A stretch of 51,292 nt of DNA from a virus: the IMG/VR virus record IMGVR_UViG_3300017751_000027, positions 1 through 51,292 of that record. One strand, written 5' to 3'. Below the pieces are notes generated by a model. That model ran no database searches, was not told the DNA's origin, and worked only from the letters and a program-made list of their open reading frames with translations. Of this stretch, positions 1 through 51,292 are shown piece by piece (the stretch's first letter is position 1; each line of letters begins with the position of its first letter). Both the position numbers and the translations under genes were made by a program.

Positions 1-1140
1 TCTGATTGCTTGAACGTGCAATTTAAAATCGTTTTTAATATCAGCAACTTCAGATGGTTTTGCATCAGATGGAGCGTCAGCAGTAATTTTAATTGTATGA
101 ACATGTTGCAGTGCTTCGTCTAATTCAGTTTCTTCGTTCTGTCTCTTTAGAACAGCAGAAACTTGTGGATGATCAGATAGACCTTTCTTTAGCTTATCGA
201 TTGCTTTGACTGCACCAGTCATATTGCCACCAGCATATCTTTTGTCTGATGCAATACCGATTGCCATTTTGATTTCTCTTGGTGAGAATCTTTCATTTAG
301 CCCCTCTAGTTCGGCAGATTCGTCTACAGAGGCATTAGGCTTTTTTACAGATTCGTCTTTTGACAACGCTTTAGAAATCGCTTTACGGCGCTTGTGCAGA
401 TATTCATCTGACTCATCTTCGTCACCGTCATTATCGATATCTTTGTCTTTACGATCATCGAACTTCTTCTTGACCGCTTTAGGATTTACTGGATCGATTT
501 CTTCTTTCTTAGCTTTAGGCTTGTATGAAGATGATACTGTGCTACAGGTACTTTCGTATGCTTCACTCAGACTCTTTTCAACGTCTGCGATAGTCTTACA
601 CGATTTATCACATCCGAGACTTTTCTTAGCGTAAGCAATAAGTTTAGCGTCCGGACCAGTCATTTCAACATCATCTCCACCAAACGAAGATGAACCGATC
701 TTTTTCATCTTGATACCCGCTGGTGCTTTACCGGTGAATGACTTTACAGTAATAGTAGCTTCGTCTAACTCAGCTTCTTCCTTGACTTCTTTCCAGCCCA
801 TCTGAAGATATGTCTTCAACTCTTGCTTGTTGACCATCTTCTCATCTTTACCGTCTTTGGCGATCTTGATGTTACGCACTTCTTCTAACGCTTCAGTCTC
901 TTCTTTGACAGAAGCCATAGCTTCGCCTTGAGACTTGTCGCCCTTACGTGCAGGAGCTTTCTTGTCTGCGCTTACCTTTTCTTCTTCGCCAGAAATATCT
1001 TGTGGCTTAGTATCACCATCAGAACGATCTGACTTACGAGAAGCAGGTGCTTCTTGCATGTGTTGCAATTTGTTGATTGTCCTGCTAATAGCATCAGCGA
1101 AACCTTCTGGTAATGGTGCTATCTCTTTCTTATAGTTCAT
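1..1140 (-). CDS. Lys/Glu-rich phage protein with LDEA motifs, cut by the window edge
   Basis: The reading frame is open for 380 codons from an ATG at 1140 to the left edge, so the C-terminus is missing. GGGAG lies about 9 bases before the ATG. The protein is very rich in Lys, Glu, Asp and Ser. It has an acidic loop DKDIDNDGDEDESDEYLHKR near residue 240 that resembles a calcium-binding EF-hand or dockerin loop, and repeated motifs of the type ELDEA (near residues 124 and 340). I know this style from large marine T4-like phage proteins of unknown function. LDE followed by A fits the cut site of the T4 prohead protease 21, so a head-internal protein is possible (inference). No enzyme domain is visible in the part present. 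Confidence 0.75.
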   Translation of the reverse strand, partial: MNYKKEIAPLPEGFADAISRTINKLQHMQEAPASRKSDRSDGDTKPQDISGEEEKVSADKKAPARKGDKSQGEAMASVKEETEALEEVRNIKIAKDGKDEKMVNKQELKTYLQMGWKEVKEEAELDEATITVKSFTGKAPAGIKMKKIGSSSFGGDDVEMTGPDAKLIAYAKKSLGCDKSCKTIADVEKSLSEAYESTCSTVSSSYKPKAKKEEIDPVNPKAVKKKFDDRKDKDIDNDGDEDESDEYLHKRRKAISKALSKDESVKKPNASVDESAELEGLNERFSPREIKMAIGIASDKRYAGGNMTGAVKAIDKLKKGLSDHPQVSAVLKRQNEETELDEALQHVHTIKITADAPSDAKPSEVADIKNDFKLHVQAIR

Positions 1141-1165
1141 TGATTATCTCCCGAATATCTGTTAT

Positions 1166-1173
1166 TATTTATT
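1166..1173 (-). promoter_or_regulatory. Possible late promoter (AATAAATA)
   Basis: On the minus strand the box reads AATAAATA, one base from the T4 late consensus TATAAATA, 25 bases before the ATG at 1140. It overlaps the stop codon of the 118-residue gene. Weaker than the exact boxes elsewhere. Confidence 0.4.
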
Positions 1174-1528
1174 AGTTGTCTACTTTAGCACCAGCCCGCC
1201 ATTGATAGCAAGACCAATATTTTGCTTTCCACTTAGGACCTGGATTATCACAGCCATGTCTTGCACGAAAACTTTTTCTTCTAGCAGGGTCGTCACGCTT
1301 GATCTCCATGTTAGGATCACCAAATGTTACTTTGACAACATTGCCTTTCTCGTTCTTTACGTATACGCCGAACTTACTCTTAGAGCCTGATGGCATTCTG
1401 AATGGGTCGTTTAGCGAAACTTTACGTCCCTGATACTCAGATGCTTCTGTAACTAAGTCATCATATATGTTGCATTCTTCACAGAATGTATCTATATGTG
1501 TTGCTCTATGTGTTCTAAAAGTTTTCAT
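1172..1528 (-). CDS. Conserved marine-phage protein, function unknown (118 aa)
   Basis: The start ATG shares one base with the stop of the gene before (TAATG), which indicates translational coupling. The C-terminal half carries a dense conserved-looking block, VTFGDPNMEIKRDDPARR followed by a Cys-Asn-Pro-Gly-Pro and an aromatic Tyr-Trp-Ser-Cys segment, which I recall as common in marine T4-like phages, often near head genes. Four Cys residues (two near residues 16-19, two in the C-terminal block) could bind metal. The N-terminus MKTF resembles the first residues of the capsid-targeting peptides found elsewhere here, but no LxE cut site follows. Function is not known to me. Confidence 0.75.
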   Translation of the reverse strand: MKTFRTHRATHIDTFCEECNIYDDLVTEASEYQGRKVSLNDPFRMPSGSKSKFGVYVKNEKGNVVKVTFGDPNMEIKRDDPARRKSFRARHGCDNPGPKWKAKYWSCYQWRAGAKVDN

Positions 1529-1752
1529 TATTGCGTTCTCGCTTCGTAATATGATTTGTCTAACTCGCCAACCGCAGTCGGATTATTGATCTTTCTGCAC
1601 TTGATAAAAGTAGTGCGTAGTCTGCCATCTGGCATAGTATATGTCCTAACACCAGCGGCGACATTTCCAGGTGTGCGTGGATAGGTATCTGATATCGTTG
1701 CTGTGTTATCAAATTCCCATGAAGGATTATTCGGTACTGCAATCCAAGCCAT
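1528..1752 (-). CDS. Conserved short phage protein, function unknown (74 aa)
   Basis: It starts at an ATG that overlaps the stop region of the gene before and ends on the start of the next gene, so it sits in one coupled run of small genes (2311 to 1172). The protein opens with MAWIAVPNNPSWEFDN and has a segment (VRTYTMPDGRLRTTFIKCR) that looks like two beta strands. I remember close relatives in marine myophages as short proteins of unknown role. There is no signal peptide or membrane segment. It may be a minor virion component, judged only from its neighbours. Confidence 0.7.
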   Translation of the reverse strand: MAWIAVPNNPSWEFDNTATISDTYPRTPGNVAAGVRTYTMPDGRLRTTFIKCRKINNPTAVGELDKSYYEARTQ

Positions 1753-1985
1753 TACTCTTCTCCGTCTTTGTTCATCATGTAACGATGTGCAGAGTTTAGA
1801 TAGTCGGCAGCCTTAGTGATCTTGTTCTGTACCCACTCTGGCAGATTGTCATCGTCACCAAACATCTTGATCATATGATCTGCATCAGCAATAACACCAC
1901 GTAGTTGGGTCTTAGCCATACCACCTTCGTTATCGTATTCGCCTGGGTCTTTTGCTTCTGCAATATGTTCTACAAAACTTTTCAT
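1752..1985 (-). CDS. Small protein with T4-type capsid-targeting N-terminus (77 aa)
   Basis: The first residues MKSFVEHIAEA match, position by position, the capsid-targeting sequence of T4 internal proteins as I remember it (MKTYQEFIAEA), including the IAE-A site cut by protease 21. The rest (EYDNEGGMAKTQLRGVI, then DDDNLPEWVQNKITKAADY) is a helical acidic domain common in marine phages. I infer that it is packed in the prohead and trimmed after residue 10. The next gene upstream in the transcript has almost the same first seven residues, which points to duplication of the targeting peptide. Confidence 0.75.
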   Translation of the reverse strand: MKSFVEHIAEAKDPGEYDNEGGMAKTQLRGVIADADHMIKMFGDDDNLPEWVQNKITKAADYLNSAHRYMMNKDGEE

Positions 1986-1990
1986 GTTAC

Positions 1991-2311
1991 CTATCTCTTC
2001 TTAGCCATTGTTATCTTACGTTTGTAAGGACTCTTCTTCATCTCTTCTTCAGCGTCTTTGATTGCTTGTAGCTTTGCGACTACAGCACCAGCTCCCGACT
2101 TGTCTAAGAGTAGACTGTATGCGATATCAAAGTCATTTCTACTCGCACGTTTACCTACATCGGTCAACTGTCTCGCAACACTATTTCTTAGTTGAGATAG
2201 AAGCATAGAACCAAACCCCGGCACCATTACTTCTGGATCTTCGGGATTATCTATAGTATTCTGACTCTTCATCATAATACTTTCAGACATATGTTCTACA
2301 AACGATTTCAT
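1991..2311 (-). CDS. Small basic protein with capsid-targeting-like N-terminus (106 aa)
   Basis: It starts MKSFVEHMSES, sharing the first seven residues with the neighbouring 77-aa protein. MSE-S in place of IAE-A is a weaker match to the protease-21 cut site. The C-terminus is strongly basic (KKSPYKRKITMAKKR), as expected of a protein that lies on packaged DNA. The middle is a predicted helix (LLSQLRNSVARQLTDVGKR). The ATG lies 9 bases after the stop of the endolysin gene. I infer a head-internal DNA-contacting protein. The function is not shown by the sequence. Confidence 0.7.
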   Translation of the reverse strand: MKSFVEHMSESIMMKSQNTIDNPEDPEVMVPGFGSMLLSQLRNSVARQLTDVGKRASRNDFDIAYSLLLDKSGAGAVVAKLQAIKDAEEEMKKSPYKRKITMAKKR

Positions 2312-2320
2312 CTTAGCCTC

Positions 2321-3193
2321 TTATCCAAACATCTTTCTTAGTGTAGTTGGTCCAGCAACGCCGTCTGCTAACAAACCGTTAGAAGCTTGAAACTGCTTCA
2401 CTGCACGTTTTGTACCTGGGCCATAAATACCATCGTCACCTAATCCTAGGTGTTGCTGAATTGCCTTTACTGTTTCTCCACGTGAACCTATTGAGCAAAC
2501 TTCATCTAAGTTTACATCTGATTTAGGCGCAGGTGCAGATAGTTCTACTTCACCGCCCATGATAGCAATAGCTTTCTCATAGCGTGATGTTCTATCTTCT
2601 AGACCAATAGTACCGCCATTGATCTTCTTAGTCATTGCAACAATATCGCCTTTATCAGCAATCTTGTTCAACTTCGCTGTATCCCAGAACCAACATGCTG
2701 ACTCAACAGCACCCTTTTCTGTTGCTACGTATTCTACTGCTTCTTCGGCAGTCAGGTCTACAGTCTTACCAAATGCTGTGTAGTTATTACGACCAGTAAG
2801 TTGCTTCAAGCCACGACCACGAAATAACCATCCGTCACCGTCATTTACGTTGCCCATTGCACCACGCTTAGTACGATACTCATCTTGATAAACGTAGTTC
2901 GCAATCATCTCTGGATTACGAGCATACTCAGATGCATCACGCTTCTTTTTACCTGTACCAAAGTAACGACCAAACACTGCATTCAGTGCTTTCTCGCTGT
3001 AGTTCAAGTTCTCTTCAAGTCTCTTGAAGTCTGCGCTTTCGTGGGCGCACTGTGCAATAAATCCAGCGATACGCTCAGGAGTATCGATTTCATATTTTGG
3101 CATGATCTCTTCAAGTGCCTCAAACCACTCATCGGCTTTTGGATTGTTGTTGATCATTGCACTTAGCATTTCTTTAGTCAGTGGAAAACTCAT
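2321..3193 (-). CDS. Endolysin: GH19 chitinase-like lysozyme with peptidoglycan-binding domain
   Basis: Residues 1-210 carry the GH19 pattern: the acid AQCAHES near residue 50, ENLNYS, FGRYFG, GDGWLFRGRGLKQLTGR and the C-terminal aromatic helix. Residues 225-290 form a type-1 peptidoglycan-binding repeat (IGSRGETVKAIQQHL, GIYGPGTKRAVKQFQ, ADGVAGPTTL). Such enzymes cut the glycan strands of the cell wall at lysis. No signal peptide is visible, so release would need a holin; three tiny membrane proteins at 20.6-21.3 kb are candidates. Start ATG with AGGAGATAAAATT before it; a near-consensus late box lies 22 bases upstream. Confidence 0.93.
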   Translation of the reverse strand: MSFPLTKEMLSAMINNNPKADEWFEALEEIMPKYEIDTPERIAGFIAQCAHESADFKRLEENLNYSEKALNAVFGRYFGTGKKKRDASEYARNPEMIANYVYQDEYRTKRGAMGNVNDGDGWLFRGRGLKQLTGRNNYTAFGKTVDLTAEEAVEYVATEKGAVESACWFWDTAKLNKIADKGDIVAMTKKINGGTIGLEDRTSRYEKAIAIMGGEVELSAPAPKSDVNLDEVCSIGSRGETVKAIQQHLGLGDDGIYGPGTKRAVKQFQASNGLLADGVAGPTTLRKMFG

Positions 3194-3214
3194 AATTTTA
3201 TCTCCTATATTCTA

Positions 3215-3222
3215 TATTTATC
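3215..3222 (-). promoter_or_regulatory. Late promoter-like box (GATAAATA) before the endolysin gene
   Basis: The minus strand reads GATAAATA, one mismatch to TATAAATA, in the gap between the 1036-aa gene and the endolysin ATG at 3193. The spacing to the start codon is like that of the exact boxes. Confidence 0.5.
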
Positions 3223-3232
3223 TGCTCACTGG

Positions 3233-6200
3233 TTAGTATTTTACGATCTTATTAGGCGTCTTGAAATCTTTCTTACGCATGATCGTTTTGTTTACTACTT
3301 CAAATTCATTCTTTGCTTTGTCGTAGTTGATGACTACAGGCAAGTTCAAGTCTGCTTGAATATCTTTTAGCACTGCTTCAGAGTCACCTAGTTGTTTGAT
3401 ATCTTTCGCTTTGTTCTTAGCAACCTTCTTGAAGAAACGCTGTAACTCAGGAATAGAAATCTTAGGGTTGTTTCTATCATCGTTCATACGATCAGCAAAG
3501 TGACGTGTAAATTCTACGTCTACGCCAAACTTGTCTAGCAGTCTATCAGCAAACTTTTCGAGGTCACTGATTTGCTTCTGTGATACATCTTCGTTGAATT
3601 GCTTGAAGCCTTCACGTTCACTGATTACAGATTCGAACATATCATCTAACTCAAGTTCTTCACGCTTGCCCGCATACTGTCTTAGTCTTCTCTCACGATC
3701 TGCTTCTCTACGCTTACGATCATCATCGGTCTGCTTTTGACCAATCTTCATCTTACGTATGTTACGCTCACGCTCAACGTTCTGCTTGTGTCTCAGATCC
3801 TCTTTCTGCTTATCAGTCATCTTAGACATTGGCTTAGGCACTGGTCCTTCGCTCTCTGATACGCTTTCACCAGGAGTATCTTTCTTGTAACGCTTAGTTA
3901 GTTTATCTGTGCCTCTATCGCCAGCACCACCCTCTTCAAAGACATACTCTTCGCCTAGCATTTTGTGTAGTACTTTACTGTCTACATCTTTATACGTTCT
4001 AGCAATCTGTGCGGCATAGTATTCAGAACTATGTCTCATGCCAGTCTTCTTGGCTTTTGCCTCTTTCTTCTTGCGATCAATAACACTCTTCAGTGTATTC
4101 AATGCATGGTCATACATCTTTTTGTTGACTGACACAGACTTGATTTTATTAGACATGTATCCTTCGAACATATCTTCAAACTCTTCGTCTAACTTTTCTT
4201 TCTTCTTCTTAGCAATCGCAATAGCGGCTTGCTGTGCTGGAGATACTGCTTCGTTCTTAGGCACACAGTTAGGTACTAGCTTGCCACCTTTCTTTTTCAT
4301 GCCACGCTTTTCGTGTGTATCCCAACATGGATCATCTTCAGTGATAATCTTTGTCTTCTTATATGACAGTGACCCATCTTTCTTCTTATCGATAGGGGAC
4401 TCTACTTCTTCTTTCTTAGAACTGCCACGTACTTTAGCGGCTAGGTCTGCGTCTGCTTTACCCCATGTACCAGAAGATTTAGTAACAAATGAATTTACAC
4501 GTGCAAAGCCCCATTGCTGTGGAGTAGTGCCTGGTCTATGTCCAGTTCTCCATGCGGCAACGCCTCTGTTGTAAACTTGACGTAAAATGCCGAGTGGCAT
4601 ACCAGACTTCTCTGCTTTTGCTTTCAGACCTGCATCGCCCTTTGCTTCACTCAGTTCTACTGAATCAGCGATATCACTTGTCACTTCTTCGATGAATGCT
4701 AGTAATGCTTCATCAGTATCAAACTCTTCTTTCTGTAGATCACGAATCTGCCTACGTAAACCACGTGACTTTACTGCGTCTAGTTCTTTATCGTGTTCAC
4801 GCTTCATGTTCTCACGTTCAGACTTATGCTGTGATCTCAAACGCTCTTCTGCTTTGTTCTCATCAATAACTTTATTCTTGATCTCTGCTTTATCTGGAGT
4901 ATCACCAGCTTCAGCATTCTTCTTTCTGAAAATCTTGAATCGACCATCAGTCTTCACACTGCCGTCTTTCTTCTGTGCAGAGTGAAACTTAGATAATGGT
5001 ATGAGTTCTTCCCCATACATATCTTTGAATTTCTTTGTGTGCTTAGATGGCTTAGTCTCAGCAGTTGCGTCACCAGGTGCTGGTTTGTATGCCGCTGGAT
5101 TATCATCGTCCATCTTTGTACCCTTCTTGAAGTGGGCATCACGCTTATCTTTTGTTGACTTAGATAGACCTTTATAGTAGACAGCAGGCTGTGTGCCTTT
5201 CTTGTCTTTGATATCTGGGTCTTGACCTACAGTCGGCTCTTCGATGAATAGATCGAAATGCTCATCTAAGTTATACTCTTCGCTTACTTTTTTGCCTTGT
5301 ACTCTAGCAATATCAGCACGGCGAACTTTAGGTAGAAGTTTCTTAGCGATACGATCAATAACTGCTTTACGCTTTGCTACTTTCTGATCGATCATCATCT
5401 TCTCGGCAGTAGAGAGTTCGCTATAACGCTTACCCTTATCTCCTGCAACTTTACCACGAATGATTGCGATTGCTTTCTTACGTGCTTTCTTCTGTAATCT
5501 ATCTTTGGTAGCAACTCGCTTCGACATTCTCTTACGGGCAGCGGCAATCTTAGACTTATACTTACGCATAGTCATGGCACGTTGTCTACGTTGTGCGAAT
5601 GATAGAATTGCTTCGTCTAGTTCTAACTCTTCTGAAATCTTCATGCCACCACGTACCATGTCGTATACGTCTTTAGCGTTTGCTTTCAGTTTCTTAGGTA
5701 GACCTTTAGAAAATGACTCCATGTCACCATCTTTTGCCAATGCCCTCATCTTAGAGGCTGACATACCTGTCACATCATCGGCATCTGGGTCTCGGTCACC
5801 AGCAGAAACAACCTTGATACTATCAAAGCTGTAATCTTTTCCGTTATATTTGTTTAGTAGATCATCAAAAGTTTTTACACGATCTGAGCCAACTACAAGA
5901 ACAATGTTCTTATACTTTTTCTGTAGTTCTTGTGCGGCTTGAATAATCGTCTTTGATCTAGACTTACGAACTATCTTGCCAAACGCTTTCGTTGCAAGCA
6001 TGTATTTGTCATCGTAAGTAAGGGGATTCTTTTTTGCGTCTTGCGAATGCGTCAGAAATAGGATAGGATCTCCACCTTCTGAACGTGCGACTGAGTTGAT
6101 TTTGTTGACTAGTTTTTCATGGCCAACAGTGATGGGATTCATACGACCCCAACCAATCACCGCTGTTTTCCCAGGAGCTTCTTCTAGCTTGGGCTTGAGG

Positions 6201-6343
6201 TTAATCGTATTTTTGACGAGAACTTCATCAGCATCCTCACCCTTCTTTGCCTTCTTTGGCTCGGGCTTCTTTTTCTTCGGTTGCTCTTTTTCAACTGATT
6301 TTTCGTTTTCGGCCTCTACAGCCTTATCTTCTTCTTTATCCAT
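3233..6343 (-). CDS. Large structural-type protein with N-terminal nucleotidyltransferase domain (1036 aa)
   Basis: Residues 1-55 are charged linker. Residues 58-235 form a cytidylyl/NMN-adenylyltransferase-like domain: GRMNPITVGH (66-75, HxGH-type loop, here TVGH), GSDR near 152 and MSASKMR near 194 (ISSTxxR-type). After that the protein is Lys/Glu-rich with repeated LDEA-like sites (ELELDEA near 242), a block near residues 590-650 (RQVYNRGVAAWRTGHRPG) that resembles DUF5824, a CWDTHEKRG/NCVPKN motif, and a conserved C-terminal domain (VEFTRHFADRMNDDR). Possible reading: a virion protein processed at LDE-A sites, carrying an enzyme into the cell. The substrate of the transferase cannot be told from sequence. 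Late promoter at 6392. Confidence 0.85.
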   Translation of the reverse strand: MDKEEDKAVEAENEKSVEKEQPKKKKPEPKKAKKGEDADEVLVKNTINLKPKLEEAPGKTAVIGWGRMNPITVGHEKLVNKINSVARSEGGDPILFLTHSQDAKKNPLTYDDKYMLATKAFGKIVRKSRSKTIIQAAQELQKKYKNIVLVVGSDRVKTFDDLLNKYNGKDYSFDSIKVVSAGDRDPDADDVTGMSASKMRALAKDGDMESFSKGLPKKLKANAKDVYDMVRGGMKISEELELDEAILSFAQRRQRAMTMRKYKSKIAAARKRMSKRVATKDRLQKKARKKAIAIIRGKVAGDKGKRYSELSTAEKMMIDQKVAKRKAVIDRIAKKLLPKVRRADIARVQGKKVSEEYNLDEHFDLFIEEPTVGQDPDIKDKKGTQPAVYYKGLSKSTKDKRDAHFKKGTKMDDDNPAAYKPAPGDATAETKPSKHTKKFKDMYGEELIPLSKFHSAQKKDGSVKTDGRFKIFRKKNAEAGDTPDKAEIKNKVIDENKAEERLRSQHKSERENMKREHDKELDAVKSRGLRRQIRDLQKEEFDTDEALLAFIEEVTSDIADSVELSEAKGDAGLKAKAEKSGMPLGILRQVYNRGVAAWRTGHRPGTTPQQWGFARVNSFVTKSSGTWGKADADLAAKVRGSSKKEEVESPIDKKKDGSLSYKKTKIITEDDPCWDTHEKRGMKKKGGKLVPNCVPKNEAVSPAQQAAIAIAKKKKEKLDEEFEDMFEGYMSNKIKSVSVNKKMYDHALNTLKSVIDRKKKEAKAKKTGMRHSSEYYAAQIARTYKDVDSKVLHKMLGEEYVFEEGGAGDRGTDKLTKRYKKDTPGESVSESEGPVPKPMSKMTDKQKEDLRHKQNVERERNIRKMKIGQKQTDDDRKRREADRERRLRQYAGKREELELDDMFESVISEREGFKQFNEDVSQKQISDLEKFADRLLDKFGVDVEFTRHFADRMNDDRNNPKISIPELQRFFKKVAKNKAKDIKQLGDSEAVLKDIQADLNLPVVINYDKAKNEFEVVNKTIMRKKDFKTPNKIVKY

Positions 6344-6391
6344 TTTATCCTCTTGGTAGGTTTTCCGTAGACTTACTACAAGTATGTGTTG

Positions 6392-6399
6392 TATTTATA
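6392..6399 (-). promoter_or_regulatory. Late promoter (exact TATAAATA)
   Basis: Exact T4-type late box on the minus strand, 48 bases before the ATG at 6343, in the short gap between two genes. Confidence 0.75.
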
Positions 6400-6401
6400 G
6401 A

Positions 6402-7103
6402 TTAGTTATCTTCATCGAATAGCGCCTCAAAGTCGCTGTTGATGATAAATGATCTCAGAAATGTAAAGTTCTGTAGATCGGCATCCCCATCCCATATTGT
6501 CGATTCTCTTATCCAGCCCATAGCAGATATTGGATCACAGATGCTAATAGGTACCTTTGATACTAACTCTGGATAGTTTCTCATAAAATATCTATTGTCA
6601 ACAGCTTCTTCTGCGCCTTTCTCATATAACTCTTTGAGTAGCATATGAGCGGTTACATATGTGATAGCATACGCATGGGCTCCTCCATGCATTCCAATTG
6701 GTATAAGTCGAACAGATGGTCCTGCTCTTTCGTGATCATATGCAGTGATGTTTGGATACTTATAGCCTAAACAGACTATTTCATTATCTGGTATATCTAT
6801 TTCTAGTTTGTGTAACATGACTGCATCGTGTTCTAATATAATAGCACACTCTTTATTCTCTGCTATTCTTTGCCACACTAAGGCGTGTGTTGCAGAGGCA
6901 CATGCGGCTTTATCATCCATTTCAGCACGAATGATTATACCTTCTTTTACGTGCGCCCATGCTTGTACTAAATCTAAGTCTTGCAATCCTTGTATAATTT
7001 GATACTCAATACCTAAGTCGTTACAACTCTTCACTGCGTGTGCGGCATATTCAATTGAACGAGGATCATTGATTACAATAATATACGCTTTCTCGGGTTT
7101 CAT
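6402..7103 (-). CDS. Glycosyltransferase family 25-like protein
   Basis: The N-terminus KAYIIVINDPRSIEYAAHA and the central CAIILEHDAVML (acidic EHD motif near residue 95) follow the pattern of family 25 glycosyltransferases of LPS synthesis, which add sugars to outer-surface glycans. The GGAHAYAIT segment fits the conserved G-T/AYA-Y region. I place the start at the ATG at 7103, after GAGGTG with a 4-base gap; a longer form would need TTG. It follows directly on the methyltransferase fusion gene, so the two may act on the same glycan. The acceptor (host surface or phage DNA) is unknown. Confidence 0.75.
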   Translation of the reverse strand: MKPEKAYIIVINDPRSIEYAAHAVKSCNDLGIEYQIIQGLQDLDLVQAWAHVKEGIIIRAEMDDKAACASATHALVWQRIAENKECAIILEHDAVMLHKLEIDIPDNEIVCLGYKYPNITAYDHERAGPSVRLIPIGMHGGAHAYAITYVTAHMLLKELYEKGAEEAVDNRYFMRNYPELVSKVPISICDPISAMGWIRESTIWDGDADLQNFTFLRSFIINSDFEALFDEDN

Positions 7104-7111
7104 TTTACACC

Positions 7112-8248
7112 TCAATATCTAGATGGCTTCACTCTCTTGTAAGGTAGTCTTGTGTCTGGATCAGTTGATAGATTCACGACCTCACAGTTATGCTCTTGAG
7201 CAACGTCTTCAAGTCTTCGATAGATATTAGTGAGATAGTTAGGATCACCGTCTCCATACATCTTAGCCATTCTATCTGGATCTGGTATACCGTTCTGTTT
7301 GATATCATTACCCACACCATAGATAGAAGTAGCTCCGTCATTAGTAGGAGTGTAGTTCATATCACAGCCTAGGAAAGCAATAACACTGGGTGCTAGTTCT
7401 GACAATGCCCAATATCCTGCATTCAGAGTAATAGAGAAACCACACGCTTTCTGACCGCCATACTTGTTCAGTGCAGGACCATATGCTTTCACAATTGTTT
7501 GATGCTCTTTAGCTACTGCTTGCTCACCTTCAAAATCTGGTGGTCTGACCCAGTAGTCCCAATCACAAACTCTATATCCATTGTTGATAGCAACGACAGT
7601 CCAACCTTCTTGCTTGTATGGATAATCGTTGATCTGCTTAGATGATAATCCGCTTGCTACTAGTAACACTTTACTTTGTTTGATTTGACCAGTGCGTCTG
7701 AAAAACAATCCTCTGCTACGTACAAAGTCACGTTTCATGGTAGATGCTTGACGAATTTGATGTGTACTAGCTTCGTCAAACTCAAAGCCATACTTACCGA
7801 ATACTTTGATCCAGTAGTCTTCTTCTTTTAGATTTACGTGATGTGTACCGTTAGTACCAGGAGGTGCGTATGTAATGAATGCATACTTACACTTAGCGAA
7901 TGATTGCATGTAGTTATCGATATACTTTTCTTCTACATGCTCTACAAATTCTGTTGACCAAGCTAGGTCATAGTCTTTCTCTGTGTACGTTGTTTCTGCA
8001 AAGTCACAGGGAATAATATTGATATCTGGATTTTCTGGAATGACCCGAACATCACCATCAATACCTTCTGCATCAATACCAACTTCTTTTGCAACCCTAA
8101 TGTTACCACCAGGACCACATCCTATATCTAGCATTGTGCCTATTTTGAATTTTTGTTTGATTAGTTCTAGCGAACCTTTATCGGTATGTGATACCCAATT
8201 ATGTCCGCCTAGATGTTTTTTATATACTGTAGGATCACCGTATGCCAT
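7112..8248 (-). CDS. Fusion of SAM-dependent methyltransferase and a second glycan-related domain (378 aa)
   Basis: Residues 30-190 form a class I methyltransferase: TMLDIGCGPGGNIRVAKEVG (SAM-binding loop) and DLAWSTEFVEHV (motif with the EHV signature). Residues 193-378 start with KVLLVASGLSSKQI and then TVVAINNGYRVCDWDYWV, which I liken to the nucleotide-binding core of MptE/sialyltransferase-like proteins; this second assignment is tentative. Start ATG with GAGGATAG 4 bases upstream. It is followed 8 bases later by a GT25-like gene, so a joint role in making or capping a glycan is plausible. Two enzymes in one chain suggests that they act one after the other. Confidence 0.75.
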   Translation of the reverse strand: MAYGDPTVYKKHLGGHNWVSHTDKGSLELIKQKFKIGTMLDIGCGPGGNIRVAKEVGIDAEGIDGDVRVIPENPDINIIPCDFAETTYTEKDYDLAWSTEFVEHVEEKYIDNYMQSFAKCKYAFITYAPPGTNGTHHVNLKEEDYWIKVFGKYGFEFDEASTHQIRQASTMKRDFVRSRGLFFRRTGQIKQSKVLLVASGLSSKQINDYPYKQEGWTVVAINNGYRVCDWDYWVRPPDFEGEQAVAKEHQTIVKAYGPALNKYGGQKACGFSITLNAGYWALSELAPSVIAFLGCDMNYTPTNDGATSIYGVGNDIKQNGIPDPDRMAKMYGDGDPNYLTNIYRRLEDVAQEHNCEVVNLSTDPDTRLPYKRVKPSRY

Positions 8249-8269
8249 TTTCTATCCTCATCAATTGTT

Positions 8270-8303
8270 ATAATAAATAAAAAGGAGCCGAAGCCCCTTT
8301 CAA
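8270..8303 (-). terminator. Rho-independent terminator after the DUF1127 pair
   Basis: On the minus strand AAGGGGC, loop TTCG, GCTCCTT is followed by TTTTTATTTATT. The stem is about 7-9 pairs with one G-U. It ends the transcript that carries the genes at 8324-8742. Confidence 0.8.
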
Positions 8304-8323
8304 GTCCTCAAGTGTATTTAGTG

Positions 8324-8500
8324 TTACCTATTTTGTAACTTCGTAATCTCTAACATACACTGTTTCGATTCCTCGTGGTAACCCTGCCTTGCGAGTTCCG
8401 CCGCTGCCCGTGAGTACCCCACTATCTGCGAATAACGATCTACTGATGACCAGAATCCCGACAACGGTGAAAATACATAGTTTGCTACTAAAGCTGTCAT
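8324..8500 (-). CDS. Small host-like protein downstream of DUF1127 (58 aa)
   Basis: The ATG at 8500 shares one base with the stop of the DUF1127 gene (TAATG) after a G-rich GGGGGTGG ribosome site, so I prefer it to a GTG at 8509. The segment SRAAAELARQGYHEESKQCM resembles small alphaproteobacterial proteins (pattern RAAAELAR-G-H-EAK-LM) found alone or fused with DUF1127. The N-terminal 20 residues are hydrophobic enough for a membrane or surface association. Function unknown. Together with the gene before it, it looks captured from a bacterial host. Confidence 0.65.
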   Translation of the reverse strand: MTALVANYVFSPLSGFWSSVDRYSQIVGYSRAAAELARQGYHEESKQCMLEITKLQNR

Positions 8501-8742
8501 TAGACCCACCCCCGTAAATTTGGATTATCTGATCTATCTGGAGAATATGCGCCGATTGATACTGAGTGGATTAGTCCTCTGTGCAAACCGATGTCTGCTA
8601 GTTCTTTGTCTGTAAGTTTTGACAGTTGATTATATGTTTCTTTATAAGTCTTGCGGTCTTCGAAGTATCTCACCACTTTATAGATGTAAGCTGATAAGAA
8701 TGAGAAGTCTAGAAATCGTACTGCGGCTAATACGTGTGCCAT
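8500..8742 (-). CDS. DUF1127 domain protein (80 aa)
   Basis: Residues 35-65 (TYNQLSKLTDKELADIGLHR) match the DUF1127 core, L-x-L-[ST]-D-x-E-L-x-D-I-G-[LI]-x-R. The family is abundant in alpha- and gammaproteobacteria, and members act in small-RNA turnover, phosphate and carbon metabolism and stress response. A copy in a phage, under an exact late promoter (8796-8803) and followed by its own terminator, suggests a host-derived regulator made late in infection. Ribosome site AAAGG about 8 bases before the ATG. The family call is firm; the role is inference. Confidence 0.85.
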   Translation of the reverse strand: MAHVLAAVRFLDFSFLSAYIYKVVRYFEDRKTYKETYNQLSKLTDKELADIGLHRGLIHSVSIGAYSPDRSDNPNLRGWV

Positions 8743-8795
8743 TATGAAACCTTTCGTATGTGATAAATGTATTATGTCAATCTTGTTGACGCAAA

Positions 8796-8803
8796 TATTT
8801 ATA
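8796..8803 (-). promoter_or_regulatory. Late promoter (exact TATAAATA) for the DUF1127 pair
   Basis: Exact box on the minus strand, 53 bases before the ATG at 8742, in a 144-base gap without other genes. Confidence 0.75.
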
Positions 8804-8886
8804 CAAGAAAAGTTGATTTTTACTCTAAATTACGATGACATTTCCGAATACCCGTAATGCTGGTATTGCATCTGTGACAACCTGAC

Positions 8887-10116
8887 TTACTTCTGCCAGC
8901 CTTTGATTATTTCTGGAGAAAAGTTAGCATTACTAAACTGTAGTCTGTCTACTAGTTTGACTGCATTTTTACCCATACGATCAATAGCGACAAAGCCTTC
9001 TTGCTCTGTTACTTTGAATCCATCTGCGGTCTTTAGAAACGTACCGATGCTCTTAGTCTTATCTAGTTTACGTATTAGCATAAGCTTGGCTTCAACGATT
9101 AGATTATAGAGTTCGAACAATGCCACAATCTGAGACTTAGGTACGTTAGCGAAGTACGACAGAATGTCTTTACGCTTCTCTACTCTACCAGCTTTACTCT
9201 TCGCAGTCTTTAGCTTGTCGATCTCTTTTTGGTAGTAGTCATGAATATAGTCCATGAGTTCTGTGACAAACCTATTAGGGTTTTTGATTTGCTCACCCTG
9301 TCTTACTTTAGAGTTGATGAATGTCTTCACTCTCAACAATCTATCGGGATGATTCGTAATACCGTCAAACGTACCACGCTTGATAGTATTGAATTTCTTA
9401 CCAGCGGCAGATAATACCTTGGTGATATCTGCGGTCTCTTTCTTGGTCATGCTTGCATTACCAGAGACATCTTTATACACTGCGTCTACTGACCAGACTT
9501 GTTTGCTTTCTTTGAGTTTGCTCGCAATCTCTTCTCCAAAACTTGCTGACATTTCCTCAAAGCTATTTCCTCTGTAAGTAGTGTGCCATACCACACCGAT
9601 GCTGGATCGCATGATTCTCTTAGCAAGGTCGCTTTTCGTTGGTATCGCATAAACAATGGTGTTAGGATGGAAAGTAATATACGATGTTCCATCAATAGTT
9701 TCTTTTCTAATATCTTCTTTCGCATATAGGAAATCACCTTGGACAACTCCTTCAATTCCTAGAGATGGAAAGTGCTCCAACGCTAGTTTCAATTTTGTAT
9801 TCAAATCACCAGATGTGTCTGCATCTATGTCTGCATCACTCTTATACACTTTGGGATTCTTGTTGAAGATACCTTTCTTGGCAACAAAAAACTTGCCGTC
9901 AGAGGGATCTTTACCTGCAAAGATAGCGGGAGCTCCGTCCCATTTGACAGTTAGATTGACTGGTGCCTTTGCATCACCTGCCATCATGTCACGCAATGAA
10001 CGTAAGTAGTTTATACTTTGTCTTGCGCCAGTTACACCAGCATTGAGGACATTATCCTCTAAATGCTCCATGTGTACATTCTTTTCTTCAGTAAGATAGT
10101 TCGTTAGTCTCATCAT
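8887..10116 (-). CDS. Ligase/nucleotidyltransferase-fold protein, conserved in marine phages (409 aa)
   Basis: VKWDGAPAIF (Lys58) has the K-x-D-G core of motif I of ATP-dependent nucleic-acid ligases, where the Lys takes AMP. FFVAKKGIF and GVVQGDFLY may be the following strands (motif III-like). The rest of the chain is a phage-specific helical region. The N-terminus MRLTNYLTEE resembles a capsid-targeting peptide with an LTE-E cut site. The start overlaps the stop of the nuclease-like gene (ATGA), so the two are co-made. I recall the family as conserved in marine T4-like phages and annotated only as ligase-like. True ligase activity is not proven because motifs IV and V are not clear. Confidence 0.75.
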   Translation of the reverse strand: MMRLTNYLTEEKNVHMEHLEDNVLNAGVTGARQSINYLRSLRDMMAGDAKAPVNLTVKWDGAPAIFAGKDPSDGKFFVAKKGIFNKNPKVYKSDADIDADTSGDLNTKLKLALEHFPSLGIEGVVQGDFLYAKEDIRKETIDGTSYITFHPNTIVYAIPTKSDLAKRIMRSSIGVVWHTTYRGNSFEEMSASFGEEIASKLKESKQVWSVDAVYKDVSGNASMTKKETADITKVLSAAGKKFNTIKRGTFDGITNHPDRLLRVKTFINSKVRQGEQIKNPNRFVTELMDYIHDYYQKEIDKLKTAKSKAGRVEKRKDILSYFANVPKSQIVALFELYNLIVEAKLMLIRKLDKTKSIGTFLKTADGFKVTEQEGFVAIDRMGKNAVKLVDRLQFSNANFSPEIIKGWQK

Positions 10117-11189
10117 AGCTTTATCTTCAATCCTACACGTGTTGATCCACCCGATGCGCCACCGTATGTAGCAAGCACAAATGATTTGAATACTGGAAGT
10201 TCTGGCATTTTCAGTACGTTGCCAGCATCACCGCCACCTACGTAGTATATCTCAAACTTATCGCCAGAACGATTGTGTACTACAAAGTAGTCATCACCAC
10301 CTTCACCGAAGTGATCGATAATAACACTACGCATCTTCGATAAGATTGTTCTATCGGTGATGGCAAACTCAGCGGGTAACTTACCAGACTTCACTACGCC
10401 TGTATCACCTGCTAGTCCTATTGTAGAATTGCGAGAGTTGAAGTAGTCGATCAATCCAATAAACGTTGGAGGCAACTTCATCTTTCTCATCTCAGCATCT
10501 ACTTTCTTGCCATCGACTCTCAGAGTGGTTCTGTATACATCTGCAATCTCTTCAATTATCTCTGGCTTACGACCACCACGCTTGACTGATTTGTCAAAGA
10601 ACGTAATCGGTGCTGTACGATTACTTGTACCTTTGATCTCAAACTGAGTAGTCTTCTTGTCAATAGTCATTACTAGATCGGGAATAGTTGACCCTGGTCT
10701 AGCTGTCTTGAATTCTGTCTCTACTTCGATACCATTCTTGAACGCATGGTCTTTCACATATAGTGCAACCATATCTTGCGTTTTAGATCCAGCGCCTACA
10801 CGTCCTTGTGCGCCCCCACCTGGCTTCACTATTGCACTAATAGCAACATAGCCATCTGGTCGCTGATCAAATCCTTTGAGTGAAACTGGTGCGAGAGTTG
10901 TACGTCTCGTAATGCCAAACTCTGTTGATCTATGTAATGTAGCAGGAATGGTAAAGTGTACTGTTTCGCCCTTCTTCAATTGCTTTACAACAGTACCGTC
11001 TTCTGAATACAAAGGTGCAGGCTTCTCCATAGGAAAGCCCTCTTTGAATTTGTAATCGGTCAGAACCTCTGGCGCATAGGTCGTTCTTTCACCAGCACCA
11101 GTAAAATCTCTGTTCTTACCTACATCTGACGGAAAGTTTTTAGGACTGAATGTCGCCACTTCTGCTAGGTATCCTCTAAAAGTCTTCAT
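10113..11189 (-). CDS. PD-(D/E)XK nuclease-like protein with capsid-targeting N-terminus
   Basis: PDLVMTIDKKTTQFEIKG (about residues 170-187) reads as P-D, ten residues, E-I-K, the core of the PD-(D/E)XK nuclease fold; an acidic ETEF lies 15 residues before it, and many basic residues surround it. I start at the ATG at 11189, giving MKTFRGYLAEV, a good match to the capsid-targeting peptide with a LAE-V cut site; an ATG at 11204 would add five residues. It lies directly before the ligase-like gene with overlapping codons. I infer a nuclease that is packed in the head. The family is otherwise unknown to me. Confidence 0.65.
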   Translation of the reverse strand: MKTFRGYLAEVATFSPKNFPSDVGKNRDFTGAGERTTYAPEVLTDYKFKEGFPMEKPAPLYSEDGTVVKQLKKGETVHFTIPATLHRSTEFGITRRTTLAPVSLKGFDQRPDGYVAISAIVKPGGGAQGRVGAGSKTQDMVALYVKDHAFKNGIEVETEFKTARPGSTIPDLVMTIDKKTTQFEIKGTSNRTAPITFFDKSVKRGGRKPEIIEEIADVYRTTLRVDGKKVDAEMRKMKLPPTFIGLIDYFNSRNSTIGLAGDTGVVKSGKLPAEFAITDRTILSKMRSVIIDHFGEGGDDYFVVHNRSGDKFEIYYVGGGDAGNVLKMPELPVFKSFVLATYGGASGGSTRVGLKIKL

Positions 11190-11224
11190 ATCTCTTCTAT
11201 TCATTTCTGTTGACTAGACAGTGT

Positions 11225-11232
11225 TATTTATA
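11225..11232 (-). promoter_or_regulatory. Late promoter (exact TATAAATA) for the nuclease/ligase-like pair
   Basis: Exact box on the minus strand, 36 bases before the ATG at 11189. It begins inside the T-rich tail of the possible terminator at 11236-11267. Confidence 0.75.
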
Positions 11233-11235
11233 ATA

Positions 11236-11267
11236 AAGGGAGACAGCGTTGCCACTATCTCCCCACC
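11236..11267 (-). terminator. Probable weak terminator before the late promoter
   Basis: On the minus strand GGGAGA pairs with TCTCCC across a long loop and is followed by TTTATTAT. Short stem and broken T-run, so only moderate support. It would separate the early gene at 11293 from the late unit that follows. Confidence 0.45.
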
Positions 11268-11292
11268 CCTCTACTATCAGTTCCTTCTGATC

Positions 11293-11784
11293 TTAGGCTG
11301 CCTTGAGATACGACTCAAGTTGCTTATAAGGGATAACACTGTTGTCTTCCATGAGAAACTGAGATGTGTAGTTATCCCTATCATTCTCAGGAAGAACAGT
11401 CCAAGTCTCAATCTTAGTTTTGATCTCAGACCTCATATAACCAAACTCACCATTCTCAGTTGTTTTGGTCGCAACGAACCCATCATCTTGAGCAGTGAGA
11501 TAGATTGGAGCTTCCCACTCCTGAATATGGTCCTCAAGTTTGAAGTCACACTCATCAATAACTTCCATGCCAAGGATATACTCCTGAGCCATATCGTTAG
11601 AGTATTCGATGTGTGCCTCTAGATTGCTCCAGAATGTAGACGCCTGAGCCTGCTCAACCGTAGCATCAACGATGTACGTATCACCGCCCTTGTACTTCCA
11701 GTACGCATCCGTACCAGTACCGAGGGAACCATCTTCGTTCCAAGCGTAGTTTTCCATAAACTGAGTCTGAATAACAATCTTCAT
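11293..11784 (-). CDS. Hypothetical protein (163 aa)
   Basis: The ATG has GGAG 9 bases upstream. The protein is acidic (pI clearly low), with no membrane segment or metal motif, and starts with a strand-like MKIVIQTQF. I recall similar short acidic proteins with the opening KIVIQTQFMENY in marine phages of Roseobacter-type hosts, but no function. It is the last gene of the early cluster 11293-13225 in transcription order and ends near a weak terminator. A host-interaction role is only a guess from its position. Confidence 0.7.
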   Translation of the reverse strand: MKIVIQTQFMENYAWNEDGSLGTGTDAYWKYKGGDTYIVDATVEQAQASTFWSNLEAHIEYSNDMAQEYILGMEVIDECDFKLEDHIQEWEAPIYLTAQDDGFVATKTTENGEFGYMRSEIKTKIETWTVLPENDRDNYTSQFLMEDNSVIPYKQLESYLKAA

Positions 11785-11787
11785 AAT

Positions 11788-12000
11788 CTATCTCTCCAAG
11801 ATAACTAAGTCACCGAAGTAACTATCAAACGTTAGTAAAAGGTCTTCGTAATCACCCGCAGTCATTTCAGAACATACGGTCTGCCAATCGTTACCAGTCT
11901 TATGAGATAACTGTCTGGCTAGTTGTAACAAGTAATACGAATTACCATCTGGGCCCGATAAGTCGATAATCAATTCCTTATCAGTCTTCTCCCTGATCAC
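11788..12000 (-). CDS. Hypothetical protein (70 aa), GTG start
   Basis: The start GTG overlaps the stop of the 47-aa gene as GTGA, which suggests coupled translation. The next gene starts 4 bases after its stop. The chain is acidic and probably helical (NSYYLLQLARQLSHKTG). No known motif. It belongs to the early cluster driven by the promoter at 12172-12200. Confidence 0.6.
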   Translation of the reverse strand: MIREKTDKELIIDLSGPDGNSYYLLQLARQLSHKTGNDWQTVCSEMTAGDYEDLLLTFDSYFGDLVILER

Positions 12001-12140
12001 GACATTTGACCAGATTGAACCATTGCAACTCCCTTTTGACTGTACATAGAGTGAACGGCACGTGACTGCTCTTCAGTCAAATACTCGTAACGCTCTTTTT
12101 CGCCAGTCTCGACACTAATCAAAGCTTCTACAAACCACAT
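11997..12140 (-). CDS. Short early protein (47 aa)
   Basis: I read an ATG at 12140, with AAAGGAAA 6-13 bases before it, and an open frame to TGA at 11997. The product starts MWFVEALISVETGEKERYEY and ends QSGQMS. A sigma70-type promoter sits 32 bases upstream and the stop overlaps the next start. Too small for a family call. The promoter, ribosome site and coupling make it a likely real gene. Confidence 0.7.
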   Translation of the reverse strand: MWFVEALISVETGEKERYEYLTEEQSRAVHSMYSQKGVAMVQSGQMS

Positions 12141-12171
12141 AATATATTTCCTTTCATGAACTTACTATACT

Positions 12172-12200
12172 AATATAGTACATCTGTACCAGATTGTCAA
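12172..12200 (-). promoter_or_regulatory. Early sigma70-type promoter (TTGACA-17-TATATT)
   Basis: The -35 TTGACA lies at 12195-12200 and the -10 TATATT at 12172-12177, with a 17-base spacer. The -35 is preceded by AGGGG, as at two other sites in this cluster, and sits just after the TAG stop of the upstream gene. Confidence 0.8.
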
Positions 12201-12203
12201 CCC

Positions 12204-12395
12204 CTAAAACAAATAATTTTGAATTTCTTCGTAAACGAAATCCGCATTCTCATTTATGGCGTCAAGTTGTTCTTCAGTAGCTGGCTCACCATCTACTAAG
12301 GCTTCTTCGATATAAGCATCGCAGAAGTCTGGATAGTCTTTCATATCCAAATCACCAATGTATTGTACATCAACTTTTGTAAAATCAATATTCAT
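12204..12395 (-). CDS. Conserved short acidic phage protein (63 aa)
   Basis: I start at ATG 12395 (MNIDFTKVDVQYIGD), because the longer frame runs through the promoter at 12427-12455. The core DYPDFCDAYIEEA, followed by LDAINENADFVYEEIQNYLF, is familiar from many marine myophages as a short acidic protein of unknown role. It has one Cys and no metal site. Ribosome site AAAGTGAG, 8 bases before the ATG. The gene has its own early promoter. Confidence 0.75.
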   Translation of the reverse strand: MNIDFTKVDVQYIGDLDMKDYPDFCDAYIEEALVDGEPATEEQLDAINENADFVYEEIQNYLF

Positions 12396-12426
12396 AATAT
12401 AACTCACTTTCTTTATGTTATACTGT

Positions 12427-12455
12427 ACTGTACAACACATTTTCGGAAATGTCAA
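12427..12455 (-). promoter_or_regulatory. Early promoter (TTGACA-17-TACAGT)
   Basis: The -35 TTGACA is at 12450-12455 and the weak -10 TACAGT at 12427-12432, spacer 17. It shares GGGGTTGACATTTC with the site at 12740. Confidence 0.65.
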
Positions 12456-12458
12456 CCC

Positions 12459-12689
12459 CTAAAATGCACTATTTTCAAAAAAATTATCAACTACTTTATC
12501 CATTTCTCCGAATGGACCAATAGAGTTCTCCTCTTCTTGTGCATCTTGGATATCCATTAGATCAACTTTCAGTTCAGCTAACAGCACCTTAGTTTCTTGA
12601 GGTATCGCACCTGGACGAATGCTTTCTATAGTAGCGAAGGCATTCTGAGCGGCACTAATCGCCTGCATCTTCTGTTGAACGTTTTTCAT
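12459..12689 (-). CDS. Hypothetical helical protein (76 aa)
   Basis: Three ATGs lie in frame. The third, at 12689 (MKNVQQKMQAISAAQ), has GGAG with a 6-base gap and is my choice. The protein is a Gln/Ala-rich helix followed by an acidic C-terminus (MDIQDAQEEENS). No family recognised. It has its own upstream promoter (12718-12745), and its TAG stop abuts the -35 box of the next promoter, a layout repeated through this cluster. Confidence 0.6.
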   Translation of the reverse strand: MKNVQQKMQAISAAQNAFATIESIRPGAIPQETKVLLAELKVDLMDIQDAQEEENSIGPFGEMDKVVDNFFENSAF

Positions 12690-12717
12690 TTTCATCTCCA
12701 TTTCAATTTACTATGCT

Positions 12718-12745
12718 ATGATAACAGGTTTGGCAGAAATGTCAA
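12718..12745 (-). promoter_or_regulatory. Early promoter (TTGACA-16-TATCAT)
   Basis: The -35 TTGACA is at 12740-12745 and the -10 TATCAT at 12718-12723, spacer 16. The TGA stop of the upstream 62-aa gene lies inside the -35 hexamer. Confidence 0.65.
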
Positions 12746-12930
12746 CCCCTTTTTGAAAATATTTCACACATAAATTGATCTATTTCTTCAGTTGTCATGG
12801 TAGTACCAGATAACCTCTGGGCCGTAACTAACATCCTTTCTTTAGAGTACTCTTCCATTGCACACTCGAGGATACGTGCTTCTTCGATTGCCTCAATGAT
12901 CTGGTCTACTAATTTTTCGCTCTTTGCCAT
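12742..12930 (-). CDS. Hypothetical helical protein (62 aa)
   Basis: The ATG at 12930 has GGAG with a 7-base gap. The gene overlaps the end of the gene before it by 38 bases in another frame, which is more than the usual 1-4 bases here. The product is a charged helix (KLVDQIIEAIEEARILECAM) with MTTEEIDQFMCEIF at the end. No family recognised. Its stop is built into the next promoter. Confidence 0.55.
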   Translation of the reverse strand: MAKSEKLVDQIIEAIEEARILECAMEEYSKERMLVTAQRLSGTTMTTEEIDQFMCEIFSKRG

Positions 12931-13225
12931 AATATGACTCCCATAATACTTTTACACTTGAGAATGTGTATGTCGGGTAATCCTCTAACCTACTACCTTC
13001 ACGCACATCTTCTAACGAGACAAAGCTTTTGTATCTATGCTCTATCTTATCCCAATATTGTATCATACGATTACGTAGCTTGTCAAGTACTTTCTCATCT
13101 AAGAGTGTTTCGCCTAATTCATCTTTTGCATACATTGCCATAATGTACCAAGGTATTATTAGATTCATATCATCATCAACTATCTGTAGACAAGCATAAC
13201 TAAGATTGTCTTTTGGATCGTCCAT
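12893..13225 (-). CDS. Hypothetical protein (110 aa)
   Basis: The ATG at 13225 has AAGGAA with a 5-base gap. The product has a DDDMNLIIPWYIMAMYAKDE segment and a basic C-terminus. No known family and no clear membrane helix. It is the first gene of the early cluster that runs to 11293. I see no good promoter directly upstream; the gap holds a plus-strand RNA gene instead, so transcription may arrive from gene 41 through the 70-aa gene. Confidence 0.6.
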   Translation of the reverse strand: MDDPKDNLSYACLQIVDDDMNLIIPWYIMAMYAKDELGETLLDEKVLDKLRNRMIQYWDKIEHRYKSFVSLEDVREGSRLEDYPTYTFSSVKVLWESYYGKERKISRPDH

Positions 13226-13253
13226 GTAGTTCCTTCTCTGAATTTCGTGTTTG

Positions 13254-13261
13254 TATAAATA
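13254..13261 (+). promoter_or_regulatory. Plus-strand late promoter (exact TATAAATA)
   Basis: The only exact TATAAATA box that I found reading on the plus strand. It points into a 160-base stretch without protein genes that ends in a plus-strand terminator. Confidence 0.65.
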
Positions 13262-13266
13262 AGATC

Positions 13267-13428
13267 GGGTGCGTGTTAGTACGTGTAAACAACGTAAGAG
13301 GCAAGTGTTTGAGAAATCATACCAGGAATAGCAGACGTAACATCAAGAATGTCCGTGGGGTTCGGGTCTGCCACGTATCAGTCCAGTAAAGAGGGTGATT
13401 ATTCTAGCGAGTAGTCGCCTTTTTTATT
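13267..13428 (+). ncRNA. Predicted plus-strand structured small RNA (about 160 nt)
   Basis: This is a gene-free gap between minus-strand genes. It is bounded by an exact plus-strand late promoter (13254-13261) and a plus-strand terminator (13394-13428). Inside are a hairpin TACGT/ACGTA with a 7-base loop (13280-13296) and a longer helix GCAGAC (13331-13336) with GTCTGC (13366-13371), which encloses ACAT/ATGT. An alternative pairing CGTGG/CCACG competes with it. The 3' end lies antisense to the last codons of the 70-aa gene at 13399. I do not recognise an RNA family. The exact 5' end is inferred from the box. Confidence 0.6.
13394..13428 (+). terminator. Plus-strand rho-independent terminator
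   Basis: GGTGATTATTC (13394-13404), loop TAGC, then GAGTAGTCGCC (13409-13419) gives 11 pairs without a gap, followed by TTTTTTATT. Four pairs are G-U and work only in plus-strand RNA; read from the minus strand they become A-C mismatches, so the structure is strand-specific. Confidence 0.75.
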
Positions 13429-13611
13429 GGGCTGATAAAAAACTCCCAACCCCATAAAACTAGGGCTCCAGCCCCCGAAACCATTACCAAGATTTAGCTG
13501 AGTGCATAACTCCCTTGCTTGTGTTTTATTACTAAACTTCTGCATAATCAGACTACTTCTTTTCTCCACTACCATGTGGATACTATTATCACTCTTGATA
13601 ACATACGACAT
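13399..13611 (-). CDS. Hypothetical protein after helicase 41 (70 aa)
   Basis: The start ATG shares a base with the stop of gene 41 (TAATG type), so it is co-translated. The N-terminal half looks like two strands and a helix (SLIMQKFSNKTQARELC); the C-terminal half is Gly/Trp/Phe-rich (GNGFGGWSPSF). Its last codons lie in the stem of the plus-strand terminator at 13394-13428. No family recognised. Confidence 0.6.
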   Translation of the reverse strand: MSYVIKSDNSIHMVVEKRSSLIMQKFSNKTQARELCTQLNLGNGFGGWSPSFMGLGVFYQPNKKGDYSLE

Positions 13612-15029
13612 TACTTGAATCCCTCAAACTTAGGCTTAGACTTACCCTTGAAACTGAGGACAGTATCGCCATCATTTTCACTGCTCATTCTTTGACCAAC
13701 AGATGTCTTGTTCATCACTGGACTGTCATCCATAAGACCTTGTTGGGCACTCTCTTCAGCATCAAATAAACGCATCTTCGATCTGTCGATACCGACAACG
13801 AAACGCTTGTGAGCATTGGTATCGCCCCAACGATTTTTGAGTTGCTTGATCATCAACTGACCAAGGGATTCTAATTCTTCTGTAGAGATCAAACCAAACA
13901 TAAAGTCAGCCGTTGCGGGTAGACCAAATGATTCTGAGGTGTCTTCTAAGTTCAAGTCAGAACTACTGAACCCAGTTCGATTAGTCTGAGTAGCAGACAT
14001 GATAGGCACATTGAACTCAACAGCAAGACCACGTAACTCTTCTGCGATTGCTTTGATTAGTGTGTAAGAGTTTACACTACCACCCATGCGAATACGAGAA
14101 GACATACAGATGTTCAGATAATCGATGTAGATCATATCTGGCTTGAAGTTACGTTTTAGTTTCAATTCGTTTAGCAGATGTCGGAAGTGATTAGAACCAG
14201 CACTAGCAGTTGGATATTCTTTTACGATCAACTTACCAGTAGACTTATTCTTCACACGACCGAGTCTTTTCTCGTAGACATCACGTGGTACTTCACGCAA
14301 CTGGTCTACAGTCAAGTCTAATAGATTGGCATCGATACGCTCTGCAATACGTTCTTCTGCCATTTCCATTGTGATATAGAGTACATTCAATCCGGCAGTC
14401 AGATTGGCTGCCGCACAGTGGGTCATGAACAATGTCTTACCAACACCTGTACCTGCAAGCGCAACGCTGAGTGATTTACGTGACACACCACCTTTAGTGA
14501 TAACGTTCATCAAATCCAGATCGAATGGAATCTTATCTTCTTTAGTGTGGTAGAAATTGTAACGTTCATCAGAATCATCTAAGTAATCGTGACCCACACT
14601 GTTATCAAAGGATACACCCAGAGCCTTCTCAAGAAGTTCTGGGATAGCACCCTTATCTAATTGTTTGTGATTACCATCTAGCACTAGAATGGACTCACGA
14701 ACAGCATTATAGATGGCTTTGTCTTGACAGAACTTTTCAGTCTTGTCAACCAGCCAGTCGAGGTCAGTCTTATCGTCATACGATAAAGAATCAATCATAT
14801 CATTGATTTGCTTGTATTGCTCCTCATTGATATTAGATTTCTCATCGATAGACACCTTCAATGCACCCTTGGTAGGGATACTATTGTAACTGTCTACGTA
14901 CTGAGCGACCTCGACAAATACAGTCTGGTGTGACTGCTGGTCGAAATAATCATTTTGGAGAAACGGCAGAACCTTTCGTGCATATTCATCATTACTAATA
15001 AGTCCCGCTAAGATTGTTTCTTCGATCAT
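13611..15029 (-). CDS. gp41: Replicative DNA helicase, DnaB/T4 gp41 type
   Basis: 472 residues, like T4 gp41 (475). Walker A AGTGVGKT at 192-199, Walker B MIYIDYLNIC near 300, and the DnaB-type SATQTNRTG segment near 345. It forms the hexameric ring that moves 5'-3' on the lagging strand in the replisome with polymerase 43. The start overlaps the stop of a 40-aa gene (ATGA). It lies downstream of uvsX, the usual order in marine T4-like phages. Confidence 0.95.
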   Translation of the reverse strand: MIEETILAGLISNDEYARKVLPFLQNDYFDQQSHQTVFVEVAQYVDSYNSIPTKGALKVSIDEKSNINEEQYKQINDMIDSLSYDDKTDLDWLVDKTEKFCQDKAIYNAVRESILVLDGNHKQLDKGAIPELLEKALGVSFDNSVGHDYLDDSDERYNFYHTKEDKIPFDLDLMNVITKGGVSRKSLSVALAGTGVGKTLFMTHCAAANLTAGLNVLYITMEMAEERIAERIDANLLDLTVDQLREVPRDVYEKRLGRVKNKSTGKLIVKEYPTASAGSNHFRHLLNELKLKRNFKPDMIYIDYLNICMSSRIRMGGSVNSYTLIKAIAEELRGLAVEFNVPIMSATQTNRTGFSSSDLNLEDTSESFGLPATADFMFGLISTEELESLGQLMIKQLKNRWGDTNAHKRFVVGIDRSKMRLFDAEESAQQGLMDDSPVMNKTSVGQRMSSENDGDTVLSFKGKSKPKFEGFK

Positions 15030-15148
15030 TCCTCTTTTAGCTCCTCTAACAATTGCTGTATTTCGATTAGTTTTTCAACTAGTGCTTTGGTGTAATCAAC
15101 GTCTTGGACACTAGCTGTGTCCAATTCAATTTCAAGCTTCAGTTTCAC
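15026..15148 (-). CDS. Short helical protein between uvsX and gp41 (40 aa)
   Basis: A GTG at 15148, with GAGGAA 9 bases upstream, opens a frame that overlaps the uvsX stop and ends in a TGA overlapping the gp41 ATG. The product, MKLKLEIELDTASVQDVDYT and then a Leu/Ile/Glu heptad-like helix (VEKLIEIQQLLEELKEE), could form a coiled coil. I recall a similarly placed short acidic protein in cyanophage relatives. Function unknown. Confidence 0.7.
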   Translation of the reverse strand: MKLKLEIELDTASVQDVDYTKALVEKLIEIQQLLEELKEE

Positions 15149-16199
15149 TTTCAACTTCCTCAATCTCATCGGAGATCAACGCACCGTTAGCCATACTGTA
15201 TCGTTTACGAATAGCATCAGCTAAATCGGTTTTAGTCAACATCATCTTCCAGAAGTCACCGTTGACAGCAAACTCTTTCGCTCTCATAAGTTTATCTGAA
15301 AGTACCTCACCAGTACTTGGATTTACAGCCTCGTACCAGCCCACTTTAGGTTTATTGATATAACCTAACTTCTCACTAATATCAAGTAGTCCAGACCACT
15401 TACTTATGCCACCCTCAAAGGTAACTGTAATCGGGATCTTAGACTTCTCACGCACATGACGTGATTTCTCGATATTGATGACAAAGTGATAACCTGCAAT
15501 CTCGGTGCCTTCTTTCTCTTGTTGGCGACCAATGATCCAGATAGCATCTGAACTGTAGTAAGAACCAGTACCGCCAGACACGATGTCTTTAGGGAACATA
15601 CCGATCTCTTTGTACGTGTGGTTGACACATACTAACGGGATGTCTTTTAGGTTCAAGTGTGGCGTGACGATACGGAACAAAGACTTCAATTGCTTTGCAC
15701 GTGACATATCTGCCACTGACTTACCATCCAGTGCATCATCTACTTCTTTCTTCGAAGCAAGGTTACCGATAGAGTCGATAATGATAACGACTTTCTCACC
15801 CTTGTCAATTTGGTTCAATTGAGTTGTAATATCAAACTTGAGTTGCTCTACGTCAGTAATAGGCGTATGCAACACTCTGTCAAGATCAATACCAAAACTC
15901 TCAAAGTATGACTGTGGAGTACCAAACTCCGAGTCATAAAACAGTACGACAGCATCATCGTACTTTTTCTGATATGCGGCAGCCATCATCAGCGCAAAAG
16001 CTGACTTGAAGTGTTTCGATGGTCCAGCAAGCATCAGAAGCCCAGGAACAAGGCCACCATCAATGCGACCAGATAGTGCTACGTTTACCATAGGTACTGG
16101 TGTAGTAGCCATCTCTTTTTTGCCATAGACTTTAGAGTCCATAATTGGCGCAGTCTGCTTGATAGAACTGTTCTTCATTAGTTTTTCAATTAGCGACAT
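15132..16199 (-). CDS. uvsX: RecA-like recombinase UvsX
   Basis: 355 residues. The Walker A loop is GPSKHFKS (about 59-66), the form typical of T4 UvsX, followed by VVLFYDSEFGTPQSY and VVIIIDSIGNL (Walker B). It forms filaments on ssDNA with the help of UvsY and drives strand exchange and recombination-dependent replication. Sigma70-type promoter at 16232-16260. The YDSEFGTPQ codons are part of a perfect 30-bp repeat shared with the dUTPase gene. Confidence 0.96.
   Translation of the reverse strand: MSLIEKLMKNSSIKQTAPIMDSKVYGKKEMATTPVPMVNVALSGRIDGGLVPGLLMLAGPSKHFKSAFALMMAAAYQKKYDDAVVLFYDSEFGTPQSYFESFGIDLDRVLHTPITDVEQLKFDITTQLNQIDKGEKVVIIIDSIGNLASKKEVDDALDGKSVADMSRAKQLKSLFRIVTPHLNLKDIPLVCVNHTYKEIGMFPKDIVSGGTGSYYSSDAIWIIGRQQEKEGTEIAGYHFVINIEKSRHVREKSKIPITVTFEGGISKWSGLLDISEKLGYINKPKVGWYEAVNPSTGEVLSDKLMRAKEFAVNGDFWKMMLTKTDLADAIRKRYSMANGALISDEIEEVESETEA
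15911..15940. repeat. 30-bp perfect repeat, copy 1 (inside uvsX)
   Basis: These 30 bases are identical, in the same orientation, to 22603-22632. In uvsX they encode YDSEFGTPQ, a conserved part of the protein just after the Walker A region, so this copy is probably the source. The bases on both sides differ. Confidence 0.95.
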
Positions 16200-16231
16200 A
16201 ATATCTCCTATATTGTGTATTCAATTTATTC

Positions 16232-16260
16232 ATAGTAACAGGAAAGGGCTTGCTTGTCAA
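16232..16260 (-). promoter_or_regulatory. Early/middle promoter of uvsX (TTGACA-17-TACTAT)
   Basis: The -35 TTGACA is at 16255-16260 and the -10 TACTAT at 16232-16237, spacer 17, in the short gap before the uvsX ATG at 16199. Confidence 0.8.
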
Positions 16261-16261
16261 G

Positions 16262-16525
16262 TCAACTATTATAGATTTCGAACAGCTTGGCTTCGAATTC
16301 TTCGATCTTCGCTGTTCTGTTTGGCCAGAGAATGTACTCTTTCTCTGGGTTCTTTTTCAGATTAGCCAGCAACGGTGCAATAGCATTGTACAACTTGTCT
16401 AATGTTTCTTGCGTTGCTTCTGCCGTGCTTGATGCGGCGGCTACCTTTTCTTCGACAGCCTTGACTGCCTGTAATTCGTCTTCGTCTACGGCTGTAAAGC
16501 CGAAATCAAATATATCATCGCTCAT
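16262..16525 (-). CDS. Conserved T4-like phage protein between gp43 and uvsX (87 aa)
   Basis: The ATG at 16525 overlaps the gp43 stop (ATGA). The protein starts MSDDIFDFGFTAVDEDELQA, has an Ala-rich helix, then LYNAIAPLLANLKKNPEKEY and YILWPNR. This pattern is strongly conserved at the same place in marine T4-like phages. The role is unknown; the constant place next to polymerase and recombinase suggests a replication or recombination accessory. Confidence 0.8.
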   Translation of the reverse strand: MSDDIFDFGFTAVDEDELQAVKAVEEKVAAASSTAEATQETLDKLYNAIAPLLANLKKNPEKEYILWPNRTAKIEEFEAKLFEIYNS

Positions 16526-19035
16526 GAGAAAAAATCCTCCAATGTGTTAGTCTCTTCTAAGTTCCAGTTGATAGCATCACTGACCAGCTTTAGTGGCTCT
16601 TTGAATGTCTTATCGAACTGAGTTTGATAATCTATGTATGTGTCTAGATCGAACTCTTTAGGCAAGAACTGAGGAAACGAGATGACGTTCTCTCTCAGTG
16701 GATTAGGGGTTTTGAGATAGCAGAACTTTACTTTGCTACCATCTTTGATACCCTCCATTACTCTATCAAGTCCAGTCTCTTTCATTTTGTGGTTGAACAT
16801 AATCGCACCACGCACATGTATAGGTGTGCCTTTCTTGTACATAGTGGTCGTATCTCTCCACTTTGTTAGATCGGATACGCCACGTGGAAACGAGACGCTT
16901 TCGGCAGGTAGGCTAGTAAACTCTTCATAGAAGTCAGACACGAACTTCTGTAACTCACTCTCACTACCACTCAAAATAATCTGGTACGCTTGCTTGAACT
17001 TATCACGCACTACTTGAGGTGTCGATGACTTGACTGCCTCAATGCCCATGATCTTTAGTTTAGGCACTGCGTACTGCACACCTTCATTATTATGTACGTT
17101 CAGAATGTACCGCTTCTTAGCAGTCCAAACACCACGATCAGCAATAGCTTCACGTGCCATCTCCATACGATTTTCGTATGCATTCATTCGGTCAAACAAC
17201 ACAGCATAAGAACGCTCTAGAACTGGCTCAAACTTTTCTTGGCAGGCTTTGTCAATAAACTTCACTGGATCAGAAGGGTTTACCATCTTGACCAGTGGTG
17301 CCATGTCAACATAAAGAGAGTCAGTATCGATAGCAATTACATAATCTTCTTCATCGGTCTTGAGTAGTTTGTTCATGTATTTGTTCATGGCTTTCTCAGC
17401 CCATCGAACAGATAGTTGACCAGATAATGTAATGCCTTCAGCAATGGACATTTCGAAGTAACGGAAGTATTGATTGCCGAGTGCGCCATAAAGCGAGTTG
17501 AGCAAAATCTTGACCGCTTGCTGTGTGTTGTTTAGTCTATTTATCTCTCGCTTCAAGTCGTGGGAGCCATCAGACTGAGATTCTTGCTGTAACTCAAGCA
17601 TCTTGTTCTTAGTCTCACGGCGTTCATTGTACAGATCAATAATGATCTCAGGCATGAAACCACGTTTGTCTTTACGATATGTAGATCCATTTGCGGCGAT
17701 AGCGACACCGTGATTCAACTGTGCATCGGATACAGGAGTATCATTTGCGAGATAAGTATCAACACCCATGGGATACATATCAGCCGGGGTGCGTATCAAC
17801 GTCTCGGGCGACATGTTGTACTGTACAATTAGGTTAGGGTACAGACTGTTCAAGTCAAACGAGGTAATCCATTCACTCATGCCAACACGTGGGTCTTTCA
17901 CATAACCACCAGGATATGGATTCTTGTGCTTATCTTTGTTTGGTGGTACAGCAATCTTACGTTCAGACAAGTAGCGATAGATGATAGAATCCCATATGCC
18001 CGTAGTACCGAACACATCTGGGTAATTCACACCACCTTTGTATGCGATTACGAGAGCCAAGTCCATAAGACCAGTCTCTTTGTCAATGCGGTCAACTAGA
18101 TCAACGTCTCGTATGTTATAGTCGATGAACTTCTGGTGATTCTCTTTGTATAGATTGTGTAGAGTACCGAACTCTTCATAAGATATCTTCTTCTCACCGA
18201 GAACTGTATGAGCAATATGGTTGAGTGCATAACTCTCTTGATTACCATACGTGTAGCCAAACTTCTGAAACAGATCATAGTAGTCAACTTGGGCAATGCC
18301 GTAAAGTTCATATGCATCCATCGACTTACCCTTGATGCCGATCTGACGGTGCTTGTATATCTTCCAAGGAGAGTATAGTTTGGTAGTCTCTTCGCCACAT
18401 ACTTTGAGTGTACGATTGATCATGTACGGGATATCGAACAAGCGAATGTTCCAACCAGTGATGATGTCAGGCGTGTTATTCTGCCAGAAGACCAGAAACT
18501 TTTCGATCAGGTCTTTCTCATTGTCACAGTGACGATACTGTATCAACTCAATACTATCTAGTTCGCTCTTGGTAGAGTCATAATGACCTAGACCCCATAC
18601 ATGATAGACTTTGCTTTTGCTGTCTTTGTATGCGATAGAGATGATAGGATGATCAGCTTGCTCTGGGTGAGGAAAGCCATCGTCTGATGCAACCTCGATA
18701 TCGATATTACCAACACAGATATGTCGCAACTTATAATCGATCTCACCAGGGAACGCCTTCTCAATGAACTGTGCCACGAAGTTGTTGTTGCCGTGAACTT
18801 TGAAGTTGTCTACGTCTGCGTAACTCTTAGAGAATTCTTGCGCTTCAGACATACTATCGAACTGCATAGGTTCAACCGCACTACCGTCTAGTGCTTTCCA
18901 CTCAGACGATTTGTTAGATGGGACGAATAGTGTTGGCTTGAATGGCACTCTCTTGTGAATGCGTTGACCGTCGGCTGTGTAGCCACGGAATAGCATCTTG
19001 TTGCCATATCTATGTACGGAAGTGTAAAAACTCAT
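16522..19035 (-). CDS. gp43: Family B DNA polymerase, T4 gp43 type
   Basis: 837 residues (T4: 898). Exonuclease motif NIDIEVASD at 110-118; polymerase motif A DLNSLYP at 394-400, motif B KILLNSLYG at 509-517, motif C AIDTDSLYV at 568-576. All catalytic acids are present, so it should polymerise and proofread. It works with clamp 45 and loader 44/62, all in this window. Sigma70-type promoter at 19105-19133. Confidence 0.97.
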   Translation of the reverse strand: MSFYTSVHRYGNKMLFRGYTADGQRIHKRVPFKPTLFVPSNKSSEWKALDGSAVEPMQFDSMSEAQEFSKSYADVDNFKVHGNNNFVAQFIEKAFPGEIDYKLRHICVGNIDIEVASDDGFPHPEQADHPIISIAYKDSKSKVYHVWGLGHYDSTKSELDSIELIQYRHCDNEKDLIEKFLVFWQNNTPDIITGWNIRLFDIPYMINRTLKVCGEETTKLYSPWKIYKHRQIGIKGKSMDAYELYGIAQVDYYDLFQKFGYTYGNQESYALNHIAHTVLGEKKISYEEFGTLHNLYKENHQKFIDYNIRDVDLVDRIDKETGLMDLALVIAYKGGVNYPDVFGTTGIWDSIIYRYLSERKIAVPPNKDKHKNPYPGGYVKDPRVGMSEWITSFDLNSLYPNLIVQYNMSPETLIRTPADMYPMGVDTYLANDTPVSDAQLNHGVAIAANGSTYRKDKRGFMPEIIIDLYNERRETKNKMLELQQESQSDGSHDLKREINRLNNTQQAVKILLNSLYGALGNQYFRYFEMSIAEGITLSGQLSVRWAEKAMNKYMNKLLKTDEEDYVIAIDTDSLYVDMAPLVKMVNPSDPVKFIDKACQEKFEPVLERSYAVLFDRMNAYENRMEMAREAIADRGVWTAKKRYILNVHNNEGVQYAVPKLKIMGIEAVKSSTPQVVRDKFKQAYQIILSGSESELQKFVSDFYEEFTSLPAESVSFPRGVSDLTKWRDTTTMYKKGTPIHVRGAIMFNHKMKETGLDRVMEGIKDGSKVKFCYLKTPNPLRENVISFPQFLPKEFDLDTYIDYQTQFDKTFKEPLKLVSDAINWNLEETNTLEDFFS

Positions 19036-19104
19036 AAGACCTCAATCTGTTTCATATAATTTACAATGTATCGGATATGATACATTTTGTCGAATATAAC
19101 GTGT

Positions 19105-19133
19105 ATTCTATCACATCCGATATCACTTGTCAA
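19105..19133 (-). promoter_or_regulatory. Promoter of gp43 (TTGACA-17-TAGAAT)
   Basis: The -35 TTGACA is at 19128-19133 and the -10 TAGAAT at 19105-19110, spacer 17, with an extended TGn just before the -10. It overlaps the 3' end of the gene at 19123. Confidence 0.8.
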
Positions 19134-19335
19134 TGCTAGTGTACTGACCGAACACGCTAGGAGCAAGTCTCTGTGCTTCTTCCATGTAGTATTCACCGGG
19201 GTAATGCTTCAAGCATCGGTACGCTTCTTTACGTATAGCACTTGGTACTCTAGGAGTTTTCTTAGGATCCATAAGGTCTACCAAAAACAATCTAGTGTTA
19301 TCGATAGCCCATTTTCGTTCATTAGGCATCGTCAT
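19123..19335 (-). CDS. BPSL0761-like small protein (70 aa)
   Basis: The start overlaps the ligase stop (TAATG) after GAGGGAAG. The sequence MTMPNERKWAIDNTRLFLVD, then RVPSAIRKEAYRCLKHYPGE, follows the pattern of bacterial BPSL0761-family proteins (MTMPxER, TRxFL, VPxxIRxEAxxLLRHYP). That family is found in proteobacterial genomes and has no known function. I infer acquisition from a host. The C-terminal codons overlap the gp43 promoter. Confidence 0.7.
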   Translation of the reverse strand: MTMPNERKWAIDNTRLFLVDLMDPKKTPRVPSAIRKEAYRCLKHYPGEYYMEEAQRLAPSVFGQYTSIDK

Positions 19336-20465
19336 TAGTCTTCCCTCTGTCCAAAACCATAATCAATAACTACAGGAAATCTTGGCACACCATCAGGTGT
19401 GAGACCAAAGTATCTCAGTGTAGCCCATGTTGGCGTATCACCAACTTCCCACAACTCTTTCAGAACTTCTTGCTTGCCTCTAACTCCAGCACCACAGGTC
19501 TCACCACTTGGCAAAGTAAGAGCGAAGTGTTTCACATGACCTGCCCAGTTGCCTTGACCTTCTAGCATAGACACCACTGTAAACTCTTCAGTGATGAACT
19601 CTTTACGCTTGAGTAAGCCATTTGATCTCTTGTTCTCATAAGGAGTATCTTTACGTACCATCTGACCCTCATAGCCATCTGTCATATATTTAGAATACAA
19701 CTCATCAAGTTCTTCTTGATTGACACACAGTTCTGTAGGCACTTTCTTGAGGAACAGACACTTATCGTTGACTAGACTGTCGATCATGGTGCTACGTAAC
19801 GAGAACGACAATTCAGGTGATAGTGAATCTTGTGCATCATAGATGTGATATTGCACCAACTCTTTCGCTTCTTTCATGTCTGCTTCTGTAGACTTTAGCT
19901 TTCTAACTAGTGAGGTGATCTTGTTGAAATCATCTTTGAGTTCGTGGTTGTACAACTCACCATCTAATGTTAGTGTGGGGTTTGCTATTAGTATTGGCTT
20001 GACTGCATTCCAGATATGTGGACAACTTGTGATTGGTTTACCCGCTCTTGTCCATAGTCCAGTAGAGTTAGCGACACATCTAATACCGTCTAGCTTAGGC
20101 TGACTAAAGCCAGAGTCAAGTTGAACTCTTTGCTTAGTGTAGTCACCCGCAAGCATAGGCTTGAACTTCTCGTATGTATCGATTAGTTTGATATCAGCGA
20201 AGTACTCTTTCTCGCTCTTCTTATCCCAACTTGCTTGGGCTTCAGCGATAGCTTGAGTGATATTGGTCGTTGCGTTTACCTTACCAACGTTTTTTGGTAA
20301 GCATAGTTTCCATCCAGAGGTCACTAGTTGACCGTCTTGAATACCCGCAATCGATCTTGTGCCTGCAGTGGATTCATCATCATAACCATACTCAATGGTC
20401 AGTACCCTCACTTTGCCTTTAGTGTCACGCTTATACAGCGTGGGTAATGCTGTTACGTTTTTCAT
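19335..20465 (-). CDS. ATP-dependent DNA ligase
   Basis: Motif I is QPKLDGIR (near residue 129, the adenylated Lys), motif III LDGELYN near 167, motif IV EGQMVRKD near 268 and motif V GLLKRKEF near 285, followed by a C-terminal OB-like region. It seals nicks during lagging-strand synthesis and repair. At 376 residues it is shorter than T4 gp30 (487) and its N-terminal 100 residues are not a standard ligase domain. The start ATG follows a sigma70-type promoter (20491-20520). Confidence 0.9.
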   Translation of the reverse strand: MKNVTALPTLYKRDTKGKVRVLTIEYGYDDESTAGTRSIAGIQDGQLVTSGWKLCLPKNVGKVNATTNITQAIAEAQASWDKKSEKEYFADIKLIDTYEKFKPMLAGDYTKQRVQLDSGFSQPKLDGIRCVANSTGLWTRAGKPITSCPHIWNAVKPILIANPTLTLDGELYNHELKDDFNKITSLVRKLKSTEADMKEAKELVQYHIYDAQDSLSPELSFSLRSTMIDSLVNDKCLFLKKVPTELCVNQEELDELYSKYMTDGYEGQMVRKDTPYENKRSNGLLKRKEFITEEFTVVSMLEGQGNWAGHVKHFALTLPSGETCGAGVRGKQEVLKELWEVGDTPTWATLRYFGLTPDGVPRFPVVIDYGFGQRED

Positions 20466-20490
20466 ATTATATTCTCCGTGTTAGACGTGT

Positions 20491-20520
20491 ATTATAACAC
20501 GAATGTCAAGCGGATGTCAA
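20491..20520 (-). promoter_or_regulatory. Promoter of the DNA ligase gene (TTGACA-18-TATAAT)
   Basis: The -35 TTGACA is at 20515-20520 and the consensus -10 TATAAT at 20491-20496, spacer 18. A second TTGACA lies within the spacer, too close to the -10 to be used with it. Confidence 0.75.
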
Positions 20521-20533
20521 CAACTAATTTGAA

Positions 20534-20564
20534 GAAAAAAGAATAGCAGAATGACTGCTATTCC
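20534..20564 (-). terminator. Rho-independent terminator after the small membrane genes
   Basis: On the minus strand GAATAGCAG, loop TCATT, CTGCTATTC (9 perfect pairs) is followed by TTTTTTCTTC. Confidence 0.85.
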
Positions 20565-20589
20565 TAGATGTGTTCCTGTTACTTTCAAG

Positions 20590-20700
20590 CTATTGCCAGA
20601 TACCCATCGTCAGTAAGGGTATACCAACGATAATAAAAACGATAACAAGAAATGCAGGAAAGAGCCCCTTTGTGGTGCAGTAGTTTTGATGTTCATTCAT
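20590..20700 (-). CDS. Tiny single-pass membrane protein (36 aa)
   Basis: The ATG at 20700 comes 3 bases after the stop of the 55-aa gene; the frame ends at TAG 20590. After a polar MNEHQNYCTTKG there is one hydrophobic helix (LFPAFLVIVFIIVGIPLL). AAAGG lies about 12 bases upstream, rather far. It sits between two strong terminators with a second small membrane gene, so they form a separate unit. A lysis role (holin-like) is possible but not shown. Confidence 0.6.
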   Translation of the reverse strand: MNEHQNYCTTKGLFPAFLVIVFIIVGIPLLTMGIWQ

Positions 20701-20703
20701 CTA

Positions 20704-20871
20704 TTACCAACCTTTCATTGCTCGGTTGTCAAAGTGATATTGCTTGCATTCTTTCATAGTCTCAGAGACTCCTTCTTGAAGTTCTTTTTTACAGAGCGCA
20801 TTCAACTTAGCGTTACCACTTGTTGCGCTGATTGTACCCACGACTACTATAACCCAAAATACTATGCTCAT
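20704..20871 (-). CDS. Small secreted or membrane protein (55 aa)
   Basis: The ATG at 20871 has GGAG with a 7-base gap. The N-terminus MSIVFWVIVVVGTISATSG reads as a membrane anchor or signal sequence, followed by a charged part with two Cys (LCKKELQE, MKECKQYHF) that could form a disulphide in the periplasm. The frame ends at TAA 20704. It is coupled with the 36-aa gene. A spanin- or lysis-related role is one option; no family is recognised. Confidence 0.65.
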   Translation of the reverse strand: MSIVFWVIVVVGTISATSGNAKLNALCKKELQEGVSETMKECKQYHFDNRAMKGW

Positions 20872-20891
20872 ACTTTACTCCTTTTTTAAAT

Positions 20892-20926
20892 AAAAAAATG
20901 CGAAAGCCTATTGACCTTCGCATTTT
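20892..20926 (-). terminator. Rho-independent terminator
   Basis: On the minus strand AAAATGCGAA pairs with TTCGCATTTT (10 pairs, 12-base loop) and runs into a stretch of seven T. It ends the transcript of the 77-aa gene at 20940. Confidence 0.85.
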
Positions 20927-20939
20927 ACCGACGTGTTGT

Positions 20940-21173
20940 TTATTTCTTTTCAGCTACGAAAGAATATAACTCCTTTGCTTTTTCCATCAACTCTTCCATT
21001 GAGTACATTTTATAGGCATCTTTGACTTGCGCCTCAATGTCTTTGCGGGCTTTTTCACCCTCTCCGATCATGTTCTCATAGAACTGGATGTTCATATGAT
21101 ACTGTTGATCCATGTATTCTTTTGCAAGTTGAAGCATTTCTGCTCTGATTTCAAACGGGTTTTTATTAGACAT
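20940..21173 (-). CDS. Conserved T4-like marine phage protein (77 aa)
   Basis: I start at ATG 21173 (MSNKNPFEIRAEMLQLAKEY), which has AGGAG with a 6-base gap; the longer frame lacks a ribosome site. The product is a long amphipathic helix region that ends AYKMYSMEELMEKAKELYSF. The NPFEIRAE-LQLAK start and MYSMEELM end recur across marine T4-like phages in my memory, without a known function. It may be a small structural or assembly protein. Confidence 0.75.
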   Translation of the reverse strand: MSNKNPFEIRAEMLQLAKEYMDQQYHMNIQFYENMIGEGEKARKDIEAQVKDAYKMYSMEELMEKAKELYSFVAEKK

Positions 21174-21208
21174 ACTTTTCTCCTGTGTTGTGTGTGTTGT
21201 CTTCATTC

Positions 21209-21331
21209 TTAGGATATGCTACTTAGACATGTAGCTATTACAAAGACACATAATCCACTCAATGCAACTTGTGCAACTGCATCGCAGAATGTGCCATCGC
21301 AACTCTTCAGAAAAGAGATTGCTCTATTCAT
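21209..21331 (-). CDS. Tiny membrane protein (40 aa)
   Basis: An ATG at 21331 has GAGG close by and AGGAG 13 bases upstream; the frame ends at TAA 21209. The product has a polar start with Cys (MNRAISFLKSCDGTFCDAV) and one hydrophobic helix (VALSGLCVFVIATCL). It lies between the Hsp20 gene and the conserved 77-aa gene. No family recognised; possibly another small envelope protein. Moderate support because the ribosome site spacing is not ideal. Confidence 0.5.
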   Translation of the reverse strand: MNRAISFLKSCDGTFCDAVAQVALSGLCVFVIATCLSSIS

Positions 21332-21366
21332 CGCCTCTTTTACTCCTATTGGTGCGTGGATGATAA

Positions 21367-21388
21367 GGGAGGGATTTGCACCCCTCCC
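21367..21388 (-). terminator. Possible terminator after the Hsp20 gene
   Basis: GGGAGGG and CCCTCCC form 7 perfect GC-rich pairs with an 8-base loop. On the minus strand only TTATC follows, so termination may be partial. Confidence 0.5.
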
Positions 21389-21395
21389 CAGGTTC

Positions 21396-21848
21396 TTATT
21401 TGTCTTCTGTTAGAAAGACTTCCTCTCCGGATCCAATATCGATCTTTCGAGGCTTTTTCTCTTCTGGAATTACGTTCTCTAGGTCAATCTTTAGGATACC
21501 ATTTACAAGGTCTGCCCCTCGTACTTCAACGGTATCTGCAAGGGTGAATGTGCGTGTAAAGTCACGTGCGGCGATGCCTTTGTGAAGATACTCTGCACTG
21601 TCATCTAGTTTCTTCGTACCAGATACTTTCAACTCTCCATCTTCAACAGTAATACTGATTTCGTCCTGAATGAATCCAGCGACGGCAATTTCGATCACGT
21701 AATGATCGTCCTCAGTCTTTACGATGTTGTAGGGAGGATAGTTACTTTGTTTTTGTTGAATGCCATTCAACATGTGCATACGATCAAAGATTCGGTCGAA
21801 ACCAACTAAGTCGTTGCGTAGGCTATTGTTTACTTGCGTAAATGTCAT
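21396..21848 (-). CDS. Small heat-shock protein, Hsp20 family
   Basis: 150 residues with an alpha-crystallin domain: PPYNIVKTEDDHYVIEIAV, VEDGELKVSG, a phage-typical DFTRTFTLADTVEV and the C-terminal GILKIDLENVIP with an I-x-I-like IDIGSG. Hsp20 proteins hold unfolding proteins in solution without ATP, and many marine T4-like phages carry one. An exact late promoter (21910) suggests use during virion assembly or host stress. The start ATG has AAAGGAGAAATG spacing. Confidence 0.92.
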   Translation of the reverse strand: MTFTQVNNSLRNDLVGFDRIFDRMHMLNGIQQKQSNYPPYNIVKTEDDHYVIEIAVAGFIQDEISITVEDGELKVSGTKKLDDSAEYLHKGIAARDFTRTFTLADTVEVRGADLVNGILKIDLENVIPEEKKPRKIDIGSGEEVFLTEDK

Positions 21849-21909
21849 ATCATTTCTCCTTTATAAAAGCAAGATTAATTATGTAAGCCCTCAAGGGCGC
21901 TTACGTCTT

Positions 21910-21917
21910 TATTTATA
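21910..21917 (-). promoter_or_regulatory. Late promoter (exact TATAAATA) of the Hsp20 gene
   Basis: Exact box on the minus strand, 61 bases before the ATG at 21848. A GTAAGC/GCTTAC stem lies between box and gene and would be in the 5' leader. Confidence 0.7.
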
Positions 21918-21982
21918 CATGAAGAATGGTAATGCTACAAAAAATCTTCATGTATTTTAGTAATGACTAGGATGTTACTGAG

Positions 21983-22648
21983 TTATACTCCAGTACTACC
22001 AAAGCCACCGCTTCTGTCAGTCTTCAAACCAGGCTCTTCGTCTACAACTTCAAACGTGACTTGTTCCATTGGAACTACCTCGCCTTGTGCAATACGATCA
22101 CCGTCTCTAATATGAAACGGCTCATGTGAGATGTTGTGAAGCATGACAAAAGTTTGGTTCACATAATCAGAATCTACAATGCCTTCGCAGTTAGCAACTA
22201 CGATACCATTCTTCAATGCAAGTCCTGATCTAGGGTGAATTCGTAAACTTTTGTTTGCGTCTAAGTCGAACACTAGTCCCGTAGGCACTAGAATGCGCTC
22301 ATCTGAGTATAGTGTCAATGCACCATATTCATCGACTGTACGTTTACCTTTTTTACTAACGTTACCGTATACAGTTACTTCGTCAAAGGCACGTAGACTT
22401 GCTTTTAGATCAAAGCAGGCAGCCCATTGGCTACCGTATTCAGGCAACCACGCATCTTCCCAAAGTTTGTACACTCGTAGTGTTGTGGGCCAAACATGGT
22501 CCCATGACACCTTTACGTTGGATGGAATTGAATACTCACTCGTAATAGGGTAATCCACTGTAAAGGATGTACTCACGCCGAGTGTGTCTGGAAAAAGGTC
22601 TAACTGTGGAGTACCAAACTCCGAGTCATAAAGTTGCTTATCTGTCAT
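21983..22648 (-). CDS. dut: dUTPase with unusual N-terminal extension
   Basis: The five dUTPase motifs are present: ACFDLKA (77-83), HPRSGLAL (138-145), GIVDSDY (156-162), DGDRIAQGEV (182-191) and RSGGFGSTG (212-220). It turns dUTP into dUMP, keeping uracil out of phage DNA and feeding dTMP synthesis. At 221 residues it is longer than usual (about 150); the first 70 residues are extra and begin MTDKQLYDSEFGTPQ, whose codons are identical over 30 bp to uvsX. The start overlaps the stop of a 36-aa gene (ATGA). Confidence 0.93.
   Translation of the reverse strand: MTDKQLYDSEFGTPQLDLFPDTLGVSTSFTVDYPITSEYSIPSNVKVSWDHVWPTTLRVYKLWEDAWLPEYGSQWAACFDLKASLRAFDEVTVYGNVSKKGKRTVDEYGALTLYSDERILVPTGLVFDLDANKSLRIHPRSGLALKNGIVVANCEGIVDSDYVNQTFVMLHNISHEPFHIRDGDRIAQGEVVPMEQVTFEVVDEEPGLKTDRSGGFGSTGV
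22603..22632. repeat. 30-bp perfect repeat, copy 2 (5' end of the dUTPase gene)
   Basis: Identical to 15911-15940 in uvsX, same orientation and same reading frame, so both proteins contain YDSEFGTPQ. Flanks differ. In dUTPases this segment is not part of any known motif. Confidence 0.95.
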
Positions 22649-22755
22649 TGTCTAAGGTCCTCATACATTTCACTATAAAGTCGATGTTTGCTCAAGTCGC
22701 CTTGAGGCTTTGGGTCGTTCAGAAGTTTCCACCAACGCTTGATGCGTTCTATCAT
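22645..22755 (-). CDS. Short basic protein between regA and dut (36 aa)
   Basis: The ATG at 22755 has AGGAG with an 8-base gap, and the TGA stop overlaps the dut ATG. The product MIERIKRWWKLLNDPKPQGD followed by LSKHRLYSEMYEDLRQ is basic at the start and may be an amphipathic helix. No family recognised. The ribosome site and the coupling support a real gene. Confidence 0.65.
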   Translation of the reverse strand: MIERIKRWWKLLNDPKPQGDLSKHRLYSEMYEDLRQ

Positions 22756-22770
22756 AACAAATTCTCCTGT

Positions 22771-23166
22771 TTACTTTTTCTTGCCGATACTGTACTTCGC
22801 TACCAGTTCCCACTGGTCCTTCTCTTTGTATGGCAATATTTTGATTTGCGACAAGGGTGCCGCTGGCTCATCTGCTATTGATGCAGACATAGTTTTGATC
22901 AGTCCCCATTCTTCAAGAAGTTTCACAATGGTATTCCTACGTGCTTTATCTTCATCAGAGAAGTTGTTTATCTTGCCGTCGAGCATAAACAGTTCTTTGA
23001 AGTGTACGATATAGTACTTACCTTGTTTGTGAAGAATGTGACAGGATTGATATAATTTCTTGTCTTTTCTCGAAGCGATTCCAATACGAGTCAATGTCTC
23101 TTTGATTTTTAGAAAACTTTCTTCGCTTGGTAGTTCGACTTCGACAAGTCTCTCTACGATATTCAT
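22771..23166 (-). CDS. regA: Translational repressor RegA
   Basis: 131 residues (T4: 122). The segments FLKIKETLTRIGIASRKDKK, LYQSCHILHKQGKYYIVHFK and LLEEWGLI align closely with T4 RegA. It binds the start region of early mRNAs and blocks their translation once infection has advanced. Place after 44-62 is the T4 order. The start overlaps the stop of gene 62. Confidence 0.95.
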   Translation of the reverse strand: MNIVERLVEVELPSEESFLKIKETLTRIGIASRKDKKLYQSCHILHKQGKYYIVHFKELFMLDGKINNFSDEDKARRNTIVKLLEEWGLIKTMSASIADEPAAPLSQIKILPYKEKDQWELVAKYSIGKKK

Positions 23167-23558
23167 TTTTTATTTCCACCTGTTTCTAGTTGTTGTTCCA
23201 TAAAATTTAGCTGTTCACTGGACAACAAAGGTAGATATTCTCTTGCGATATTGCGGTTACATTTATAAGTAGCGCATATCATATCCAATTCCTTATCACC
23301 AGCATCTTTTACCCACCTCGCAAATCGCTTTTGAGGTCTTACACTATTTAGTAAAAACTCGTACTGAGGACGGTGGTCGAGGCTGTGGAACTGGTTGACA
23401 AGATTAGCGTGGAGAATAGTGTCTGGGAAGTACGACAGTGCTTTGTTCACTAGAAACGGACTGTACTGCTTCTCAGCCAAAGCATCATTCTCGCTGTCAC
23501 GCATCATGTTCTTTTTGCTTTGGTTTATGGTATTTACATAATCAAACGGATTGCTCAT
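23163..23558 (-). CDS. gp62: Clamp loader small subunit, T4 gp62 type
   Basis: 131 residues from the ATG at 23558 (MSNPFDYVNTINQSKKNMM). The NPFDYVN--N-SK---M pattern, PFLVNKALSYFPDTI and FLLNSVRPQKRFARWVK match gp62 of marine T4-like phages; T4 gp62 is longer (187). With gp44 it loads clamp 45 on DNA. It overlaps the zinc-ribbon gene before it and regA after it. Confidence 0.9.
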   Translation of the reverse strand: MSNPFDYVNTINQSKKNMMRDSENDALAEKQYSPFLVNKALSYFPDTILHANLVNQFHSLDHRPQYEFLLNSVRPQKRFARWVKDAGDKELDMICATYKCNRNIAREYLPLLSSEQLNFMEQQLETGGNKK

Positions 23559-23718
23559 AGTCTTCACTCACATAAGTTAGGTCGTGCTTTTCGGAGCACT
23601 TTTCACATACATACACTTCACCTATTCTTTCATCTTCATATCGATACTTGATGGTTGAGTATGTTTTGCCGCATTTCTTACGACAGATTAGGCACTTCTT
23701 AGTATTCAGGAGTTTCAT
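23542..23718 (-). CDS. Zinc-ribbon protein between gp44 and gp62 (58 aa)
   Basis: The ATG at 23718 overlaps the gp44 stop (ATGA). KKCLICRKKCGKTY and VYVCEKCSEKHDL give two Cys-x2-Cys pairs about 25 residues apart, the layout of a zinc ribbon. Its place inside the clamp-loader operon is odd for T4, where 44 and 62 are adjacent. It may modulate the loader or bind nucleic acid (inference). Confidence 0.7.
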   Translation of the reverse strand: MKLLNTKKCLICRKKCGKTYSTIKYRYEDERIGEVYVCEKCSEKHDLTYVSEDYEQSV

Positions 23719-24656
23719 TTCCAATCGATCTCTGCCATGAGAGTAGCGAGTGCGGCTACACGGTTGATCTCAGAGTTAGCAACGAATGCTTCTTTGTACT
23801 GATATTCAGCCAGAATGATGATAGCATCTGCCACGCTTTGTGTACTATTTACTTTACTTGGCAGTATATCATACAACTGGCGATACAAGACCGCACTGTC
23901 TATATCAGTGTTCTCTGCAACCCACTTACGCATGTTAGTGAAGTCACGCTCTTTCATCATAGTGATGAGTGTACTAATGTTGTCACTAGACTTATTGGCT
24001 AAGATACCAGAGTCGATGCGACCAGTAGAAGAGTAACGCTGTAGTTCGTTGAGGACTCTACGCCAATCAGGGAAATAAGTCTTGACCAACTCAGCAACAG
24101 CATTACTATCGTATTCGATATTTTCGTCATTGAGAATGCCTTTTACACGTTTGAAAAATTGACCAGCAATTGCTTGCTTTTCATCTTTAGGGATACTGAA
24201 CTCAACAACACTACACCGTGAGTGCAAGGGTTCAATGATACGGTTCTTGAAGTTACAAGTTAGAATGAAACCACAGTTCTTACTGAACTCTTCCATAAAG
24301 TTCCGCAATGCAGGTTGCGTAGAGTTGGGGTTCAAGTAGTCTGCTTCATCTAATATAACATACTTACGACCACCACTGAATGATACAGTAGAAGCGAAGT
24401 TGGCAATCTCAACACGTAGCGTATCGATGTTACCATTCATAGAGCCGTTGATAACTATATAGTCTGCATTGATTTCATCAAGCATTGCTTTAGCGATAGT
24501 TGTCTTACCGACACCAGCACGACCAGTTAGTAATAAATTAGGAACGTTGTCTTGATCGACAAACTGTTGGAATGTAGTCTTTAGAGACTCAGGTAGCACA
24601 GCATCTTGCACAGTGTGCGGGCGATACTTCTCTACCCATAGAAAGTCTTCTGTCAT
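23715..24656 (-). CDS. gp44: Clamp loader ATPase, T4 gp44 type
   Basis: 313 residues (T4: 319). Walker A GRAGVGKT at 45-52, Walker B VILDEADYL near 100, sensor region FILTCNFKNRIIEPLHSRC near 127-145 with the SRC arginine finger. It forms the ATP-driven loader with gp62 and opens clamp 45. Promoter at 24688-24716, nested in a terminator. Confidence 0.96.
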   Translation of the reverse strand: MTEDFLWVEKYRPHTVQDAVLPESLKTTFQQFVDQDNVPNLLLTGRAGVGKTTIAKAMLDEINADYIVINGSMNGNIDTLRVEIANFASTVSFSGGRKYVILDEADYLNPNSTQPALRNFMEEFSKNCGFILTCNFKNRIIEPLHSRCSVVEFSIPKDEKQAIAGQFFKRVKGILNDENIEYDSNAVAELVKTYFPDWRRVLNELQRYSSTGRIDSGILANKSSDNISTLITMMKERDFTNMRKWVAENTDIDSAVLYRQLYDILPSKVNSTQSVADAIIILAEYQYKEAFVANSEINRVAALATLMAEIDWK

Positions 24657-24687
24657 AGGTCACCTCATAATAAAAATATATCAACAT

Positions 24688-24716
24688 AGTATAGAGTAAA
24701 AAGGGGGCTATGTCAA
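24688..24716 (-). promoter_or_regulatory. Promoter of gp44 (TTGACA-17-TATACT), nested in a terminator
   Basis: The -35 TTGACA (24711-24716) lies in the loop and stem of the upstream terminator, the -10 TATACT at 24688-24693, spacer 17. The gp44 ATG is 31 bases further. Confidence 0.75.
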
Positions 24717-24726
24717 GCCCCCTTTT
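24697..24726 (-). terminator. Rho-independent terminator after the clamp unit
   Basis: AAAAGGGGGCT pairs with AGCCCCCTTTT (11 pairs, 6-base loop) and the minus strand ends in TTTTTA. It closes the transcript of gene 45 and the 94-aa gene. Confidence 0.88.
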
Positions 24727-24733
24727 CGTGGAA

Positions 24734-25018
24734 TTAGCTAGATGCTTCTTCCGTTGCTTGCTCAGGTGCAGGCGCTGGTGATTCTGGCATCGGGTCGCCA
24801 GGAACACGGTCGATCTGACCTTGCTCTTTGGCATGATTCAAGAACGCCATGAAACGCTCACGAACTGTCCCGACAGGAACCAGCTCCTCGCCTCTGATAG
24901 CACCCCTCGCAGTAGCGGCATCGATAATCTGCACAGTGGCGGCGATGTCGTTTAGTGAAAGACCAGGACCCTGGTCTGGTGCTTGCTCAGGTGCCTGAGT
25001 GTCTGTTGCTTCAGTCAT
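24734..25018 (-). CDS. Conserved phage protein downstream of the sliding clamp (94 aa)
   Basis: I start at ATG 25018, which has GGAG with a 7-base gap; a longer frame would run into gene 45. The two ends are Pro/Glu/Ala-rich and disordered. The core LSLNDIAATVQIIDAATARG, then GAIRGEELVPVG, is a helical pattern conserved beside gene 45 in marine T4-like phages as I recall. Function unknown; possibly structural or a clamp partner. Confidence 0.7.
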   Translation of the reverse strand: MTEATDTQAPEQAPDQGPGLSLNDIAATVQIIDAATARGAIRGEELVPVGTVRERFMAFLNHAKEQGQIDRVPGDPMPESPAPAPEQATEEASS

Positions 25019-25028
25019 AATATTACTC

Positions 25029-25679
25029 CTATTTACTGTTGATTGCAATCCAGTATTGAACCTTGTCAGATTTGAAATGTGCCATACCTTTAGAAGACAA
25101 GGCGACTTCATAGTCGTATGGCATTAGCTTGAGATTGTCAACTTTGATTGTCATAGTGAAATGACCAAAGTCTCCGTTCTCACCAACAACAACGTCATAA
25201 TTGTCAGATGTTGGATTTTTGCTGTCAACGGCAGCCAATGAAAGAGTGCTACCTTCGCCTTTGAAAGCGATCTCAGGTAGTCCTAGTACACCAGCGGCAC
25301 GAATGACACTATCGATATCATCCCAAGTCACTTTGACAACTGCTTCAGGATCTGGAACAGTAATGTCTTTGTTCGGTGGAACGACAATCATATTTTCAGC
25401 AGTGTAAGTATAGTTCAAAGAACTGCGCTTACCTTTGATGTTGAATCGACCATCGCCAAATGCAACATCTGCATCTTCAAATAAACCAAGCGTGGCAAGG
25501 AATCGACCTAAGTCGTATACACCAGCTTGACTATCAAAATTCTCACTCACAGTTGCGGCAGCCATAACTGTCTTCTGCGGAGAGATTGTTCTGATCATAT
25601 CACCAGGTCTGAACAACAGACTTGGGTTGATCTGAGAGAAGTTTTTCAAAACGCTCATTGTTTCGTCACTAAATTTCAT
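25029..25679 (-). CDS. gp45: DNA polymerase sliding clamp, T4 gp45 type
   Basis: 216 residues (T4: 228). The start MKFSDETMSVLKNFSQINPS and the segments SLLFRPGDMIRTISPQKTV, YDLGRFLATLGLF and WIAINSK match T4-type clamps. The ring tethers polymerase 43 and also activates late transcription with gp55. The promoter region carries both a sigma70-type promoter and a late box at one site (25715-25745). Confidence 0.94.
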   Translation of the reverse strand: MKFSDETMSVLKNFSQINPSLLFRPGDMIRTISPQKTVMAAATVSENFDSQAGVYDLGRFLATLGLFEDADVAFGDGRFNIKGKRSSLNYTYTAENMIVVPPNKDITVPDPEAVVKVTWDDIDSVIRAAGVLGLPEIAFKGEGSTLSLAAVDSKNPTSDNYDVVVGENGDFGHFTMTIKVDNLKLMPYDYEVALSSKGMAHFKSDKVQYWIAINSK

Positions 25680-25682
25680 AAT

Positions 25683-26600
25683 CTATTTCCTCTTCTTTCT
25701 ACGGTTAGTAGGTTTATTTATACTCGATTTTGCCGTCTTTGTCAAGTCTTTTTCATTATTATCATAATGTTTTTTACTTGACTCTTTACTTGCTGTAGGT
25801 GATGCATCGATCATAGCGATATGACCTAAGCTACCTCCAAAAGTATAAGACCCCACATGTTTGATCTGCATCCATGGACACATCCATATGCTTAGACCAA
25901 TCTTACGAGCATAGTTACTAAACATGTAGTCTTCTGACAAATACCTTTTTGACACTGGTTCAATCATCGTATCAAAGAATGCTGTGATCTCATGCGAACC
26001 ATCAAAGTTCTCAGTTCGTACATGATCAGGCTTGTAGCGCAACTCAGGATACTTATCAGCATACTTGATAAACGCTTTCTTATCTACGCACATGAAACCT
26101 GTGCCGCCCTCTTTGATTTCGGTTACCTCTTTTATCTGAAACGACTTCATGCCGTCTATAGTATTGAAGACGTAATCTCCACCAAAATCTTCTAGATCGA
26201 ATGGGTTCTTGTCACCGTATCCAAGATCAGATGCTTTCTTGATCTTCTCCCAAGCTATTGTCTTTTTAGGATACGGTCCACATACAACGTCTTTACCTGC
26301 GTCACTATCTGTAAGAAACAGTAGTGTCAAGGCATCACGATAGTCGAACCCAATGTCACTATCAATAAAGAGTAAGTGTGTAGCATCAGAACGTAGAAAC
26401 TCATCTACGCAATAATTTCTAGCCCTAGTAATTAGAGACTCGTTGAACATATAGTAATGTCTAAGACTAATCCCATGCTTTGTGCATATGGACGTTAGAT
26501 CATTCACTGACTTAGTGTATAAGCCTGCACATTGTCCACCGTACATAGGCGTTGCAACAAATAGTCGCTTGCCTCTTAGTACTTCTAGATCAAGATTCAT
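25683..26600 (-). CDS. Glycosyltransferase, GT-A/family 2-like (305 aa)
   Basis: I start at ATG 26600 (GAGG with a 7-base gap); the longer frame needs GTG. KRLFVATPMYGGQCAGLYTK opens a GT-A fold and HLLFIDSDIGF (near residue 85) carries the D-S-D metal site. EGGTGFMCVDKKAF and SEDYMFSNYARK fit the acceptor half of the fold. The C-terminus is a basic Ser/Lys tail (SSINKPTNRRKKRK). Found in many marine phages; substrate unknown. It follows a MazZ-like gene and precedes gene 45. Confidence 0.8.
   Translation of the reverse strand: MNLDLEVLRGKRLFVATPMYGGQCAGLYTKSVNDLTSICTKHGISLRHYYMFNESLITRARNYCVDEFLRSDATHLLFIDSDIGFDYRDALTLLFLTDSDAGKDVVCGPYPKKTIAWEKIKKASDLGYGDKNPFDLEDFGGDYVFNTIDGMKSFQIKEVTEIKEGGTGFMCVDKKAFIKYADKYPELRYKPDHVRTENFDGSHEITAFFDTMIEPVSKRYLSEDYMFSNYARKIGLSIWMCPWMQIKHVGSYTFGGSLGHIAMIDASPTASKESSKKHYDNNEKDLTKTAKSSINKPTNRRKKRK
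25715..25722 (-). promoter_or_regulatory. Late box (exact TATAAATA) before gp45
   Basis: Exact late box that contains the -10 element of the sigma70-type promoter at 25717-25745, inside the 3' end of the upstream glycosyltransferase gene, 36 bases before the gp45 ATG. Confidence 0.5.
25717..25745 (-). promoter_or_regulatory. Sigma70-type promoter of gp45 (TTGACA-17-TATAAA)
   Basis: The -35 TTGACA is at 25740-25745 and the -10 TATAAA at 25717-25722, spacer 17. Confidence 0.7.
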
Positions 26601-27117
26601 TATATTCCTCACGCTTTCTTTTGAATTCTTCAGCGAGATTCAATTGCTCTTGAATCCACTTTGCAGATTGTTTAGATGTAAATGCGCCACCATCTACGCT
26701 AGGCATACGATCATCTTTGCCGATGCCTCTAATAACAGATGAAGATAACATCAACGCACCAGCCATAATCATACAGACGTGATGCATACCAGATCCATCT
26801 GAGCCATTGTCGTAATCACGACCACGCTCAAAATCATCGATGTGTCTCTTTAGACTATCAATCATCTGTTGCCATGGAAGACCTTTCTCCCAGTTACGAT
26901 CAGCGTACTTCTGCGCTCCATATTCTAAGGCTGCCGCACCGGCGGCTAGCCCCTCTAGAGGTAATTGTTTCATGTAAGGCACACCAAGTGCTTCTCGCTC
27001 TGCACCACTCTCTGATGCCGCAAACTTACCAATACTCTCTAGGTCTATCTTAGGACCGCATTTACTTTCTTTCACATTATGCAATTGTGCTTGTAAGCCA
27101 CTTGCTCCAATTTTCAT
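26590..27117 (-). CDS. dATP/dGTP diphosphohydrolase-like protein (MazZ/DUF5664 type)
   Basis: The core YGAQKYADRNWEKGLPW, SLKRHIDDFERGRDYDNGSD and GMHHVCMIMAGALML has the helical pattern and acidic metal sites of phage dATP/dGTP diphosphohydrolases related to MazG. Such enzymes turn dGTP or dATP into the monophosphate and in some phages feed the 2-aminoadenine pathway. No PurZ is in this window, so here it may only trim nucleotide pools. GAGG 7 bases before the ATG. Confidence 0.8.
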   Translation of the reverse strand: MKIGASGLQAQLHNVKESKCGPKIDLESIGKFAASESGAEREALGVPYMKQLPLEGLAAGAAALEYGAQKYADRNWEKGLPWQQMIDSLKRHIDDFERGRDYDNGSDGSGMHHVCMIMAGALMLSSSVIRGIGKDDRMPSVDGGAFTSKQSAKWIQEQLNLAEEFKRKREEYNES

Positions 27118-27120
27118 TAT

Positions 27121-27759
27121 CTACCTCTCAGTTTGGTCATGTCCATTTTCAGCACGATGGATCATTTGTAGTCTAAGAATATCTGCCGCTACATCATGGG
27201 TGCTATCATGTGCAACGAAAGTTTTATGCCAGTAATCTTCATCTGCTACTGGGATGAACCCATTGTGCTTGATGCCGAAGTTGAATTTGGCATCGATGAA
27301 GGTACGTATATCACGAACTTTGTAGTACTTTAGATACTCGCTAAACAAGTGTCCGTTACCACTCTCGTTCATAATTCTCCATATGATGATGGGATCAAAG
27401 GTGTTACTTCTTGACCACCAGTAATCCACATTTCTCTGTTCTCTTAGATATGCTAGTATAATATCACAAAAGGGCTGTACTGTCAAGTCATTTTCTGATG
27501 GCTTGAGTTTATCTCTTGCGGCTTTGGGCAATCTCTGCCAGAACTTGAGGTCTTCTTGTTCGAAGCCACATTTCCAGTTCTCGACCTGATCTCTTACATC
27601 TAGCTTGACCGTTTGAATGTTGGACGCTAACTCCTCAAACGAGTAAGGGTTCTCTACAAACCTATCCCACTCAAATGCGTAGTACGCCATATCAACTATT
27701 GGACAGATGTGAACGTTGGCACCAACTGTCTCTAAATCAAATATAAAATCTTTTTTCAT
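27121..27759 (-). CDS. dexA: DnaQ-like 3'-5' exonuclease, T4 DexA type
   Basis: The DEDD pattern is clear: DFIFDLETVG at the start, WWSRSNTFDPIIIW near 118 and FVAHDSTHDVAADIL near 188; T4 DexA has the same FVAHDSIHD signature. DexA degrades ssDNA from the 3' end. I start at ATG 27759; the gene overlaps or abuts the TAGT-type gene. A sigma70-type promoter lies inside the coding region (27458-27486). Confidence 0.88.
   Translation of the reverse strand: MKKDFIFDLETVGANVHICPIVDMAYYAFEWDRFVENPYSFEELASNIQTVKLDVRDQVENWKCGFEQEDLKFWQRLPKAARDKLKPSENDLTVQPFCDIILAYLREQRNVDYWWSRSNTFDPIIIWRIMNESGNGHLFSEYLKYYKVRDIRTFIDAKFNFGIKHNGFIPVADEDYWHKTFVAHDSTHDVAADILRLQMIHRAENGHDQTER
27458..27486 (-). promoter_or_regulatory. 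Promoter inside dexA (TTGACA-17-TATTAT)
   Basis: The -35 TTGACA is at 27481-27486 and the -10 TATTAT at 27458-27463, spacer 17, extended TGn before the -10. It would drive the MazZ-like gene and those after it. The spacer end TTTGTGA is the same as in the gp55 promoter. Confidence 0.65.
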
Positions 27760-27761
27760 TC

Positions 27762-29288
27762 TCACTCTTGAAAGTTCGTTTCAAGCCTCATACCATATTC
27801 ATTGTTATCAGATGATATTATAACATCTTTCTTCAACTTTAGCAAGTTCTTTTTGAAAGGAGTGTAATCTACAAAGTGGTGCCATCTACCATATCTCCAG
27901 ACAAGTCTTGCTACGTCTGGGTGCATGTCAACTAGCATCTGTGACTTATTCACAGTACCTTCTGTGTTGTATCCAGTCTCTTTGAACCCCTCACTTTCTA
28001 CATTCTCTGCGTGATAAAACTCAGCAGTATTACCACCTGCAACTGTTTGAGTAGCCGCTTTGCCCTGTAAGAAAGCATTGAACTGTACACATACATCACC
28101 GTCTTTCATTACTCGTAGGCAGATGTCAGTATCTTCGTTATATCTACCACGCCATCTATGCTTACAATCATTCCTGATAAGAAGACTAGAATATATACGG
28201 GTGTTGGCAACGTAAGGAGGATACTTCTGATCTGGCGCAATAAAGAATCTATACTGTGGACCAGCGATGTAAACATTGTCATATCTTCCTACAAAATCTT
28301 CCATGGCTCTAAAGCCAGCTCCGCTCTCAAAGCGAATGCGTTTGTTCTCGTTTAGGCGATAGAAGTCAGAGATGTTATCATCAAAAACCCAGTGACTTGT
28401 AGCCCCTAAACTTATAGAGTGGTCCCATGCCCAGTTTCTTGCCCTACCTGGACCATCACCATGATTTGAAAAAGGGGCAACTAGGAGCGTCACGTAATCA
28501 CGTATGCTGAAGTTGTCTAACGCCTTATCATAGTCATCAAAGTCTTGTGGTTCTATCACGATGTAATGCGGAATCTTCATGCGGGCAAGTGACCTTGACG
28601 TATGCATGGATTCGTGACGACCCTTTGACACGATGTACATGGGAAACTGTGGGAGTGTCTGCGACTCATCTACCCAACGTAGTAGTCTATTAGCAGTTAT
28701 CTCCAATTTGGGATGCCAGATAGACTTAGATTTTTCACTAAGATGCTTCTGACCAATTCTTTTTGCGAAGTCTTTGTAATGCTCTTCTGTTCTGAACATG
28801 ACGTGAACTGTGCGATATGGTGGACAGTCTTCTTGTATGAACTCTGGCATACCTTGCCAATGTTCTGACCACTTAGCGTTCTTATCGCCATCTTCTGCAA
28901 GTTCGACATCAAGAGTAATATCGACTTTCGCTTTTCTGTTTGCCCTCTTAGGCTTTACCAGTTGTTTGTCAACTTCAATATTAGTTGCTTGCTCTTCTGG
29001 GAATAATGACTCAGCAGGATCGTTCAGAGGAAAGAATACTGCTTTATCGTTTGAGTGTATGATCTGTCCTATCTTAGAACAGAAATCAGCAACGTCATCC
29101 AAACTACGGAAGTGTACGTATAATACTTTATACACGTCATCGTACTGGCTCTTAGCTTTAGTCTGATCATACAGAACTGGCTGTACAGGCTCATCCATAA
29201 ACCTATCTAAACTAATACCGTACTCATCCTTATCACGCTTGTCTGCGTCTAAGAAGTTATCGTAATTTGCACTTTCTTTTACACTCAT
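27762..29288 (-). CDS. TET-associated glycosyltransferase-like protein with duplicated N-terminal module (508 aa)
   Basis: Residues 215-440 match the TET/JBP-associated glycosyltransferase pattern: FPMYIVSKGRHESMHTSRSL, IPHYIVIEPQDFDDYD, APFSNHGDGPGRARNWAWDH and SHWVFDDNISDFYRLN (DDN metal site). In phages such enzymes put sugars on oxidised methyl- or hydroxymethyl-pyrimidines in DNA. Residues 52-87 and 158-194 are two copies of a small module (V-FR--ED--DF---IGQ----KS-W-P). No TET/JBP or hydroxymethylase is in this window, so the base substrate is open. The start overlaps the gene before it (ATGA). Confidence 0.8.
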   Translation of the reverse strand: MSVKESANYDNFLDADKRDKDEYGISLDRFMDEPVQPVLYDQTKAKSQYDDVYKVLYVHFRSLDDVADFCSKIGQIIHSNDKAVFFPLNDPAESLFPEEQATNIEVDKQLVKPKRANRKAKVDITLDVELAEDGDKNAKWSEHWQGMPEFIQEDCPPYRTVHVMFRTEEHYKDFAKRIGQKHLSEKSKSIWHPKLEITANRLLRWVDESQTLPQFPMYIVSKGRHESMHTSRSLARMKIPHYIVIEPQDFDDYDKALDNFSIRDYVTLLVAPFSNHGDGPGRARNWAWDHSISLGATSHWVFDDNISDFYRLNENKRIRFESGAGFRAMEDFVGRYDNVYIAGPQYRFFIAPDQKYPPYVANTRIYSSLLIRNDCKHRWRGRYNEDTDICLRVMKDGDVCVQFNAFLQGKAATQTVAGGNTAEFYHAENVESEGFKETGYNTEGTVNKSQMLVDMHPDVARLVWRYGRWHHFVDYTPFKKNLLKLKKDVIISSDNNEYGMRLETNFQE

Positions 29289-30382
29289 AAAAACCTCGTT
29301 AAATCTGAAAAAGATTTATTGTGGTCATTATAACGTATATCGATCACCTTGTCAAGTCTTATTTTCCAATTTGATAGACTATGCTTCTCTTTTGTCATCT
29401 CCGCTATCTCTCTACGAAATGGTGACATAGCCTTAGTGTGCTTCAATATAGCAGACTCAAAGTCGCTACTGCTACACTTACGTCTGATCATATAGGTGTG
29501 TCTTGGATCAGCGGCGATGCCTTCGCTTGAGTGAGTGATAGTATCGTCACACATTAGCAAAGTTGGTACACCACAGCCTAATGCTTCCATTGCTGTGATA
29601 CCCCAGGACTCTTTAGGCCAAGTTGAACAAAAACTAAGAGACTTAGCAATGTTCTTCATTACGTCATCATGAGCCAAACCACGCATAGTAAAGCGTGGAT
29701 CTTTCCAGTGTTGATTGTTCAGCACATAGTCGTTGACTGTGCTACTCTTATATACACCATCGTTAGTCATCACTAGGCTGTTTAGCTTAGATCGCTCTAA
29801 CTTACTATGTACGAGAAATGGTGCCTTCTCGTTGTCACATCTGCCTACTGTAGAGACATCGTAACATATATCTTCATTGTTCCACGTGTTCTCAAACGGA
29901 GTATCTTTTGGCAGATATGAAGGGTTGATATATCCCTTGATCTCACCGAAGTCTACGTTACGTATTCTCAATGCCATTTCTTTGTGGTACTCATATTGTT
30001 TAGGACTCACGAAGTAGATATGGCATCCACTCTCGTTCAAATCTCTCAATATTGTGCCGAGTTCTACCATACGTATATCACGCACAAGTGGTTCATGCAT
30101 AATACAAATTAGTGGTACGTTGAAAGACATCATCATATTTCCCCACCAAGGATTGTTGAACAAGATCATATCTGGATCATGCTCCGCAATAGCGTCAGTG
30201 ATTACTTTACGTGTACGTCTCTTCTCTTTATCTTCTTTAGTGACTGCAACTGGTATGATGCCATCAATATTATTCTCTAAGTCCTGGCAGAACTTCTCAA
30301 TACCACCAGTGATCACTTTACCGTTAGTTTCAGCGTTCTCTACTAATTCGAAATGTGTGGAGTATGGTAAGAGTATCTTCAT
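29285..30382 (-). CDS. GT-B glycosyltransferase, family 4-like (365 aa)
   Basis: I start at ATG 30382, which overlaps the stop of the cytidylyltransferase gene (ATGA). The N-terminus MKILLPYSTHFELVENAETN and the C-terminal STWPKESWGITAMEALGCGVPTLL carry the E-x7-E type donor site of GT4 enzymes (near residue 270). It transfers a sugar from an NDP donor; the acceptor is unknown. Place between a cytidylyltransferase and a TAGT-type enzyme suggests a shared modification route. Confidence 0.8.
   Translation of the reverse strand: MKILLPYSTHFELVENAETNGKVITGGIEKFCQDLENNIDGIIPVAVTKEDKEKRRTRKVITDAIAEHDPDMILFNNPWWGNMMMSFNVPLICIMHEPLVRDIRMVELGTILRDLNESGCHIYFVSPKQYEYHKEMALRIRNVDFGEIKGYINPSYLPKDTPFENTWNNEDICYDVSTVGRCDNEKAPFLVHSKLERSKLNSLVMTNDGVYKSSTVNDYVLNNQHWKDPRFTMRGLAHDDVMKNIAKSLSFCSTWPKESWGITAMEALGCGVPTLLMCDDTITHSSEGIAADPRHTYMIRRKCSSSDFESAILKHTKAMSPFRREIAEMTKEKHSLSNWKIRLDKVIDIRYNDHNKSFSDLTRFL
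29327..29355 (-). promoter_or_regulatory. Consensus promoter (TTGACA-17-TATAAT) before the TAGT-type gene
   Basis: Both hexamers are perfect: -35 at 29350-29355, -10 at 29327-29332, spacer 17. It lies in the 3' end of the upstream glycosyltransferase gene, 38 bases before the ATG at 29288. Confidence 0.85.
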
Positions 30383-30828
30383 TTTTTCTTGTTCACAAAA
30401 TCTGACTCGCCCCATACTACGTTTGTACGTAGACTGCTAGACGAAAATCTATGGTCTCTATTGTTGAAGTAAAGTTCTATGTTTCGCTTATCACAAACAT
30501 CTCTACCAGTGAATTCTTTGTCTTTATATTCTGGACCTAAGATACGGACATCAATGAGATATAGTTCGAGGATATCTTTCAAGTCGTTTTCAGTGGCATA
30601 CACAATAACTTCATCAACGTACTTCACAGCCGACAGTTGTGTATAACGCTCAACAATAGATTGAATGGGAGAGTTCTTCTCTGGTCGATCCAGAGCAGGA
30701 TCGATTTGAAGACCACATATCAAGTGATCGCATTGCTCTTTTGCTTCACGTAGCATCATAACATGTCCTGCGTGTAACAGGTCAAACGTACTACATGTAA
30801 ATCCTACACGCTTCGATTTCTTCATCAT
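30379..30828 (-). CDS. Cytidylyltransferase, TagD/GCT-like (149 aa)
   Basis: I start at ATG 30828, with AAGGTG and a 6-base gap. VGFTCSTFDLLHAGHVMML has the HxGH-type motif (HAGH) and SSSSLR near residue 135 is the ISSTxxR-type motif of nucleotidyltransferases. Such enzymes activate glycerol phosphate, ethanolamine phosphate or similar alcohols, or sugar phosphates, with CTP or ATP. The start follows the DUF465 gene and the stop overlaps the glycosyltransferase start. Confidence 0.82.
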   Translation of the reverse strand: MMKKSKRVGFTCSTFDLLHAGHVMMLREAKEQCDHLICGLQIDPALDRPEKNSPIQSIVERYTQLSAVKYVDEVIVYATENDLKDILELYLIDVRILGPEYKDKEFTGRDVCDKRNIELYFNNRDHRFSSSSLRTNVVWGESDFVNKKK

Positions 30829-30838
30829 ATAATTCACC

Positions 30839-31015
30839 TTATGAGTTAGCGGCAATCTTCCTTTCGATGGATACCATTTCATCTTTCATTCTCAATTTCT
30901 CTTTCTTGAGAGGTGTCACATACTTAGACTGACACTTCTCTGCTTCAAGAACCTCTATGCGAGTGTGAAGTTCGTGATGCTTTCGTTTCAGTGATGATAG
31001 TCTGTCTTCTAACAT
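30839..31015 (-). CDS. DUF465/YdcH-like protein (58 aa)
   Basis: The ATG at 31015 has GGAG with an 8-base gap; the frame ends at TAA 30839. The product (RLSSLKRKHHELHTRIEVLE, then PLKKEKLRMKDEMVSIERKI) fits the DUF465 family of small antiparallel coiled coils common in alpha- and gammaproteobacteria. Rare in phages to my knowledge. Function of the family is unknown. A perfect sigma70-type promoter lies 99 bases upstream within gene 46. Confidence 0.75.
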   Translation of the reverse strand: MLEDRLSSLKRKHHELHTRIEVLEAEKCQSKYVTPLKKEKLRMKDEMVSIERKIAANS

Positions 31016-31025
31016 TAGTCATCTC

Positions 31026-32735
31026 CTATGAAGCCATTCTACTAAAGTTCTTCACCTTTTCGAATCTGATTACGTTGTCAAACTTCTCATAGAGTTGATC
31101 GCCTTTGTGACTTATTATAAAGATATTTGAGTCGGCTGTCAACTCATTTATTATTTTTAGGAACTCATCTGTACCTGCGTTGTCGAGTGATGAGTCCATG
31201 ATCTCATCCATCAATAGCAAATTGGTAGACACTGAGTTACGCAATTTAGATACAGCCCGCCACGTGAACAGAAGGGCTAGATCAATTCTTAGTTTCTCAC
31301 CCTCAGAGAAAGAGGAGTAAGAGAATACGTCACGGAATCTGGACTTGATAGTTTCGTTGAATCCCTCATCCAGTTCAAACTGAACGAAGAAGTCCATCGC
31401 CGCTAGGTATTTATTGATTAGTTTATTCATGACTGGAACGTACTGCTTGATGATACGAGTCTTGATACCACCATCTTTCAGCATAGACGATACAATGCCC
31501 ATCATCTCTTTGTCATCGAACAACTGGTTCTGTCTATTGTGATACGTCAACAGATCGCCCTGTAACTTCTCAATAGCAGATGTGTCGATTGCTTCTACAG
31601 ACTTCTCTGCTTCTGTTAGTTCATTCTTGATGGACTTACATACACCCATAGCAACACGGTGTGTGGCATTGTGTTCGCTCATCTGCATGTTCTTATCAGA
31701 TATAACGGACTCTACCTCATCAATCTCAGTAAGTCGTTCATTGACCTTAGTGAATCTACCGTCAAGTTCAACTGTCGCTTCTTCGATCTTGTTGATCTTA
31801 TCGCTAGAGCCTTGTATGGTCTCCTCTTTGAAATGATGGTCGATACCTTGCTTACAAGTGGGACAGTCATCGTTGTGCTGGTAGAAAGCAATATCTTTAC
31901 GTAGCTTCTTCAACTTATCTGATAACTGACCCTCAACTTTTTCTAGTTCTTGTAACTTCTTCTTGACTGTAGCCTTGTCAGCAATAGTCTCACCCATCTC
32001 TTTGATCTCTTCTATAAGAGTATCTACTGCCGATTGCTCGGCTTCAATGAGTTCGATTTGTTCTTTCAACTTGTCTTTGAGTTTAGTTACCTCTGTCTCT
32101 TTCAGTTGTCGAATAGATTCATTATGCTCTGTAGCACTTTCAATCTTATTAGATAGTAGATCGATCTGGTACTTTATCTCTTGAATCTCTTCTTTGTTCT
32201 CTGAGACACGTTCTTTGAGGAGCGTGTTCATCACAGTAAAGATTTGAATGTCAAGCAGGTCTTCGATGACCTCACGTCTGTCTTTAGCAGATAGTTGCAT
32301 AAATGGTACAAACGTACTAGAACCCAGTACAACTACTTGACCAAAAGACTTGTAGTTCATCTTTAGAATAGTCTCTTCTAGGTACGCTTGGTAGTCACGC
32401 ACAGATGCATCTTGGTTGAGTAGTTGATCGTTCTTCCATATCTCAAAGATGTTTGGCTTGATACCACGCTTGATAGTAAACTTGTTGCCTGAGATGTTGA
32501 AGTCCAGTTCTACCATCAGTTCTTTCTGATTGATAGAGTTCAATAGCTGTGGCTTTTTGATATTACGGAATGCTTTGCCATACAGAGCAAAGGCGATAGC
32601 GTCTAACATAGTAGACTTACCAGCACCGTTGTCGCCAACAATTAGAGTAGACTTACTCTTATCTAAGATAATTTCTGTCCACGAATTGCCTGTTGATAAT
32701 ATATTTTTATATCTTACCGCCTTGAATAAGATCAT
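31026..32735 (-). CDS. gp46: Recombination endonuclease large subunit, T4 gp46 (SbcC/Rad50 type)
   Basis: 569 residues (T4: 560). Walker A GDNGAGKST near residue 34, two coiled-coil arms around a zinc-hook DDCPTCKQG near 290, signature FSEGEKLRIDLAL near 475 and Walker B LLLMDEIMD near 505. With gp47 it resects DNA ends to make 3' ssDNA for UvsX. The start overlaps the gp47 stop (ATGA). Confidence 0.96.
   Translation of the reverse strand: MILFKAVRYKNILSTGNSWTEIILDKSKSTLIVGDNGAGKSTMLDAIAFALYGKAFRNIKKPQLLNSINQKELMVELDFNISGNKFTIKRGIKPNIFEIWKNDQLLNQDASVRDYQAYLEETILKMNYKSFGQVVVLGSSTFVPFMQLSAKDRREVIEDLLDIQIFTVMNTLLKERVSENKEEIQEIKYQIDLLSNKIESATEHNESIRQLKETEVTKLKDKLKEQIELIEAEQSAVDTLIEEIKEMGETIADKATVKKKLQELEKVEGQLSDKLKKLRKDIAFYQHNDDCPTCKQGIDHHFKEETIQGSSDKINKIEEATVELDGRFTKVNERLTEIDEVESVISDKNMQMSEHNATHRVAMGVCKSIKNELTEAEKSVEAIDTSAIEKLQGDLLTYHNRQNQLFDDKEMMGIVSSMLKDGGIKTRIIKQYVPVMNKLINKYLAAMDFFVQFELDEGFNETIKSRFRDVFSYSSFSEGEKLRIDLALLFTWRAVSKLRNSVSTNLLLMDEIMDSSLDNAGTDEFLKIINELTADSNIFIISHKGDQLYEKFDNVIRFEKVKNFSRMAS
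31114..31142 (-). promoter_or_regulatory. Consensus promoter inside gp46 (TTGACA-17-TATAAT)
   Basis: Perfect hexamers: -35 at 31137-31142, -10 at 31114-31119, spacer 17. It sits in the last 120 bases of gene 46 and would drive the DUF465, cytidylyltransferase and glycosyltransferase genes. Confidence 0.8.
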
Positions 32736-33799
32736 AGATTGATAGCCTCACTATATAAATCACCTAGAAATTTCTCTAGTTTCATCTTGTCACCTTTCAC
32801 TTCCAAATTCTCAAGATACTGACGCAATATGGTCATCGTGTCCTGAGCCTCATCAATCAGTTCTGATTCGTCTACAAGGTCTAAGTTCTGATGATCATCA
32901 ACAACTTTGATGTCGGCAGGGTTAGCAGATTGTAGCCTATCAAGGAACAAATCGAAGATGTATGGATTCTCCTTATTAGATACTATAACTTTTATGAAGG
33001 TGTTTGTCAAGAGCGAAGTGTCTAAATTTGCAACATCTTCTATAGTCATGTCAGCATCATTGTACATAATCTTATGGAATAGACTGTACGGGTTGCGTAC
33101 ATGCTCCATAGTGCGTGTCTCAGTATCGAATACACTAAAGCCACGTTTCTGTTCGTGATCAGACCAAGTCATCTCATATTGAGCGCCTAGATAAGTGATG
33201 TTACCTAGCTTAGATGGCTGATGAAAGTGACCAGAGTATACTGAGTCAAACTTTTGGAAGATGTTACGATCTAGTCCAGTCTCACATATATGACCTTTAT
33301 CCATCTCATAACCTACGATCTCAAAGTGACCCATGAGTACTTGCGCTTTAGTATCAGCAAAAGCCTTCATGCTCTTATCGTAGTTATCTGCACACATCCA
33401 TGGTGCTAACATAACCTTACACCCGTCCATGTCGAGTTCTACTGGCTCTTCCCAGTATAGATGTAAGTTCTCGTAGTTAGACGTGCCATACAATTGTCGT
33501 AGGCTGTTCACTGAGTTAGTATTCTTGAAGTATGTGTCATGATTACCAGCAACGATATAAAGCTGGATATCTTCTTCTGCACACACCTTCATGAAGTTTT
33601 CTTCTAAGTTCTTCGCTGTAACAAAATTGATATACTTACGTCTATCTGTCAAATCTCCTAAGTGAAAGATCGTCTTGATACCGTTTTCACGTAGATAGGG
33701 GAAGAATACCTCACGATAGAACATATGCATATGCTCTGCAATGGCGGCGTTGTCGTTACGAGCGCCCCAGTGTGTGTCGTTGAGTATCGCTATCTTCAT
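32732..33799 (-). CDS. gp47: Recombination endonuclease small subunit, T4 gp47 (SbcD/Mre11 type)
   Basis: 355 residues (T4: 339). Metallophosphoesterase motifs NDTHWGARND (8-17), HLGDLTDRR near 46, VAGNHDTY near 84, MGHFE near 152 and YSGHFHQP near 185. It is the nuclease partner of gp46. The start overlaps the gp55 stop. Confidence 0.96.
   Translation of the reverse strand: MKIAILNDTHWGARNDNAAIAEHMHMFYREVFFPYLRENGIKTIFHLGDLTDRRKYINFVTAKNLEENFMKVCAEEDIQLYIVAGNHDTYFKNTNSVNSLRQLYGTSNYENLHLYWEEPVELDMDGCKVMLAPWMCADNYDKSMKAFADTKAQVLMGHFEIVGYEMDKGHICETGLDRNIFQKFDSVYSGHFHQPSKLGNITYLGAQYEMTWSDHEQKRGFSVFDTETRTMEHVRNPYSLFHKIMYNDADMTIEDVANLDTSLLTNTFIKVIVSNKENPYIFDLFLDRLQSANPADIKVVDDHQNLDLVDESELIDEAQDTMTILRQYLENLEVKGDKMKLEKFLGDLYSEAINL
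32982..33010 (-). promoter_or_regulatory. Promoter inside gp47 (TTGACA-17-TATAGT)
   Basis: The -35 TTGACA is at 33005-33010 and the -10 TATAGT at 32982-32987, spacer 17, about 250 bases before the gp46 ATG. Confidence 0.6.
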
Positions 33800-34368
33800 T
33801 CTTTTTCCTCTTTTTTATCCTCATCGATAAACTTCTCAAGACCCTTTCGTGCCTTGGTAGTCTGCTTCTTCTTAGACTCCATGCGCTTCTCATAGTTAGC
33901 AACGAAGTCAGTCATGTAGTCATTGTTCAGGTCGACATAGTTAGCATCGCCCTCAGCATCACCATCTTTGTCTACTAGTGTGCCTGTGAGCATAGAGTTT
34001 TCTGTCACCTTATGTCTAATATACACTTGTTTCTTCTCTTTGTCAATACGTCTGAGAAAGGCATACCAGATTATTTGTGTGAAATATGCAAAGGGGTTCT
34101 TAGATTTTGTTGGATCAAAGTTGCCTAGTGCTTGGATAGCGTTCTCTAGGCCATCACTTACCATCTCTTCTCTGTAGGTGTAGCCCGAGAAGTTTGGCTT
34201 AGTAGATAATCTGTTCGAAATCTGATAGATACACTCACCGATGTAGTTCGGTATCTGAGGATTTGGATCACCTGAAGCCTCTGCTTCTTCGCATAGCTTC
34301 TTGTAGTTGATAATCGCTTCCAGAAACTCTGCGTTGTTTACGTAATTTTTAGAGGCTCTTTTTTTCAT
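33796..34368 (-). CDS. gp55: Late-transcription sigma factor, T4 gp55 type
   Basis: 190 residues (T4: 185). SDGLENAIQALGNFDPTKSK and NPFAYFTQIIWYAFLRRIDK match region 2 of gp55, which reads the TATAAATA late box. The C-terminal tail is Lys/Glu-rich. Many such boxes lie before virion genes in this window. Its own promoter is sigma70-type (34408-34436), as expected for an earlier gene. Confidence 0.95.
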   Translation of the reverse strand: MKKRASKNYVNNAEFLEAIINYKKLCEEAEASGDPNPQIPNYIGECIYQISNRLSTKPNFSGYTYREEMVSDGLENAIQALGNFDPTKSKNPFAYFTQIIWYAFLRRIDKEKKQVYIRHKVTENSMLTGTLVDKDGDAEGDANYVDLNNDYMTDFVANYEKRMESKKKQTTKARKGLEKFIDEDKKEEKE

Positions 34369-34407
34369 TTATAGTTCTCCGTATAATAAAGTTATACAAT
34401 AGTCTAT

Positions 34408-34436
34408 ATAATATCACAAACACGACTGCCTGTCAA
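34408..34436 (-). promoter_or_regulatory. Promoter of gp55 (TTGACA-17-TATTAT)
   Basis: The -35 TTGACA is at 34431-34436 and the -10 TATTAT at 34408-34413, spacer 17, extended TGn before the -10. It is divergent to the plus-strand promoter 25 bases away. Confidence 0.8.
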
Positions 34437-34460
34437 GTAAAAGTTTTTTTCATTTATGTA

Positions 34461-34489
34461 TTGACAAACGGTGAGACCATGTGTATAAT
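34461..34489 (+). promoter_or_regulatory. Consensus plus-strand promoter (TTGACA-17-TATAAT)
   Basis: Perfect hexamers on the plus strand: -35 at 34461-34466, -10 at 34484-34489, spacer 17. No plus-strand protein gene follows; transcription would run antisense into the 3' end of the gene at 34514-34891. Confidence 0.7.
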
Positions 34490-34513
34490 CTCTTTAACGC
34501 CTTTGAGATAAGA

Positions 34514-34891
34514 CTAATGTTTTATAGATGACTTAGCTTCAAGCATGGTTGTAAACATATCTTCGAGGTCATCATTGTCATCATCTGACATAGAGTAGTC
34601 AGCATCTTCAGTCTGGTATCCGGTAGTTATTCTCACAACAAAATCATCATAGTATTGAGTGGCTTTCGTACTGGCTTTAGACATGTGTATGATATCTTTT
34701 TTAGCGAAGACGCACGAAGTCTCTTCGGAGAAGAGCAAGTAAGACTTAGCGTACAATCCTTGATGCGGATCTACTACAACTTGGATGGGGTTATTTACTA
34801 GAACATTTTCGCCAGTTTCAACGTTGCCAGCCTCGACAACGCCAATGATATCCTGACCTGATGATAATTTTATCGTTACGTATTCAGTCAT
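34514..34891 (-). CDS. Conserved phage protein, possible Sm-like barrel (125 aa)
   Basis: The start has AAGGGATAAC before the ATG. The opening VTIKLSSGQDIIGVVEAGNV followed by VLVNNPIQVVV suggests a small beta barrel of the Sm/LSm type, with a long acidic tail (MSDDDNDDLEDMF). I recall relatives of this protein in marine T4-like phages near uvsW and 55, without a proven function. RNA binding would fit an Sm fold but is a guess. It lies 4 bases after the uvsW stop. Confidence 0.7.
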   Translation of the reverse strand: MTEYVTIKLSSGQDIIGVVEAGNVETGENVLVNNPIQVVVDPHQGLYAKSYLLFSEETSCVFAKKDIIHMSKASTKATQYYDDFVVRITTGYQTEDADYSMSDDDNDDLEDMFTTMLEAKSSIKH

Positions 34892-34894
34892 TTG

Positions 34895-36346
34895 TTATCC
34901 CTTTATGTCAACGTTGTAGATTCTGAATTCAAACTCTTCATCACTATAAATTTTCACACGTTCTTTGAAATGCTTCACAGCGAAGTTCTCTTTCTGCTTC
35001 CACTGTAAGTTGTCTACTATGTCGTATAGAGTTGCTTTATCTTTGCCGTTGCCTTTTCTCAGAACTCTACCTATCGATTGGAGATTTCTGATTTTCGATT
35101 TACTCGGGCTTGCAAAGATAATGTTATCCAAACGCTTGATATTGACACCAGTACTAAAGGTACCATAACTAGCGAGAATAATATTGTCAGTCCCTGACTC
35201 AACCAAATGTCTAACTGCCTCACGTTCCTCCCCACTAATTGCTCCGTGGATAAAGTGTACGGCTTTATTCTCATTCTGTAACATTGGATGCAATATCTTA
35301 CCATGCTTCTCAACAAACTGAAACAGTATGAGAGTGTTACCCTCAAGTGACCAAGCCAAATTTCTAATAAACTTATTACGTGCTTCACTCTTTACTATCC
35401 AATCAATTTCTTCTTGATATGACTTATTCTTATTTATCTGTCTTATTTCTTGCTGGTATTCCAATATGATTGCTTTGATGTTGAAGTCGGCTAGTGTCTG
35501 CTCCTCGATCAGTTTCTTAGTCTCTGTAACTTTATACACTTTACCGAACAGTCCTTCAAGTACCAGCTTATGAGTCTGTGAGTCATCTAGTGTACCAGTG
35601 AAGCCAAATCTATACTTGACGTTCGGAGTTTTCTCTAGTATCTTAGTGAGAGACTTTGCTTTGAATAAGTGTGCTTCGTCACCCATCACTACATCAAACT
35701 TGTCGAACCAGTCTTTACGCTGTTTGTAGATAGACTGCCAAGTTGTGACTGTATAGTCTGCTTCTACATTCTTATCGACACCACCAGTAATCTTGTGTAT
35801 GTCTAGTTCTCTGTTCTTGTTATACTCTACAAAATCAGTAGACATCTGTAACACAAGAGATGTAGTCGGCACAATGATAAGAACTTTACGTCCTTGTTCT
35901 ACGTGATATCTTGCTAGTGTATAGATGATATAAGACTTACCAGACGCTGTAGGTGAAAGAAACAATGCACGATTGTACTTTAGACCACGAACGATAGCGT
36001 TGTTCTGATAGTCTCTTGGAGGAAAAGAACTGTCAAACTCTTTAGCAAGTTGATAGCCTGCGTCATCGTTTACTTCTTGCGCCTCGTACACATCATTGAT
36101 ATGTTCTACTGTGTAGCCTCTGTCGTAACAAAACTTCTCAACATATCTTGTAAGACCTGCGTATACCATACCAGTCATACTATTGAATAGTCTGATCTTA
36201 CCATCCCACATACGATTGCGATATGCTGGCATGAACTTATAACCAGGTACGTAGAACTCAAAATACTCACTCAACTCCATCTTAGTCGATGGTTCTGCGT
36301 GTATACGTATGTTGATCTCATCGACCTTTTCAATCTGCACTGTCAT
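34895..36346 (-). CDS. uvsW: RNA-DNA/DNA helicase UvsW
   Basis: 483 residues (T4: 503). N-terminal domain with FMPAYRNRMWDGKIRLF, then SF2 motifs: SPTASGKSYII near 130, MGDEAHLF near 222, FGFTGTL near 247, SYGTFSTGVNIKRL near 405 and QSIGRVLRKG near 428. It unwinds R-loops and branched DNA and helps to switch from origin to recombination-driven replication. The start overlaps the membrane-protein gene (ATGA). Confidence 0.95.
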   Translation of the reverse strand: MTVQIEKVDEINIRIHAEPSTKMELSEYFEFYVPGYKFMPAYRNRMWDGKIRLFNSMTGMVYAGLTRYVEKFCYDRGYTVEHINDVYEAQEVNDDAGYQLAKEFDSSFPPRDYQNNAIVRGLKYNRALFLSPTASGKSYIIYTLARYHVEQGRKVLIIVPTTSLVLQMSTDFVEYNKNRELDIHKITGGVDKNVEADYTVTTWQSIYKQRKDWFDKFDVVMGDEAHLFKAKSLTKILEKTPNVKYRFGFTGTLDDSQTHKLVLEGLFGKVYKVTETKKLIEEQTLADFNIKAIILEYQQEIRQINKNKSYQEEIDWIVKSEARNKFIRNLAWSLEGNTLILFQFVEKHGKILHPMLQNENKAVHFIHGAISGEEREAVRHLVESGTDNIILASYGTFSTGVNIKRLDNIIFASPSKSKIRNLQSIGRVLRKGNGKDKATLYDIVDNLQWKQKENFAVKHFKERVKIYSDEEFEFRIYNVDIKG

Positions 36347-36663
36347 CTAAATAATTCCCAAAATCTGCCAATCAAAATCAAAATACCTACTGCTATGAAC
36401 CAAGTGAGTGCATTACCCAAATCTGATTCATACCACACAAGTATTGTACCTACTATCCACACAACTTTTGCTGTGTATGCTTTCCAGTTCCAAATTACAT
36501 ACAACAGACCTTCCCAACTACGCATCTTTTCAGGCTTATCAAAGCCAAAGTCTGTCTTCTCTTTCTGATGTTCAAACCAACCCAAGCGCCAAAAGATTAG
36601 AGCAGGTACTCCAATCACTAGAAATAATGCGAGTAAGCCCATGAGTGGATCTGATTGTTCCAT
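36343..36663 (-). CDS. Membrane protein between uvsY and uvsW (106 aa)
   Basis: The ATG shares a base with the uvsY stop (TAATG). I see three hydrophobic segments: LMGLLALFLVIGVPALIFW, TAKVVWIVGTILVWY and ALTWFIAVGILILIGRFW, with charged loops between (EHQKEKTDFGFDKPEKMR). Small membrane proteins sit at this place in some marine T4-like phages. Role unknown; membrane remodelling or host exclusion are guesses. Confidence 0.75.
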   Translation of the reverse strand: MEQSDPLMGLLALFLVIGVPALIFWRLGWFEHQKEKTDFGFDKPEKMRSWEGLLYVIWNWKAYTAKVVWIVGTILVWYESDLGNALTWFIAVGILILIGRFWELFR

Positions 36664-37100
36664 TACATAGCGCCTGTTCTAAATCTCTCCCAGTCAACAA
36701 TAGTCTTCAACTGAAAGCCTCTGTTACTGATCATTTTTATGATAGACTCAAGATATGATACCTTCTCTTCAGCAAAGCCAATGCGTAGCGATAGATGTAT
36801 AACATCTTTATCTGCTTCGACATATGCGGCAATGTCTTGTCTGAGTATCTTGAGAGGTTGTACTTCCCAGCCTAAAGAGTTCAGTTCAGTGATATCTAGT
36901 TCACCACGATAGTACTGACCCTTGAGTTTACATAACTCTTTATAGTCTGCTTTGAGTTTCTTCAAGCGTAGACCCTCGTCTACGTAGTGCTTGAAGTACT
37001 TGTTGTGTAGTTTAGGTATCTTTGCGCTTTCGTTAGATACGTTGGTCTGATCGATTTCACTATCTTCAGCCCACATTGTGTAGATGTCTTCTATATTCAT
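36663..37100 (-). CDS. uvsY: Recombination mediator UvsY
   Basis: 145 residues (T4: 137). The helix LKKLKADYKELCKLKGQYYR with GELD, then DKDVIHLSLRIGFAEEKVSYLESIIKMI and the conserved end ISNRGFQLKTIVDWERFRTG, match UvsY. It loads UvsX on ssDNA covered by gp32. Place next to uvsW is the T4 order. Promoter at 37136-37164. Confidence 0.9.
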   Translation of the reverse strand: MNIEDIYTMWAEDSEIDQTNVSNESAKIPKLHNKYFKHYVDEGLRLKKLKADYKELCKLKGQYYRGELDITELNSLGWEVQPLKILRQDIAAYVEADKDVIHLSLRIGFAEEKVSYLESIIKMISNRGFQLKTIVDWERFRTGAM

Positions 37101-37135
37101 TCAATTCCTCACGGTCAAAAAATACATGCTTATAC

Positions 37136-37164
37136 ATTATAACTGGCTAGAAGCCAAAAGTCAA
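37136..37164 (-). promoter_or_regulatory. Promoter of uvsY (TTGACT-17-TATAAT)
   Basis: The -35 TTGACT is at 37159-37164 and the -10 TATAAT at 37136-37141, spacer 17. The -35 overlaps the stop codon of the late gene before it. Confidence 0.75.
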
Positions 37165-37655
37165 GATAGAACTTTGATGGTGTACGATGAGTATCTAAAA
37201 GTAATATCTGTTGTTGGTACAGTAGGCACACTATTAGTTATATCAAGTGGCAAACCGCCAACGCTGGTCGGGAACATATCGATAAAGGTGAACTCTACGT
37301 TAGGGTTCTTACCGTTAGTTAGTAGTGTAAGTGTAGCATCAGAGTATACTCCGTCGCCACCATCGCCGATCAAATCTGCGTACTGTTCAAAGCCCTCAGG
37401 TTTTGTTAGACTGATCAGCCAGTTCCACGCATCTAAGTACGCACCAAGATTTTCATCTATAGCGATTTGCATCGTGAGATCACCAAACTGCACTTTATCG
37501 CCTGGACGATATACAGTCTTGAATGGTGTCATCTGTTCAGTTACGCCAGATGAAATGTCTGGTATAGTAACGTTCTGAACAAAGAACTGTGTGTTGGGCA
37601 TACGCTTTAGTTGAAAGCGAAACTCAACTGGATTTAGAAAATTTTGTAACTTCAT
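37161..37655 (-). CDS. Tail-tube-fold protein, paralog of gp19 (164 aa)
   Basis: The fold pattern follows gp19: an N-terminal LQNFLNPVEFRFQLKRMPNT, a middle strand region with VQFGDLTMQIAIDENLGAYL (compare FAEWTVTIINDEDFLVRNAM in gp19) and VEFTFIDMFPTSVGGLPLD (compare YTFNGLFPTSVAAITMDW). It is shorter than gp19 (164 against 184) and has its own late promoter and a terminator before it. It could be a tube initiator or terminator protein, or a baseplate tube protein. The position after 23 is not that of T4. Confidence 0.75.
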   Translation of the reverse strand: MKLQNFLNPVEFRFQLKRMPNTQFFVQNVTIPDISSGVTEQMTPFKTVYRPGDKVQFGDLTMQIAIDENLGAYLDAWNWLISLTKPEGFEQYADLIGDGGDGVYSDATLTLLTNGKNPNVEFTFIDMFPTSVGGLPLDITNSVPTVPTTDITFRYSSYTIKVLS

Positions 37656-37688
37656 ATTACCCTCATAGAAGTAATTTGGCTCTGTTAC

Positions 37689-37696
37689 TATTTATA
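37689..37696 (-). promoter_or_regulatory. Late promoter (exact TATAAATA)
   Basis: Exact box on the minus strand directly after the gp23 terminator and 34 bases before the ATG at 37655. Confidence 0.8.
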
Positions 37697-37701
37697 CGCA
37701 C

Positions 37702-37727
37702 AAAAAAAGGGAGCCCGAAGGCTCCCT
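37702..37727 (-). terminator. Rho-independent terminator after gp23
   Basis: On the minus strand AGGGAGCC, loop TTCG, GGCTCCCT (8 pairs) is followed by seven T. It isolates the capsid gene from the next unit. Confidence 0.92.
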
Positions 37728-37771
37728 AATCTGTTCAGTCAACTAGCTTCCCGCTAGTCTCTGACTTCTTA

Positions 37772-39049
37772 TTATAGAAGGTTGGTTACTGCTGTACGTC
37801 TGTAGTAGACGTTAGTGTTAGCAGCCAGTGCGCCTTGGTTTGTTTGAGTTGCGCCACGTGCGAATGGGTTTGCAACCATTCCGTAACGAGTCTTGAAACC
37901 AATTTTTGACTGGAAGCTGTTCTCACCAACTGCACGAACCATTTGCAATGGAACGTATGGGCAATAGAACAGACCGGCATCAAATGCACTTGAGCCTTTG
38001 TAGCCAACAACCATGTAGTTTGCGCCTGCATATGGATCAACATATACACGGAAACGACCATTCAGAACACCGACGAAAGTGTTACCAGTATCGTCAGGCT
38101 GTAGGTTGTTAGAGTTCAACGCTGGAGCGTAGTCTAGTACACCAGCCATTTGTAGAGCAGATGCTACATCTGATGAACAAAGGATAATGTTACCTTTCCC
38201 TCTACGAGTAGCTTTCGCAATTGCGTTAGCTTCTGTTTCGATTTGGAACATAAGACCTTTGAACTTCTCTACTGACCAACGACCGTTAGCATCGACATCT
38301 AAGTCAAAAGTACCGGCAGAAGCAGTACCCGCAGAACCTGCAACAGCGTTGCTGTATACAGTACGGATCACTTCACGGTTGATCTCAGCTAGAAGCTCGG
38401 CAGACAACATGTTAGCCAACTCAGTTTCAGCATCCAAACCATGGATAGCTTTTAGATCCTGAGCGAGTTCAGTTGTGTACTCTGCTTTCAAGGCACGTGA
38501 CTTAGCTTCAACAGAAACTTTGTCGATTTGGAATGACATCTCAGCGAAAGATCCAGCAGTAGTGCCTAGTTCTTCAGCGGCATTAGTAGTCATACCAGTA
38601 CCTGATGTTTCTGATCCTGCACCCAATGCGTTAGCGTGAGTACCAGTACCAGAGAAGTCTGTGTCTGCTTCGTTATAGAACGCTTCAGATTTAACTTCGT
38701 TGTTTGCGCCATCTACGTAGTTGCTACGCATTGCAAAGATCAGACCAGTTGGTCCAGTCATAGGCTGTACGCCTGCAATATCGTATGCTACCAAATTAGG
38801 CATCGCACGGCGTACTAAAGAAATTAGTACGGGATCATACTTGTCCATTTGGCCAACGTTGTTGACGGGTCCTAATTCAGCTTCAGAAAGAAGTGTATTA
38901 GGTGAATATGACTGACCCTCTTTCAAGGCAGTCTCTGTGTTTTCAAGCAAAGTGGCTGTAACAGCTTGACGATGCTTGTCTTGAATGCCAGGAAGTGCTT
39001 CATGCTCAAGCACTGGGCCCCATTTTTGCATTAGTTCTTCGTTTCTCAT
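37772..39049 (-). CDS. gp23: Major capsid protein, T4 gp23 type
   Basis: 425 residues (T4: 521). The prodomain ends at LLSEAELGP (near residue 56), where LSE-A fits the protease-21 site (T4: FAE-A). After it, VRRAMPNLVAYDIAGVQPMTGPTGLIFAMR is the hallmark gp23 segment. It forms the hexamers of the head. Late promoter 39083, strong terminator after the gene. No gp24 vertex paralog is in this window. Confidence 0.97.
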   Translation of the reverse strand: MRNEELMQKWGPVLEHEALPGIQDKHRQAVTATLLENTETALKEGQSYSPNTLLSEAELGPVNNVGQMDKYDPVLISLVRRAMPNLVAYDIAGVQPMTGPTGLIFAMRSNYVDGANNEVKSEAFYNEADTDFSGTGTHANALGAGSETSGTGMTTNAAEELGTTAGSFAEMSFQIDKVSVEAKSRALKAEYTTELAQDLKAIHGLDAETELANMLSAELLAEINREVIRTVYSNAVAGSAGTASAGTFDLDVDANGRWSVEKFKGLMFQIETEANAIAKATRRGKGNIILCSSDVASALQMAGVLDYAPALNSNNLQPDDTGNTFVGVLNGRFRVYVDPYAGANYMVVGYKGSSAFDAGLFYCPYVPLQMVRAVGENSFQSKIGFKTRYGMVANPFARGATQTNQGALAANTNVYYRRTAVTNLL

Positions 39050-39082
39050 TTGAAATTCTCCTTTTTGAGATTTATCTAATGT

Positions 39083-39090
39083 TATTTATA
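39083..39090 (-). promoter_or_regulatory. Late promoter (exact TATAAATA) of gp23
   Basis: Exact box on the minus strand, 34 bases before the gp23 ATG. Confidence 0.88.
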
Positions 39091-39097
39091 AATTTGT

Positions 39098-40024
39098 TTA
39101 GCTTGCTAAACGACCAAGGCTTGCGGCGTAGGCGGCGATCTGTGGATCGACTACTACTTTAGTTGCTTCCTCTTCCTCAGCGGCTTCTTCTAACAGTTCA
39201 GTAGCATCTTCTACTGGAGCAACTGTTTCGGCAAAGTAGCTGTCTTTGATTGCGGCAACTTTTGAAGCATATTCTTCAACTGATTCAAAGCTGATACCTT
39301 CGGACAGAGTAGCAAGTTTCTCAACTTGGGTGTCTGTGAGACCTTCAGTCACTTCTTTAAATTTAGCTTCAGTTTCAAGCTTCTGCTTTTCCTCTCTGAT
39401 GGTCATCAACTCTTCTACAACTTCGTTGTACTTTGTCTTTGACTCTTCAAGTTTCTCTTCTGCCTGAGCAACATGATCAACTGATTCTTGATCAACTTCC
39501 ATGTTATGCTCTGATACAAGAGACTTGATTCCACCTAGTAGCGACTCTGCAACTTCAACTTTGATGTTGCTTTCAATCGATACTCTGTTTTCTTCCATCC
39601 AACCTTCGATAACGTAGTCTAGATAAGAATCAACTTTTTCTACTAGGTCTTCTACAGCAGATTCAACCTGCTCCTGAAGATCGTTTTCAAATTTCTCTTC
39701 TAGTGAAGCTTTCTCTGCTAGTACATTCTCATGTACAGCCGCTTCAAATACTGCTTCGACCTTAGTTTTGAAATCTTCGCTTAGGTCTTGGCCTTCGAAA
39801 AGACCTTGAAATGCTTCTTTCAAACCGGCATCGTTAGTACCTTGGGGAGTCTTTACAGAATCCTCAACGTTGTCCGCCTTAGGGTCAGCCGACTTCTTCA
39901 AGTCGCCCTTACGTTTCTTGACTGCTCCTCCTGCTGGAGTTACGGCATCCGCAGATTCCGAATCTTCACCAGTCGCCTTAGCTTCGTCAAGTTCTAGGTC
40001 TAGATTTTGTTCTAGTTCACTCAT
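39098..40024 (-). CDS. gp22: Prohead scaffold protein, T4 gp22 type
   Basis: 308 residues, acidic and mostly coiled coil (for example LMTIREEKQKLETEAKFKEV), between protease 21 and capsid 23. The scaffold directs shell assembly and is then cut to peptides. The N-terminus has LELDEAKATGE, an LDE-A site of the same form as in the large proteins at 1-6.3 kb, which supports reading LDE-A as a protease-21 site. Late promoter 40060. Confidence 0.9.
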   Translation of the reverse strand: MSELEQNLDLELDEAKATGEDSESADAVTPAGGAVKKRKGDLKKSADPKADNVEDSVKTPQGTNDAGLKEAFQGLFEGQDLSEDFKTKVEAVFEAAVHENVLAEKASLEEKFENDLQEQVESAVEDLVEKVDSYLDYVIEGWMEENRVSIESNIKVEVAESLLGGIKSLVSEHNMEVDQESVDHVAQAEEKLEESKTKYNEVVEELMTIREEKQKLETEAKFKEVTEGLTDTQVEKLATLSEGISFESVEEYASKVAAIKDSYFAETVAPVEDATELLEEAAEEEEATKVVVDPQIAAYAASLGRLAS

Positions 40025-40059
40025 TTGACTTCTCCTTTAACAAGTATTATTGTCTTGTG

Positions 40060-40067
40060 TATTTATA
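40060..40067 (-). promoter_or_regulatory. Late promoter (exact TATAAATA) of gp22
   Basis: Exact box on the minus strand, 36 bases before the ATG at 40024. Confidence 0.85.
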
Positions 40068-40071
40068 AATT

Positions 40072-40770
40072 TCATTTCTTCGTCAGCGAATTTATAAACC
40101 GTTCAAAGATAACCGAAGCTTTAGCTTCTAATTCTTCAACAGAATATTTTGCGGTTTCTTTTATTTCTTCTTCAATTTGATCAAAAGCCTGAGCCGCAGT
40201 CCAAGATGAAGAAGCAACATCGTAAACCCATTCTACTCCTTCCATGACGCCTTTTACAAAAGCATCAGGAGCAGATGGATCTGCAACGATATCACCAGCA
40301 GTAGCAAGCATAAAATCGTCTTGCACTTCCATGATTCCTTGACCATTCTTTTTCAATGATCCCATACCACGTGATGAAATACCTAAGTTAGCACCTTCAT
40401 CGATAAGATTCTTTACGATCTTACCCATTGGTGTATCCATCACTTTAGCACGTCCGATAACATTCGGTCCGTCCTCTTTGAGTTCGGTAAACATATGTGA
40501 TACACGGTCCAAATTGATTGTTGGACCAGCTGGATGTCCCAGTTCACCATATGCACGTTTCGCTTCAACGTAGTTTTTGTTATATCTAGCCATCTCTTTC
40601 ATTAGAGTAGATGCTGGATATACACGTCCGTTTCTATTTTTGATGTCACCTTGCATGATGACGCCTTCGATGAAGTAGTTCTTTTTACCCGTTGCTTCAC
40701 CAGCTTCGTTTAGTACATCTTCTGAGATATACTGAACGTCTTCAACGATTTCTTTGATTAGTAATGACAT
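40072..40770 (-). CDS. gp21: Prohead core protease, T4 gp21 type
   Basis: 232 residues (T4: 212). GRVYPASTLMKEM, AYGELGHP (catalytic His near 80), LGISSRGMGS (catalytic Ser near 132) and FMLATAGDIVADPSAPDAFV fit this serine protease. It cuts core, scaffold, capsid and internal proteins after (L/I)xE during head maturation. Start ATG overlaps the gene before it. Confidence 0.95.
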   Translation of the reverse strand: MSLLIKEIVEDVQYISEDVLNEAGEATGKKNYFIEGVIMQGDIKNRNGRVYPASTLMKEMARYNKNYVEAKRAYGELGHPAGPTINLDRVSHMFTELKEDGPNVIGRAKVMDTPMGKIVKNLIDEGANLGISSRGMGSLKKNGQGIMEVQDDFMLATAGDIVADPSAPDAFVKGVMEGVEWVYDVASSSWTAAQAFDQIEEEIKETAKYSVEELEAKASVIFERFINSLTKK

Positions 40771-41492
40771 TATCTTTTCTTACCTCCGCTGAATGCAAAG
40801 TCTAGCATCTTCATGAACATATTTTCGTTCTTGTTGATAGCATCTGCAAACTTCTTGGCATTGCCTGAGTTCAGCTTATCGTGTACTTGTACCATTGCGC
40901 TTGCAGTAGTCATGTCAACTTTTAGCTTCTGCCCATCTTTAAACTTGACATCTTTGGCGCCTTTTGTCTTTACGATCTTACGTAGATCATCAATGACTGC
41001 CTCAGATATCTCCTCTTCTGTTTCTTCTTTCATCGCCATTTTAGTTGCAGTGGCATGCATCACTTCGTCTGCTTTGTCACCGTAACGATCTTTGAAGCCT
41101 TTGATGTTCTTCTTCATAGACTTGACGATTTCTTCTTTCTTCTTAGCCTGTGCATCACTCATCTCTTCTTCAGACATAGGCTTCTTTTTCTTTTTGTAAG
41201 AAGAAGTCATGTAGCCTTCTTTATGCTCTTTAGCACACTCAGGGCACTCTTCTTCTTTAGCATACATACAGCCACAGTCTTCGCATTCGATCTGTCTGGC
41301 TTCTTCGTAAACTGCCGCATCGTCCTCATGATCTGCTTTACGCTTTGCCTTTTTTGCTTTGGATACGAACTGGTCGTCCTTAGCAACAGGGTGATCTTTC
41401 TTATCTACAATATGTTTGTCAACGAAATTCTTTTCGTCCTCACCCTTTGGAGGATTTACTGTCTCGCCGATCATTTCTTTGAACGATTTCAT
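40770..41492 (-). CDS. Head-core protein with capsid-targeting N-terminus and zinc ribbon (240 aa)
   Basis: It starts MKSFKEMIGET, a capsid-targeting-like peptide with an IGE-T cut site, and lies between core gene 67 and protease 21 where T4 has 68. CEDCGCMYAKEEECPEC (near residue 70) gives Cys-x2-Cys pairs, a likely zinc ribbon. The rest is Lys/Glu-rich, ending in a helical domain (MFMKMLDFAFSGGKKR). I infer a head-internal core protein. The zinc ribbon is not in T4 gp68. Confidence 0.75.
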   Translation of the reverse strand: MKSFKEMIGETVNPPKGEDEKNFVDKHIVDKKDHPVAKDDQFVSKAKKAKRKADHEDDAAVYEEARQIECEDCGCMYAKEEECPECAKEHKEGYMTSSYKKKKKPMSEEEMSDAQAKKKEEIVKSMKKNIKGFKDRYGDKADEVMHATATKMAMKEETEEEISEAVIDDLRKIVKTKGAKDVKFKDGQKLKVDMTTASAMVQVHDKLNSGNAKKFADAINKNENMFMKMLDFAFSGGKKR

Positions 41493-41500
41493 TTTAGCAC

Positions 41501-41740
41501 CTACTGTTCCTGTTCAGTTGTTTCTTCTACTGACTCTTCGACTTCAGCTTCTACTTCTACTTCCGTAGGTTCAAGATCCGCTTCTACACTCTCTTCTGCT
41601 GGAGAGCCGTACATCGAATCGAACTTAGCACCTAAGCTTACTTCCATCTTGTCAGCCATAACTTGATTGAAAGCCGCTTCGAATCCAGAAGCGTCTTTGT
41701 TATATGCATGATTGATCATGTCCTTTACATTCTCACTCAT
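41501..41740 (-). CDS. gp67: Prohead core protein, T4 gp67-like (79 aa)
   Basis: Short helical N-terminus (INHAYNKDASGFEAAFNQVM, then ADKMEVSLGAKFDSMYG) and a very acidic tail (EVEVEAEVEESVEETTEQ), as in T4 gp67. It lies directly after portal 20, the T4 place. It helps shape the prohead core and is cut away. The assignment rests on place, size and acidity more than on sequence identity. Confidence 0.75.
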   Translation of the reverse strand: MSENVKDMINHAYNKDASGFEAAFNQVMADKMEVSLGAKFDSMYGSPAEESVEADLEPTEVEVEAEVEESVEETTEQEQ

Positions 41741-41767
41741 AATATTTCTCCTTTATCTTATATACTG

Positions 41768-41775
41768 TATTTATC
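41768..41775 (-). promoter_or_regulatory. Late promoter-like box (GATAAATA) before gp67
   Basis: One mismatch to the late consensus, 28 bases before the ATG at 41740, between genes 20 and 67. Confidence 0.55.
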
Positions 41776-41780
41776 AAAAT

Positions 41781-43316
41781 TTAGAATTGATCAGAATCGC
41801 CTTCGTCATCTGGTTCATTCTGCTTCTCATCATCTATTTGCTTGTCAATGTCTTCGATTTCATCCTCATTCATAAAGAGAACTTTCTTACGAATCCAGTT
41901 TTTAGAGAAGTATTCACCCTTATACTCATCAATATCACGTAGAATTTGTAGTCTGTTTTGTAACATCTCAGACTCTTTCAATTCTTCAAAATGGTTATCA
42001 ACCATATAATCATATCTAATCGCAGATTGAATAGATGCCCACTCTTCTGGCGCAATAACACCTTTTAGAATGAGTTGCTTCTCAAGTATCTTATCGAATA
42101 AGATAGAGAAACGGGCTCTCAGTCTACGAATAAACTTACCAAACTTGATCTCATCACGGCTAATTTCTGAAGCACGACCAAGTGAAAATCCTGTATCACT
42201 TTCTAAACGAGAGATAGGCACGTTCAATGCCTTATATAATCTCTTCTGAAAGTATAGCACATCTTCCATCTCACCCAGGTTTTGTCCACCTGGTAGAGTA
42301 GTAATCTCTGTCCCTCTGCCACCTTCACGTCTAGGTAACCAGAAGTCATCTGTCATTGACATGTGGCGTCTATCGTCTCTAACATCACCAGTAGTCATGT
42401 CATATGTAAGACGATTCTTATGCTTAGTCATCATGTCACGTAGGTATTGCTCTGCTTTCATCTTCGGCAAGTTACCCACATCAATATAAAAAATTCTTCT
42501 TTCAGGCGCACGTGAGATACGATAGATAACAACAGCATCTTCCATCATACGCAACTGATTCAGTGGCTTCATTGCTTTATGTAGATGTGACAGCACTAGC
42601 GTATTATTCTCATTCAATACACCAGAGTTACAGTTCACAATGCTATCTTTAGCAATGCGTAGCCCAGTTTGATTAGAGTTGTTTAGATCAAACCCTTGAC
42701 TAATCTGACCAGAGTTCTTGTGAAAACCCTTGTCGTTGTATATAAAGTATTCGTTCTTTACTCTCTTAGTAAAGCCGTTATTACCATTTGTACCAGCTTT
42801 GTCTTTTGCATATTCACGTACTTTACGTAACTTGCGTGGATCAACAAACCTGAGTTCTTGAATGCCCTTCTTAGGTGCGCTATCATCTATCATCACGTGA
42901 TAGTTTACACGCCCATCGACATACCATTTTTGTACTGTGTCGTAGCCTTGGTTAGAAAAGTCAAGAAGTTTGAGTACTGTATCAAACTCTTCTCGTATTC
43001 TCTTTTTGATGTTATCTGGTAGGTCTAGATCATCTGTAACACACTCAATAGGCTTTTCAGATGATGATATGTTTACCAGTTCATTTACGATATCATCAAC
43101 AGCCTGTTGAACTTCTGGCTGTGCAATCATACCACGATACTTTTGCACCAACTCAGCTTCGGACTTAGCAGTACCTTCGAGATCGATAAAACTACTGACA
43201 GCGCCTCCAGCGGCTGACACATTGACTGCGCCATCATCATTAGCTGGCTCAGTAAACGATTGTACGTTTTTATTCTCTTCTTTTCTTCGCTTTATTTCAA
43301 ATCCGAATAGTTCCAT
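41781..43316 (-). CDS. gp20: Portal protein, T4 gp20 type
   Basis: 511 residues (T4: 524). FVDPRKLRKVREY, IYRISRAPERRIFYIDVGNLPKMKA, DDRRHMSMTDDFWLPRREGG and LGRASEISRDEIKFGKFIRRL are core portal segments. The twelve-subunit ring is the DNA entry site and neck attachment point. The C-terminus is acidic (DDEKQNEPDDEGDSDQF). A hairpin lies before the gene (43334-43359). Confidence 0.96.
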   Translation of the reverse strand: MELFGFEIKRRKEENKNVQSFTEPANDDGAVNVSAAGGAVSSFIDLEGTAKSEAELVQKYRGMIAQPEVQQAVDDIVNELVNISSSEKPIECVTDDLDLPDNIKKRIREEFDTVLKLLDFSNQGYDTVQKWYVDGRVNYHVMIDDSAPKKGIQELRFVDPRKLRKVREYAKDKAGTNGNNGFTKRVKNEYFIYNDKGFHKNSGQISQGFDLNNSNQTGLRIAKDSIVNCNSGVLNENNTLVLSHLHKAMKPLNQLRMMEDAVVIYRISRAPERRIFYIDVGNLPKMKAEQYLRDMMTKHKNRLTYDMTTGDVRDDRRHMSMTDDFWLPRREGGRGTEITTLPGGQNLGEMEDVLYFQKRLYKALNVPISRLESDTGFSLGRASEISRDEIKFGKFIRRLRARFSILFDKILEKQLILKGVIAPEEWASIQSAIRYDYMVDNHFEELKESEMLQNRLQILRDIDEYKGEYFSKNWIRKKVLFMNEDEIEDIDKQIDDEKQNEPDDEGDSDQF

Positions 43317-43333
43317 ATTATATCCTCTATATT

Positions 43334-43359
43334 AGAGGGTGACAAAAATGCCACCCTCT
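43334..43359 (-). other. RNA hairpin between gp19 and gp20
   Basis: AGAGGGTG and CACCCTCT can pair over 8 bases with a loop of about 10. No T-run follows on the minus strand, so it is not a normal terminator; an mRNA stability or processing element, or a partial terminator, is possible. Confidence 0.4.
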
Positions 43360-43378
43360 CTTACTTAGTCTGAAAAAA

Positions 43379-43933
43379 TTAGACAGTTGTACCAGCGTCA
43401 CCTGTAATGCCGCCGCTAACTTCCCAGAAATCGTATTGAAAGGTCACATCAAATCGCTCAATGTCATCCGTAGTATTCCAATCCATCGTAATGGCTGCAA
43501 CACTAGTTGGGAACAATCCGTTGAAAGTGTACTCTCTTAGAGGTACACCAGCTTTAGAGAATTGTGTGATCTGACCCTGCGCTTTATATTGATTAGGGCT
43601 AGAATTCTCTAACTGACGGACGTTACCTTGGTGTGAATTAATCGATGCCATCCAGTTTTCCATTGCATTGCGAACAAGAAAGTCTTCATCATTGATGATT
43701 GTTACTGTCCACTCTGCAAAAGTTCTGTCACCTGCGATTTTTACTTTACGACCAAAGTACGGGACTTCGATCATACCCAGAGTCGCCTCTGGGATTGCTG
43801 CCGCTTGAACCATGAATGGTACTTTTAGGTCTGCTATTCCGTTTACAGGGTTCGTGATCTGCACTTGGAAAAGAGACGCTTTAGCACCACCAAAAGTCAG
43901 TTGGCTCTTGATTTCATTGATATTGAAAGCCAT
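43379..43933 (-). CDS. gp19: Tail tube protein, T4 gp19 type
   Basis: 184 residues (T4: 163). VPFMVQAAAIPEATLGMIEV, PYFGRKVKIAGDRTFAEWTV, NDEDFLVRNAMENWMASINS and YTFNGLFPTSVAAITMDW are typical of marine gp19. It forms the inner tube of the contractile tail. Place after sheath 18 is as in T4. Confidence 0.95.
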   Translation of the reverse strand: MAFNINEIKSQLTFGGAKASLFQVQITNPVNGIADLKVPFMVQAAAIPEATLGMIEVPYFGRKVKIAGDRTFAEWTVTIINDEDFLVRNAMENWMASINSHQGNVRQLENSSPNQYKAQGQITQFSKAGVPLREYTFNGLFPTSVAAITMDWNTTDDIERFDVTFQYDFWEVSGGITGDAGTTV

Positions 43934-43954
43934 GTGCTTTTACTCCTTTTCTTT

Positions 43955-43962
43955 TATTTATT
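43955..43962 (-). promoter_or_regulatory. Late promoter-like box (AATAAATA) of gp19
   Basis: One mismatch to the late consensus, 22 bases before the gp19 ATG and overlapping the stop codon of gene 18. Confidence 0.45.
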
Positions 43963-45886
43963 ATTGCTGACCAACGAGTTCTGCAAACTCAACACCGGTT
44001 CTAACTGCAACAAAGTTCAGTTGGATGAAGTTGATTGAACGAGCAGGTTTGATGAAGATATCTCCAACAAATCTGTTTGAATCAATTACTTCCGCTGTGT
44101 TGTTAGTATCGTCTGCAACAACTTTGAAGTCGTATATACCTCTACGGCCCTGTACGTCACGCAAGAACGGTTCGATCAGGTTTCTAAACTGCGCTCTAGT
44201 GAACTCATCGTTGAATTCAAATAGCATCTGCTTAGCCGCAACAGAGATAGTCTTCTCTAGTACGATAAACAGTCTACGAACATTGATTCTATCAAATGCA
44301 CTTGTAGCGTTAGCAAAGGTCTTGTCACCGAACAGAAGAGTACCTTGACCAGATTGTGTAATCACTGGGTTGATGTTCTTCTTGTATAGTGTGTCACGAT
44401 GAGCCTTAGATGGGTTGTAAGCAAGCTTTACAATGTTCTTGATAATGCCTCTTGATAGACCTGCTGGTGAGAACCATGGGTCACGATCATTATCAGTACG
44501 CACACAAAGACCCGCAACATCCGCATTCAATGGAGTGTAGACGTATGCATCGTTGTGCTTGTCGTAGCGATACTTATAACCAGTATCAACAACTGCATAA
44601 GTTGAACGAGTTCCACTTGTTGCAACAGAAGTTGCGGCAGAGCCAGTCAAGTTATCTAAAATAGTTTGTGTATTAGTGATTCCTACAACCAACTCTTTAG
44701 CTGGTGATACAAATGCAACACAATCTTTTCTTGCAGTAGCGATATCAGTAATGTAATTACCTAGTGTAGTGTAACCAGTTCCTACTACGCCTCTTGCTTT
44801 ACCTTGTAGAATAAGGGAGATATCAACTTCTTCAGCGTTTTCAAACAAGTCATAGCCTGTCTGAAGAATGCCAGTTCCAATTGATCCCTCATCTGCACCA
44901 TCAGTACCGCTTGAGAAAGCAGTTCCAGTAACATCTGTCGCAATATTAGTTACGCCAGTTGCTTCAATCCAAGTTGATTGATTCTCAAGAACATCTACGA
45001 TGTAGTTGTTACCACCTTGTGAACCAGTTGAGCCTTGTACTAAAGAAACGTCTTCGTATCTTTCTACTGCTTGCCCTCCAACATATACTTCAATGTGGAA
45101 GTTATTTGCGCCAGGCGCATAATCAAATCCTAGATCATTTGCCACATATCCTGTAGCATCTACCATCTTGACAGATATAGTATTGCCCATAGCTCCTGGG
45201 TATTTTGCTCTCAGATCAGTATTTGTTGTACTAACTGCTTTTGTACCATCAGATACACGAACAACGTATAGTGCGTTACCGTATGCTAAGAAGTCAGCCG
45301 CAGAGTAATAAGTCTCTACGTTTGACCATTGTGTGTTTGTTACTGTATCGGCAGTACCCTCTACAATAGTAGGGTCTGCATCATCAGTATTTCCTGAGCC
45401 ACCGCCTGTATAAGCGATGCCATATGTTCCGATTACTTGGTTACCAGAAGTTGCCCATGTTAGGACAATCTCGCCACCACTCTCTGCAACAGTAAATAGT
45501 GATACTCCAGCGGCTGTCAACGCACTTTGAATTGCAGTTGCTAAGTCACCTTTTGTGGTATAATCACCTGCGGCTGTAGCATAACTTTCGCTACCAACTG
45601 TAAGTGTCCACGTGTCTGTAGCATCCCCACCTGAAGTAGGTAGTACTAGCGCATCAAACGTTGCAGTCTCTGCGGTACCAGCGGCAGAGATTACTGAAGT
45701 TTTGCTGTTTAGGGGTTTACCAAAACGCTTTGCAAGTTCTACTTCTGAACTAACAAGAATGCGCTGATTTACTGGTCCCCAACGAAAGACGCCAGCAATA
45801 GCACCTTCTGTCGTAGATGTTGCCGGAACGACGGATGTTGCATCGATCTCAGAAACATTAACTCCTGGACTTACTTGAAAAGCCAT
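43961..45886 (-). CDS. gp18: Tail sheath protein, T4 gp18 type
   Basis: 641 residues (T4: 659). N-terminus FQVSPGVNVSEIDATSVVPA, the inserted Thr/Ser/Gly-rich outer domain (about 85-180), AGLCVRTDNDRDPWFSPAGL and the C-terminal RRLFIVLEKTISVAAKQMLF are clear sheath marks. The contractile sheath drives DNA injection. Late promoter 45938. Confidence 0.97.
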   Translation of the reverse strand: MAFQVSPGVNVSEIDATSVVPATSTTEGAIAGVFRWGPVNQRILVSSEVELAKRFGKPLNSKTSVISAAGTAETATFDALVLPTSGGDATDTWTLTVGSESYATAAGDYTTKGDLATAIQSALTAAGVSLFTVAESGGEIVLTWATSGNQVIGTYGIAYTGGGSGNTDDADPTIVEGTADTVTNTQWSNVETYYSAADFLAYGNALYVVRVSDGTKAVSTTNTDLRAKYPGAMGNTISVKMVDATGYVANDLGFDYAPGANNFHIEVYVGGQAVERYEDVSLVQGSTGSQGGNNYIVDVLENQSTWIEATGVTNIATDVTGTAFSSGTDGADEGSIGTGILQTGYDLFENAEEVDISLILQGKARGVVGTGYTTLGNYITDIATARKDCVAFVSPAKELVVGITNTQTILDNLTGSAATSVATSGTRSTYAVVDTGYKYRYDKHNDAYVYTPLNADVAGLCVRTDNDRDPWFSPAGLSRGIIKNIVKLAYNPSKAHRDTLYKKNINPVITQSGQGTLLFGDKTFANATSAFDRINVRRLFIVLEKTISVAAKQMLFEFNDEFTRAQFRNLIEPFLRDVQGRRGIYDFKVVADDTNNTAEVIDSNRFVGDIFIKPARSINFIQLNFVAVRTGVEFAELVGQQ

Positions 45887-45937
45887 CTCATTTCTCCTTG
45901 TCTATTATGATTTATAGATTTCAAATCTTTGTCGTTA

Positions 45938-45945
45938 TATTTATA
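45938..45945 (-). promoter_or_regulatory. Late promoter (exact TATAAATA) of gp18
   Basis: Exact box on the minus strand, 52 bases before the ATG at 45886, in the gap after gene 17. Confidence 0.85.
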
Positions 45946-45956
45946 AAAACCACTTC

Positions 45957-47567
45957 TTAGTAGTTGAACCAACCAGCAGGAGTCTCTACCTCTTCCACAA
46001 AGTCATCATTAGAGTTGAAGCCAATGGGAAGTAGACTTTCCATCAAATCTTCTTCGTTTCTTTGCTTTAGTTTCATCATTGTATTGATATCTGTTATCTC
46101 TCTAAAGAATGTCTGATCAGTCAGCCATGCAAACAGAACGAGACACATGACTGTATCGTCATGGGCACCACTTTCTGCTTCATATGAGTTACCCTTTCTA
46201 GAGAATGTTGATAGTTCATTTATAGTAAAAAAATCGTTTATAATTAGTTGGTCTTGTTCTGTCATCAGTTTTAGCATGTTGCATCCAACAGCCTTGACTG
46301 ATTTAGTGGTTCGTATGCCCTTGTCTACATTTTTTCCAAATCCAGCAGATATTCTTTTACCCGAACGACCTGCCGATTCCGTAAATAGTAGAGTTTCTAC
46401 TTCATAGTCATAGTGCAGAATTTCTGACACTTGTTCACCAATGTCATTTACTTCGATCAATGTGTACGCCTCATTGTACATCTTTATAACAGAGTGTAGA
46501 ATCTCTGCGTAATCGATCGGAGTGATCATGTTGTCTCTGTATGCCGCTACTTGTTTGTACGGCATCTGTGATACATCTATCACTTGAAATGCTGAATAAT
46601 CTAATCCTTTACCTCTTGATACATCTACTACTACTATGTATGTTTTTGACTTGTCTGGATAGTCGAATATTCTCAAGTTCTGCTTCTCAGCCACTGGTTC
46701 TTTTATCACTAGTGTCTTCAGTTTAGAACCTTCGATAAGTGTGCCAGATGAGCCTAAGAATTGGCATTCGAATTCTTGTGCAAACTTTTGATAGTCATGA
46801 TCCATTGCTTGCAGTGTTTCTTCTTTCCATTTCTCATCACGCTCTGGTACTTCATACCAAGGCACTTCGATAAAGATATATCCGTTTCTGCCATCCTTGG
46901 CTCCCTCACATGTCTTATAGAAGTGATTGAGTCCATTCGGTGTAGAAGTGAATAGAATTTTAGTTGTCTTACCCGATGAGATTGTAGGAAACACAGAAGC
47001 GAAAAACTCGTCCCAGTTCTCTACGAATGCTGTCTCATCGATATAGAGGAATGATATAGATTTACCACGAATAGCACTTGACGATGTAGCACCCGCAATG
47101 ATCTTACAGCCGTTCTCAAACTCAACAGAACCTTTGTTCCATTCTATGACACCTTGCTGTAGCCACTTAGGGAGTGCTTCGTATGCTATCTTGATTCGAT
47201 CTAAGATTTCACGTGCGGCATCACCCTTGTTAGCAAGAAGTGCCACGGTCTTATGATCGTTGAATAGTACATAATGCAAAATAACAGCGACAGCGGTAGT
47301 TGTTTTACCAGCCTGCCGAGACGTATTCACAGTTACACGTCTGTTGTTTGTAATAGCTTCGATGATCTCACGTTGATAATCGTATAACTTGATCTGTATC
47401 AGACCATGATCTACATGCACAATTTGAATATATTTCTCAGAAAAGTATGTAGGGTCTCCAGCACATTTCAAGTATTCCTGAATCATATCAGGACTAAATT
47501 CTATAGGTGTACCTTTACGCTTGAGGTTTACGTTGCCGTTATAACCTTTTTCATTCACTAGATTCAT
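45957..47567 (-). CDS. gp17: Terminase large subunit, T4 gp17 type
   Basis: 536 residues (T4: 610). Walker A SRQAGKTT at 83-90, Walker B SFLYIDETAF near 173, and the nuclease domain beginning VVVDVSRGKGLDYSAF near 315, with ESGAHDDTVMCLVLFAW near 480. It cuts concatemers and pumps DNA into the prohead. The start overlaps gene 16 by 17 bases. Confidence 0.97.
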   Translation of the reverse strand: MNLVNEKGYNGNVNLKRKGTPIEFSPDMIQEYLKCAGDPTYFSEKYIQIVHVDHGLIQIKLYDYQREIIEAITNNRRVTVNTSRQAGKTTTAVAVILHYVLFNDHKTVALLANKGDAAREILDRIKIAYEALPKWLQQGVIEWNKGSVEFENGCKIIAGATSSSAIRGKSISFLYIDETAFVENWDEFFASVFPTISSGKTTKILFTSTPNGLNHFYKTCEGAKDGRNGYIFIEVPWYEVPERDEKWKEETLQAMDHDYQKFAQEFECQFLGSSGTLIEGSKLKTLVIKEPVAEKQNLRIFDYPDKSKTYIVVVDVSRGKGLDYSAFQVIDVSQMPYKQVAAYRDNMITPIDYAEILHSVIKMYNEAYTLIEVNDIGEQVSEILHYDYEVETLLFTESAGRSGKRISAGFGKNVDKGIRTTKSVKAVGCNMLKLMTEQDQLIINDFFTINELSTFSRKGNSYEAESGAHDDTVMCLVLFAWLTDQTFFREITDINTMMKLKQRNEEDLMESLLPIGFNSNDDFVEEVETPAGWFNY

Positions 47568-47988
47568 TATTTCGTAGATCCTTTAGCATCTGCTGTAACT
47601 CAGAAGTTGATCCCACGAAAAGATTGTTGTTAGTCACAATACCTGACTTATCTTCTTCGGGCTTCTCTGCTTCTGCTTTCTTATCGCTCATTGATACTAA
47701 GTCTTTGTTAGCGTCAACAAGTGTCTTCATAATCGTAGAGACCACTTCATATGCACGTGGATGCTCTGATGCTTTTGCAACATCTAGCATGTCCTCTAGC
47801 GCATGTGTTCCCTTTTCGATAACATTGTAGAAGTTCTCTCTTGCATATTGATAGTCCCTATCTGCTTGATCTTCTGCTGTTTTACCGACAACAACAGTAG
47901 AAGGAGCACTCTTTACGAGTTCCCCTTTTAGTTCAGGCTTGATAGGATTTAGCCCAAGAGAGTTACCAATTTCATCATTCATCTGCAT
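47551..47988 (-). CDS. gp16: Terminase small subunit, T4 gp16 type
   Basis: 145 residues (T4: 164). It lies directly before gene 17 and has the conserved DYQYARENFYNVIEKGTHAL and HPRAYEVVSTIMKTLVDANK helices of marine gp16, which form the DNA-recognition ring. An exact late box (48025) lies in the end of gene 15 before it. Confidence 0.9.
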   Translation of the reverse strand: MQMNDEIGNSLGLNPIKPELKGELVKSAPSTVVVGKTAEDQADRDYQYARENFYNVIEKGTHALEDMLDVAKASEHPRAYEVVSTIMKTLVDANKDLVSMSDKKAEAEKPEEDKSGIVTNNNLFVGSTSELQQMLKDLRNNESSE

Positions 47989-48778
47989 CGTCTACCACCA
48001 CAACATAATCCCAGTTATCATCTATATTTATATTACTGTAATCCACAGTCTGAGAGAGTGATGTAGTAGGCGTTCCATTTGCTGTCAAACCAGGCTGTAC
48101 AGACACGAATTCGCTAGGCGATGTTGCAGTTAGTGGTTGACTTACGTTTGCCTTAGCAAACTTGATCATCTTTTTATTGGTATTAGGTCCGAAGAAATAA
48201 CCTCGCATCGTAAATGATAGTGTGTATATCAATGCTCTGCGAGTTAGGAAATCAGCCTCATAGCTATCTTCCATAGATGTGCTATTGAGAATGATGGGTA
48301 TATCTAGATATAGGTCTAGATCGTCAAGCAACTTTACTGACGGTGTTATGTCAGGCTTGAAGAAAGGTATGATTTGCTCAAGTATACGAGTAGCGTCTTC
48401 GTTATACTTTGTCATAATGTTCAACTGAAACTCTATGTCATATGGAGCAGGAACTGTTCTGGTGATCAGGCTGTTAGCTTCTGCCGCACTGCCACCCCTA
48501 TATCTAAGGGTACTATTGACTTTTCTTTCTGGTGCATAGTTCATGCCAGTGATTTCAAATGACATGCGTGGTAGCGTCATAGCAGGCGCTGAAAGATCAG
48601 GATCACCCTCTAGTCTAGCAAGTATCTTTTGAATAGGTGCATAGTTGATAGGCACCTTCATCTTACTATGTACAACACCCTCGGCATTTCTGCGCTCAAT
48701 TTGAATATCATTGAACAGCGTACCAAATACTGCTACGTATCGTCTTGTTGTCTCGTTATAGAAATGATTACCAAACAT
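47975..48778 (-). CDS. gp15: Tail sheath stabiliser/terminator, T4 gp15 type
   Basis: 267 residues (T4: 272). FYNETTRRYVAVFGTLFNDI, PRMSFEITGMNYAPERKVNS and ALIYTLSFTMRGYFFGP are gp15 marks. It caps the tail and joins it to the neck. It shares one base with gene 14 and overlaps gene 16 by 14 bases. Confidence 0.94.
   Translation of the reverse strand: MFGNHFYNETTRRYVAVFGTLFNDIQIERRNAEGVVHSKMKVPINYAPIQKILARLEGDPDLSAPAMTLPRMSFEITGMNYAPERKVNSTLRYRGGSAAEANSLITRTVPAPYDIEFQLNIMTKYNEDATRILEQIIPFFKPDITPSVKLLDDLDLYLDIPIILNSTSMEDSYEADFLTRRALIYTLSFTMRGYFFGPNTNKKMIKFAKANVSQPLTATSPSEFVSVQPGLTANGTPTTSLSQTVDYSNINIDDNWDYVVVVDDADE
48025..48032 (-). promoter_or_regulatory. Late promoter (exact TATAAATA) for gp16-gp17
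   Basis: Exact box inside the 3' end of gene 15, 37 bases before the gp16 ATG. Confidence 0.65.
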
Positions 48779-49788
48779 TAGAAGTTATTCTCCCCAAACG
48801 GATTATCTTCACTGAAGTCTAGTATGTTATCAGCAAACGTTTCTATAGATTCGTTGTCTGCGGTAGCGTCAAATGGTTCTACTGCTTCTAGTTTAGATTG
48901 TAACACTTCTAGCGTTCCGCCAATGCCAGACACGTTTATGTCTAAGTAGTGATATGTCCCAGGAGTCTCTGGTGTGAATGATGTGTATGCGTTATTAGCA
49001 CCAGGTGTGCCTACTAGATTCTGAATCGTAGCAATAGAGTCTTGCGTGGTACTTGGACCGTCGTAGATTTCCAATCTTACGCCACTATTCGTGCCGTCTG
49101 ATTGATCGAATATGTAAGTACTACCAACAAACAAGTTTTCGAGTACTGGTTGTTCAACTGGATTACTTTGCGAGCCTTCTTCACGTATTGCGAATACGTT
49201 ATTAGAAATTGATACGTTGAATACATTATTTGCTTGCGGTACAAACAAATCTCTGCTATCATATAGATCATCAATAAACTCTTGTCCGGTTTCAAATCTT
49301 TCGCCACTGTACTCAAAGAGTTCACAGCGTAAGTCGTATGTCTGTAGTTGACCCATCTGATAAAAGATTGCTTCATGCTCAACGTGCATAACTTGAAACA
49401 TCTTACGATTCAGTGGGAAGTAAATTAGATCGCCTTCGTTAGGTCTTACTTGCTCTGTACCAGCACCAACTTCAAAGTCAAACACTCTGTTTGCTACAGT
49501 CAGTGTCATACTGTCTCTTATCTGTAGACCAAACTTAGATAGGAAGTCGCCCTCTCCTTCGAAACCATCAACATTCTTCACATACATTTCTAGCATGTAT
49601 GCATCTCTGAAGATGCTTAGACTATCTTCGTTGAAGATGTCATCTTTAGCACTAATCGTTCTAGGTATATACCAGCAGTCTATACCAAAGATACGAATAG
49701 ATTCAATGACAAGATCCTCGATGAGTTCTTGTTCCATTGAATTGCTATAATTTTCAAAGTAGTAGTTTTTTGCCACAGTGTCATCCAA
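48778..49788 (-). CDS. gp14: Neck protein, T4 gp14 type
   Basis: 336 residues, longer than T4 gp14 (256). The N-terminal 200 residues (QELIEDLVIESIRIFGIDCW, IYFPLNRKMFQVMHVEHEAI, YDLRCELFEYSGERFETG) are gp14-like. Residues about 205-290 look like an inserted beta-sandwich (NNVFAIREEG, FVGSTYIFDQSDGTNSGVRL), perhaps an outward decoration. It overlaps gene 13 by 8 bases. Confidence 0.93.
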   Translation of the reverse strand: MDDTVAKNYYFENYSNSMEQELIEDLVIESIRIFGIDCWYIPRTISAKDDIFNEDSLSIFRDAYMLEMYVKNVDGFEGEGDFLSKFGLQIRDSMTLTVANRVFDFEVGAGTEQVRPNEGDLIYFPLNRKMFQVMHVEHEAIFYQMGQLQTYDLRCELFEYSGERFETGQEFIDDLYDSRDLFVPQANNVFNVSISNNVFAIREEGSQSNPVEQPVLENLFVGSTYIFDQSDGTNSGVRLEIYDGPSTTQDSIATIQNLVGTPGANNAYTSFTPETPGTYHYLDINVSGIGGTLEVLQSKLEAVEPFDATADNESIETFADNILDFSEDNPFGENNF

Positions 49789-50524
49789 TCATGTCCATGA
49801 CTGGAAGCGAGTATGAACTCATCATCTCTTCTTCAAGTCTGGATATTTCTTCTCTTGCATCATTCAAAATCTGTTCACCGTTGAACTGTACGTTCCCAGG
49901 AAGAGACATACCAACAAACTTGGTTAGATTTGAGCCCCATTGCATCTTGATCTTTGCCGTAGCATAGTTCTGTAACCACCGATCTTTGTACACGTCTACG
50001 TATACAGTTGGATCGACAATACGATATGCTTCTATAACAAGATAGTTGCCTGTTTCTAGTTTATCCCACTTAGTATCTATGTGGAGTCTATTCACATGTC
50101 TGTTGTAGCGCAGTGGTGTCTTGCCTACGAGCATCTCCTCCATGAACTGAAGGTTCATCATCGACATGTAGAAATTTGTCATATTATAGTTGACAAACTC
50201 ATGTAAATTGTTTAGTACGAATTGATATTGTACGTTGAACATACCGCCACCGGCAGTGATGTTCGAACCAATACTGAAGACATTGATAGCACCGATAATG
50301 TTCTCAGGCACATCAATGTATCCGTTTGTCTTATCGGCATCTGTGATCTGGTGCTTCAGAAATGTTCTTTCTGTACCATCGAAGTGATAATCCCAGTAAT
50401 ATGATAATGATTCGTCAATACGATCATCTACTTGATCTTGATCGACATTGATCTCAATAACTGGCTTACCTAACTTTCGAAGGCACCACTCTTTGAATTC
50501 TTTACGTGTAGTAGGCTGTGCCAT
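49781..50524 (-). CDS. gp13: Neck protein, T4 gp13 type
   Basis: 247 residues (T4: 309). RKEFKEWCLRKLGKPVIEIN, VDDRIDESLSYYWDYHFDGT and LVIEAYRIVDPTVYVDVYKD, RWLQNYATAKIKMQWGSNL are typical. It forms the neck with gp14 and closes the portal after packaging. Exact late promoter at 50556. Confidence 0.94.
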   Translation of the reverse strand: MAQPTTRKEFKEWCLRKLGKPVIEINVDQDQVDDRIDESLSYYWDYHFDGTERTFLKHQITDADKTNGYIDVPENIIGAINVFSIGSNITAGGGMFNVQYQFVLNNLHEFVNYNMTNFYMSMMNLQFMEEMLVGKTPLRYNRHVNRLHIDTKWDKLETGNYLVIEAYRIVDPTVYVDVYKDRWLQNYATAKIKMQWGSNLTKFVGMSLPGNVQFNGEQILNDAREEISRLEEEMMSSYSLPVMDMIG

Positions 50525-50555
50525 TTCTATTTCCCATAGTTAGATTGCTATACAC

Positions 50556-50563
50556 TATTTATA
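50556..50563 (-). promoter_or_regulatory. Late promoter (exact TATAAATA) of gp13
   Basis: Exact box on the minus strand, 32 bases before the gp13 ATG. Confidence 0.85.
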
Positions 50564-50575
50564 ATGCATGATTAG

Positions 50576-51292
50576 CTATAGTTCTGAATCTAGATATCCA
50601 TCGTCAGTAAGTGAAAGCATTGTGACGTTAGCCGGCAGGGAGACTGATCCATTTAGAGACGCTTGGTACCCAAAACCAAGCAAGTGTGGACTTTTAATAA
50701 AACCACTTATTTCGTAAGTGCCAGCAGAAGCATACGTAGATGTATATGCGTTTGCAGTCAGTGTTATACCACCGCTAATATTTCCGAACGATGGATTGTC
50801 TCGCATGACAGTTCTAAACGGAAGTGAAGTTTGTAAGTCTGCATTAGAATACGATGTCCCAGTTGTTGCCTTTGTAATCTGCATACCAGATATATCTAAT
50901 TGTTGATAATACCTTTCACACAACGCTAACTCTTCTCCGTATGAACGATGCTCAAAAGGAGTTGCTACTCTGCCTATTTCGATTTGGACTTGAGCGATTT
51001 CAAATGTAGATCCGTTTGGCCACTGGGCATCAGATCCATCAAACTCTAAAAGACCGTGAGGTCTTGCGGCGTTATTACCTAAATCATTGAAGCAGTGAAA
51101 CGTTATTTCGTATTTTTTCCAATGTTGCTCAGTTTTTATATATTTGTTAGCAATTTGGGTATAACTACTAAAGTTTGTTCCGCTAGTAGTCTGAAGCTTT
51201 ACGTTTACCTCTGAACCTGGTCGATCACATGCGAGCCAAAACGAAACAGTTACATACTTTCCACTCATGATACTATTGCCGTTTTCGATGAA
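50576..51292 (-). CDS. C-terminal part of a tail-fibre or adsorption protein, cut by the window edge
   Basis: The frame is open to the right edge with coding sense (FIENGNSIMSGKYVTVSFWL), so the first ATG inside the window is internal and the 5' part lies outside. Residues up to about 110 have the jelly-roll pattern of carbohydrate-binding modules (YVTVSFWLACDRPGS, FEIAQVQIEIGRVATPFEHR). The end is a Gly/Thr/Ser-rich beta region (GISGGITLT-type) ending DGYLDSEL. Such proteins bind host surface glycans. Which fibre it is cannot be told. Confidence 0.8.
   Translation of the reverse strand, partial: FIENGNSIMSGKYVTVSFWLACDRPGSEVNVKLQTTSGTNFSSYTQIANKYIKTEQHWKKYEITFHCFNDLGNNAARPHGLLEFDGSDAQWPNGSTFEIAQVQIEIGRVATPFEHRSYGEELALCERYYQQLDISGMQITKATTGTSYSNADLQTSLPFRTVMRDNPSFGNISGGITLTANAYTSTYASAGTYEISGFIKSPHLLGFGYQASLNGSVSLPANVTMLSLTDDGYLDSEL

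Follow-up and report, generated by a model that had tools for sequence, protein, structure and literature searches.

The plus strand of a 51,292-base virus record from an uncultured aquatic phage (IMG/VR IMGVR_UViG_3300017751_000027, positions 1 to 51,292; hereafter the window) carries what sequence comparison indicates is almost certainly a standalone noncoding RNA gene, belonging to a large and real family in uncultured T4-like phages. The explanation that we consider best, with moderate preference, is a late structured RNA that acts in trans and is probably bound by protein. A sequence-only reading of the window had proposed a plus-strand late phage small RNA gene at this place, and conservation, covariation, wobble pairs specific to one strand, and the accompanying promoter and terminator all lend it strong support. 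Conservation of the pairings and of the promoter box in relatives, set beforehand as the test on which the proposal could fail, was looked for and found. The unit and its neighbours comprise, by window position:

13254–13261, plus strand: T4-type late promoter box TATAAATA, an exact match, with a predicted start near 13267.
13267–13425, plus strand: predicted RNA of about 158–159 nt, one transcription unit, delimited by box, terminator and covariance models.
13270–13275, plus strand: 5' strand of helix P1, UGCGUG, pairing with 13372–13377.
13280–13296, plus strand: P2 hairpin (13280–13284/13292–13296), from covariation.
13298–13305, plus strand: single-stranded GAGGCAAG, near-invariant in the member alignment.
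13306–13321, plus strand: P3 hairpin, the weakest helix in the alignments.
13325–13330, plus strand: conserved single strand GGAAUA between P3 and P4, from the alignment.
13331–13371, plus strand: P4 stem-loop (13331–13336/13366–13371), from covariation, enclosing P5 and P6.
13340–13352, plus strand: P5 hairpin (13340–13343/13349–13352), absent from distant clades.
13353–13365, plus strand: P6, three pairs (13353–13355/13363–13365) and a 7-nt loop, UGGGGUU (13356–13362), from covariation and loop invariance.
13372–13377, plus strand: 3' strand of P1, CACGUA, from covariation.
13389–13425, plus strand: intrinsic terminator, hairpin 13389–13424 and T-run 13420–13425, from fold and conservation.
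13399–13611, minus strand: small conserved open reading frame (ORF) of 70 aa, 3' of gp41; a neighbour outside the RNA, its last codons overlapping the terminator.
13611–15029, minus strand: gp41 DnaB-like helicase (phrog_19, E 1.8e-121), the syntenic anchor.

The promoter box occurs 12 times in the window against 2.7 expected, 11 times on the minus strand and once on the plus strand. All 11 minus-strand copies sit 21–62 nt upstream of a minus-strand gene start, the behaviour expected of the known T4-type late promoter. About 98% of the predicted coding in the window lies on the minus strand, bearing out the earlier description of a minus-strand genome segment around the RNA. The exact plus-strand box pointed out in the same reading is present and conserved across members; because a lone plus-strand copy is at chance level (about 1.3 per strand), the box alone was no proof and conservation had to decide. 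The exact sequence precedes 59 of 68 members, with variants preceding the remainder, and a late box lies upstream of all 77 further, distant members (77/77). The late promoter of cyanophage S-PM2 is NATAAATA and that of T4 and KVP40 is TATAAATA (PMC2984593); the RNA unit has the layout of a T4-type late transcription unit, with a NATAAATA box a few bases before its start. The window also holds a gp45-type clamp gene (phrog_223).

A terminator hairpin and T-run 3' of the box had likewise been called correctly. The hairpin (13389–13404/13409–13424) has 16 pairs in the fold and a z-score of −6.4, none of 200 shuffles being as stable. A terminator is present downstream of 67 of 68 members; the contig of the one exception stops short. 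The claim that four of 11 terminator pairs are G-U was roughly right, the fold giving 3 of the 11 inner pairs and 5 of 16 overall. Folding z-scores for the whole unit were −4.0 (13262–13428) and −2.7 (13267–13424). A second late box lies within 150 nt downstream of the RNA in 72 of the 77 distant members, which indicates that the next gene there has its own promoter. Elsewhere in the window, a strong minus-strand terminator-like hairpin (11237–11264; 12 pairs, 6 of them G-C) stands directly before the late box at 11225, the same arrangement of terminator beside fresh late promoter as is found 3' of the RNA in the same-strand clades.

The family was assembled by several routes. A profile search with 13226–13450 in loci fetched via the gp41 protein alone revealed ten divergent relatives, each arranged like the window, with the RNA just 3' of gp41 on the opposite strand; the aligned relatives share the late box, GGGTGCG, AAGAGGCAAG, AGGAA and TGGGGTT. 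Covariance model R1 added members in gp41 loci in which the RNA lies on the same strand as gp41 (L021, L069, L026, L015, L023 and L019). Two pattern scans of IMG/VR, neither of which required gp41, each returned at least 120 stretches, and all but one of the searched loci were confirmed by model. Altogether, well over 100 IMG/VR contigs of uncultured T4 relatives carry the unit. The window's own RNA scored 121.5 bits with R1 and 85.3 bits with R2, the E-values of these models being rough. One locus outside the two RNA clades (L024:7282–7461, plus strand) may hold a very divergent member; it combines a good terminator with a GGUAGGGGUUUCC loop region, scored a weak 21 bits with R1 and was missed by R2. 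One carrier contig, IMGVR_UViG_2651869530_000001, has an IMG number outside the metagenome series; it may be of single-cell or isolate origin and could point to the host.

Compensatory change beyond controls, together with strand-specific wobble pairs, identifies the product as a structured noncoding RNA. RNAalifold, applied to a structure-free alignment of 14 sequences (three of them from a motif scan), returned 25 pairs, 14 with compensatory changes. In the six-helix model (P1 closing, P2, P3, and P4 enclosing an optional P5 and P6), 97.2% of cells were paired, a level reached in none of 500 shuffles, and the covariation score of 0.452 (0.191 when shuffled) collapsed when the model was slid by one column. 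Two-sided changes were found in all 29 pairs among 58 members, and in 21 of 25 pairs among 77 further members (score 0.601 versus 0.195 shuffled). Alignments A4 and A5, unlike A1, were built by fitting to covariance models, a procedure that favours the structure. In a scan of all alignment column pairs, proposed pairs took the top 12 places and no alternative pairing or pseudoknot was conserved. Wobble cells were G-U in 85 cases and A-C in 3, an asymmetry that points to selection on plus-strand RNA.

Individual helices were recovered with differing strength. P1 was paired in 98% of cells and P4 in 100%, each with two-sided changes in all 6 pairs (P1 among 58 members), and the UACGU/ACGUA of P2 changes jointly to UGUGU/ACACA in relatives. 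P2 and P4 correspond to the 5-pair hairpin and the GCAGAC/GTCTGC helix of the sequence-only reading, both of which are thus real and covarying; the CGTGG/CCACG helix that it had set in competition with the latter, as in a switch, showed no two-sided changes, its outer pair forming in only 4 of 14 sequences, and we discard it. P3 was paired in 72–90% of cells across alignments, with 90% in the 14-sequence set and 87% among the 58 members, its register slipped in the window and in one relative (L002). All three pairs of P6 change on both sides (CCG/CGG, AGG/CCU, CAC/GUG, CAG/CUG). Some 20 unpaired bases in the junction and one loop are near-invariant: GGAA is kept in 58 of 58 members, the GAGGCAAG element takes GGCACG/GGCACAG variants in distant members, and the UGGGGUU loop of P6 is present in 58/58 members and in 17/17 loci found without any motif requirement. 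Motif invariance is partly a matter of construction, because most members came from scans that demanded portions of these motifs; helix covariation is not imposed by that requirement.

The RNA gene lies beside T4-like replication genes on the minus strand of the window, which include gp43 (16522–19035), UvsX (15132–16199) and gp41 as well as the clamp and clamp loader. gp41 was near the RNA in 64 of 67 loci of the first set and 69 of 77 of the last, the remainder having little gp41-side sequence. Relative orientation differs between clades: in the window's clade the RNA is read from the strand opposite to gp41, whereas in distant clades RNA, gp41 and small ORF all share one strand. This reversal argues that the antisense overlap with 13399–13611 is not ancestral, and that the RNA acts in trans rather than in cis. 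The earlier claim that the 3' end is antisense to the end of that gene therefore holds for the window, where the overlap is real, and is clade-specific beyond it. The small ORF itself was considered as an obligate partner of the RNA and rejected: homologues accompany the RNA in 98 of 121 loci, but some RNA-less phages have them too. Its protein family, encoded directly 3' of gp41 in most carriers, has a motif near HLNLGGGFDGWTPSFFL, and the protein of 13399–13611 gave no Pfam or PHROG match. In a close relative (L004:6905–7387), the small ORF is followed by genes that by eye resemble the iron–sulphur assembly proteins IscA and IscU/NifU, and a NifU-like gene is annotated close to gp41 in phage C48C1.

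On a gp41 tree, the RNA is present in 50 rows: 18 of 20 in the window's clade and 32 of 33 in a second clade. Its distribution required 5 changes, compared with about 37 when shuffled, a count that took C48C1 (L098) as RNA-bearing, whereas C48C1 lacks the RNA by model search. The two RNA-less rows of the window's clade (L004 and L013) have only 953 and 640 bases of downstream sequence. The RNA is kept among phages whose gp41 has diverged to about 56% identity; a regular-expression search revealed no divergent copies in RNA-less gp41 loci. R2 found nothing convincing in 16 phage records (C48C1, S-CREM1, S-SM2, HTVC008M, P-SSM2, S-PM2, T4, AG-345-E02, AG-345-L05, P-SSM7, syn9, S-H38, Sf-CH5, Melnitz, phiM12 and phiM9), and blastn of seven members against sequenced phages gave no matches, or short chance or terminator-like ones only. 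Among 84,980 bacterial and archaeal genomes, a first pattern had no matches and a looser one matched 11 stretches, all of which failed the model. The window and the loci of seven distant members yielded no match at the gathering threshold with the 4227 models of Rfam 15, and permissive scans gave matches only far below it. Judged by sequence and structure against Rfam and the open-access PMC literature, the family is new, with no match to known ones.

Two carriers, L232 and L247 (records of 164 kb and 108 kb), contain a permuted alphaproteobacterial tmRNA (RF01849; L232:18249–18599 and L247:13782–14089, both plus strand; 88 and 124 bits), for which ARAGORN gave the tags ANDNSPIEMRLAA and ANDNNASRLALAA, alongside about 30 tRNA genes. 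These genes weakly suggest alphaproteobacterial hosts for the carriers. The clue is weak because phage Melnitz carries such a tmRNA yet infects OM43, such genes being known in marine phages (PMC9004378). psbA, sought as a further host clue, was absent from nine carrier records.

How might the RNA function? We envisage that gp55-type late machinery would transcribe an RNA of about 159 nt late in infection, which would fold into a multibranch structure closed by P1 and expose three unpaired elements of near-invariant sequence, two at the junction (GAGGCAAG and GGAAUA) and the third, UGGGGUU, in the P6 loop. Taken together, these elements could offer a phage or host protein a single surface to bind, the folded RNA acting in trans as an RNA–protein particle or a protein decoy. 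Of the components of this model, action in trans is highly probable from the comparison of clades, and protein binding as the main mode is an even call. The chief competitor is a base-pairing small RNA, in which the UGGGGUU loop or GAGGCAAG seeds pairing late in infection with C-rich sites in host mRNAs, or in a few phage mRNAs. Strictly conserved hairpin loops such as that of P6 are typical of seed regions, the U-rich terminator tail fits Hfq-type small RNAs and the gene is a standalone late one. However, the complements of the three invariant motifs were not enriched at start regions in seven carrier phage genomes and were not shared by carrier tRNAs or tmRNA, and the conserved elements are scattered across a rigid multi-helix fold. 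The spread of the invariants over several unpaired segments, together with the lack of enrichment of their complements, favours protein binding over pairing with phage mRNA, and we regard base pairing as unlikely, if the most serious of the alternatives.

The remaining alternatives fare worse. A compact fold with about 20 near-invariant unpaired bases would suit a self-cleaving or otherwise catalytic RNA, which we nonetheless judge improbable, given that no Rfam ribozyme family matched and that a standalone unit offers no reason for cleavage. The conserved unpaired bases of the junction and the closing terminator also recall a riboswitch or attenuator, placed in the 5' leader of some late gene. 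Yet the window has no plus-strand gene downstream, the terminator is succeeded by a new late box in 72 of 77 same-strand members, no alternative pairing is conserved and the RNA does not occupy the leader of a regulated gene as elements of the manA, wcaG and glnA type do; the separate downstream promoter in particular argues against a leader element, making this reading very improbable. Scarcely credible are two further proposals. Control of the small gene 13399–13611 by a cis-antisense RNA would draw on the overlap of the terminator with its last codons in the window, but in distant clades the RNA shares its strand with gp41 and the small ORF, conservation is concentrated in the structured core, which the overlap does not reach, and a conserved antisense overlap with one gene, as in CfrI, was not found. 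A DNA element (an origin, or a site of packaging or recombination) with a single-stranded DNA fold near the replication genes would account for the constant position adjoining gp41, but not for the 85:3 excess of G-U over A-C, which marks selection on the RNA of one strand, or for the promoter and terminator kept alongside.

A trans-acting, probably protein-bound late RNA thus remains our preferred explanation. More tentatively, and below even chances, the class, near-universal in two aquatic T4-like clades, might represent a new late mechanism, whether an RNA–protein machine, a decoy for host or defence proteins, or a catalytic RNA. Few late small RNAs have, to our knowledge, been described from T4-like phages. 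An RNA so conserved, nearly always retained in its clades and equipped with its own promoter and terminator, is very likely needed for infecting aquatic bacteria, and P1–P6 with the three invariant elements provide a ready search model for metatranscriptomes and, with a host in culture, for mutant tests.

Several known RNAs share features with this one. The stable RNAs C and D of T4, whose function is unresolved, are likewise short and noncoding, but are encoded in the T4 tRNA region, and R2 finds nothing in T4. Trans-acting bacterial small RNAs with intrinsic termination have the same layout of own promoter, structured body and Rho-independent terminator; the present RNA differs in being confined to phages as tested, in its T4-type late promoter and in that its invariant motifs showed no enriched complements at the start regions of the seven carrier genomes. 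CfrI of cyanophage S-PM2, about 225 nt long, is also a small RNA at a defined intergenic place in a T4-like aquatic phage, and lies antisense to two genes, psbA and one for a homing endonuclease (PMC12197685, PMC2984593); unlike CfrI, the RNA described here combines a strongly covarying fold with the lack of any conserved antisense partner, its nine examined carrier records lack psbA, and R2 found nothing in S-PM2. The manA, wcaG and glnA RNAs are likewise structured RNAs of T4-like marine phages (Rfam; PMC2864571, PMC12197685), but whereas they are cis elements in 5' leaders, the present RNA is an independent unit, flanked by a late promoter and a terminator of its own.
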